Below are positions 1-64,000 of a stretch of DNA of 64,000 bases, one piece after another; the stretch's first letter is position 1; each line of letters starts with the position of its first letter. Location: NCBI GenBank assembly GCA_039096225.1, contig JBBPEB010000013.1:1018001-1082000 (forward strand). Reading direction: 5' to 3'. Source of the DNA: Blastocystis sp. Blastoise (lineage: Eukaryota; Sar; Bigyra; Opalinata; Blastocystidae). The position numbers and the translations under genes are program-made. A model generated the notes under the pieces. The model did not search any database. It was given only the letters and a program-made list of their open reading frames with translations, and was not told the DNA's origin.

Positions 1-3000
1 GAAAGATTTCTTATATAGAATATGAGTCTCTTCTTACAGAGAAAGAGTCTTTAACTAGTTCTAAGAAGTGTGAAATATGGAAACAATTGAGTGATGATCC
101 TATTTTCCATTCAAATAAGATCCTCTATTTATTTCAACCTGATTCTACTATACTAACATATATGGATAGAGTTTTCTTCTTTATGCTCTTTAAAGATTGT
201 TGTCAATGGCAATTATTATATCGGTATATTATTACTATTCATTCTCTCTCTACTATTATTATTATATACTAGAATGAGTGATCATGAAGGTAGTGTGAAA
301 TGTTTCAAGGAGAAATGTTGGGAGAAGGAGAGTTTAGTATTTGTGAAGGCATTAGATGATGATAATAATATCGTTACCTTTGGAGGATATACAGCTACAG
401 GATGGGGTAAGAACCTTATTGACAGAGATAATCCTCCTAGACGTATATATCTATTTATTCTATTATTAATAGTGTTATAATAATATATATTATGTGTTTT
501 CTTGTTTTATATATTTTTATTTTATTTGTTATACTATAAATAATAGAATATATATATATATATATATTATACTATTATTTTATTATTTTCTACAACATTT
601 AATATTTATTATTATAATATCATAGTTTTATTCTAATACTCGTCTTCATGCTATTCCCGTTGTTTTAACGAACAAACAATTTCAATATCGACCATTACGA
701 ACGGTATAGATTTATTATTCTGATTATATATCTATATATTAATAAATATAGTTACATATTGGATGGAGTTCATTATCTGAATCTGTATCTCTATCTATTG
801 AACAATGTAAAACATTATTCCTCTTACTATTTCGTCATCCTAAAGGATTAGCATCTACTCTATTTACTCTTAATATTAATTTACTCTGTATATAAAGATA
901 ATATTTATCTATTTTATTTAATATATATATATATAGCTCCATTATATGATTATATATTCCCTGAATATTTACATCCTGCGTCTCTTCCTACACCTTATCC
1001 AGCTATATACCCACTTATCTATACAATCCTAACTATATTCTTCTTACATCAAGAATCATGTTATACAAATATAAAGAAAGAATTATTTTCTATTTTAACT
1101 AATGTATATAATAATTAGATTATATTATAATATATGATATTAATAATTATATAGTGTTTTAAAGAAGAAGATATACAAAATGTATTTTATAAATATATAT
1201 GTGAACATGCAATTTTTGGAGAAGGAAAACCAGTTTATTATTCTTACTATTTACAAAATGTATTTATTAATGTTTTCTTGATAATTAAAATTGAATATAT
1301 TAATAATATATAGAAGAATGATACACTTCCTATATATCCGCTTTCTTTATCTCAATACCTTGCTATTGGTAGTAAATCAAAAGAAATTTATATTCAAAAT
1401 AAAGTATTTTATTTTATATGTAATAAATATATTAATATATATTAATATATATTAATATATATATAAATATATATATATAGAATTTCCCATATTATTCTAT
1501 AAACAATCGTATATCTCAATTAGAAACAGATTTAGCTTCTTATATTCATTCAATAGCCAGTGGAGAATATCGAATTCTATATAAAGATCCATTATCATTA
1601 TTAAAGATTAATAATATAAGTTTATCAAATGATATAAATATTCAATCTAATGATAATAATATAATAGCAGATACATCAATAATAGAAACTATGAATATGA
1701 ATAATATTGAGAGAGATGAGAATATAGATACTGATATAGATATAGACACAGATACCGATATAGATATAGATATAGATACCGATATAGATATAGATAAAGA
1801 ATTATTTACTATATCAAATTCAAAAGAAGATGAAGATGAAGAAGAAGAAGAAGAAGAAGAAGAAGAAGAGAAAGTAGAGAATAAGCGATGTAATCGATAT
1901 ATAGATAATAGTAAAGATATTTATGTAGTACGAAATATGAGTCAATTCTTAGAAAATGAAGGAAATAGTCGACAATTATGTATATATAAAGAAGAGAAAG
2001 ATATATATAAAAATAAAAATGAATATTGGTGTATATTAGATCCTATTCATTATGTATATATATATATATATAATTGATTTAAAAAAATAATATATTATTT
2101 TATAGAATAAGCCAGATATTGATGAAGATATTACATTATATAATTATATTGATCAATATAAATTATATATATGTATAAATAATATTATAGACTCTAGTGG
2201 TATGGATGGTATTAAGATATCTGATATATATGACAGCGTATCTGCATATATAGAACATCATTCGATTTCTCCTTATATTCCACAAGATATAGTATCTTTC
2301 CATCGAGCTATCTCCACAGCTATATTAGATCTAGAAAATCAATCCCAAATTTATAAAGTGAATGATTATAAGTGTCATAAATATATATCTAAGAATTATT
2401 TGAAATATTATATTCTTCCTGATTTAACTTCATTCTCAGTTTCAACAGATTCAGTTTCTTCTCTTTCTCCTCAAACATCTGAATCTACAAAAGATATAAT
2501 ATCTGAAAAAGAAATGAATAAGACACCAATCTTCTTACATACTCATTTTATACACTTAAAGAAAGGAGAAGAACAATATGGACAATATAATTCTTATACT
2601 CAAATATTATATGTTATTATTAACTCTCCTGGAATTACTATTGTAATTATTTATTTTTTTTTATTTATTATTTATTATTTTATTTATTTATTTATTAATT
2701 ATTAATTATTAATTGTTTCATTCATTATTATATTTATTATTATATTTATTATTAATAATTTTATTATGAATAAATTAATATTTTATATAATATATATATA
2801 TATTTTCAATAGACAAAATTACATTCAATTTTTCCAACTTATCTTCCTATTGAATTATTTGATATATGTTTACATCTAAGAGATCAAGAACTGATTGGAA
2901 TCAAACAATTCTATGTATATTATATTTATTATTATATTTATTATTTATAGAAATCTTCAAAAGCATCTCTATTTTCTTCTCCTTCTATTCTAATTAAAGA

Positions 3001-3197
3001 TACTATTCTTTCTGATTTTATTAATAAGTATACTTATATTTATTATTCTATATCATATTTATATATATAGAAGTCCTGATACAATTGAAAATACAGAATA
3101 TTGTTTCTATCCATCAAATAATACTTTCGATCAACTATCTACATATATATTCAATCATAAAGAATATATCGATGGAATCAATATTAACTCTAAATAA
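1..3197 (+). CDS. Unknown multi-exon protein with TLDc-like segment and acidic repeat (5' partial)
   Basis: The reading frame is open from base 3, so the 5' end lies outside the window; the last exon ends in DGININSK at a TAA (3195-3197). An early segment joined across an intron (exon end near 217, next exon from about 272) reads LLYRMSDHEGSVKCF, then SLVFVKALDDDNNIVTFGGY, which resembles the TLDc fold pattern (LYR, then a strand, then FGGYT..W). Later exons are helical and unfamiliar. One exon (about 1481-2050) carries a hexamer repeat coding alternating Asp-Ile, then an uninterrupted Glu run. Another (about 2185-2640) contains GIKISDIYDSVSAYIEHH, which could be a winged helix. The splice phase between the FGGYT exon and the exon near 637 does not fit GT-AG in an open frame, so either this is more than one gene or an exon is missed. 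The function is not known, and TLDc is a weak inference. Confidence 0.5.
1721..1875 (+). repeat. In-frame GATATA hexamer repeat and GAA repeat
   Basis: Repeated gatata/gatacc units (about 1725-1796) code for alternating Asp and Ile, followed at about 1829-1870 by gaa/gat codons giving a run of Glu and Asp. Unlike the (TA)n tracts of the introns, these repeats stay in frame within an exon. Confidence 0.85.
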
Positions 3198-4133
3198 TTC
3201 TTCTTTTAAAAAATTATTATTTTTTTCTTTTTTTTTATTATTTCATGTTTTTTAATCATTTTTTTCTTTAAATAATTAATTTTAATTATTATTATGATTC
3301 ATATTACTTTCATATGTATATATTTGCTATATAATTATAGTGATTTAATAAAAACAATGATTGACTTATAACTGTTACATGTATATTAAACTTGATTCTC
3401 AACAAAACACAAAATATGCATTTAAGATATCTTTATAATTCTTAATACAAGTGAATAATATATATATATATAGTATAGAAATACATATAACACAAGAAAC
3501 TATAAAGAGAAGGAAGGATGACACAAATAAATAGACAAAAAAATGTTTGCGAGATGATATTCCATACAAAACACAAATAAAATAAGAAGAAAAAATAAGA
3601 TGTGGAGAGTATATAAAGAAAATATAAATAATAAAAAGGAAAGATAAATAAAAATTAAAAAAGAGAGAAAGAGAAATGAATTAGAGAATATAATATAAAA
3701 TTAGTAGAATAGATTCAAAAGGAAAATTAAAAAAAAAAATTATTGAATAAAAGAAACTAAAAATAAAAAAGTCAAGTGAATAATGATTTATAAAAGTATA
3801 AAAAAAAAATAAGAAGATAAAGAAGGTATAAATATGAGTATATATAAATATGAAATATGTGTTCAAATTTAGTAAATAAAAAAAAAATCAAATAGATAGA
3901 AGAGAAAAAATATCATATAGTAATATATATATTTACAAATAATGTGAATAGAGAAGAGGAGCTAAAAGAAAAGAACAAAAAAAAAAAGAAAGAATAATAA
4001 TATATAAAAGGAAAAAAAGTTCAAATAGAATAGTATTTATAGCAGTATATAAAAATAGTATATATAATAGTATATATAATAGTGTAAAATAGAGAAGCTA
4101 GAAGATCTTTATATATATATATAATAATTCGAT
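3198..4133. other. Intergenic region between convergent genes, no gene seen
   Basis: This A-rich stretch separates the + gene ending at 3197 from the - gene ending at 4134. Open frames here are short, extremely biased (Phe/Ile/Tyr) and have no splice-consistent extension. It presumably holds the 3' untranslated regions of both convergent genes. Confidence 0.7.
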
Positions 4134-4408
4134 TTAGAATACTCTAACCTTGATAATAGGATTAACAAAAGTAACATTATCTATATATATATATATAAGT
4201 ATATATATATGTATATACCAAAATAGGATCTTGTGTTAATAGTCTTCCAATTGAGTTTATTTTCTGTTTGTAGCGTATTATATTTATTGACACAGAGGCC
4301 ATTCGTGACAGCAACTGAAGTGACTGTAGAATTGAGAAGCGGATTCATACCGTGAATGGTACTTACTATATATATATATATAGAAGGAGAAAATACATAA
4401 ATAAAAAA

Positions 4409-4453
<45 letters not shown>

Positions 4454-5632
4454 CCCGTAGTAGAGACATCAATAACTTGAATATTCTTATAAAAGCAATA
4501 CGATGTTAATAGACGTTCAACGTACGGTTCTCCGTACGCGATGGGACACAATTCCGATAAATCAGCATTTTTAGAGAAGATGAAGAAATCCTATATATAT
4601 ATATATATATATATACAATAGAAGATAAAAGGAAAATAGAAAATAAATATATAAGCATATATAAATACAAAAGTGAATGAATTATCTTCATTGTCCTCCG
4701 TACAAAGATTGGATACATGAAGATCGTAATCGAATTGTGTTATATAATTCATTTGAATTTGATTGGTTGGTACTAAATGACGATGTCCAACTAACATATT
4801 CTTTCTAAGTATTCTTTCTTTGGACATAGAATTCTTAATAGTAAGAAGAGTATGTATAAGAGTAGAAGATTGAAAAGTCTCTGGAGATAATATACCATAA
4901 TATACAGAAGACCATTTAGACTTCATATCTTCTAAGAGAGATGTTACTAAAGGATAACCAAGGGAATTCGTCCTTTAATATAAATATATTATATATAATG
5001 AATACAATAATAATAATATATATATATATACTTAAAATGATTAACAACTGTAAATTGTTTGAATTCCGGTTTAAAGAAAGCTCCTTCAATCTTCGTATAG
5101 ATAACTATCTTAATATTATATTGTTGCTGAATATAACTGATAGAAGCATAAACTTTAGTTCGAATCTGATTCACCAACGCATCCTGTTTATTTATAAATA
5201 ATATTTATATTTAAATAAGAAAAAACATATATATATACATTGTTTTTCATAACTGGAATTCCATATACTAGAAAATAATCACTCTTGTCAACATCTAATT
5301 GTAAATATATAATAAAATAATAACAAAAATAATAAAAATACCTTGAAGATGTCTTAAATTGTTTAAAGACTCAGTTGTATTCTTTCTCATAATATCGTTG
5401 ATGCTCATCATATCACCTGAATCTTCAGATTTATCTATATCTATATATTAAAGATAAATGATGTAGAAAATGATTTCTATTGTAGTCTGATAAGGAATAT
5501 AACTTATTTCTTGTGATCCAAGAAACAAGCATATATTACACATAAAAAATATATACTGATTGCATTAGTTATTGGACTACACAACATGAAGATTATTAGT
5601 GATAGAATGCATAATCTTCTTTTCATACTCAT
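4134..5632 (-). CDS. Secreted or lumenal protein of unknown function
   Basis: The start at 5632 gives MSMKRRLCILSLIIFMLCSP, a basic N-terminus followed by a hydrophobic core and small residues, so a signal peptide is likely. Splicing in a consistent phase to the exon around 5345-5441 yields NIDKSEDSGDMMSINDIMRK. Further exons carry DYFLVYGIPVMKN (about 5235-5285), VYASISYIQQQYNIKIVIY (about 5041-5185) and TNSLGYPLVTSLLEDMKSKW (ending near 4680). The next exons carry CPIAYGEPYVERLL and NPLLNSTVTSVAVTNGLC, and the last exon ends NPIIKVRVF at TAA (4136-4134). Cysteines and possible N-glycosylation sites (NTT, NST, NVT) suit an ER-lumenal or extracellular protein. No family was recognised. Its first intron and small exons are inferred from GT-AG phase only. 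The neighbour at 6095-9345 runs the same way. Confidence 0.6.
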
Positions 5633-6094
5633 ATTAAAGTAGAGAGAAGTATTCATTAGAATCTATAACTCTTATATGAATATATAGGTAATAATTTGAA
5701 TAAAGTAATGAAAAACACTTAACTCGTTTAAAAATTTTCTGTCGAAATCAAACCTTCTTTATCGAACTGAATTTCAAAAATATTTTTTTTGGGGTTCACT
5801 GAGTTCCTGTCGGTACTTTAGGGAATAATTTTTTCCAGATTCTTTATGAATGAACTTGTTAGTTGCAGAGTTGTGTATAATTTTATATTGTGATATGCAT
5901 TCATAAGTATATGATCATGAGTTGTGAAATAGAAATGAGTATTAATAAATTATTTTTTTAGAAATTACAAAGAAATTCTGCTTTATTAAATGAATATATA
6001 TAACAAAGCTATCATCAGAAGGATAAGGAATTTGAATAAACGTCAAGTCATAGATAAATTTAAAAGAATATGTTTTTGTCAGTTGTTATTGATT

Positions 6095-6533
6095 ATAGGT
6101 TCTCCTATGAGATGAATTAGAGTGATATTTTTTATATTTATACTTGATTTGATTTGATTTTGGAGGACACATCTATAGAAGAGCATATAAATATGATAAT
6201 AATAATAATAATAGAGATATATAAAAGAATTGTTGATTCATATACTTCTTTGCATCGAACGCATGTGCATTCTAAATGATCCGACTAGATATATATATAA
6301 TAGTAAAGGATAAATAAATGAATAAATGAATTGAAATACAAAAGAGATAGGATAAGAGAAAGGGTATTTGAGTGAATAATAGCGATTATTTTGAGAGAAT
6401 AAGTCATTAGATTCCTGTAGTGTGTTATTAAACATAGAAACACAAGGAAGAGATTGAATTAGAGTGCAGAGGGAATGCATATAGTTATACATATAAGAAG
6501 AAGTACAACATATGGTAATACTATAGAAAATAA

Positions 6534-6567
<34 letters not shown>

Positions 6568-7443
6568 TTGTTTCATGTTATGAATAATAGCAGGGATGTC
6601 TTGTTGATGTGTATTAATATAGGACATAGTGTCTATTATACTCTCATTTATCTATATGAATATATATAGGGATATTAAAGGTATATAAAAATATATAAAA
6701 GTACATATATATATACATACTAATGGTATATAATGAATATAGGGTTTGAGTAGAGGTGTTATCCATGTATGAACTTCTGGAGACTATATATATATATATA
6801 GTATTGATACTAGATAGTAATATATAGAGTATAAATAGTATATATATAGTTATAATAGGAGAATAGAGAATAGGTTATACCATGATGAGGAGTGTATTCG
6901 TGATGGCATATAAAGAGAGATAACAGGAAGAAGGTGGACCAGGAAGCACTCTAGAAGAAGACACATAGATAAAGAGATAGATAAAGAGATTATATATATA
7001 TATATATACAAGGCGTATTTACATTGAGAGAGAGTCTTACTAAAAGAATATATAGAGAATATATATATAGCAGAAAATATATATATATATAATGAATAAT
7101 ATACATGATATTTGGATAGTCCCCTTTTCTATAAAATAATATATATAGTAATATTTAATAGGAACAAGTATATATATATACTTGTTTTTCAATAAGGGAA
7201 TAGACACTTTTTCATCAAGTAAATAATACTGAAATTTATATGTTTTTGGATTATCAGGATTTGATGTAACTTCGAATGCGTCAATTCCATCAGTATATTT
7301 CATATCAAGAGAACTATATAAATAATAATAATAATAATAATATATTTATATATAGAATAAATCATACAGTTCTTCTTTCATTGTTAATAAATCTTGGTAT
7401 ATAGTTTTAATTCCACTATTATCTATAGAAGTAATTATAAGAG

Positions 7444-7513
<70 letters not shown>

Positions 7514-8436
7514 GATAGATCTCCTCTCCAAAAGAGACAATTGGATCGTTGATCGAAGGAGTGTGCGTCACTATCTTGTGATACACGTATAGCCTCATAG
7601 ACCGAAGAGAGAAATAGAGATCGTGCTAGAGATGGTGTGATAAGATAGTAATAATAATAATAATAAACATAACAAACATAATAAACATAATAAACATAAT
7701 AGTATATACATGGCATGAAGGATGGTTGGAAGGTCAGTATATAGTCCATATACAGAGGGAGAGGGAGATCTGTGAAAGGAGAGGATGTGTAAGATCCAAG
7801 AATAGGGAGATATACACTATATATATATAGAGTATATGAAGAAAATTGAAAGATATATATAAGAATAAAATGAGAAAGAGATTTAAAAATAAAGAATTAC
7901 AGAAAAGGATCTATAAAGAAATAACGTTTATATATATATACGAGAATGATGGTTGTTTCTGGAAGGAGGGAAGAGAGCATTCCGATTGTAGAGTAGTGTT
8001 ATATATTAATGGGAATTGGAAGGAATTGAGAATCAGAGAGATCGAGAGGGAAATCTAGTCATAATAATAAGTATATATATTATAATGAATATTATTATTA
8101 TTATTCATATACATTATGATTGAGTAAATAATTATAAAAACCTTCAAATAGATTCTCATAATAACAATAGTCAATGTATCCATCAAACTATATATATATA
8201 TATGATAAAGTGACTGTTTATCAAATGAATAATGAACAGGAAATAGAAAAAACAAAGAGACATAGAAAAACGAAACATAATATACATAAAGAAATAAATA
8301 TATATATGTATATATACTTGATAAGATTCATGCATATAGATATAATTCCCGTTATAAACCCACTTGTCAGCTGGAAGTATGGAATAAATACATTGCAAAG
8401 GAGCCTATTAATGTATATAGAAGAGAAGATGAATAA

Positions 8437-8516
<80 letters not shown>

Positions 8517-9345
8517 TATCAAATTTCCTTTTATAAGAAGTGTATAATTGAATATTATTAAATTTAAGTTGTTCTCCCCAATTATTAGAAAAATCGCTGT
8601 TCGAGAATGGTTGATAATACATGCCTTTCTTGTTACTTGTGTTTATTGAAACAATCACACCTTTTTTATATGTATCATAGACATAAGATACACTCTATAA
8701 ATATAATATTTTTGTAAAAAGGAGTATACATTCAGAAAAGAATCACAAAAAGCACCACTTTCTTGGAGTCTCACATCACTACTTAGTTGAGTAGATAAAT
8801 CTAAATATATATATCGATAATTCTTTTAAAAAATATACATTTGAATTGTGTTTCCAACAATGGTTTTAAATCAGAGTCGACAAAAGATAAGTAATCAGGT
8901 ACAGAGAGTGATTGTCTATTCGTTTCCTTAGAGGAAAGAATGAAATCACAATAACTATTGACTAATTTATTCCAATCATTCTTAATATTATCGTTTACTT
9001 GCAATTCTCGTGGTTCCCTATATTCGTATATTTAAAATAAAGATATATATTGTAACATAGATACATTTTTAGAGTAACTTAAAATGTTGATGTGAAATGT
9101 TTTTCCCGTAAAAAAATGCAAATTATACTTCTCAATTCTCATTTATTTATGATTATAAATAAAATGAATTATTATCTCATATTTCCATGTATATTGTTAC
9201 CATATCTTTGTGTCGACTAGTATAGTTGTGATAGAAAAGGATTAATTCATTTAGAAAGACTCCATGTTCTTGTAACACTTCAGTAGGAAATGTTCGATAT
9301 TTCACTTTTAGAGTTTTTATAGATATTTATAAAGATGAATATATA
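6095..9345 (-). CDS. Large unknown multi-exon protein
   Basis: A chain of - strand exons separated by (TA)n introns. In order from the 5' end: TEVLQEHGVFLNELILFYHN (about 9207-9312), NDNIKNDWNKLVNSYCDFIL (8840-9010), LSTQLSSDVRLQESGAFCD, then WGEQLKFNNIQLYTSYKRKF (8515-8700). These are followed by a segment with CIYSILPADKWVYNGN, FDGYIDYCYYENLFEGFYNY, IKTIYQDLLTMKEELYDLFY, and FEVTSNPDNPKTYKFQYYLL. The 3' exons contain VLPGPPSSCYLSLYAITNTL, SPEVHTWITPLLKPYIHYIP and a cysteine cluster CTCVRCKE, ending at a TAA near 6097. The phase between the first two listed exons does not join cleanly, so the 5' end and first exon are uncertain and there may be two genes. I do not recognise the family. No signal peptide was found because the start was not located. 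Confidence 0.45.
7447..7510. repeat. (TA)n microsatellite in intron
   Basis: About 32 uninterrupted TA units inside an intron of the unknown - strand gene; it lies between coding segments ending near 7511 and resuming near 7440. Confidence 0.95.
8439..8513. repeat. (TA)n microsatellite in intron
   Basis: About 37 uninterrupted TA units forming most of an intron of the - strand gene. The - strand donor (GTATATAT) lies at the edge of the tract near 8514, and the probable acceptor is near 8405. Confidence 0.95.
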
Positions 9346-9905
9346 GAACGAACAACATATCCTAGTGATATAAGTCTAAAAAAAGAGAATTCTTCTATTT
9401 TTCATGCTTAAATGAAGCAAAATCAAGTATTTATCATACTTATTTATCTTGTCTTTAAAATCTTTGTCATTATATATGTTATTTATAAGGTATCTCAGAT
9501 AGACGAGACTGAACAAAATAAGAAGACTATTTCATATTCATTTACGAATTTGTTGTTTTTTAAGATTTCTTTTCTAAGTTCGTTTCATCTAGAATACCAT
9601 TTCAAACACTTTTAACAACCTTATATAAATAACATATTTAAACTAACCAATTATGACAAAAAAATACTAAACTTTTATGTCTTCTTAATTCTAAACACTT
9701 TGCATTTTATTGATGTATATAAAGTCTTTAAAAAGCTAGTATTTAAAGAAAATGATCAAAAAAGAGTCACTGAAAAATTTAAGAAAATCATGGTTTTCAA
9801 GATATCTTCAAATAGGGACTTGAAGTCCGTCATTAACTAAGATGGTTTTCATTTTTCTTTTTAGTCATTATTTATTTAAAAATTCATTTTAGATAAGAAT
9901 ACATT
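9346..9905. other. Divergent intergenic region
   Basis: This lies between the start of the - strand unknown gene and the + strand kinase. One + frame at 9412-9615 is open, but it is hydrophobic, has no splice-compatible continuation and is not credible. The stretch probably holds the two promoters. Confidence 0.6.
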
Positions 9906-12015
9906 ATGAATAATAATAATTACGAGATTGCGTATGAAAATGCGGTTAGATATTTGTCTGATTTTACACTCAACCAAGTATAGAATCAATGTGTGATGTT
10001 TAATATATACGTATATAGAGATACCATCTAGTTGAACAGCTCAATGCTGCAATGCTAACAAATCTGATAAGAGTTGCCCAAGTATTTCAAGGTATATTAT
10101 CTAATACAATTACATTTCTATTTTTTATATCAAGATAACATCAACAATGATATGATACATATGTTCTTTGATATGTACATTCAAGGATATGACCCTGATG
10201 CAGTCAGCATAGAAATGATAATGTCTAAAAGCTCATATCCTGACACAGCTCCTTCTATTCGATTAATGCCACATGGTATTTTTTATGATTATTCTATGTT
10301 ATTTATCAAGTTCAAATTATTATTATTTAGCATCATACTTACTGAATCTTCAATATTATTGGATTAATTCTATTGGCGTTTTAGGAGAGTCTATTATGGA
10401 AACATTTAATCCTGTATATATATATATATATATCCTAGCATATTATAAAAACAAAAATTCTTATAGAATTTAAACATTTCGCAAATCCAAGGATTTATTG
10501 AAGATCTTATAAAGAAGTTCAATCTTTATTTGTATATATATCATTATATATATATACGTCTTACTAGTTGTTAACTATTTCCCAATATATTTAGAAAAGG
10601 TATATACTTATAACTCTTTTTTTTGCAGTAGTATTTATATACATGTAATATATATAGTAAATCTTCTTAATGGTGATTATTTTACCCCCAGAATCGTGGA
10701 TCCACTTAATTATGGTCCAGATAATGAACATAATCCTAACTTTCTGGGAAATGGAAAGTATGGCACTTGCTTTAAATCGTATGCATATATAGAGTAATGT
10801 ATACTAAATAATAATGTAATTATAATATAACCATGTTATGCTTTGTTATTACTATAGTAATTATAACAATAATCCTGTTTGTATAAAACAAATTAAAAAG
10901 GATAAGGGTGATTCACGAAAGTATATAAGTCGTGAAGTGGAAGCAATGACATTATTAAATAGAGGAAATAATAAAGGAATTCTTCAGGTATATATATTAC
11001 TATGTTATATATAACTATATATATATATAGTTATACGGAATAATTGAACATAAAGACAACATCCTGCTAGTTACACAATTAGCACCAAATGGAAATCTTG
11101 ATAAATATATGAAGAATACCACAAAGTATATATATATATATTCACATATTCATATCTTTGTATATAGAGATGTACGAAAAGATACAACATTATTCTGTGA
11201 TATATTTAAACAAATTGCCAGTGCTGTAGCTTTTATTCATGAAAACCATGTTTATCATAGAGATATTAAAGTATTATATATATATATATTATATATATAA
11301 CTTTATGATTGTTATTATAGCCTGATAATATTCTTATGGATGAAAATGATAATCCTGTTTTGGGAGATTTTGGATTGTCACGTGTTGTAAATGAAACAGT
11401 TGCTCCTAATGATATTACTCATTGCGGTACATACCCCTTGTATATAAATATATATTTTATTATTTTTATATTCTTCTTTCTTCAATATATTTTTAATTAT
11501 TATTGTTTGTTAGTATTCTTTGCATTCTTATGTGTATTATATATATAGTGCTGCTCCAGAATTGTTTATTGACCATAATGTTATTACCGATAAATGTGAT
11601 ATATACTCATTAGGTTTAGTTGGCTATTATATTATGACTAAATGTGATTTAGCAAAAAAATTATTTGGTGATGAGGCAAAAGTATATAGATCTATATAAT
11701 AATGTTATCATTGTTTATTATATATATATATATATAGTGTAGAACTAATAAAACAAATCCATCTTATGAAGTTCAAATAAATAGTTTTCTGAATCCAAGT
11801 ATTCATCTGATTCTATATATTATCGAACTATATTAATATATTATTATTCTTAATTCTATTTATGATACTTATATTATATATCTATATCTATAGTATTATA
11901 TAACTTATTCCAGAAATGTTTATCTTTTAATCCTGAAGAAAGACCTTCTGCGGCTGAAGTTGTTAAAGAATTAGACGAATATAATGGACCTCTATATAAA
12001 AATTCTATTGACTAA
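9906..12015 (+). CDS. Protein kinase, Ser/Thr-like, with novel N-terminal region
   Basis: About 13 small exons in consistent phase. The ATG at 9906 starts MNNNNYEIAYENAVRYLSDF; the N-terminal region (to about 10530) is helical and matches no domain I know. The kinase domain follows with all main motifs visible: glycine loop LGNGKYGTCF (about 10736-10780), catalytic lysine in VCIKQI (about 10879), the invariant Glu in SREVEAM, HRDIKPDNIL across the intron at 11270-11320, DFGLSR (about 11363), and an APE motif in AAPELF (about 11551). Subdomain IX reads DIYSLGLVGYYI, and the C-lobe ends FNPEERPSAAEVVKEL; stop TAA at 12013-12015. It should therefore be catalytically active, with Ser/Thr specificity suggested by HRDIKPDN. 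I could not assign it to a named kinase group. The intron after the codons for LMPH uses the acceptor TTATTTAG near 10333, which is the one that keeps the frame open. Confidence 0.85.
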
Positions 12016-12896
12016 AGGATAAGAAGATATTACTTTTATTCATTGGGAGAGGTCATTGTTTACTTTTATATATATATATTTCTACTGTTTCTTATTCCTG
12101 ATTTCTTTTCTTTTTTTGGTTTTTAATTTCTTATTATATCATATGTTTTCTTTTATTATCAACTCATTAAAGTACAGTCATATAATTTTTTTTTATTCTT
12201 TTTATTATAACAAAATATTTCATTTTTTTTTTCTTTTTTGAAATGTCTTTTGTTTTTATGGCAGAATCTTTCCAAATAATAAATTATATTTTGTGCTAAT
12301 ATGGGCTGAATACTAATTTACTATTATTTAAGCAAAAACAAAAAAAAATAGAAGAATAATACAATTATTCACCAGTTTATGACATTTTATAAAGGATCTT
12401 TTGATAGATAAAAAATGAATAATATATATTCAAAAATAAAATAGGTGCCTAGTTTACCATTTATATGTCAACTTTGTAATAATATTTTATTTAAAATAAC
12501 TTCATTAAAGATTATTACAAGAATTTGAATAAATTTGACAACAAAAAAAGAGTAATGATTAAAAAGATATATGCTTACACAATAAAATGATGTAATTTCT
12601 GAGTCAGAAATATAAATAGAATTGAAACGAAACTATACTTATTGAGCTAGTGATCGTCTACATTTTTATAAAAGGATACCCTCTCTTTATAAACACATAT
12701 AGAAGATTACAGAAAATAAAATGAGAATAATATGAGTATAATATAATGAATTGAAAGAGAGTATTCATTCATAAGAAAAATTTTCCTGAAAAGTCTGAAA
12801 ATGATATTAAACCAAATCAAGACCATCTTAAAAAATGTAGATAGATATTATTTTCTTGTTGACATTGTTTCTCTTGTTGTTAAATTATTTTTTATT
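12016..12896. other. Intergenic region; promoter of F-BAR gene
   Basis: T-rich 3' flank of the kinase gene, then an A-rich region upstream of the F-BAR gene. Two CTGAAAA copies sit at 12786-12792 and 12795-12801, about 100 bases before the F-BAR start. No credible gene was seen. Confidence 0.6.
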
Positions 12897-13702
12897 ATGG
12901 ATACGTTAAGTTTTCAATCTGATCTAGCTGATGCTTATGACTTAGTTTTATCTAAATCTAAGCAAGGAAAGGCTACATGTAAGGATTTGCTTGCTTTTTA
13001 TGAAGCAAGAGCTTATGCTGAAGAGACATTTGTAGCTGCTTTGAAGAAGATTCCTACGGAGTCTCTTTTTGGTGAGACGAATGAGCAAAGTTCATTTAGA
13101 AGTGCTTGGGATGCTGTTAGAAATAGTATTAATGTTCAAATACGTGAGCATGAACGATATGCTAAGACTCTTCGTGATGATATCATTCCTACTATGGAGA
13201 ATTTATTAACTGATCTTCGTGTAACTAAGAAACAAATGGAAGTAAATGAAAAGAAAGCTCAAAAGTATGTATATTAGAAAAGTTATAATAGTCATTATAT
13301 ATATGTACATTTTATTATTTATGAATCATAATTATATATGTATATATAGAGAATGGAAGAAAGCAGAAACAGCTGCTTCTAAGGCTCGTGCTAAGCATAC
13401 AACTACAAATCAGAAGGTTTCATCCGTGTTAACTGCTGCTGAATCGAGACAAGCTCAAGGACTTCCTGTTGATGATAAAGTATATATATATTTTTTTTAT
13501 TTGTTAATATGTATATTTATTTGTATTTATGATGTTTATTTGTTAATATGTATATTTATTTGTGAATATATTTATTTTTATAATTTTATATTTGTTAATA
13601 TATTTATTTTTATAATTTTATATTTGTTAATATATTTATTTTTATAATTTTATATTTGTTAATATATTTATTTTTATAATTTTATATTTGTAAATAACTA
13701 AA

Positions 13703-13788
<86 letters not shown>

Positions 13789-14057
13789 TTCGTGAAGATA
13801 TAAGTGCTGCTTCTGAAGAGATTTCTTCATCAAGAGAAGAGTTAGAGAGAGCAGAGAGAGATGAAAGTATAGTTCATCAATTATATCAAGATACTCTATC
13901 TAATGTGTTAAATACTTTTGAAGATAATGAGATCAAAAGACTTAATGTATTGAGAAAATGTATTTTAGATGATGCTCTTGCTAGAAAAGAAGCTTATATG
14001 GTATATATCATTCTATAATAATAGTTTTATTATATTTTATAATATTTTATAATAGCT

Positions 14058-14090
<33 letters not shown>

Positions 14091-14343
14091 ATTTACAACT
14101 TAGTGATACAGCTTTGAAGACTGCATGTATTGTAGAACCTAAATGTGATTTAGGAGAATTGATTTTATCTCTTAAATCACAATTGATGCAACGAGAACCT
14201 AAAGTTAATACTGAAGAAACAGGTAATTCTATATATATATATATATATATTAATTCTATTTCCTATCTTTCTATATATACTATTACTTTTCTCTAGCAGA
14301 AGCTTTTGGTTTCTCTCTTGATCCAACAGATCCATTTAATTAA
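12897..14343 (+). CDS. F-BAR (FCH) domain protein with C-terminal DPF motif
   Basis: I chose the ATG at 12897 (MDTLSFQSDLADAYDLVLSK); the frame is open upstream, but the extension is AT-rich and unlike F-BAR sequence. The N-terminus matches the FCH pattern: F...L..A...L, then a hinge (GKATCKDLLAFYEARAYAEE) and the second helix with FVAALKKI. Long amphipathic helices continue (REHERYAKTLRDDIIPTMEN, then MEVNEKKAQK, EWKKAETAASKARAKH, EISSSREELERAERDES). This is the crescent dimer that binds and curves membranes, as in FCHo, PSTPIP and syndapin proteins. The protein ends SLDPTDPFN; DPF is a known clathrin-adaptor (AP-2 appendage) or EH-type binding motif, so a role in endocytosis is likely. There is no SH3 or mu-homology domain. 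The third intron (about 13480-13788) is expanded by tandem repeats and (TA)n. Stop TAA 14341-14343. Confidence 0.8.
13490..13788 (+). repeat. Tandem 31-bp repeats plus long (TA)n in an intron of the F-BAR gene
   Basis: From about 13503 there are repeats built on ttgttaatatgtatatttat, and from 13572 about four copies of a roughly 31-base unit (ttgttaatatatttattttt plus ataattttata). They are followed at 13706-13786 by about 40 TA units ending in the acceptor TATAG. Confidence 0.9.
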
Positions 14344-15077
14344 TAGATATATCCTTATAATGTACTATTTTCCTTTCTTAGTACATTTTCCCTCCTATTT
14401 TCTATCCTTATGTCTTCAATTTGTTAGCATTATATCTTATATTATAAAATTTTATTATATATATTATTAATAGAGTAGATTCATTTATTTATATTTCTAA
14501 ATATTGTTTGGCTTATTTATTTATCGGAAAACTTATATATAAACTATATTTTATAACATTTTTAAAAACCTTGAAAAGAATAACACTATATATATTAAAT
14601 GAAACTTTTGTTTATTCTGGCATCTCTTTATTTTATTAATTTATCTACACATAAAAATGAAATTAAGGCTTATGTACATTTTCTTTTCTTTGTATATATA
14701 TAAGAATCACCTTAAATTCATAAACCATATAAATTTGTTTTAGATGTGTTGTGAATATATATAAAGTATACCAATCAACAAGAAATATCTTATGGAATGC
14801 CAATAAATATATACTTATATAACATTATTCAATATAAACAATGTACTATGAAGTGTTAACACAAGAATAACTGCTTATAAAAGAATATAGAGTGTCTCTA
14901 GTACTCTGAAAACAAACTGAAAATATTTGTGTGAAAGAAATTAAATTTATTCGAGTTCTACGAATAAAACCACGGTTTATCGTCTTCTTTCAGGCAATAG
15001 ATGAGTTTTATTAATAAGAATTAGAAATATAGATATTGTTTTTAAATTATATAAATCTTTCATTCATTTATAGAAGA
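14344..15077. other. Intergenic region upstream of Parkin-like gene
   Basis: No gene seen. It contains CTGAAAA at 14906-14912 and 14917-14923, and AATTTATTCGA at about 14944-14954; the same pair of elements precedes eIF6. Confidence 0.55.
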
Positions 15078-16421
15078 ATGTCTAGCTTAACGTTACATAT
15101 AAGTAAAGTACCTGGAAATGTAACCACAACTATTACTGCTGAGTTGTCTGATGATGTCTCAGTTATTCGTGGTATTCTTGCAAATAATCAAAATGTAGAA
15201 CCAAGTCAAATTGTTATTATTTGTAATGGTGTTAACTTAAAGGATGGATATACTGTAAAAGATTATGATCTTGGAATAAAATCGAATTTGCGTTATGTTG
15301 TTAGGACAGGTCCTAAGCCAAAACCTGAAGCTCCTGGTAATAAGATCAATTTATCCTTCTTTCTTTATGAAGGTCATAATTACAATTTAACAGTTCCTTT
15401 ACATATTTATTGGGGTGAAGTAAAGAAGATGCTAGAAGTATTTATAAAATGATTATTTTATCAAAATAGAATGAATTATATAAAATTATTTTTTTATTCA
15501 TAGGAAAAGACTAAGATGCCTGCAAGTGAACTTCGTTTAATTCATGCTCAAGCAGAATTAATGGATGATGTTCGTGTTATTGAATCTAATGTCATGGATG
15601 CTTCTAAAATTTTCTGTGTCTTAAAACCTGTATGTTTTTCTTTTTTTGTTTTTTTTTTTATTTAATTTTTTTTTGTTTAATTTTATTTAATTTTTTTTTG
15701 TTTAATTTTATTTAACTTTTTTTATTAATTAATATAGTTAACTAAAAATTAATGTTATCAATATATTATATACATATATCGCTTATTTTTTTTAAAGTGT
15801 TATGAGATATTATATATCATTATAATTATCTATAGAATACTTCTTCTCATTTAGATAAGGTTATTGATGAGAATTCTTTAAAGTGTACCTGCAGATATTG
15901 TGAAACTCAAGGTGCTAAATTAGCTGTTCGTCCTTTCTGTTCTTCTTGCAAAGGTGAATGTGTTCTTTATGATGCTCCTGGCCTAGTTATTGGTACCACA
16001 AAATGGAGAGACTTACTTTCCTTACGAGGGGTCTGTATTAACGAAGGATGCAAAAACTTTAATAACTCTCAAAATGTATGTATATTCTACATATTTTTTT
16101 ATTATATATGTTTTATATTATATATATATATATATATATGTTTTATATTATAAATATTTATATATTATATATTTTTTATTATATATAATATCATTTTATA
16201 GTTATCCTTTGGTATTATGTGTGAAGATTGCCCTACTGCTATTCATGTATTAAGAAAGGTATTTTCTATACATTATATGATATATATATATATTTAAAAC
16301 TATTATTTTATTTTCTATATAGAGACTTGCTACTATTGAAGCAGGATCTACAGAAGATACTTTATTAAAATCCTTAAATGATTTATATAGTTATGCTCAT
16401 TTGAATGGTGCTTTAGAATAA
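15078..16421 (+). CDS. Parkin-like protein: two ubiquitin-like domains plus RING0, no RBR module
   Basis: Five exons join in phase to give about 295 residues. The start at 15078 gives MSSLTLHISKVPGN. Residues about 4-75 form a ubiquitin-like domain (PSQIVIICNGVNLKDGYTVK matches the ubiquitin beta-3 to beta-5 region). Residues about 88-162 form a second one (INLSFFLYEGHNYNLTVP, then ASELRLIHAQAELMDD). Next comes a zinc domain with the spacing of the Parkin RING0/unique Parkin domain: CTCRYC, PFCSSC, the tryptophan in TTKWRDLLSLRG, GVCINEGC and MCEDCP. Human Parkin has YCKGPC, QCSTC, CWDDV, GECQSPHC and CGAH in the same order, so all eight zinc ligands have a counterpart, with the last His replaced by Cys. 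A 45-residue helical tail follows and stops at TAA 16419-16421. The RING1-IBR-RING2 module is absent, so it cannot transfer ubiquitin as Parkin does. It may be an adaptor or phospho-ubiquitin reader; this is inference. Confidence 0.75.
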
Positions 16422-17084
16422 AATATCTCTTTTTTTTATTCTTTTCATCAATTTCCTTCTTTTTATCAATAATTATTCACTTTTTTTTTGCTTCTATTTA
16501 TATATATAATTCTATACAATTCATTTCATTTACTTATAGTTCTACTCTTGTTTTCTATGATTCTTACAGTTCATAATTATGCTTTGTTCATTTTTTAAAC
16601 TTAAGCTTGTTTTCATATATATATATTGAATCATTTCCATGGATAATCATTTCAATACACTAACATTTATACATAGAAAATATTCATTTATATAAATATA
16701 ATAAAAAAAAACATGATTAATAGGAATAATCACTCCATTGATACTATATTATATTAGAATTATAATTTTTAAAAGATAATGAAACAAGTTCATATGATTA
16801 TTCTAATTTATGTTCTTGTAATTCGTTATCACAAAATAAAAGAAAGAATTCATTCAATATTCTGAATATATGAAAACTGTCTGAAAACCAAAGAATGAAC
16901 TGAATTTATTCGATTCTTATTTTTCAATAATCATGATAATCTACGAGAAAAGTACTTGATTTTGATATTTTGCATTGATTCTTTTCTTACAATATTTTAG
17001 AATTTTTGTAGGTTGATTTTCTTAGAAAACACCAGTATTCAGTATTTTATTAAAAAGTTTATAATATAATATTAATAATACAAA
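16422..17084. other. Intergenic region; promoter of eIF6
   Basis: T-rich 3' flank, then an A-rich region. TGAAAA at 16871, CTGAAAA at 16881-16887 and AATTTATTCGA at about 16913-16923 lie 160-215 bases before the eIF6 ATG. No gene seen. Confidence 0.55.
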
Positions 17085-18099
17085 ATGGCTATTCGTATAT
17101 ATTATAAACATGCCGTATCTATATGTATATAGGTGTTCAATATGAAGGAAGTAACGATATTGGTGTTTTTTCGAAATTAACCAATTCTTATTGTCTTGTC
17201 TGTCAAGCTGGAAGTGAAAACTTCTATGGTGCTTTTGAAGCTGAACTTGCTGACCATATACCTGTTGTACATACATCTATCGCTGGTTGTAAATTTGTTG
17301 GTCGTGTTGTTGCTGGTATTCTTTTCATTATATTCATCTCTATATGACTATTTATTAATATAGGTAACAAAAATGGTTTATTAGTACCTAATTCTACAAC
17401 AGGTATTTTATTAAAAGTTCTCATTTTATGAACAATATATATATATATAGATAATGAGTTACGTCATCTTAGAAATGCTTTACCAGATAATGTAGTTGTT
17501 CAAAGAATTGATGAAAGACTGTCTTCATTAGGTAATTTAATTGCTTGTAATGATCATGTCGCTTTATTACATACTGATCTTGATAAAGTATTTTTTTTAA
17601 ATATAATAGATTATTCATTTTTTTTTATATATATATTTTATTCAATGAAATTAATAAATTATTCATTATAATATAAATATATAATTTCATAAAATACTAA
17701 TAATTTGATTAATGTATATAAAATATACTATAAGAAACTGAAGAAATTATTAGTGATGTTTTAGGTGTTGAATGTTTCAGACAATCTGTTGCAGGAAATG
17801 CTTTAGTTGGTAGTTATTGTGTCTTTACTAATCAAGGAGGTCTTGTCCATCCTAATACTTCTGTTGCTGAAAAAGAAGAATTAGCTTCTTTATTACAAGT
17901 TCCTCTTGTTCCTGGTACTGTCAATAGAGGTAGTGATGTTATTGGAGCTGGTCTCGTTGCTAATGATTGGACTGCTTTCTGTGGTTTTGATACTACTGCT
18001 ACTGAAATCTCCGTTATCTCTGAAATCTTTAAATTGAATGATAGTAATACTAATATGTTAGAATCTGTTAAATCTTATTTATTTGAAGCTAATGCTTAA
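17085..18099 (+). CDS. EIF6: Translation initiation factor 6 (eIF6)
   Basis: eIF6 (Tif6 in yeast) binds the 60S subunit, acts in its biogenesis and blocks premature joining with 40S. Exon 1 is only ten bases (17085-17094); splicing gives [20 protein letters not shown], the conserved N-terminus. Later exons carry [84 protein letters not shown] and the fifth repeat with [20 protein letters not shown] and [20 protein letters not shown]. The five-fold pentein repeats are complete, and the length (about 245 residues) is normal. The protein ends [13 protein letters not shown] and so lacks the extended Ser-rich tail of animal eIF6. Stop TAA at 18097-18099. Introns are short. Confidence 0.96.
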
Positions 18100-19216
18100 T
18101 TTTGATTCATTTCTATGCTATTCAGTAATATATGTTCATTTTATTTTCATTTCTTTATGTGTTTTCAATTAACCTCTACTGTATGTTATATTATTATTTG
18201 TTTGTTTTTGTTTTACAGAATATATATACCTTTTTAAAGAAATTATATATTTTCTTTAATATTCTTATTCGTTTAAAATAATAATAAATAATTGACGTAT
18301 ATATGGACCCTCAAATGACTTTTAAAATTACACTATTATTTGAATAGTTTTTATGATAAAAACATCGCTATTTCTAATTCACATCACGTTCGTTTTTAAT
18401 TTGAATGATATTTTTGAAATACTTATTCTTCTCAATATCTAACAAATATTTTATATAACTTTTAAATACAAAAATATATGAATTATGGAATTCATTCGAA
18501 TCAATTTATGCAACAAAAAATAACTAAATATATATAAATGATAAACTAAAGAAACTATTAGTTTTTTAAATAGAATTTATATATTAGACGAGCTGTTCCT
18601 ATAATGTACAGAAGAGCAATCATAAAAATGGAAATATATAATCTTAGTTATTAAATAAATGAAAATGAATAGAATAATTGTAAAATGAAAAAAAGTCAAT
18701 ATATATATAGAGACAGATGAAGACACAAAAAAATGAATCCAATAAGTAGTAGCTGATCAATAAGAAATGTAGTTGGTCGAGTTTGATGCAGTCTGATTTA
18801 AGGTAAACGATTGCAAAACACTGGCTCCTGGAAATTGTCTGGTTGGTTTTTATTGCAATTTTAAGACCAATGAAGCCAATCAATAAAAAGTTTTTCTAAC
18901 CCCTATGGTTCCTTCATTATTTTTTCTTATATAAATTCTGCAATTTTTATCGAAGAAAAACAAACGAAATGATTGGCTAATTTTCAGACTTTTTTTGATT
19001 GTAAGTGTCGTTTTTAACTTTTGAAATATGAAGAGTTTTATGTAGAATACTTGTCTTTTTACGTTTTTCTGGCTCAATTAAATCATACATTTACCATACT
19101 GAGGATTTTTTTGTGAACCACTTTACCACATCATCATTATCCAACCCGCTTTAAAGTGCTCTTTCAAATTACCCATTAGAATAACATTTTCATTTTGTTG
19201 TTTACTGTAGTATAAC
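18100..19216. other. Intergenic region, no gene seen
   Basis: About 1.1 kb between eIF6 and NF-YA. Two short - strand open frames (18644-18883, 18880-19077) have no recognisable motifs or splice continuation and are best treated as chance. The segment 18870-19200 is less AT-extreme than its surroundings and probably holds the NF-YA promoter. Confidence 0.55.
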
Positions 19217-20268
19217 ATGGAAGCGAAGGACTACTCCAATAATGCTTTTCGTATATACTAAGAAATATATATATAACTGAATCGTTAAATTAATTTCTAA
19301 TGTTTTTTACATCTAGAAGATCTTCGATCTGCTGATCAGTTCCATATAGATCCAAGAAATATGATGAATGATTCACATTCTATGACAGGACATAATCATA
19401 TGGATCCTTATAATCAAAGATATTATCCTATGTCACAAGGTACTATGAACCCTATGTCTCAAGGACGTATGCCACAACAAAATTATATTGTACCCTCAAT
19501 GGTATATTTATATAAAATAAAATAAAATTTTAAATATTTATTTTTGCCCGGTCATTTTTTTTTATTTATTTTTTTTTTTAATTTAATTTTTCATTTAATT
19601 TATAATGTAATTTATATTATTTATATAGCCATTAACTTCAGCTCCATTACTTCAATTATATCCAAGAGTACCTTTACCATCACAAATGATGGAAGAAGAA
19701 CCTATTTATGTAAATGCCAAACAATATCAACGTATTATCAAAAGAAGACAAGCTCGTTCCAAATATGCAACTGAACATGATAAATCAGATAAACGAAAGG
19801 AACCTTATATGCATAAATCACGTCACGAACATGCAAAACGAAGAGCTCGTGGTCCTGGTAATTTTTACATATTTTAAACATTTTTTTATGGGAATTTAGG
19901 TGGGAGATTCTTAAGTAAAAAGGAAATCAAAGAGAAAGAAAAGGTATGATTTATTTAAATAATAGTATTCAATTATAAATACGAAAAAGTTAGTATATTT
20001 TATATATTGATATTCTTTATAGAATGGTGAGTTAGCATTTGATACTTCTCTTGATACTGATGAAAAGGACGATAAGAAGCAAATGTCTGGAACTGATGAT
20101 ATGTCGAATACTAATTCTGTTAGTGAAAATAGTGAAACAGGACTTAGTAATGCTATTAATTCACCTAATAATGGAACAAATACATCACAAAATAATAATA
20201 CGTTTCAATTTTTTAATACTCAAAATGTTGTTAATAAACCTGATCAATCTGCTGAAATAGATGTATAA
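19217..20268 (+). CDS. NFYA: CCAAT-binding factor subunit NF-YA (HAP2)
   Basis: NF-YA joins the NF-YB/NF-YC histone-fold dimer and provides the sequence-specific contact with CCAAT boxes. Exon 1 (19217 on) gives MEAKDYSNNAF, followed by a Met/Gln/Asn-rich region (PMSQGTMNPMSQGRMPQQNY). The conserved core begins at about 19688: EEEPIYVNAKQYQRIIKRRQ (helix A1, subunit interaction), then a linker, then HKSRHEHAKRRARGPGGRF (helix A2, DNA contact, with the invariant RH.HA and GGRF). The linker between the two helices is ARSKYATEHDKSDKRKEPYM, of near-usual length. The C-terminal tail is Ser/Asn-rich. Stop TAA 20266-20268. All DNA-contact residues I can judge are present, so it should be functional. 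Confidence 0.95.
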
Positions 20269-20648
20269 TAGAATATTCTGTAGCTTATCTTCTTCTTTTT
20301 TTTAATTTATTATAGCTCTTATTGGAGGTTCTTGTATATTAATAATTTGTGTATATAACTTTTGCAAACTTCTTATTCCTTGTTTTTATTTCTTTTTTTC
20401 TTGTTCTTCGATGTTATTATTTCTATGTTTATTTTTTTTTTTGGAATTCTTTTTAAAAATATTCAACTAGATTATTTTCATTATTATGATTTATAATAGT
20501 CACTGTTAGTATATTTATAGTTTTTTTCTTTTGTAATAAATTTGTGTTTGTTTCTTTTTATATATAAATAAGACTTTTTAAAACAATACTTTATAATTTT
20601 AAAAATGACAACTAGTAAAAAAAAATAATCAAATATTAATTTTGTGTT
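20269..20648. other. Convergent intergenic region
   Basis: T-rich on the left and A-rich on the right, as expected for facing 3' ends of NF-YA (+) and the UPF0598 gene (-). No gene seen. Confidence 0.6.
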
Positions 20649-21044
20649 TTACTTTCTTGCTTCTAAAATAATTTCTTCTATACCTAATCCTTCTAATTCA
20701 TGTTTATGTTTATTCCATTCAATATAGTAACCACATTTCGTATTTTCACTCTTTGATTCTTTTATCTAGAACAATATTTATAATAATAAATAAATATGAT
20801 TAAAATAATAATAAAAATAATAATAAAAATGATAATAATATTATAATAATTTAAATAGATCTATAGTATCATTCTTATAACATACATATTTCTTTAATGT
20901 TTCTTGTATAGCAGGACTAAATACTCCAACACCTCCAATATAAGATCCTACAAGAGGATAATATATATTTTCTATAAATATAAAATATATATATATATTA
21001 TAAATAGAAATTTTTCGTTATTATTATATTCTACACTTGTAATA

Positions 21045-21084
<40 letters not shown>

Positions 21085-21764
21085 ATAGAAATTTTTCGTT
21101 ATTATTATATTCTACACTTGTAATATATATATATATATATATACTATTTGCTAAACAGATAGCCAAGTTTTTAGGTTTAAATTCACAAGTTAATGATTTT
21201 GCATATGTTAATGTATCAGAACCAATCGTATGAAATACAATAGGTCTATCTTCACTCTATATAAAAATATAAATTACATAGCACATAATACATATATATG
21301 TAGTCTAATATTACAATAAATATAAATATGAAAATCATGTATATAATAAAAGAATAATAAGAATATAATAGAAGACTAAAATTAACCATTATTTACCTTT
21401 GCAAAGAAAAAATCATTACCACGCTTACAAACATATGGATAATCAGTATTGATTTTCATATTATTTCTTCTTAAAAACGTAAAGAAAGTATCACAAAAAT
21501 CTGTATTATTTATTTTATCACTTATTCCAAGCTTTGTATCATAAATCTCTGAAACTTTGCCCTAGAAAGCATAATAGCGGCAATTATTTCTTTGTAACTT
21601 ACATATTTATCAATAGAAACAAAGTAGTTTCCTTTTTGGGCATTTTCAATAAAGAAATCTGGGTTCGAAACTGTTTCAATAGATCTTCCTAATATCTTTA
21701 TTGATATAGGAGATCCTTTCATTAGTTTGACAGATAAACGCGATAAAGTTGTAATAGAATTCAT
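20649..21764 (-). CDS. UPF0598 (C8orf82-like) protein, probably mitochondrial
   Basis: Five exons. The start at 21764 gives MNSITTLSRLSVKLMKGSPI, a basic and hydroxylated N-terminus that could be a mitochondrial presequence. The family signature follows: NYFVSIDKYGKVSEIYD, NTDFCDTFFTFLRRNNMKI, then DYPYVCKRGNDFFFAKSEDR leading to PIVFHTI, LTYAKSLTCEFKPKNLAI, IYYPLVGSYIGGVGVF, and the tail IEWNKHKHELEGLGIEEIIL; stop TAA 20651-20649. These match human C8orf82 in order (YFYYVD, FFSRLRPN, FPFLSPCGRERNFLRCEDRP, VPFEPA, GRLYHPAPERAGGVGLV, VRWQGRRLAL). The biochemical role of the family is unknown. An intron (about 20970-21140) contains a direct duplication and (TA)n tracts. Confidence 0.82.
20998..21129. 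repeat. Direct duplication of about 48 bases in an intron
   Basis: The block attataaatagaaatttttc followed by gttattattatattctacac and ttgtaata occurs at about 20998-21046 and again at about 21079-21127, separated by a (TA)n tract. I see no mismatch between the copies. Confidence 0.9.
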
Positions 21765-21924
21765 TGCAATAAACGATTAAAATAGAATAAAAAGAAAAAG
21801 AAGAAAACCAAAACGTTATTTTTCAGATCTACTCAATTCTTAACTGAAAATAATTTATTCAATGTTTGACGACTCATTTTATAAAAATTAAAAGAGTAGA
21901 TTTTGTCGTGGTTATTCATAAAGA

Positions 21925-24743
21925 ATGAGCGATATCACTGTATTTAATACTTACTCATATATATATATAATATTTAGTTGCCAGTAAGTGATATTATTTC
22001 AAAACAACTCTATATGATCTGTCAATTGTTGTTAACTCAATCTGAAGTTTCGGATACTGTTGAATTATTAGATATTGCAATCATCTTACCAGATTTCTTA
22101 AGGCGAATAAAAAAATATTCATCAAATGTATTGTTTTATTTCCAAAATAAAAGAATATATTATTATTAAGTATCAATATTTTTATTATAGAAATGTAACA
22201 GTTGTCAGAAACTATGTAATTCTTGCAAATATAAAATATATTCAGATAATTTTTCTTGATTCTTCCTTGTGTACGAAATGTAAGAAAGAGTTTAGGTATA
22301 TTTGTCATTTTAATGATAGTCAATATCCTATTTGTAATAGTCCAATGTTTATTATTGGTGAATTGAATCGTTTTTCTCCTTATCCTTGTCTTCTTCTTTG
22401 GAAATACCTTTTTCGTTTCTTAGAACAAAAAGTATTTTATAATTAATATTAAGTAGTTGTTGATATTGAATGTTATCCTTGGATATATGTTATTTATCTA
22501 CTATAGGCATCTAGTAACGGTGGTTCTATTCGTTTTATTCGTCGTGTTATAAAGAATGATTACAGTCATCGAGAATGGGGTATCTACACATTAGTTCAAT
22601 ATTATCTGAAACGAGTAAGTATAATGTTAATATTTTTAATATTCATTAATTTTATATTTGTATTAATCTATTTGAATAATTCGAATTTTGATTAAATGAA
22701 TTTTTGTGTTATGTTAATATTATTATGTTTATTATTATTATTATTATGTTTATTATTATTATTATTATGTTTATTATTATGTTTATCAATATTATTATAT
22801 ATAGAACGATATAGTTGTTGCTATTGATTCTTTAAATCAGCATTTATTTAGTCGTGGACATTCACATCAATTCTTTTTATATTTAAAAGTATATAAGAAT
22901 TTCTATATTATACTTTATTTCTTCTTTATATATATATATAATTATATCTTAGTGATCAATTTCATTATATATATATATATCTTAGTAATCAATTTCATCA
23001 TTTTTGTTTTTTGTATGTTTTATTCTATTATATATAGGGATTATTATCTTTGACTCTCTCTCAATCGGTTCATGATAAGTATATTGTTTATATATATATA
23101 TTATGTGTTAAATAGTCGAAAGTCTATCTATTTTGCGGATGTATGTCGTAGTTTTTATGCTCAGCCCTTAACCCTTGATGATGCTTGTTCTTATGATTCT
23201 CTACCTCCTTCTCTTTATCTTCATCCTCTATTACTTACTTCCTTTATATATACTCTCTATATCGATGTATCTATCATTCAATTATACTATTCCATATACA
23301 TCTTTATATCTATTCCTTTGTCTTTAAAATAAAATCAATTTATTTCTTTTTGTCTTATAAATCTCATATTTTAAATATTTATAGTTTCTATCTATAATAT
23401 TTATTAATATATCTTTAGAATCCTCAAATCGCTCTTAAAGTTCTGTCTCTATTGATCTCTAAAAAAGACAATTATATACCTGGATTTCCTAATGAATTAT
23501 CCATTTCAGAAGATACGTATACTAAGGAAACACTCATTCAACTCTATTTCTCTATCTATATCAAAGATAAAGAACAAATCTCTAGCTATATTTATGATAT
23601 CATTCATGTATATTCATTTATGATATATTCATTTTTATATCATTATTATTTTTTTTATATTTAATTATTTTTATATTTAATTGTTATTTATTTATTATTT
23701 TTATATTTTATTATTATATATTTAATTATTATTATATTTTATTATTATATATTTAATTATCATATATTTAATTATTATATATTTAATTATTATATTTAAT
23801 TATTATATTTAATTATTATATTTAATTATTATATTTAATTATTATATTTAATTATTATATATTTAATTATTATATACTTAACTATTGACAGTATATTTGT
23901 ATATTACTTCTATCAATTCTGTATACCTATCATTATATATAATATAAAGTGTTTCTGTCATCATAATCCTTTATCCCCACGGGGGTATGCTATTCTCTTA
24001 GCGGAAGTCGATTCAGATCTTCGAGGTAAACAACTTGTTCATATCTTGTCATATCTTTGTGACCGATTCGAATATTTCATGGATCAAGTATATATATATA
24101 TATATATAGATATATATATATATATATTCTATTTATATATCTATAACTTTATTGTATACTAATAATATTATATTAAAGGGATTTGATAATGAAATCCTTC
24201 CTCCTTTAATTCATGTACTTCAATTACTTTTAACAGAACCAAATGGAGAACAATGTATATAATAATAATAATAATATACTTATATTTTTAAATCTTTTAT
24301 TATTATTATTATTATTCCTAACATCTTTTTACAAGCTTCATATTTATATATATATAATTTATTTATATTGTGTACTTTATATTCTATATTATACTTTTAA
24401 TACTTTATTTATTATACTATACTCAATTATATTATATGATTCTAGTTATTCATGAAGAATTCAAAAGACATCAGTGGTGGGGATATTATCTCTATACAGT
24501 ATATTTATCTATATATATATATTCATGTATATTCTTCTTCTTATTTCTTAGGATTATTATCCTTCTACATCTCTCTATAAACAATGTGCTTTATATTTAT
24601 CAAAATATATATCTCCATCATATTATTCAACTCTACACTTCAAAGAAGGACAGGAACAACAGGAAATTATTCTGTGGAAACAATCATTAAAAGAAGACAA
24701 CGATCTATTTCTTTGGGATTATAAATATTATCATGCTTTCTAA
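21925..24743 (+). CDS. Unknown helical multi-exon protein
   Basis: ATG at 21925 (MSDIT), spliced to LPVSDIISKQLYMICQLLLT and ELLDIAIILPDFLRRIKK. Later exons carry NSPMFIIGELNRFSPYPCLL, GGSIRFIRRVIKNDYSHREW, DIVVAIDSLNQHLFSRGHSH, GLLSLTLSQSVHDK, FADVCRSFYAQPLTLDDACS, NPQIALKVLSLLISKKDNYI, HNPLSPRGYAILLAEVDSDL, GFDNEILPPLIHVLQLLLTE and LHFKEGQEQQEIILWKQSLK. The protein ends FLWDYKYYHAF, TAA 24741-24743. The predicted helices in pairs suggest an ARM/HEAT-type solenoid, but no repeat consensus is clear. The exon near 22190-22430 has two alternative frames, one of which contains paired cysteines (CTKCKKE); I prefer that one but its junction is not certain. I do not recognise the family. Introns include tandem (TTATTATTATTATG)n near 22720-22790 and ttaattattatat repeats at 23680-23880. 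Confidence 0.55.
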
Positions 24744-25461
24744 ATAACAAAAATTATTTTTTTTTTTATTTTATATATTATTACAGCTTTTCAAATTTTT
24801 TTTCTCATTTTTATCTTTTCTATTTTTTTTATAATCATTATAATATAGATTTTTTCATCATTTGATTTTTCTTTTCTTTCTTTTCTATTTTCTTCTTCTT
24901 CTATTCATCATCAAAGTTACACAATTTCATTCTTTAAATAAATTTTCTTATTTTTATTTTTATTGATTATCACTATCATTGTTATTATTATATTTTTTTA
25001 CCATAAATTATTTTACTTTCCTTTTTGTTTATTACTATAGTTAATCATTAAATATTTATTTTTATTTCAATTCTATCCTAATTTTTGAGATAGTTTATAA
25101 ATGTTATGTCAAACCATGTCTTATATGTCATTCTACACAATTTGCGTATTTTTATAATATCAGAAACGAAAAAAGAATACAATAATCTACTTCACACTTT
25201 TGAATTAACGATTTTATTATTAAGACATTTTAGTAATCTATTATTATTCATCTTTAAAGCATCTAAGCATTTAAATAATTTTATTTCGATCAATAAAATG
25301 AAACAAAACAATTTAACTTTTCCCCACAATTATAAGACATTTTTTGTTATTTCTTTTTCATTCAATTGTAGGAGTCATTTTAATATAGATTTGATTGTTT
25401 TAACAATCCTCTATATATCCCTTGTTAACAGCCATATATATTATTTAAAAGACACAACAAA
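24744..25461. other. Intergenic region before uL1m
   Basis: T-rich 3' flank followed by the presumed promoter. A + open frame at 25106-25468 overlaps the uL1m start but has no family features and unsuitable composition, so I do not call it. Confidence 0.6.
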
Positions 25462-26753
25462 ATGTTAAGAATTCATTCATGCGTACCCATGATTCAATTG
25501 ATGAACATGAGAATAGCTATGAGAGCCTTCGCTTCTGCTGCAAAAACAACTGAAGTGGTTAACCCTAATTTAGTAAGTCCTTTTGATGCTATAAAGAAAA
25601 TAAAAGAAAAAGCTACAGCTAAGTTTGATGAATCGATTGATATTGCCATGAATCTCAATGTGAATCCAACAAAACAGAATCAAAATATTCGTGGTGTTAT
25701 TATGTTACCTAATGCTGTTCGTGCTCGTCCTAAAATAGCTGTTTTTACTAGCGAGGATCGTGTCAAAGAAGCATTAGATGCTGGTATATATTAATTAAAT
25801 AAATATATTAATTTATTATTTTTAAATTTACATATATATATACTATTTAATATTATTGTTGCTTTAGGTGCTACTATGGCTGGTTTGAATGATATTATTC
25901 AACAAGTTAAAGATGGTAAAATTGATTTCGATATCGCTGTCGCTACTCCCGATGTTATGTCTAAACTAGGACCTATTGCTAAAGTATATATATTATATTA
26001 TTATTATTATATTTATTATATTTATTATATTTATTATATTTATTATATTTATTCTATTTATTATATTTATTATATTTATAATATATATTATATTTATTAT
26101 ATTTATTATATTTATTATATTTATTATATTTATTATATTTATTATATATATTATATTTATAATATATATTATATATATTATATTTATTATATTTATTATA
26201 TTTATTATATATATTATATTTATTATATTTATAGATATTAGGACCTCGTAAGTTGATGCCTAACGCTAAGGTTGGTACTATATCTACAGATATTAAGGCT
26301 ACAATTGCTGTATGGTTTATAGTTATTCTATATAGATTAATATTATTATTATTATTATCTATTTCTATACTATTATAGGATTGTTTAAAAGGACGTGTAG
26401 AAATTAAAGTTGATAAATGCGGTACTGTTCATGCTTGCTTTGCTAAAGTATTATATATCTTCTATATATCATTCATTCATATATTGGTTTCTATTCAATA
26501 TTTATTATTATAGAGAAGTTTTACAGAAGACCAAATTATTGAAAATCTTAAAACATTTTTAGTATGTTATTTATCTATAATATATTATCATATTCACAAT
26601 TATTTATAGATTAAAGTATATTCGTTTAAACCTGAAACTGTAAAGAAATATGTCGATTCTGTATATATATCTGCCACTATGGGTCCTTCCTTTGAATTAG
26701 ATCTCAAATATATTAATCCATCTTCAAAAACATTCTTTAAACAAATCAATTAA
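25462..26753 (+). CDS. MRPL1: Mitochondrial ribosomal protein uL1m
   Basis: Large-subunit ribosomal protein of the L1 stalk. The start at 25462 gives MLRIHSCVPMIQLMNMRIAM followed by RAFASAAKTT, an arginine- and alanine-containing presequence typical of mitochondrial import. The L1 fold follows: KFDESIDIAMNLNVNPTKQN, IRGVIMLPNAVRARPKIAVF, then across introns ATMAGLNDIIQQVKDGKIDF, ILGPRKLMPNAKVGTI (the rRNA-binding signature, normally LGPRGLMPNPK.GTV), GRVEIKVDKCGTVHACFAK and YISATMGPSFELDL. Stop TAA 26751-26753. The length (about 260 residues) and the presence of the presequence indicate the organellar paralogue rather than cytosolic uL1. The third intron (about 25984-26234) is almost wholly (TATTATATT)-type repeat. 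Its presence implies a translating mitochondrion. Confidence 0.92.
25984..26234 (+). repeat. Intron made of (TTATAT/TTATTA) repeat
   Basis: About 250 bases of tandem tttattata and tatattata units filling an intron of the uL1m gene from its GTATAT donor to its TATAG acceptor. Confidence 0.9.
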
Positions 26754-26954
26754 TTTATTTTTATTTATATTATTTTCATAATGTTATTTGTATTTTCATA
26801 TTGTTCGCTATTATTCAATACTCTTCCATTAATACTACAAACGCAAAACTTTTGTTTTTAAATACAAAGTTACACAAACAAAACAATAAAAGAAAGACCT
26901 GACAAAGTTTAAAGAAAGATTATTCTATTCATAGAATAAAGACGCGAAATTTGT

Positions 26955-27233
26955 TTAATTATTATTCTTAACAAGGTAAATGCCCCAAACAAGACAATAG
27001 ACCCAAGAAGCAAAGATGAAAATACCGGATAAGAATGGTAAGAAAGTTCCACAAATACCAGCAACAATATCAAGAACTAATTGCCAAAGAGCCATCCAAC
27101 CGAAATCACTATTCTTTTCCATACACCAGGCAATTAAAGTACCAAGAATAGGGAAAAAGATATTAACAATAAGAGCAACAAGAGAAGAACTCTTTTGACA
27201 CTTAGGGATTCTCCAGAACATTTCCATACCCAT
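26955..27233 (-). CDS. Small two-to-three-helix membrane protein, STUM/SPEC3-like
   Basis: Single exon of 92 residues, starting MGMEMFWRIPKCQKSSSLVA. The first membrane helix reads LVALIVNIFFPILGTLIAWC, which fits the STUM/SPEC3 signature (IP-C, then N..FPG/ILGT). A second region has LWQLVLDIVAGICGTFLPFL followed by SGIFIFASWVYCLVWGIYLV, comparable with the W.W....G...V end of that family. The charged tail is short (KNNN). SPEC3 is a ciliary protein in sea urchin, and STUM acts in mechanosensing neurons of Drosophila; a role here cannot be inferred. The Pmp3/YqaE family of small membrane proteins is an alternative but fits less well. Intronless, with its 3' end facing the uL1m 3' end at 200 bases. 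Confidence 0.6.
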   Translation of the reverse strand: MGMEMFWRIPKCQKSSSLVALIVNIFFPILGTLIAWCMEKNSDFGWMALWQLVLDIVAGICGTFLPFLSGIFIFASWVYCLVWGIYLVKNNN

Positions 27234-28733
27234 TTTCTTTATTAATTTAGTAACAAATGTAAAACAACTATAATAAATAAAAATGACAAAAATTTAAACT
27301 AAAAGATTCAAAATATAAATAGGTCCTCAATTATTGTTGAGATATGTACCTAATTTCTGGTGTTTTTTACTGATGAATTCGTTTCATTAAAACTCCTTTT
27401 TATTTATATGAAATATTCAACTTTTTCTCCTTAATTAACTAATACTATTACGGGAGGTTTCAAGACCATTTAAGAATAAGAGTTGTTTAATAACCTTATT
27501 GGTACATATTTTTTAGTATTTTTCTACAGAATATGTTCAGTTATCTATTTATCCATCTAATTCATCATAAATTGTTGATTCCTTAGAATGACGCAACCAG
27601 TGTTTTTGATGATTCCCCTTTTCATTCTTCGAATAGAAGCTCCTTCTAAAGAACAATTAGTAAAACTCTTAAGAAACTCAAGATAATTGGTTATATTACT
27701 TTGTTTTAATAAAACTAGAATAAACAATAACGACGAATGTATTGACTCTATTCACAAGTTTTATTCTATCTTTTTTATATATTACGAACTCTTTAAAGAG
27801 TCTTTAGATTTTAAACATAATTCCTAATATAGAAGATGACATTTGTAAACGGTAATATATGCTCATGAAAAAATATGGTATTTTTAAATCGATTAGCGGC
27901 ATTCATTTTGATTATTGATTAATTTTTATGTATCTTGGGTTGAAACTTTACTTCATAGAAAATTTTATAGAAATAGATGAATATAAAAATGCCTCTCTTT
28001 GTTAATATTTATATTTTTCTTTTTAAGAATGTTTATATCTTCGTATTCCAGTAATTTGAATGTCAAATAAATTATTCAGCTATGTGTATATTGTTATAGA
28101 ATACCAACGATGATTGTTTATGTATTAATCTAAGTTATTGATCATAAAGAAATGTTTTCACTATGGTACAGTATATCCTAATTCAAATATATCCTCTATT
28201 TTATATCAAAAATAAAAACAAAGAACATAATCAAGATTTCATCTTTTCATCTTTATATTAAAATAGTGGATATTGATTTTCTATTGTGATATATACTATA
28301 TATTGTTTATAAATATCTAGAATAATGTGAGAAGCAATATGTTTTGTAAAAAAAACGCATATTTGTTTTAAAATATTTCTTAAATACCTACATTCACATT
28401 AATTCCCAAAAAATAAAATAAAATTGATTTAATATATATATTTTTTGAAGAATTGTATCTAAAAAACAAAGTCGAAAATTTTAATAAAAAAAATTAACTA
28501 TAAATGATAGTAGTTTTTTTATAAAAGAAAAAAAAATATTTATAGAATTCAACAATATTAACAAAACAATTGTATTTAAAACAAATGAAACGTTTAGAAA
28601 TAAAAATTATTAAAAATGATATAAGAAATAAAGCAAAGCATATTCTATTTTATGAAGACATAAAATAGAATAATTTTTATTACTTTAAAAAGGATTATAT
28701 ATAATGAAAATAAATAAGTATAAATATAAATAT
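27234..28733. other. 1.5-kb intergenic region, no gene seen
   Basis: This lies between the promoter of the STUM-like gene and the 3' end of the PA14 receptor gene. Composition is less microsatellite-rich than the introns. No open frame above 60 codons and no RNA gene were recognised. Confidence 0.6.
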
Positions 28734-31700
28734 TTAAACTCTAACTTTCTTATTATTTTCACTTCCCTTCTTAATACTACTATGTTCTTTCAGTTTATTA
28801 CTACCAGCTTTTCTTGAAGATTTTTTGGTTCTAAAGACAATGCAAGCAACAATGAATACAACAGCAAAAGCAGCAAGAATAGCTAAGATAACAATAACAG
28901 TAATAACAACAGCACCAAGAGAAGTAGATTTGACGACACTAGGAGTTTGAACTAAAACAACTTCAGTTGTATCAGGGAAAATATTTTTATTTAAAGCTTT
29001 TAAGTTATTAGCAATAGTAAGAGCATTAGCATTAAGAGATAAAGCAGTTGTATCAGCACTACCATTATCAGAAGTTACTCTTAAATAACATTGAGCAGCA
29101 GAAACACTTCCTGAAGAAGCATCAGTATATAAGAAAGTTTCAACATTTGAAGAAGAAATACCTAATAAAGTAGATAATACAGTCTTAAGAACAATATCAC
29201 CACCATTATTCATACCTTCTAAAGTAACAGCATTAATCTTAATAATAGTATCAATATAAGCTTTTCCACCAGGAGGACTATTAGCTTTACAATTAGTCAT
29301 ATCAACAGCATTCCAAGAAGGAGTAATAAGAGCATCAGAACAATGTCTACTTTGAAGACCAAAATAATCACTAGGACAATTAGCAGTAACTGTAGTACCA
29401 CTTTGAGCAGTAGGGAAACTACCTTCAGGGAAACAATAAGTAATATGACAAGAGAAGAATTTAATTTCAGATAATTGAGTACGAGAAGCACCACCTTGAG
29501 TAGCAGTAATTTCTAATTTAAAAGTATTATAAGCTTTAGTAGATGAAGTTAACCACCATTCTCTCATTTGTTTACGTTCACTCCAAATAGATAATTGATT
29601 TACTTCTAATAAAGTATCCCAAGTAATCTTATCATTACTACCCTTTAAAGTAAATATACGAGGATCACGTTCAGAATAATCATTACCAGAATATAATTGT
29701 ATCTTATTAATAAAATCTCTTCTATCAAAATTAAATTCTAATTGAGCATAAGCAGGTAAACCATCTTCTAACCATTTAGTATCTGTAGAATCATCAAAAG
29801 CATAATCAACAGATTCAAAAGGCATATTATAAGAACCACTATTTGTAAGTGAATATCCATTAATTCTATTAATACAAGTACCTTGTAAAAGAGTAGCATA
29901 TAAATCAAAATCAAAACTTGTAGTAGAAACATCCTTTCTATGAATTTCAACACAAATATAATTAACACCATTCTTTAATTGATGAGAACCAGCAGAAGTA
30001 CGTCTATATATATAAGCATCATATTTAGCAGTAGCAAGAGTACCAGCATTTACATCACCACTAGCCATATTCATTCTATAAATTTCTTGTCCATTAACAT
30101 ATACAATACAACCTTCAACAAAATATAAAGAAATATCAATAAGAGGATATTTAGTAATATCATCAATAGAGAATGATTGTCTTAAATAAATAGCATTAGA
30201 TACAAAGTTAGGATAAGAACCTTTCTTACCAGTAGACCAACTTCCATCATTAAAATCAGTAGAAGTCCAACCGTTAATAAAAGCAGTACTTACTTTCCAA
30301 GTACTTTCTTTATGTATACTACTTTCAACATTAATAGTAACACTATAAGGAGAAGTCTCAACAACAGGAGCAGTCCATTTTCCTAATAAATTACCATTTT
30401 CTTCATATAAAGCTACATAACTATTAGGAGCCCAACCATCATTATATTGATCAAAAAGATTTAATTCAAAGTTACCATAACTAAGACAAATAGCATAGAA
30501 TCTCTTTTCTTTATCATTTCTAGTACTACCAGTAAATATAGTTTCACCATTTTGAGTAATAGTAAATGTTTCTTGAACATTACCAATATCAGCAACTCTT
30601 TCTATTTTAATTAAAGTCTTACTATCACCACAAGAAATAACATTAACAGAAAAAGAAGCAGGAGAAGAAATACCTCCAGGACCAGTAACAGTAACTTGAT
30701 AATTAAATGTACCATAAGCAGGCCAATAACCATCAATTTGACCTTTATATACATTGAAAACAGCAGTTGAAGGAAGAGCAGGACTAAAAGTAGCTGTCTT
30801 ATAACCTCCAGTAATAGTGAATTTTATAGGATCTACATCTTGTAATCTGTAAGCAGTTCTCGTAGTAGTAGGTCCAGTAATAGTAGGCATACCAAAAGTA
30901 GTTGTAAATATATTTTCATAAACAGCAGGAGAAGCAGTAGAACCACCAGCAACAGTCTTTGTTAAAACAACAGTTAAATCATCTCTATAAAAAGCATAAG
31001 AACAACCTTCAGTAGAAGTACATTCAAAAATATGAGTTAATGTAGCACTAGGATTAAAACAATGTCTATATTCACCAATACTACCAGATTGAGAAGTACC
31101 TACAGTAGCACCTTCTTTGATTTTTATATTACCTGTACCTTTAAGAATTTGAGTATACCAATATCTATCATTATTACAACCATTTACTTTAAGAGTAACA
31201 GTAGTAGTTGCACAACCACCTTGATTACAAGCTTTAAGAGTAAACATAGTAGCTACATTAAGAGCTTCTTGAGGAGTACCTTTAAACCAACCAGAATAAC
31301 TTTCAATATAAATACCACGAGGAGGTTCAGGAGTACAACTCCAAGTATCAATACGACCATTATAATAAGGTCTAAATTCGAAATAAACACCTATAGTAGG
31401 TTCAAAAACAGAAGGAATATCAGCATTATTATATTTATATGTGAAACCATTAGGAGCTTCAAGATAATCGACTTGTAATTCAAAACTGCCTTTATAAGAT
31501 CCATTCATTATAGTATAAGTTTTATAAGCAGTGTCAGCAGTAGCTGTACCAAGAATAGCACCACTAGAAGCATCAAGACTAAGACCAGCAGGAAGAGCAG
31601 GAGAAGAAGGATCTAATGAATAACTACCAGAGGCTGTAGCACCTAACCAAACAGGAGTATTACTAATAATAGGCATACCTCTAAAAGCAATATATTTCTT

Positions 31701-33788
31701 ATTCTTATAAGAAAGAGATGTAGTAGGAACATGGAACCAATTCGTAGTAGGAATAACTTCATAAACATTATTATTAGGTCTCTTCCAACTTATAATAATA
31801 CCATTACCATAAGCTTGTTCGAAATATTTTACCATAACTGGATAATAACCAACTTTAGAAATAGCAACTTGTTTAATAGCAACATCTTCAATACCACCAA
31901 TTCTCCATTGTTCAAGAATAGCTTCATCATTAAAATAGAGACGGAAACCATCATCAGCTTGACCAGCAAATTCCCAAACACCAATTTCATCAAAATAAAT
32001 ATAACCTTCAAAAGTAGCATAAACACGTTGCCACATATCAGAACTAAGACCAGTAGATAAAACACCATCTCCATTAGTATCAGGATAATAAATATTACCT
32101 TCTACACGACGTACACGTAAATCAGTAATAAAATCACTGAAATCTTTATAACTACTAAGATCACCATTATCTTGAATCTTATACCAGGAAGCAATAAGAC
32201 CAGCAGCAGGTTGACTAACTATATTTATAGTAATAGTAGCTTCACAAGAACCCATTTGACCACTCATAGTAACAGTATAAGTACCAGAAATAGGACTAGC
32301 AGTAGCACCTGAAATATTACCCTTTTCATCAATAGTAAGACCAACAGGAAGAGAAGGAGACACAGTGAATGATTGAGCAAGACCACTAGAGAAAACAGGA
32401 CGAGCTACCATAATATTATTACCAGCAATACCAGTAATAGGTTCATATTTTAAGAAAGTAGGAGCACGACCACCAATTCTAGTATTAGATTCAGATAATA
32501 ATTGATAAGAAATAGATAAAGCATCAGATTTGAACCAAACATGAAGTTTAGCACCAAGATTAATATCAAAGTAAGTAATAAAGATTAAATGTTTACCAGC
32601 AGTTAATTGAATATTATTTTCAACAGTACCACCACCACAACCTCTAGTTTGAACAGCTACAGTATTAAAATCATCAATATAAACAGAAGCACCATCATCA
32701 GATTCTACTTTAAAAGTATATTCACCAGTAGATGCAATAACAATATAACCAGTATAATAAGCACCCCAGAAATCACGGAAACGATCATCAAGTCCAGGAA
32801 TAACATGACCACCAGTAGAACTACTCCATTCATCACTGAAATCAATAGATGTATGACGAAGAGATACTTTAGCATCATTAGAATTATAGAATAATCTGCT
32901 TGGATGATTACACATTTGCATAGTAGTATAATAGAATCCAGTTAAGCCACCAAGGGTCATAGTACTTTGATCAACAACTTCAAAAGAGAATGTAGTTGAA
33001 ACAGAACCAAGAGTATTTTGAGCAGTAACAGTATAAGTAGTAGCAACCTTAACAGCACTAGGAGTACCAGAAATAACACCAGTAGCAGGATCAATACTCA
33101 TTCCAGCAGGTAAAGCAGGAGAGATTGAGTAAAGAGAGAAATAAGAATCACTTCTAGGATAATAAGATTCCATAAGAAGACCAGAATAAGCTTTAGCAGT
33201 CTTAAAACCATAAGAAAGATAAGTAGCTTTAGCAGAAACTAGAAGAAGATATATATATAATAATAAGAATAATGTATAAGAAGATATATATAAAATAATA
33301 AGAATATCTTATAAGAATATATATATAAAATAATAAGAATAATGTATAAAAGATATATATATAAAATAATAAGAATAATGTATAAAAGATATATATATAA
33401 TAATAAGAATAATTTATAAGCAGCTTATAAATGAGAAAATAATGAAATAAACACAAAGAAAAGAAAACAATACAAGAGTCTAAAACTAAATCAAATAAAT
33501 ACCAGCAATAGACATCTTGACAGTAACACCTTCAAATCGGATATAACTAGTAATTAAATATTCTTTAGGGTATTGACCTTTAACAGGAGTACCAGAAATT
33601 ACACCATTAACAATAGAGAGACCTTCAGGGAGTGTTGGTTTTGCAAAGAGGACACCACCATCTCCACCAGTACAAGTGACAGTAGGCATAGCAGTACCAG
33701 CAGTTAAGATTAATTCCGATTGACTACAAACGATATCAGCAGCACTTGTTAAAAGTGCAAGAACAGCAATGACAAAGAAAAATTTCAT
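28734..33788 (-). CDS. Type I surface receptor with PA14, Ig-like and discoidin domains
   Basis: About 1,600 residues in two exons: 33788-33489 and one huge exon (about 33239-28734). The start MKFFFVIAVLALLTSAADIV is a signal peptide. Ig-like repeats of the 'putative Ig' type recur, with the LP.GLSI..G.ISGTP motif (for example PTLPEGLSIVNGVISGTPVK, PALPAGMSIDPATGVISGTP and SPALPAGLSLDASSGAILGT). Two PA14-like carbohydrate-binding domains are at residues about 195-350 (GEYTFKVESDDGASVYIDD) and 445-600 (GVWEFAGQADDGFRLYFNDE). An F5/8-type C (discoidin) domain is at about 1226-1363 (DDSTDTKWLEDG, ending EIKFFSC), then a Cys-rich segment (FGLQSRHCSD). A membrane helix near 1535-1560 (VVITVIVILAILAAFAVVFI) precedes a short, very basic tail (RTKKSSRKAGSNKLKEHSSI). 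It is probably an adhesion or carbohydrate-sensing receptor. The single 4.5-kb exon is striking among intron-rich neighbours. Confidence 0.88.
33240..33485 (-). repeat. Intron with tandem ~42-base repeat
   Basis: The only intron of the PA14 receptor gene contains about four imperfect copies of aaaataataagaataatgta followed by taaaagatatatatat (33245-33415). Confidence 0.85.
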
Positions 33789-34895
33789 TTTCTCACTTAA
33801 ATTTAAAGTAACCAAATAGAAAATAAAATATGTGAAAAGATCTATTTGAAAATGAAACTGACTGTTCCGAAAAGAGGAAGACCGAGTTCTCCAAAAAAAC
33901 AAAAACACATCTTTAAAGTCAAAAGGGAGATATAATTGGACAGAATAAAAACAGGAACGCATATGTTAGTCACGAAATGACTCAATTGACATTTACCCTG
34001 TAATAGACGGCATTATTCTTGGGAATATCTTTAGTGGCAGGATATCTGAGAAAAGAGACTGTATTCATCGATTCCCCTAAGAATATTGAAAAATAATCGA
34101 GATAAAAAGGTGATTATAACTTCAATCATAACGATTATTCTATGGAGATTTTGGGATACAAATGACACACAAGTCAGTTCTTGACCAATCATATCGCTCG
34201 TAAATGAAGCACAAAACACAATGGCTTGGAATGAGATTGAGATTCAATTGAGATTATTAATGTCTGAGGATTATCCAATAAAAATGAGATCCAAAAACAC
34301 CTCAATACTCAGTGAAGATTAGATTCTGGAATTCTTGGATTGTTTTCTATCTATTCGAATAACGTTTTACTTTTGATCTGAATAATTGATATCTATTGAT
34401 GTTTCCGTTTTTGTTGATACATCTTTTTCGTCTTTAAAGAGAATTAAAAGAGTGTTTTTTTATGTGAACGATCTACTTTTGGGTTGTTCCCTATAGATTC
34501 TATTGTCTATAGCTATTCAGAGAATATGTAATAATCATATAAATGAAATGTTTTATTGAAAAAAAGAATAACAAAATTGAATTCAAATTTTCAGCAATAT
34601 ATTGTTCATTTTAATAAGTTATTTTTAATGTTGCATTATCATAATTCTCTAAATAATAAAAAAAAAAATAAATGATATTCATTATTTTTATACGAAATAC
34701 ATCTTTGATTTCAAAATATGAGGGATCAACACGATATTTCTATGTTGAATTTTATTATAACATCATGATAGAATAATGAGAACTAAACTAGATACAAGAA
34801 AGAACTAAATTGAAAGAAAAAAACTAGATAGTCATATAGAAAAGATAGAGAGAGATAATTTACAATAAATAAATAATATATAAAATAATATAATT
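33789..34895. other. Intergenic region upstream of the PA14 receptor
   Basis: No gene seen. The frame upstream of 33788 is open to 33962, but the extension (MRSCFYSVQLYLPFDF) precedes a perfect signal peptide and is rejected as coding. This stretch, of nearer-balanced composition, should hold the receptor promoter and the acyl-CoA synthetase 3' flank. Confidence 0.55.
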
Positions 34896-37800
34896 TTAGA
34901 TCACTTGTCCTTCTGCATACATATTCACAATATCGTCCTATAAGATAATAAATTATTAAATATAATATAATATAAATATATATATATAAGAATAAAATAT
35001 GTCTATGATCATGATAAATAATAAATAACTATATACATGATATTTATCGGTAGTTACAGTACGTTTAAGTTTGAGGGATGGAGTAAGAATATTATTCTCA
35101 GGGGTCCAACCAACAGGTTCTAGCAATACATTTCGAATACGTTCAAATCCAAATAACTATAAGAAGAGATAATAATAATAAAACTATTATTATTGTATAT
35201 ATTATTTATATTATATATATTATTATGTTATATTATTGATTTTTCTTTTTTTACTAAACATAAACATAAATATATATATACTCCATTATCAACAGCTGTT
35301 TGATTAATGACTTTAAGTACTTCATTTCGAACACGTTTATCTTTGCATATAGTTTCAAAGGAAGTAGCAGGATCGATATCCTTCAAAGCATCAGTTTTAG
35401 AAATTAAATTAAATAATTGATGTTTATTAGGAACAACTACACCTACAATATATGATTGATAACTATCGCCGTACACAAAGATCTGTTCCACCAAACTATT
35501 TAATAAGTATATCTATATATATGTAAATTATGAATATTTAGTAGATTTATATATATATATATATATTGGATTATAAGTATATATAAAATACATTTTCAAT
35601 TTTTTCAACAGCAATATATTCACCTTGTGCTAATTTGAATATATTTTTAATTCTATCAATTAATTGAATACTATGATTATCTTTACGAATATAGCCTATA
35701 TCTCCAGTATGGAACCATCCATCTTCATCTATAGATTGTTTGGTTAACTCTGGTTCTTTATAATAACCTTTAAATAAACCAGGACCACGAAGAAGAACTT
35801 CACCACGTCCCTCAATAGATATAGGATCTTTGGATCCGTCAGCACGTGAACTCACATGTTCTGTATCTGTCCAATTATAATTTTTCTCAGGGACATTACT
35901 TAACTATCAATAAAGAATATAATATAATAGTAGAGGATATTAATGAATGAATTATTATAAGAAGAGAAAGAAATAGATAATATATATTTATATATATATA
36001 TACTTTAAGTTCAAGACAAGTTACAGGAGCACCACAATTACCAACAGTAAGTACATCTAAAGCAGAAGAACAACAAGTACCTACATTTTATAATTATTAT
36101 ATATGTATATATAAGAAGAATAAATATGTATGTATATATAAGAAGAATATATATATATATATACCTCCACCAGTTTCAGTCATACCATATCCATTCATCA
36201 TAGGAGCACTATATATATATATATATATATATTATTATATATATTATTATTATATATATTATTATATATATTATTATTATTATTATTATATATAGAATAC
36301 CTGAATACACATTTAAAGAAAGTAGATATATCATCAGCAAGAGGTGCAGATCCATTAAGGAACCATCGAATCCTATCGAAACCGACTTTGGATGCAATCG
36401 ACTTAAAGAGAATACGGTCATAAAGGGAATGAGTACACTGATTCCAACGTAAATTATGGATCTATATTATAACATATTATATAATTAAGTTAAATATAAT
36501 AAATATAAAGTTAATATAATATAATATAATATAATATAAATAAAACTAATAAAATAAAATAAATTAAAATAATATAAAATATAAAATAAAATACAAAATA
36601 AATATAAAATTAAATTAAAATAAAATAAAATACAATAAATATAAATATACAATAAATATACTTTAGTATTAAGTGCATGAAGGAAAAGCCATTGTTTCCA
36701 AGAAGCTTGACTGGATACATTTTGATTTAATATATTATAGATACGATTGAATAGACGAGGAACAGAGATGAAGACAGTAGGGTGAAGACATCTTAAATCA
36801 TCTACTATATTCTTTACATTACCCTATATAGTATAATAATAATAATAAAGATCAGAAATAATAATTTCTATAATATATAGATATATACACTGAAATATCC
36901 AATACAAGCACCATTATAAAGTGCGTTAGCCTCAACGAATCGTTCGAACACGTGAGCTAACGGCAAATATCCCATAACAACATCATTAGGATGAAGACCA
37001 ATCTCATAATGAGTAGCAATAGCTATAGTTAAAGCAAGCATATTCCCGTGGGAAAGAATAACACCTTTAGGAGTGGAGGTAGTTCCAGAAGTAAAGCAAA
37101 TAGTACATATATCATCATATCCACATTCATTTGGAGCCACAGTAAATGTACTACCCTATATATATATTATATATTATATATATTATATACTATACTATAT
37201 ATTATATTATATTATATATATTATATACTATACTATATATTATATTATATTATATATACAAGTTTGATAAGATCATGTATAAAATAGATATTTAATCCTT
37301 GTTCTTTTGATTCTTTCTTTAATTCTTCATCAATATCATCAAACTATATATATATTTATTATTTATTATCCTATAATATATATATATATATACATAGATA
37401 ATATTCTTCAAAGCTTCACATCCACCTTGTTTCTTAATTCCAAGAATATTCTTAATTTCATTGCTACCACTAGCAAATACGGTTACTAAATTTGTTGTTT
37501 TGAAAATATAACTATATATAAGAATTGTTATTTTAGAAATATATAAGTAGAATAATAATTCTTTATTAATAATAGTATATTTAAATAATTATAAAAATAA
37601 TTCTTTATTAATAATAGTATATTCAAATAATTATAATTTTTTATTAATAATAGTATATTCAAATAATTATAATTCTTTATTAATAATAGTATATTCAAAT
37701 AATTATAATAATATAAGCTGAAGATTCAGGACCAAGTGAATCATATAAAGTGACAACTGCTGCGTCACAGTAATAGCACGCGTATTCCGCGAGTACCCAT

Positions 37801-38435
37801 TCATATCGAGTACGTGAATATATACCAACCATACGAGCCTATATAAACAATATAAATATATATATATATTTAAAAAATAAATAACATAACAATAAATATA
37901 AATAAAAAATAGTAAACAAAAATAAATAATAACAATAAAACAAACAAAAATAAATAACAATAAATATAACATAATATAAATAAAAAGAATACATGTTCAC
38001 CAGAAGAATGAGGAAGATTAGCATCATCATTTTCAGGAACAAGTTGTTCATGGATCATCGCAGAACCAAGATTTTTAATCATTTCAGAAACTTCATGAAA
38101 ACTATAGTATTATAATCAAGGATAAATATTAATGAATCAAAAATATTATATATAGTATTTATCATTATTTTAGATATTTATATATACTTGAACCACTGAT
38201 ATTCTTGAAGAACACCATCAACTACAGGTCTATAACCAAGACATTTATGTTTCTCATCAAGTTGAACTCCATGTAAGAATTGTTCATATAAATTGTGTAC
38301 AGTGTCACTCTTTCCATATTCTAACCCATCAACTGCATTTAATTTTCTATATATAGGGCCAGAAGAACTACCATCGACCTTTGTTCCTTCTATTTCCTTC
38401 ATATAAATGACAGGACATTCATCTTTTTTACCCAT
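34896..38435 (-). CDS. ACSL: Long-chain acyl-CoA synthetase
   Basis: Activates fatty acids to acyl-CoA through an acyl-AMP intermediate. About 14 exons. The start at 38435 gives MGKKDECPVIYMKEIEGTKV. Conserved segments in order: NAVDGLEYGKSDTVHNLYEQ, a YEW block (MVGIYSRTRYEWVLAEYACY), the AMP-binding P-loop TICFTSGTTSTPKGVILSHG (about 37080), GYLPLAHVFERFVEANALYN, a YGMTETG motif followed by GTCC (about 36180 and 36075), the FACS signature with GWFHTGDIGYIRKDNHSIQL then IDRIKNIFKLAQGEYIAVEK (about 35600-35750), and the C-terminal NILTPSLKLKRTVT ending YAEGQVI (TAA 34898-34896). The order matches eukaryotic ACSL/FAA proteins. No N-terminal membrane helix is apparent. Catalytic motifs are intact. 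Introns carry (TA)n and, at 37556-37705, a tandem repeat. Confidence 0.93.
37556..37705 (-). repeat. Tandem ~38-base repeat in ACSL intron
   Basis: Four near-identical copies of ttctttattaataatagtat followed by attcaaataattataa, differing by single bases and a short A insertion in the first copy. Confidence 0.9.
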
Positions 38436-39111
38436 CTTTGAATTACAATATAAAAATAAAATTATATATTCAAATAGTTTATAATTTAATTATATTTTTA
38501 TCTTTTATTTGATTGTTTTCTTTATAGAATAGATACAATCCATTCAAAAAAGAGTTGCTCATTATTTGTCTTTACCACGATTATCGCCTTTATTGCCTAT
38601 CTTTTCTATTGGGAAACTAGATGAAATTAACCAATAATAATCGTAAACACTCCTCTTTTGTAACCGTCAATTCTAGAAACAGACATTCCATTCTATTCGA
38701 ACTTCTTTTTCTATTCATTTAGGAATATCCTCTATAGAAAAAAAAATAACGAATTTCTTAATACAACCCGATAAAACTATTTTATTATTGGATAAATGTA
38801 ATTCATTAGAATTCTTTTTTTATTTCCAGTTTAAAATATCATTTTTAAAATAAAACAAAACAAATCTTATGAAAAACAGTTTATTTACAACTATAAATAC
38901 AATTCATATATTTTAAACAATAATACATTATATATATTGTTCATAATTCGAAGTAATAAACAGATAACTTAAATAATAAAAATAGAAACAGATCAATAAA
39001 GCAAAAAAGAGAAGAATAGAACAAGTAGATTTAATGAATAATACATAATCATTATCTACTAGATGAATTATATAATAATATTGTAATTTCAAAATAATAA
39101 CAAAATCAAAT
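38436..39111. other. Intergenic region between ACSL and GMD
   Basis: Promoter side of ACSL and 3' flank of GMD. The open frame 38928-39119 on the - strand runs from the GMD stop and is not credible as a gene. Confidence 0.6.
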
Positions 39112-40245
39112 TTAAACATTTACACCATCACCACCATCATTATCATTACCTAATTGGATTTCTCTAGCAATAGTTTTCTTATCTTCACGAACCATTTCTT
39201 TGACTAAATCAAAGAATTTTACAGAAGGAGTCCAACCAAGTTTAGTCTTAGCTTTTTCACAATTACCAAGAAGAAGATCAACTTCAGTAGGTCTGAAATA
39301 CTTAGGATCAACACGAATTAAAACTCTTTCAGGATTAGATTTATCAACACCAACTTCTTCAACAGATCCTTTTTCTCCCTTCCATTCAATTTCAATACCA
39401 ATTTCCTTGAAAGCTAATTCACAGAATTCTCTAACAGAATGTCCTTCACCAGTAGCAAGTACATAATCATCAGGTTCATCTTGTTGTAAGATTCTCCACA
39501 TACCTTCAACATAATCTCTAGCATGACCCCAATCACGAATAGCATCAAGATTACCTAAATATAAGCAATCATCAACACCTAATTGAATACGAACAACAGC
39601 ACGAGAAATCTTTCTGGTAATAAAAGTGTTACCACGACGAGGAGATTCATGATTGAATAAGATACCATTAGAAACATGCATATCATAAGCTTCACGATAA
39701 TTAACAACTATCCAGAAAGCATATTGTTTAGCAACACCATAAGGAGAACGAGGATAGAAAGGAGTTAATTCACTTTGAGGAATTTCACGAACTTTACCAA
39801 ATAATTCAGAAGTAGAAGCTTGATAGAATCTACAAGTCTTTTCAAGTCCACAAGTACGAATAGCATTTAATAAACGAAGTGTACCAATAGCATCAACTTC
39901 AGCAGTATATTCAGCAAGATCAAAAGATACCTTGACATGAGATTGAGCACCTAAGTTATAGACTTCATCAGGTCTAACTTTAGAGATAATATGGCAAAGA
40001 TTAGAACTATCAGTTAAATCACCATAATGAAGGAAAAGAGTGACATTCTTACAGTGAGGATCACGATAAAGGTGATTAATTCTTCCAGTATTAAAAGATG
40101 AAGATCTACGAATAATACCATGAACTTCATATCCTTTACTAAGTAAGAGTTCAGTTAAATAAGAACCATCTTGACCAGTTATACCAGTAATTAAAGCAAC
40201 CTTTTTAGTTCTTGGAGAAGTGTTCAAAGTAGGAGTTACAGGCAT
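39112..40245 (-). CDS. GMD: GDP-mannose 4,6-dehydratase
   Basis: First step of GDP-L-fucose synthesis: GDP-mannose to GDP-4-keto-6-deoxymannose. Single exon of 377 residues, the usual length. The Rossmann NADP motif is [20 protein letters not shown]; then [31 protein letters not shown] and [20 protein letters not shown]. The active-site Ser/Thr and the Tyr..Lys pair are in [11 protein letters not shown] and [15 protein letters not shown]. The substrate-binding segment [20 protein letters not shown] and the [12 protein letters not shown] region near the C-terminus are intact. The start is preceded by GTACACCAG-free AT-rich DNA; no alternative start fits. It is divergent from GDP-L-fucose synthase with 416 bases between the starts, and both lack introns. 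Confidence 0.97.
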
Positions 40246-41609
<1,364 letters not shown>

Positions 41610-42053
41610 AAATACAATCCTTATTATATTATTATATAAAAATATACTTATTCTTTGCTTATTTTTTTTCTATGTGAATCATAGATTTTCCTTCTATTAT
41701 TTTTCTGCTTTTATTATATTCAATCTGTGCGATATTTATTTTTATTTATGATCAAGTATCTTCTCTACTTCAATCATGAACTTTTTATTGAAATTTCTTT
41801 TTAATTTTTTTTTTTTTTTTAATTTCTTTTTATCATCTTATGTTTACATAAGGACAATTTATTTTTTAAAATTAATTGTGTATGATATATTTTTTCTTTA
41901 TTATTTATAAACTTTTTAAAAGAATATAACTTAATAATATTTATGTTTGGTTTTTATAATTAGAATGTTCATCAACTATATTAATATAATTAGAATTTTC
42001 ATTAACTATTTATCTGAATATAAAACAAAATTATAATTAACACATAAACAATA
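41610..42053. other. Convergent intergenic region
   Basis: T-rich then A-rich 3' flanks of GFUS (+) and the small basic protein gene (-). No gene seen. Confidence 0.6.
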
Positions 42054-42428
42054 TTAAAAACCTTCTTTTAATCCTTGATCTTCAGGAATGTAATCATAAT
42101 TTCGTTCGAGTTCTTCTCCTGAAGATAGCTTACCTTGTCTTTTTAATAATTTTTCTAAGAGTTCAGAATTGGATGGCTTTAATTTGTTAAGGAGATATAA
42201 ATTCTTTTTATAATTCATTTTCTTTTCTTGTGACTTCGTCTTCATATCTTTCTTAACTTCACTTACAATAGCAGTTGCTTTCTTTGTAACCTTTTGTTGA
42301 ACATTCTTCTTCTCATTTTTGGATTTAGAATTATTCGATTTCTTTTGAGTTTTCTTTCCAGGATTTAAAATGGTATTATTTTCATCCATAAAGGACATTA
42401 GTTGTTCTTTTAAGATTTTAGAAGACAT
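42054..42428 (-). CDS. Small lysine-rich protein, function unknown
   Basis: Single exon of 124 residues beginning MSSKILKEQLMSFMDENNTI. Residues about 25-80 are very rich in Lys, Asn and Gln (GKKTQKKSNNSKSKNEKKNV), consistent with a nucleolar or RNA-binding protein. The better-structured C-terminal part reads KKNLYLLNKLKPSNSELLEK followed by LLKRQGKLSSGEELERNYDY. A weak likeness to the RPS19BP1/AROS ribosome-biogenesis protein (basic region, then NLKFL and an ILRQN-type helix) is noted but not strong enough for a name. It is probably real because it is free of introns, has an ordinary codon pattern and does not overlap other genes. Confidence 0.65.
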   Translation of the reverse strand: MSSKILKEQLMSFMDENNTILNPGKKTQKKSNNSKSKNEKKNVQQKVTKKATAIVSEVKKDMKTKSQEKKMNYKKNLYLLNKLKPSNSELLEKLLKRQGKLSSGEELERNYDYIPEDQGLKEGF

Positions 42429-42929
42429 TATTAAGTATTTAATTAAACTCTAATAAACCTTCTATATCAAATAAAAGTAAAACAAAAAACCAACCGAATT
42501 TTTAGCAAAATATTTCGGGTTTTTGTTTTCTGAATTTATTTTGTATTATAATTTTTATTTATAAAGAGAAAACAAACTAAGATATTTAGAAAATATATAT
42601 TTAATCGTTTTTGTACACAAAATGAGTATAGAGTAATATAGGATACAAAATTATTTCTAATCAATAATAAAAAAGGAAAAAAGAAAGTGAGAAATGTACA
42701 TGAATAATAAATTTATATTATGAAATACAAAAAAATAAGACTGAAAACACATATATATTGAAACTTGTTATATTAAAAAATGAAAATTCAATATCGTACA
42801 TTATATATGGGATATAATGTGTTATATAGATATGAATTGATGCATTTTTTATTTATAAATAAAGGATAGAAGGTTTATATAGCCCTATAGAATAGAATTC
42901 ACTATTAGTATCTGAAAAATAATAAGAAA
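42429..42929. other. Intergenic region, no gene seen
   Basis: Upstream region of the small basic protein gene and 3' flank of the UEV-kinase gene, both on the - strand. Confidence 0.6.
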
Positions 42930-44766
42930 TCAATTATATTTTCTAAAAAAAAATTAAAAATATGAATATACTTCCATGTTTCTGGTTTCCAATTAAGAAC
43001 ATAACCTAAGATAACTTCTATAGAAGGACGTGTATATTTGGTACGATAGCATAATTCAATCACTTTTCGAACTTCTATATAAATATAATAGTTTAAAAGC
43101 AAAAAAAGAAATATAATTATTTTTATGATATATATAATATATTAAATAATAAGAGATATGAAAGAAGTGAGGTTTTCTTTTTAAGAGTGTGTAATTACAA
43201 ATATATACCTTGAGGAACGGATGAAGGAATCATAGGACGATTACCTTTAGCAATAAACTCATCAATCTAAAGAGGTAGAATAGTCAATATTAATAATTTA
43301 TTATTATGTTTATTATGATTATTATTATATATGTTTTATTATTATGATTATGATTATGCTTTATTATGTTTATTATTATGCTTTATTATGATTATTATGA
43401 TTATGATTATTATTATGATTATATATAAGAATGAAAATAAAATACTTTATTAGTTTGAACAATATCACGAGGTATCCATTCGAGAGGTGTTTTTCCCGTG
43501 AATATATAGAGGATTGCACTACCAATACTATAGATATCCGCGATTTCATTATAAGATCCATCTCCCATTAGAATCTCAGGAGCTGTACTGTAAATATATA
43601 AATATATAAATATATATACAGAGTTAAGAAAGAAGAAAATAAAATATTATAAATATGAATATGAATATATATATAATATATAAATATAAATATATATAAA
43701 TATATAAATATTCATAAATATATTATAAAAAAAAAACAAATAAAATGAATATGAATATGAATAAATACTATCCTCGAGTGCCTCCAAATATTTTATTGGG
43801 TTGATCGGAAGCACATGCCAAACCGAAATCACCTAATTTATAGACTTTATCAAAAACGAGAATATTTTCAATCTAAAGAAAAGAATATATACTAAAACTT
43901 TCAATTATATACATATATATTAAGAATCTTTATTCTATAAGAGAAATAAAAATAAGAATAAAAATATAGATCATGATAATTCGATATATAATATAATATA
44001 TTAATAACATATACAATATATTAATAACATATACAATATATATATATATATATATACTTTGATATCTCTATGAATGAAAGGAGGGTTGTTGGTATGCATA
44101 TAGCAAATAGCTTTACAGAGAGCAAGAGTAACTTCCTTCAGATGAAAAGGAGAGAAAGATATGGTTCCACTAATGAAATAAATATATAATAATAGATTAT
44201 ATGACAATTAATGTAAACATAATAATAATAAATGAATTCGTTTATTAATTAAAAAAAAATACAATGAATATATATATATATAATCAACTATATATTATTG
44301 TTCATATATATGTATATAGTTAAAACATACTTATACCAGCCGGAGATTTCTTTCTCTAGAGAGAAGTCTCCTCTTTTCATAACAATAATAATACTATCTT
44401 GCTCCATACAGACACCTAAGATAGGAACAATATTTCTGTGTTTAAAACGATTTTGAATGTTTATTTCATATCGAATAATATTACGTAGTTTATCATCTAT
44501 ATTAGCAGTTACTTTTAATGCAATTTCACAATCCTTCTCTGAAAAAGGAGAATTTAATAATAATCTATATATATATATATATAATAAAACAGGTTTATTT
44601 ATATATCAATAATAAAAATACAAGGATAATAATGATGTAAATTAAAAATTTATGTAAGTATAATATATATAATAATATATATATACCCTGTATATACTGA
44701 GGAAAAAGACCCTTTTCCGATTTCCTGTTGAATTTGAATATCGCTTCGAGGAATAATAGGAATATC

Positions 44767-44811
<45 letters not shown>

Positions 44812-45160
44812 TAAAATATATAATAATAATAATAAACATACCACATTCGTTGACATTAGAGTATTTTTCACGTATAAAACTATATATATATAATATAAAT
44901 CTAAATTAGAATAATAAATGAATAATAGTTTTCATACCAACATATAATAAGAATATATATATCTATATAAAAAAATCACTATACTCTTTTAAGGAGGGTA
45001 GAACAGGATTTCTTTTTTTATATCCATTATATAAAGCTTCTGCTAAAGAGACAAGTCGATTCTTTGTCACTGAATTCCAAGTAGAAAAGAAGGGAAGTGT
45101 CATTAGACCGCGAGGCTCTAAAAACTCAATATATTCACAAGACTCATTCAACTTAAAATC

Positions 45161-45198
<38 letters not shown>

Positions 45199-45655
45199 TC
45201 ATGCGAATACAATTAACATAAAATAATAAAAAATAAAACAATAATAATAATAAAAAGGTATTCTAATTCTTTAAATGAATAAAATACTTTCATATTCTAT
45301 AAAAATGCATTCAGGAGGAGCTTCAGGATATAATGCCGGATTTAAATTCAATATAAACTTGTATTGTTTTTTATATTTCAAATATAATAATCTAGATTTA
45401 AGTGCCAAAATTGGATATCCAGAATCATTAGTTTCTATATTGAAATAGTTTATAATTAGTCTCATAAGAATTCCACCTCAATTGTAAAAACATAATAAAA
45501 GAGAGAACAATACCTATTGAACATGACTCGATGTAAATGGCACCCGTATTGATCATATTTTCAATATCCTTTTTAATTTCTCTTTTATCAATAAACCATT
45601 GACACTTATCTATTAATTCCAAACTTTGAATGAAACCTTTCGATCGGTTATTCAT
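42930..45655 (-). CDS. UEV (ubiquitin E2 variant)-protein kinase fusion
   Basis: About ten exons, all joining in phase by GT-AG. The start at 45655 gives MNNRSKGFIQSLELIDKCQW. Residues about 15-155 look like a Tsg101-type UEV domain: YKKQYKFILNLNPALYPEAP then PECIFIEYE (E2 strands with the YP..PP motif), followed by GLMTLPFFSTWNSVTKNRLV and SLAEALYNGYKKRNPVLPSL, matching the lPYL.eW....L..Li......F...PPV ending of UEV domains. No active-site Cys is present in the expected place, so it would bind rather than transfer ubiquitin. After the linker DFIREKYSNVNECDIPIIPR comes a kinase domain: QEIGKGSFSSVY, IALKV, HRNIVPILG, FIHRDIK then IENILV, KLGDFGLACA, GTRGTAPEIL, IADIYSIGSAILYIFTG, and KYTRPSIEVI. 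The catalytic Lys, Asp and DFG are present. The likely end is a TGA at 42932-42930 after KPETWKKYN. Confidence 0.72.
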
Positions 45656-46883
45656 CTTTTCAATGTTTCTTTGTATTTAACTAGTTAATCAAGAATTATA
45701 AGCTTAGAAAGCAACACACAACATACAAAACTTTATCGTTTTGCTTGTAGAAAACTTCATTTTCTTTTCTTTTTGCATTCTAGCAAATTGCTAGCAAATT
45801 ACTTTTATGAGCTTTTAAAAATTAATTCTGAAACATTCTTACTCATATCAAATTTTTTATGTATTATTATATAAGAATTAGTGTATAACTATCTATAATA
45901 TCATAATGCGTAAGTATATAAAATTCTGTATTATCTTAATACTAATGATGAATTACAGAATAAGCCATGTAGAGGCTAATTTAAACTTGCTATACATTAG
46001 AATTATCAAATCAGAAATTCAATACATATATAAATATAAATACTAATAGATGAAACATTTCTTGTTGTGATCATTGTTTGTTAGATATATAAGCATATTA
46101 TAAATATTATAATAATCATTACACTATTCATTACATAGTAAATAAATTTAATAATCTATTGATTAACAATAAAAAAATTTACAAAAAACACTTCGTTGTT
46201 CATTTACTGTTTTCAAATATTTGCCATTAATATGCACTTCTTGATTATTCAGATTAAAATAGTTATATAATGTCTTAAACTGGTAATACTATGAAAACAA
46301 TGAATACCACATATAAAAGCATAACAGAGTGGAAATAAATAGGGAACTGCATTCTACAAAAGTAAAAACGAATTTCTAAAGAGAACTGGAATCTCAAATA
46401 AGCCCCAAAACATAAATAAAATGGTACACATAATTATATGGATGGAAAAATCATTCTAGAACGAACATGGTTGTTCTTGACGCTTCTTTTCCTTTCCAAT
46501 GTCAATTCTTGAACAAAAACTCGGTATTAGAATGATTGGATATCAAGAGATACAAATATATTTATTGGCTTTCAAGACTGGAGAAACACAATTCTTTTTA
46601 TTATTATTTCTAATAGGCCAATCGTTGATGAGGTAAGATCTCGTTTTTAAAAACCAAAAGAAATCATTGATTTTAAATTTATTCGTCATATTATTGGATA
46701 ATCTTGACTTTTTCTACATTACGCCTTCAAAAAACCCAAAAGAGCTCACTTTAAGACATGAAAAATAATATGCTATTCCATCTCAGTTTCTTTTTAGAAA
46801 TCGACATATTTTTGTTATTTAAATTTCCATTCTGTATGTTCAAATAGTTTTTATTTTGGCTACTTATTGTATTTAGCGTCAGA
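45656..46883. other. 1.2-kb divergent intergenic region
   Basis: No gene seen. Contains AAATTTATTCG at 46675-46685, about 200 bases before the threonine dehydrogenase ATG, similar to elements before two other + genes. Confidence 0.5.
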
Positions 46884-48329
46884 ATGTTCCGTGGTTTAGC
46901 TACTGTTGCTCCTATGGTATGATGTTTTTTTCTTATATATTTCTTATTTCATTGTAGGGTGCTCGTTTCATGTCCACCAAGTTTGTCCCTAAGATTCTTA
47001 TCACTGGTGCTACTGGTCAAATTGGTAGTGAATTATCTGCTTTCTTCCGTGCTAAGTATGGTAAGGATTCTGTCATTTGTACCGATGTTAAGGTTGCTAC
47101 TCCTGAAATCAAGGCTCAAGGTCCTTATGAATACTTAGATGTCAACGATGTTGATGGTCTTGTATGTATTTTATGAATTATTAATGTTTTGAAATATATA
47201 TTATATTGTTTTATTAAGATTATAAATAGTTTTATTTATAAGCTATTTTTTTTTATGTAATATATATATATATAGAAGAGAATTGTTGCTAATAATGGTG
47301 TCACTTGGATTATTCATCTTGCCGCTCTTCTTTCTGCTGTTGGTGAAAAGAATCCTCAATTAGTATATATATTTATTCTATAATATTATTATGATTATTA
47401 TAAAGATATAAAGAATATCGATATTATAATTATTATTCTATACTATTATAAAGATTATCTATATTATATTATAATTATTTCTTTTCTTTAGGCTCTTAAG
47501 GTTAATGTTCATGGTAGTGAAAATATCATTGAAGTTGCTCGTCAATATAAATTACGTGTTTATATTCCTTCTACTATTGGTGCCTTCGGTCCTTCTACTC
47601 CTAAGATCATGACTCCTGATGAAACCATCATGAGACCTACTACTATGTACGGTGTCTCTAAGATCCATGTTGAACTTCTTGGTTCTTATTACAACCAAAC
47701 TCAAGGTATATATTATTACATCTATTGTATATTATACTATTTTATTTTTAGGTCTTGATTTCCGTTCTCTTCGTTATCCTGGTATTATTTCTAACAAGGT
47801 ATATATTATTATTATTATTATATTTATGTTTATTATATTTATTATTATTATTATTATTATATTTATTATTATTATATTTATTATTATTATTCTCAAGACT
47901 CTCCCTGGTGGTGGTACTACCGATTATGCTATTGATATCTTCTATGAAGCCATCAAGCACCATCATTACACTTGTTTCTTAGGTCCTAAGACTGCTCTTC
48001 CTATGATGTATATGCCTGATTGTTTAAGATGTACTACTGAACTTATTGAAGCTGATCGTAGCAAACTTAAGCAATGTGTTTATAATATTGCTGCTGTTAC
48101 TTTTACTCCTGAAGAAATTGCTAAGTCTATTAAGAAGTTTATGCCTGATTTTACTATTGATTATAAGCCTGATAGCAGACAAGCTATTGCTGATTCTTGG
48201 CCTGCTTCTCTTGATGATTCCAATGCCCGTAAGGATTGGGGTTGGAAGGAAGAATATGATCTCGATACTATGACCAAGGATATGCTTACTGAAATCGAAA
48301 AGAAGCTTAAGAGAGAAGGACAAATCTAA
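46884..48329 (+). CDS. TDH: L-threonine 3-dehydrogenase, mitochondrial (SDR type)
   Basis: Oxidises L-threonine to 2-amino-3-ketobutyrate using NAD; with glycine C-acetyltransferase it yields glycine and acetyl-CoA. Six exons. The start at 46884 gives MFRGLATVAPM, then GARFMSTKFVPK, a presequence-like N-terminus. NAD motif ILITGATGQIGSELSAFFRA; then YGKDSVICTDVK, NNGVTWIIHLAALLSAVGE (catalytic and family-specific), YIPSTIGAFGPSTPK with the catalytic Thr, TMYGVSKIHVELLGSYY with Tyr and Lys, LDFRSLRYPGIISNKTLPGG, GTTDYAIDIFYEAI, PMMYMPDCLRCTTELIEA, and QAIADSWPASLDDSNARKDW. Every block aligns with animal TDH in order and spacing. Stop TAA 48327-48329. Introns are short, one consisting mostly of (TTA)n (about 47800-47890). 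Confidence 0.95.
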
Positions 48330-48646
48330 ATTGAATAAACTTTTAACTGTTTAACGATTTCCTTAATTTCTTTTTTTATATCTTGTGAATGATTTTATAA
48401 TTTTGCCTGTTGACAATAAAAAAATTGTTTGTTAAAACACTTTCAATATTGTTTTTATCAATTTTAAAAAAATATTGTAAACTAAAATTATATATTAATC
48501 AAATATGATTTATAAATTAAAATCAAATATTTATTAAACTAGAAACAAAACAAAATTTTTATATTATTATTTGTACAGCAAATTAAGAAGAAAAAATCAA
48601 AGTAGTAAATGAAAAACATTTATAAAAAATGCAACTATTAATTAAT
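48330..48646. other. Convergent intergenic region
   Basis: 3' flanks of TDH (+) and peroxiredoxin (-). No gene seen. Confidence 0.6.
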
Positions 48647-49267
48647 TTAATTCTTGGAAGATAATTTCTTGACAAGGAATTGAGAGATACCTTCTTTAGT
48701 AGCTTTCATTCCCTTATCACCCTTATGCCATCCAGCAGGGCAAACCTCACCATATTTATCAGTATATTGAAGACCTTCAAGAACACGAAGAGTTTCATCA
48801 ACATTACGACCAACACCGTTATCATTAATGTAAACATGACGAAGAACACCCTTATCATCAATTAAGAATAAACCACGGAAAGCTTGAGCATAATCAAGAC
48901 CAGATTTATCAGGATTATAAACACCATAAGCCTTCATAACTTCACGATCAACATCAGAAAGAAGAGGGAAGACAACTTGATTTTCTAAACCACCTTGAGT
49001 AGCAGGAGTAATTTCCCAAGTAAGATGAACATAAGGAGAATCACCAGAAATACCTACGATGTTACAGTTAAGAGCAGTGAATTCATCAATAGCCTTAGAA
49101 TAAGAAATAATTTCAGTAGGACAAACAAAAGTGAAATCCATAGGATAGAAGAGAATACAAGTCCAAGATCCTTTTTGTTCTTCAAGAGACCAAGAATTAA
49201 CGATATCACCTTGTTTAGCACCAGCAAGAGTGAAGGTAGGAGCAGGAGCACGAATAGTAGGAGCCAT
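48647..49267 (-). CDS. Typical 2-Cys peroxiredoxin
   Basis: Reduces hydrogen peroxide and organic peroxides. Single exon of 206 residues: MAPTIRAPAPTFTLAGAKQG, then FYPMDFTFVCPTEIISYSKA with the peroxidatic Cys in FVCPTE, and GEVCPAGWHKGDKGMKA with the resolving Cys, so it is of the Prx1/AhpC type. The active-site Arg is found in the LLSDVDREVMKAYGVYNPDK region. The overoxidation-sensitive motifs of animal Prx1 are missing: GGLG is GGLENQVVFPLLSD, and the protein ends QFLVKKLSSKN without the terminal YF helix. It should therefore resist hyperoxidation, like bacterial AhpC. No targeting sequence is seen, so the cytosol is likely. Intronless, with high use of T/A-ending codons like its neighbours. 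Confidence 0.95.
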   Translation of the reverse strand: MAPTIRAPAPTFTLAGAKQGDIVNSWSLEEQKGSWTCILFYPMDFTFVCPTEIISYSKAIDEFTALNCNIVGISGDSPYVHLTWEITPATQGGLENQVVFPLLSDVDREVMKAYGVYNPDKSGLDYAQAFRGLFLIDDKGVLRHVYINDNGVGRNVDETLRVLEGLQYTDKYGEVCPAGWHKGDKGMKATKEGISQFLVKKLSSKN

Positions 49268-50418
49268 TATTAAAGATTTAATTATATAAACTAATATAAA
49301 ATAGTAATACTTTTTATTATAAAAATAAAAATAATTATGAAGAAACTTTGGATACTATTCTATGAATCTATCTAGAACAAAGAAGTAGGTAAACAACAGA
49401 AGCTTTGTCACCAAATGAATTTCAAGCAGTTGCTTTTTCTATTTGAGGAAAATGCTTTCATGGGAATAAGAGATTTGAACCAACAGTTTCTCTTCTTCTA
49501 TCTTCTGTTTTGCTAGCATTAGATTATTTATTCAATCAAATGAAAAGGTTTGATGTAGAAAACACATTAAGAGAGAAGAGAGAACAGATACACATGAGGA
49601 CAACACTTCACAATTGACTCATTATGACTTTTATTATCAGTAATTCATGTTGAAAACTAGATATTCATGATGAAAAATCTATGTACACATGATCACATTA
49701 AAAAATATAGTAAAAAAAAAAATGAGTTTTATGAAATTCTGGAATGGTTATAGTATTTTGTTGAATTGAATCGATTAATTATTTTAAAACATATAAATGA
49801 ATCATTTAAAACTAGTTTATTGATTCAAAACAGGAAGTTGACCATTGTTATTTGAATTTCATAATGAGTGTTTTTCTTATTTAACCTATATTTAATTAAT
49901 TAACAAGATGTTACTATACTTATTTAGGATCTTTATAAGTATTTTAAATTGTTTACAATTGTGTTTAGTGTTGTTTGTGTTATTGTTCACTGAATAGAAA
50001 GATTGTTTGTTCTTTAAAAGGTATGAAATTAGGTGATAAACTATTAGATTCTATAAAATAGGTAACATTTGGAATTTCTTAGAAAATAAATTATGAACAT
50101 TTTGTTAATCATAATATGCAGAAAATAATAATAAGAGTGAGATATTGATAGATAACGAATATATAACATATATTTTAAACTAACGATACATCTTTTGAGA
50201 ATATAAAGAAAGAACTGAAACGTTTTCAGACACGAGTAAGATGGGTAACTACTCGGTGTTGAACGACACTGAAATAAACTGAAATAATGAAATGGACAAA
50301 ACAGTATAATTGTGATTACTATAAAAAAATAAGTGAAATTACATGTTTATTCATAAAAGCATTCTTTGTTTTACAAACGATCTGTATTTAAATATATATT
50401 TGAGATATAGAGAATAAA
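49268..50418. other. 1.15-kb divergent intergenic region
   Basis: Lies between the peroxiredoxin and Memo-AMMECR1 starts. Locally less AT-rich near 50210-50290, where gaaacgttttcagacacgag and actcggtgttgaacgacact occur. No gene or RNA was recognised. Confidence 0.5.
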
Positions 50419-53390
50419 ATGAAAGAAACTATTGTTTTAATCTTTATTCTCTATACTGTCATTTCTTCTGGACAAAGGTTAGTGATGTCTTCGACTTCAT
50501 ATGCTGATAAGTTATATCCAAAAGACACAATTGAAGCTAATAAGTTATTAGACAGTCTTTTAAGAGCAGATTTTGTATATATATAAATCAGTGGCTATTA
50601 TTCACAATTTATTTGTTTTACTGATTCTTTATTTTATATAGTTAAATCATATTACTCCTGTGGATGATGCTGCAGGTATTTTCGTTCCATATGGAAGAAT
50701 TGGAACTGTAGGAATGGTATGTTTTTCTTCATTGTTTCTTTTTTTTTAAAGAATGAAACGAAATAATACATAATTGATTGTTAATATACTGTTTATACAT
50801 ATATAGAGAATTGTAGAAACATTCAAATATATTAGTGATTTAGATAATAGGAAGACAGTAATTATCATTGCTTCCAGTTACAATTCTTCTTTTGATGGTA
50901 TTTCTGTAGCTCAATATAATTCTTATACTACAGTTATCAGAACAGTTCAATACGATGTATCTATATATATATATATATATTATTTGTGTATCTAATTCTA
51001 TTTATATCTATAGTATTCTTTAGCTGAACAACTTGTTTATTTACATCCAGATATTTACTCCTATGTATATATTTATATATTTATATATTTATATATTTAT
51101 ATATTTATATATTTATATATTTATATGTTTATATATTTATATATTTATATGTTTATATATTTATATATTTATATATTTATATGTTTATATATTTATATAA
51201 TATTTATATTTATATATTTATATATATATATTACTGTTATGTTTATTGAGCATATATATACATATATATATAGAGTCATGAAGCTCACTCGAAGAATATC
51301 GCTATAGAAACAATTCTTCTTCTTATTTCTAAATTCTACCCTAATATGAGTGTGATGACAGTAGTAGTAGGAACAAAAGATATATATAAACATGAATTAT
51401 TATTACAAGATCTTGATTTTATTACGAATATCAATGATCGTATATATAAAATTTTCCTTCTTCTGATATTTATATATTTGATACTCTATATATTATATTA
51501 TGTTTATTTATATATAGATTTTTTGATATTTCCTATGCTTCTCTCTCAGGCCAACTCGAAGAATACAGTAGTTGATGCAGATACTGTATATATATAATAT
51601 ATATTATATATTATATATTATATATTATATATAGGATTTAAATGAGTTTATTGCAAAGAATGATATTACTTCTTTTCGCTCCAATTGGATTCGCGGGAAG
51701 TTCCCCAACGTTCGTGATCTTTCCGTTATACATATATGCATGCTTTACTGTCGTTATTATGATTTCAGTCTCTCCTTAAGTACCTATGATTGTGCAAGTA
51801 TATTATTATTATATATACTTATTATTATATATACTGTTATATATAATATTATGTATACTATTATTATATAATAATTATTATATATACTATTATTATTAGT
51901 ACTCTTTTTAAATATACTATACTACACTATACTGTTTTCTTCATACATCTTTATATATTCTTTATATATTATACTATGAGTATTGATATACTATAATATC
52001 TAGCACCTGCGAAAGGAAGCAAATACTATTTTGGTTATCTCTCAGGTAAGTCTTATTCTCTTATATATATATATATTCTTTTTAGGGATATATCTCAAAG
52101 CAAAAATACTCTTCGACCTAGATTCCAGTATATATATAAAGGTTATATATATATATATATATATATATATAACCTTTATATATATAGAAACGATTCCTAT
52201 AGAAACAAAAACATTCCTGTTGACTCTCGCTCTCGAAACACTGAAATCAAAGTATTCTATTAATTATTATTATATATATAGTTATACTATATTGTTTATT
52301 CTTACAAGAAATCTTTGGTTTTTATTATTTAAATATATATATATATATTTTTGCTTTCCCTCTATATAGTTTGGCGGGAAGTACTTCGGCTCCTTCACTT
52401 AGTAATATGATGTCAAAGATTCGATTCTATAAGGAAGTTAAAATACAAAATTATGCATGTGTCACTTTTGTACTAGATAGGTATATATATATTATTATGA
52501 TTAGTTATATATACATTCTTTATTACTATATTATATTTATTAACAGCAATTCTTTATTTCATCCTTTATATTATTATATAATTCATTAGTTATTACATAT
52601 ATATATATATATAGTAGCATAATGCACCGATGTAATTTTGGTGAGAATCATTTGTCCGATTTATTTGCTACTGTTTATGATCTCTCTCTCTTTATTACTA
52701 AAAACATGTGTAGGGAATATACTATTGTTGACTTCGCTAGATTCCATGTATTTATCACCATCTACTCCTGTATATATATATATATATATTATAGTACTAT
52801 ATGATTACTATACTATTATTATAATAAGTAATAAGAATACTATATATATATACATATAGCTCTTGTTCCTCCTTATCAGCGTCCCTCTGTCTTCTTTACC
52901 ACTGACCCCGAAACACAAACAAAAGTGTTAACGGTTAATAACAGCCTTCATCGAACACTATTATCGTTTGATCCTGGTGTATATATATATATATTCATAT
53001 AGATTTGATTTGATTTTAATTTATTATATATATATATAATATTTTATTTGAATCCATAATATATATATTTGATTTTAATAAATTTATACTATATTTGATT
53101 TTAATAAATTTATAACATATGATTTCCTATAAATCTATACTATATATAAATGTATATTTTTAATAACTCTATACTATATATAGAGTTATTCTCACGCCTG
53201 TTTAATGAGTTCCGTGTATCAGTCCAAACAGTTATTTGAAGAGATCGATCCCGACCATCGCAGTAAGCAGAGTGCTATAGAGGCTCTTCAAAGACTCTGC
53301 ATTCGTAATAAACTAGATCCTGAGTGCTGGAGTAATAATCAAATAGTATTCTTTATGGCCAGTTGTGATTCTCTCGGAGCCAGTATTTAA
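50419..53390 (+). CDS. Secreted Memo-AMMECR1 fusion protein with degenerate active site
   Basis: About 13 exons that all join in phase. The start at 50419 gives [20 protein letters not shown], a convincing signal peptide. The next ~290 residues align with MEMO1: [33 protein letters not shown] (MEMO1: PHAGYTYCG), [16 protein letters not shown] (RRIFILGPSHH), [18 protein letters not shown], then [18 protein letters not shown] (DEDEHSIEMHLPY), [10 protein letters not shown], a long helix with [18 protein letters not shown], and YYFGYLSG. From the exon at about 52188 the protein follows the AMMECR1 fold: [40 protein letters not shown] (normally VFVTL..G.LRGCIG), [16 protein letters not shown], and the closing [20 protein letters not shown] then ECW. 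Stop TAA 53388-53390. His residues that define the Memo/LigB pocket are changed (PHAG to PYGR, PSH to SSY). Fused Memo-AMMECR1 domains are known from prokaryotes; a secreted eukaryotic form is unusual. Confidence 0.75.
51063..51235 (+). repeat. (ATATATTTAT)n repeat in intron
   Basis: About 15 copies of a ten-base unit (tttatatatt), with variants tttatatgtt every few units, filling most of an intron of the Memo-AMMECR1 gene. Confidence 0.95.
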
Positions 53391-54645
53391 TAGAATTATA
53401 TTCTATTTTATTTCGGTATTCCTTCGCTGTCTAATATATATAATATATATAATAGCACATTGTAGAATCATATAATATAATAAATAGGATTGTAAATATA
53501 TCGTTTTATATTACATCTTTTACTTTTTTTCATTTTGTTTCTTTATATAATAGCCTCATTTATTTAATTTTTATTTCCTCATCTTTATTTTATATATTAT
53601 ATTATGTATTTTTTATATAACATATATTCTTTCTATATATATATATATTTTAAAATATTCTGTTTATTATTATTTCTTAAGAATCACAAATTTGTATTAT
53701 ATACTCAATATATTACATATATATATGCTATAATACGAATCTATTCATCTTTTTATAATTAGAATATGTTATATAATTTGCCTATCTTTAGCTTGATATT
53801 GATATGAAATCATTATTTTTATTTATAAACTTATTTTTATTATTTTGTTTGAAATGTTAGTGTTTTGTTATTATTTATAGGTTTTATTATGGGTATATAC
53901 GTATAGAAGAAAGACAATACAATAAAGTCATTGAAAACGAAATACTAGATTATCTTCCAATTGTTTTATCGGAAAACTCTATTGAATTATTATTGATCCG
54001 AATATTATTATCGAGAATAAATAGCAATAATAGTTATTTTTTGCTTTTTAATATATCAAATGAAAACGTATGATATTATAGAAACATGAACAACCATTAC
54101 AACAATATTCTTGTGATAATTGTTAAATAAACACTGTAGCTATCGTTAAAATAATATCATGTTTTATTTAAAATAAATGCATATATATTTCTACATAATT
54201 ATGAGTACTTTTTTACAACATATAACTAATTATCACTCACTAATCAATAACATGTTATATCAGAATTCAAATATTTCCCTGAGTTTTATATAGCTTTCAA
54301 AGTATTATTCCATTTTTCATTACGTGCTATAATAGTGGATACACAAATTGACATTTCAAATCTACATTGATTTGTTCTTCCTATTATTAATAGAATACTC
54401 ACATAAGCAATTCATATATCCATAATTACAAAACTATTTTTTAAATAAATACTTATCAAATATTCATCAAATATTATACTATATTAAAGTAAATAAAGAA
54501 TAAATATTTTCTTTTTTGTCATTAAAAATGATAAATGGAGAAACGGCATTTTTGTGTTTGTCTTCAGATGATTTTCTCTTTTATTTCTTTTCTTCCTCTA
54601 AAGGGTATTGTATATCTTTTAATTTATCTTTTTGAGTTGTGAATT
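53391..54645. other. 1.25-kb intergenic region
   Basis: T-rich 3' flank of the Memo-AMMECR1 gene followed by the upstream region of the carrier gene. A short stretch, cattacaacaatattcttgt, near 54095 has no recognised role. No gene seen. Confidence 0.55.
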
Positions 54646-56460
54646 ATGAGTAAGAAGTCTGAACAACAAGAAAGAGTTCCCTTTTACAAGAGAGCACTCT
54701 CTTCTGCAGGAAGTGCATTATTTACAAAATCAATTGTGAACCCATTTGATGTTGTCAAAACATATATTCAAGCAGAATATACAATTCCTTGTAGAAGAGC
54801 CGTTATTGACACTAGAGCTGCTGAAATGAGTGACATTCCAAAATTTTTTAGGAGAACATTTGCAGCTACAAGTCTTATATGGAGAGATGGAGGTATAAAA
54901 AGTATGTGGAGTGGTTTGACTCCTGCTTTGTTAATTGCAGTTCCAAATTCAATTATTTATTATTCTTCTTACGATGAATTCAAGGCTAGACTCCAACCTT
55001 ATGTAGGAAACTCTAAAATAGCACACTTCTTATTACCTGCTTTTTGTGGTGCTATGTCAAGAGGTTTGGCTGTTGTTGTTGTAGAACCTTTAGAATTCGT
55101 CAAAACACAAGTACAAGCAAAGTATATAAAGAATACTATTATATATATAGTATTTTTTTTTAGAATGGTTTATAATTTATTTGGTTTATATATTTATTAT
55201 TTATATATTTGATCTTTATTAATTTTTGTAATCAATAAATAGTTGAATAGTGTTTATGTATATTATTCTATTTATTATCTATACTTGTTCTTGATAGTTC
55301 CATTTCATTTTTTATATTTAGACATTTTTTATATTTAGACACTTTATATATATATATATATATAGACTTCCTGGCGGGTTGAAAGGTTCTATTATTCGAG
55401 TTGGAAAAGAAGCAGGTATTCATGGCGTTCAGTATTTATGGAAAGGTGTATATACAAATCTATTAAGAGATCTCTCTTTTGCAGGGCTACACTGGATGAT
55501 CTATATATATTATTATTATATTAATTATTATATTATATTTATTATTATTATTATTATTATATTATTATTATATTAATTATTATATTAATTATTATATTAT
55601 TTATTATTATATTATTATTATTATTATTATATTAATTATTATATTATTTATTATATTATATTATATTATATTATATTATATTATATACTATTATATACTA
55701 TTATATTATATTATATTATATTATATTATATTATATTATATTATATTATATTATATTATATTATATTATATTATATTATATTATATTATATTATATTATA
55801 TTATATTATTATTGTATTATTATTATATTGTTGTCTATTATTATATATTCGTTAATTATATACTTTATTTTTATAATTTCTCTAAAATAGTATTTTTTCA
55901 TAGTTTTAATAACTATCTCTTCCTCTTTCTATTCGTTCTTTATGTCTCATCATGATTTTATGCTATTTTCATCTTTCTCTGTGTCTCTTACTTTTTTTTT
56001 ATTATAGCTTAGAACAATGTAAGTCTAGTATAAAACCACTAAAAATTCCTCGACAACTGAAGAGCTTCTTATGCGGATTTACCGCGGGAGGTTTAGCGGC
56101 ATTCCTTGTCAATCCTTTTGATGTTGTGAAAACACAACAACAAGTTCGTTCTGGTAAGGCTCTTCCTTCTTTTGGTATAATGGGATCTATTTATAAACTA
56201 TATATATATATATCAATCATCAATATTATTATGTTTATAAATATTTATTTATATATTTTCATTATTCTATATTCCTTATTCTTATTACTGATAATCTATT
56301 AAAATGATCATCTTTCTTACTCTAGCAAGAAGGTTTTAAGGGTTTGATGAAAGGCGTAGGACCACGTGTATCTAAGTCAGCTTGTGCATGTGCATTAATG
56401 ATTATGTTCTATGATGTTGGCAAAGAAATTATGATGAGAAAACAAAAGACAATTATTTAA
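54646..56460 (+). CDS. Mitochondrial carrier, SLC25A39/A40 (MTM1)-like
   Basis: Inner-membrane solute carrier with three repeats, each starting with a PX[D/E]XXK motif: NPFDVVKTYIQAEY, EPLEFVKTQVQAK and NPFDVVKTQQQVRS. The start at 54646 gives MSKKSEQQERVPFYKRALSS. After the first motif comes a long matrix loop (PCRRAVIDTRAAEMSDIPKF) before WRDGGIKSMWSGLTPALLIA and VPNSIIYYSSYDEFK; such an enlarged first loop and the VP..IYF..Y end are features of SLC25A39/A40/MTM1, which import glutathione. The Cys pair of animal SLC25A39 in that loop is not evident. The second repeat ends DLSFAGLHWMIY (compare LYWF.YE), and the third contains AGGLAAFLVNPFDVVKTQQQ. The exon ending GLHWMIY runs straight into (TA)n without a GT donor. 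Stop TAA 56458-56460. Confidence 0.78.
55506..55830 (+). repeat. (TTA)n and (TTATA)n expansion in a carrier intron
   Basis: After tattatta/ttaatta units, about 30 near-perfect copies of the five-base unit ttata run from about 55650 to 55808. Confidence 0.95.
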
Positions 56461-56721
56461 TTCGTTTCATTTCTTATTTATTATTATTAGTTGTATTGGC
56501 TATTTATTTCTTTTTAAGTTTATTTGTATTTGTTTGAGATCTTTTATATATATATATATATGTTTTTGTTTCTTCATGATATAAAACTGATTATAAGGGT
56601 ACCATATATTCATAATTGAAAATAATATAAAAACATGCATTTCAATAGGAATAAGACAACAACTATATTAAAAAAGAATATTAAAAGACTTTTGAAGTCA
56701 TGTTCAAATGTTATATATTAT

Positions 56722-57896
<1,175 letters not shown>

Positions 57897-58119
57897 ATTT
57901 CTGAAGAACAGCTCAAAATAGAATTAATGACTTTATGCTTTTACCACGACTATTCATATTTCTTTGAAATGACTATTCTTTTTTTAGGAGAAAACACATT
58001 TCACACTGAGAAACATACGATTTCCAGGGGGAATAATGAAGAGATAATTTTTTAATAATTTTCTTTTCGTTTTTAATTAAGTTTTTCTATATATATACTT
58101 TTATACAGCTCTATTAAGA

Positions 58120-64000
<5,881 letters not shown>

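Follow-up and report, generated by a model that had tools for sequence, protein, structure and literature searches.

The gene at positions 50419–53390, on the plus strand of the window (the whole stretch of 64,000 nucleotides analysed here), encodes a protein with a Memo domain in its N-terminal half and, with less certainty, a predicted domain of the AMMECR1 type in its C-terminal half. It is best read as a secreted, non-catalytic binding protein, both the function and the export being what we infer from its sequence. The account that we favour, and consider on the whole probable, is that of an exported pseudo-enzyme of bacterial Memo-AMMECR1 origin, which would have been acquired by lateral transfer, would have lost its metal chemistry and would now serve in binding. 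Fusions of Memo and AMMECR1 are already known in prokaryotes, as protein names in the database attest (some of the bacterial fusions are called 'AmmeMemoRadiSam system protein B' or 'B/A').

From its ATG at 50419 to its TAA at 53388–53390, the gene is predicted to be spliced, as a single transcript, from 14 exons separated by 13 introns into an open reading frame of 522 amino acids. The original prediction had counted about 13 exons; its frame-consistent splice structure held, and the count became 14. Translation of the joined exons, a check that it had itself proposed, gave no stop in the assigned frame, whereas the remaining two frames contain 38 and 54. Every intron starts with GT (12 with GTAT, one with GTAA) and all 13 end in TAG, while the G+C content is 27–43% in the exons and 4–19% in the introns. 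Measured against four other frames within the window as the reference set, codon usage in the assigned frame had a mean log-odds of 0.23 versus −0.93 and −0.55 in the other frames, and the introns scored −0.41 to −0.55. When the exons were scored singly, the assigned frame came out best in 11 of the 14, the exceptions being exons 6, 9 and 10. Codon usage is host-like in exons 1–5 and weaker from exon 6 on, where G+C tends to be higher. An alternative end of exon 13, two bases away, caused a frameshift and was replaced by a GTAT donor.

The public annotation holds the gene as WA158_003966, a 508-residue 'hypothetical protein' of Blastocystis sp. Blastoise, and the sole difference from the 14-exon model is that the 42-bp exon 9 (52086–52127, 14 residues, amino acids 291–305) is skipped in the annotated copy (P0001). 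Alignment with the bacterial relatives favours its inclusion, because the last Memo strand would then be completed, but codon usage does not, and whether exon 9 belongs to the transcript is uncertain on these grounds.

Pfam matches were obtained for six of the seven neighbouring frames scanned, among them a peroxiredoxin and a mitochondrial carrier that flank the gene; the 64,000 nucleotides of the window yielded neither an Rfam family nor a tRNA. Elsewhere in the window, the minus strand carries a 1523-residue frame (28734–33308) with PA14 and Ig-like He_PIG domains, two stretches of each, and with a hydrophobic segment towards its end; it is likely a surface protein. A GDP-mannose 4,6-dehydratase gene (39112–40251, minus) lies divergent from an epimerase-family gene (40596–41609, plus), which we take to be GDP-fucose synthase, the two forming a nucleotide-sugar pair.

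The Memo-like domain of the original prediction was borne out by both curated models, PF01875 from Pfam (31.2 bits, E 1.7e-7, cut-off 27) and TIGR04336 (AmmeMemoSam_B) from NCBIfam (35.5 bits, E 6.4e-9, cut-off 26). A profile built from 120 bacterial fusions matched the protein over residues 5–262, the global profile alignment of the Memo half scored 11 standard deviations above 1000 shuffles, and the Memo fold is present in the predicted structure. A sequence search of the PDB with the protein found neither Memo nor AMMECR1. The domain begins in exon 1 (50419–50574, amino acids 1–52), after the hydrophobic start, and runs through exon 4 (51014–51064, amino acids 128–144) to exon 7 (51635–51797, amino acids 223–277), which holds its C-terminal part, and exon 8 (52004–52045, amino acids 277–291), where FGYLS lies over VGYAA at the end of the domain.

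What has changed are the motifs. In alignment with human MEMO1, the replacement of PHAG by PYGR (exon 2, 50642–50716, amino acids 53–77) and that of GPSH by ASSY(N) (exon 3, 50807–50956, amino acids 78–127, with ASSYN for GPSHH) were both confirmed as first proposed, placing H49 over Y69 and H81 over Y102. The further claim that EHS had become EAHS is out of register. The bacterial fusion P0002 has an EAH ahead of its EHS, and it is this EAH with which EAHS aligns; in exon 5 (51274–51439, amino acids 145–200) EAH is retained and NIA aligns with the EHS. In exon 6 (51518–51585, amino acids 200–222) the SSDxxH motif is replaced, with D189 over L207 and H192 over Q210, and the cysteine of the CGG/TICG motif, C244 in human MEMO1, falls over a gap in exon 7. 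The human numbering used here, and a metal-site role for H49, H81, D189 and H192, are what we presume for MEMO1. Titles of PDB entries refer to iron-bound and copper-bound MEMO1 and to C244S as a metal-site mutant. All five metal-site residues compared are thus lost in the window protein and all five are present in each of the 16 bacterial fusions compared. Two more of the seven MEMO1 positions compared stand outside the metal-site argument, namely H12 (tyrosine here and not conserved in bacteria) and L137 (also leucine here). Without the metal residues the domain is unlikely to carry out Memo-type chemistry, and the suggestion of a non-enzymatic binding protein is plausible.

The start of the protein resembles a signal peptide. 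An 18-residue stretch in exon 1, supported by hydropathy, splice sites and frame, includes the hydropathy peak of the whole protein (amino acids 5–15, 3.16 over 11 residues); the next peak, 2.38 near residue 153, is within the Memo domain. Of the signal peptide and secretion first proposed, the signal-peptide-like start was upheld, on hydropathy and position only, and the protein is probably exported. Together with three N-glycosylation sequons and ten cysteines, this N-terminal stretch fits, rather than proves, an exported binding protein. A hydrophobic stretch before Memo is also found by a crude hydropathy rule in 75 of the 120 listed bacterial fusions, 24 of those 75 with a lipobox-like cysteine.

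The evidence for the C-terminal half is of a different kind, as the curated models missed it: neither PF01871 nor TIGR04335 matched the protein in the Pfam and NCBIfam searches, even at E 10, and a profile-profile comparison with bacterial AMMECR1 gave a probability of 0.36% and E 0.17 over 22 columns only. The AMMECR1-like domain of the original prediction is therefore supported by weaker profiles, position and predicted fold. Exon 10 (52188–52251, amino acids 305–326) would supply the first helix, since it weakly matches the part of the profile that covers the N-terminal helix of AMMECR1; in exon 11 (52370–52480, amino acids 326–363) a 10-residue stretch lies over QYGVFVTLKK in the local-pair alignment; exon 13 (52860–52978, amino acids 415–454) would form an expanded loop of low pLDDT; and exon 14 with the TAA (53184–53390, amino acids 455–522) would hold the C-terminus of the domain, a 15-residue stretch of it lying over LQHTCWKAGLPDNAW. 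The LRGCIG motif is not kept. The original prediction had it rewritten as MHRCNFG, and in the likely register, which varies between alignments, MHRCNF in exon 12 (52615–52769, amino acids 363–415) stands over it. C369 coincided with the RGC cysteine in 7 of the 10 random subsets aligned, in 6 of the 13 that included the annotated protein and in one of two MAFFT modes, and did not do so in the first alignment of 72 rows. The alignment used for the fold prediction was one of those 6 with the cysteine aligned, a choice that favours the fusion reading.

It could be supposed that the protein is an exported Memo-like protein with an unrelated, Blastocystis-specific extension at its C-terminus. We consider it quite unlikely, in view of two stretches of the C-terminal half that match AMMECR1 profiles weakly and in the correct order, and of a broad AMMECR1 profile whose real score none of 2000 shuffles and none of 350 natural pieces reached. 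It counts against the domain that the real score was reached in 1 of 1000 shuffles in the global test and, with the fusion-only profile on the C-terminal half, in 5 of 2000 of a second shuffle set. The predicted fold of amino acids 289–508 of the annotated protein matches three AMMECR1 structures with modest TM-scores, given as input an alignment that already held AMMECR1 sequences and was chosen from 13 for its cysteine register. AlphaFold without relatives gave an unusable one-sequence model of very low confidence (pLDDT 32.5), in which the helices and strands of this half nevertheless follow one another in a similar way. A C-terminal domain of the AMMECR1 type thus remains the supported reading, as a prediction from profiles and models.

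The genome (33.3 Mb in 34 contigs, with the window on contig C16 of 2,163,988 bases) was searched for the ordinary members of these families. Canonical Memo exons occur at two places (C4:1484907-1486210 and C17:674274-675569), as do canonical AMMECR1 exons (C3:1283090-1283338 and C26:1015707-1015823), with the PHAG, GPxH, EH and LRGCIG motifs kept. A radical SAM gene of the AmmeMemoRadiSam family (locus L115, C16:1842152-1843420, minus) scored 326.5 bits with TIGR04337, and 327.5 bits as a spliced protein, against a cut-off of 220; it has the motif CNFKCTFCQNW and an AT-rich interruption that was read as an intron. This gene lies about 0.77 Mb from the window gene on the same contig and is neither adjacent nor fused to it. 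Searching the genome with the window protein matched its own exons alone and gave no second copy; the family searches missed the window gene itself, so that an equally diverged second fusion could escape them. Because the genome has a triad of Memo, AMMECR1 and radical SAM genes apart from the fusion, the ligand of the window protein may be connected with the AmmeMemoRadiSam pathway.

The question of origin was approached through bacterial fusions. A scan of GTDB genomes for AMMECR1 kept 80 loci; of these, inspected together with flanks of up to 3 kb, one from Latescibacterota carries a Memo-AMMECR1 fusion. As a query, this fusion retrieved 7972 proteins, and all 120 of those listed carry both Pfam domains. 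The window protein aligned end to end with the bacterial fusions shown in the local-pair alignment. Its Memo half reached 55.2 bits when scored with a profile made from 22 bacterial fusions, 37.2 with one of 18 prokaryotic stand-alone Memos (leaving out the odd row L136) and 8.0, against a maximum of 5.0 in 200 shuffles, with one of three eukaryotic Memos (human MEMO1 and both Blastoise Memos, the latter two spliced by eye). When profiles of three sequences were drawn 20 times, the fusions had a median of 34.7 (18.9–54.4) and the stand-alone Memos one of 20.8 (12.4–31.1), with overlapping ranges. The row left out (G003:C8:8379-9224) is a prokaryotic frame of 466 residues in which a different N-terminal part comes before a divergent Memo-like domain.

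These comparisons bear on whether the fusion could have arisen in the host, from duplicates of a Memo and an AMMECR1 gene that were joined in Blastocystis, gained a signal peptide and diverged fast. The raw material is present, with two canonical genes of each family, and such a history is compatible with the Memo tree, as in a tree of 45 Memo domains the branch of the window protein, 10 changes per column, is saturated and placement was not possible. It is nevertheless improbable: the eukaryotic profile's 8.0 bits fall below the whole range of the three-sequence fusion draws, the 14-column loop that follows the SSD motif in human MEMO1 and in the Memo on C4 is missing from the window protein, and its C-terminus ends like a prokaryotic AMMECR1, unlike either of the two host genes. 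The claim of a prokaryotic-type fusion with rewritten motifs agrees with this, the Memo half being nearer to the bacterial fusions than to eukaryotic Memo. The accompanying idea of an ancient fusion that was retained and later redirected to the secretory pathway is less fitting; since many bacterial fusions, by the crude hydropathy rule, carry a hydrophobic N-terminus themselves, the transfer of a gene both fused and exported beforehand is more probable than a redirection within the host. As scores of the Memo half, loop length and C-terminus all side with the bacterial fusions, the likeliest origin appears to be an exported bacterial fusion received by lateral transfer, and we consider this probable. 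A search of protein databases found only the annotated copy (with the whole model, among 7996 candidates, and with residues 27–131, among 53), by a method that requires shared exact 5-residue words and that distant orthologues may therefore escape.

The weakest alternative, that the acquired fusion is decaying into a pseudogene and that motif loss is loss of function, would suit the loss of all five compared metal-site residues, the very long branch in the Memo tree and the failure to find a second copy or relative, but is very unlikely in the face of 14 stop-free exons with intact splice sites, an in-frame codon bias strongest in exons 1–5 and a divergence that would be hard to reach without one stop in a dead gene.

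Under the favoured account of lateral transfer, the ancestral gene would have come from a bacterium already fused and already exported, gained introns and lost its metal chemistry. The product would act outside the cytosol, in the gut lumen, at the cell surface or in a secretory compartment, where the former Memo cleft and the surface of the AMMECR1 domain might bind a ligand or partner, and the ordinary pathway would be left to the genome's individual Memo, AMMECR1 and radical SAM genes. A bolder version, which we think rather unlikely, has the fusion kept outside the cell, where it would be a decoy, sensor or carrier for the AmmeMemoRadiSam product, beside the full intracellular set; if true, a eukaryotic pseudo-enzyme would show the destination of that product.

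AMMECR1 was among the top-priority uncharacterised archaeal proteins as of 2019, according to an excerpt of PMC6393860, and an excerpt of PMC7159879 mentions Memo-Ammecr1 systems with radical SAM. In the open-licence literature, no eukaryotic, exported and disarmed Memo-AMMECR1 fusion was found, nothing joined Blastocystis with AMMECR1, MEMO1 or Memo-like, nothing joined MEMO1, AMMECR1 and radical SAM, and nothing dealt with Blastocystis Blastoise. A eukaryotic genome that combines canonical Memo and AMMECR1 genes, the radical SAM partner and a presumably exported fusion lacking the metal ligands would offer a natural test of where the system depends on metal chemistry and where binding suffices. 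The case also suggests that 'hypothetical' proteins of protists may hide AMMECR1 domains missed by the curated models.

Among known systems, the nearest are the bacterial Memo-AMMECR1 fusions (P0002–P0121 and L072), which have the domain order and overall length of the window protein and share with it one loop length, the AMMECR1 ending and, frequently, a hydrophobic N-terminus. They differ in that all five metal-site residues are intact in the 16 members examined and in that LRGCIG is changed in the window protein, identity being 15–21% in the alignments made. The canonical Memo (C4, C17) and AMMECR1 (C3, C26) genes of Blastoise belong to the same families, but as separate genes, and human MEMO1 (PDB 7KQ8, 3BCZ), a Memo protein that stands alone, has H49, H81 and C244 intact, unlike the window protein. 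Compared with the archaeal AMMECR1 structures PH0010 (1VAJ), ST0229 (1WSC) and MM0484 (1ZQ7), the window protein has a changed LRGCIG, a larger loop and a C-terminal half that no curated model matches.
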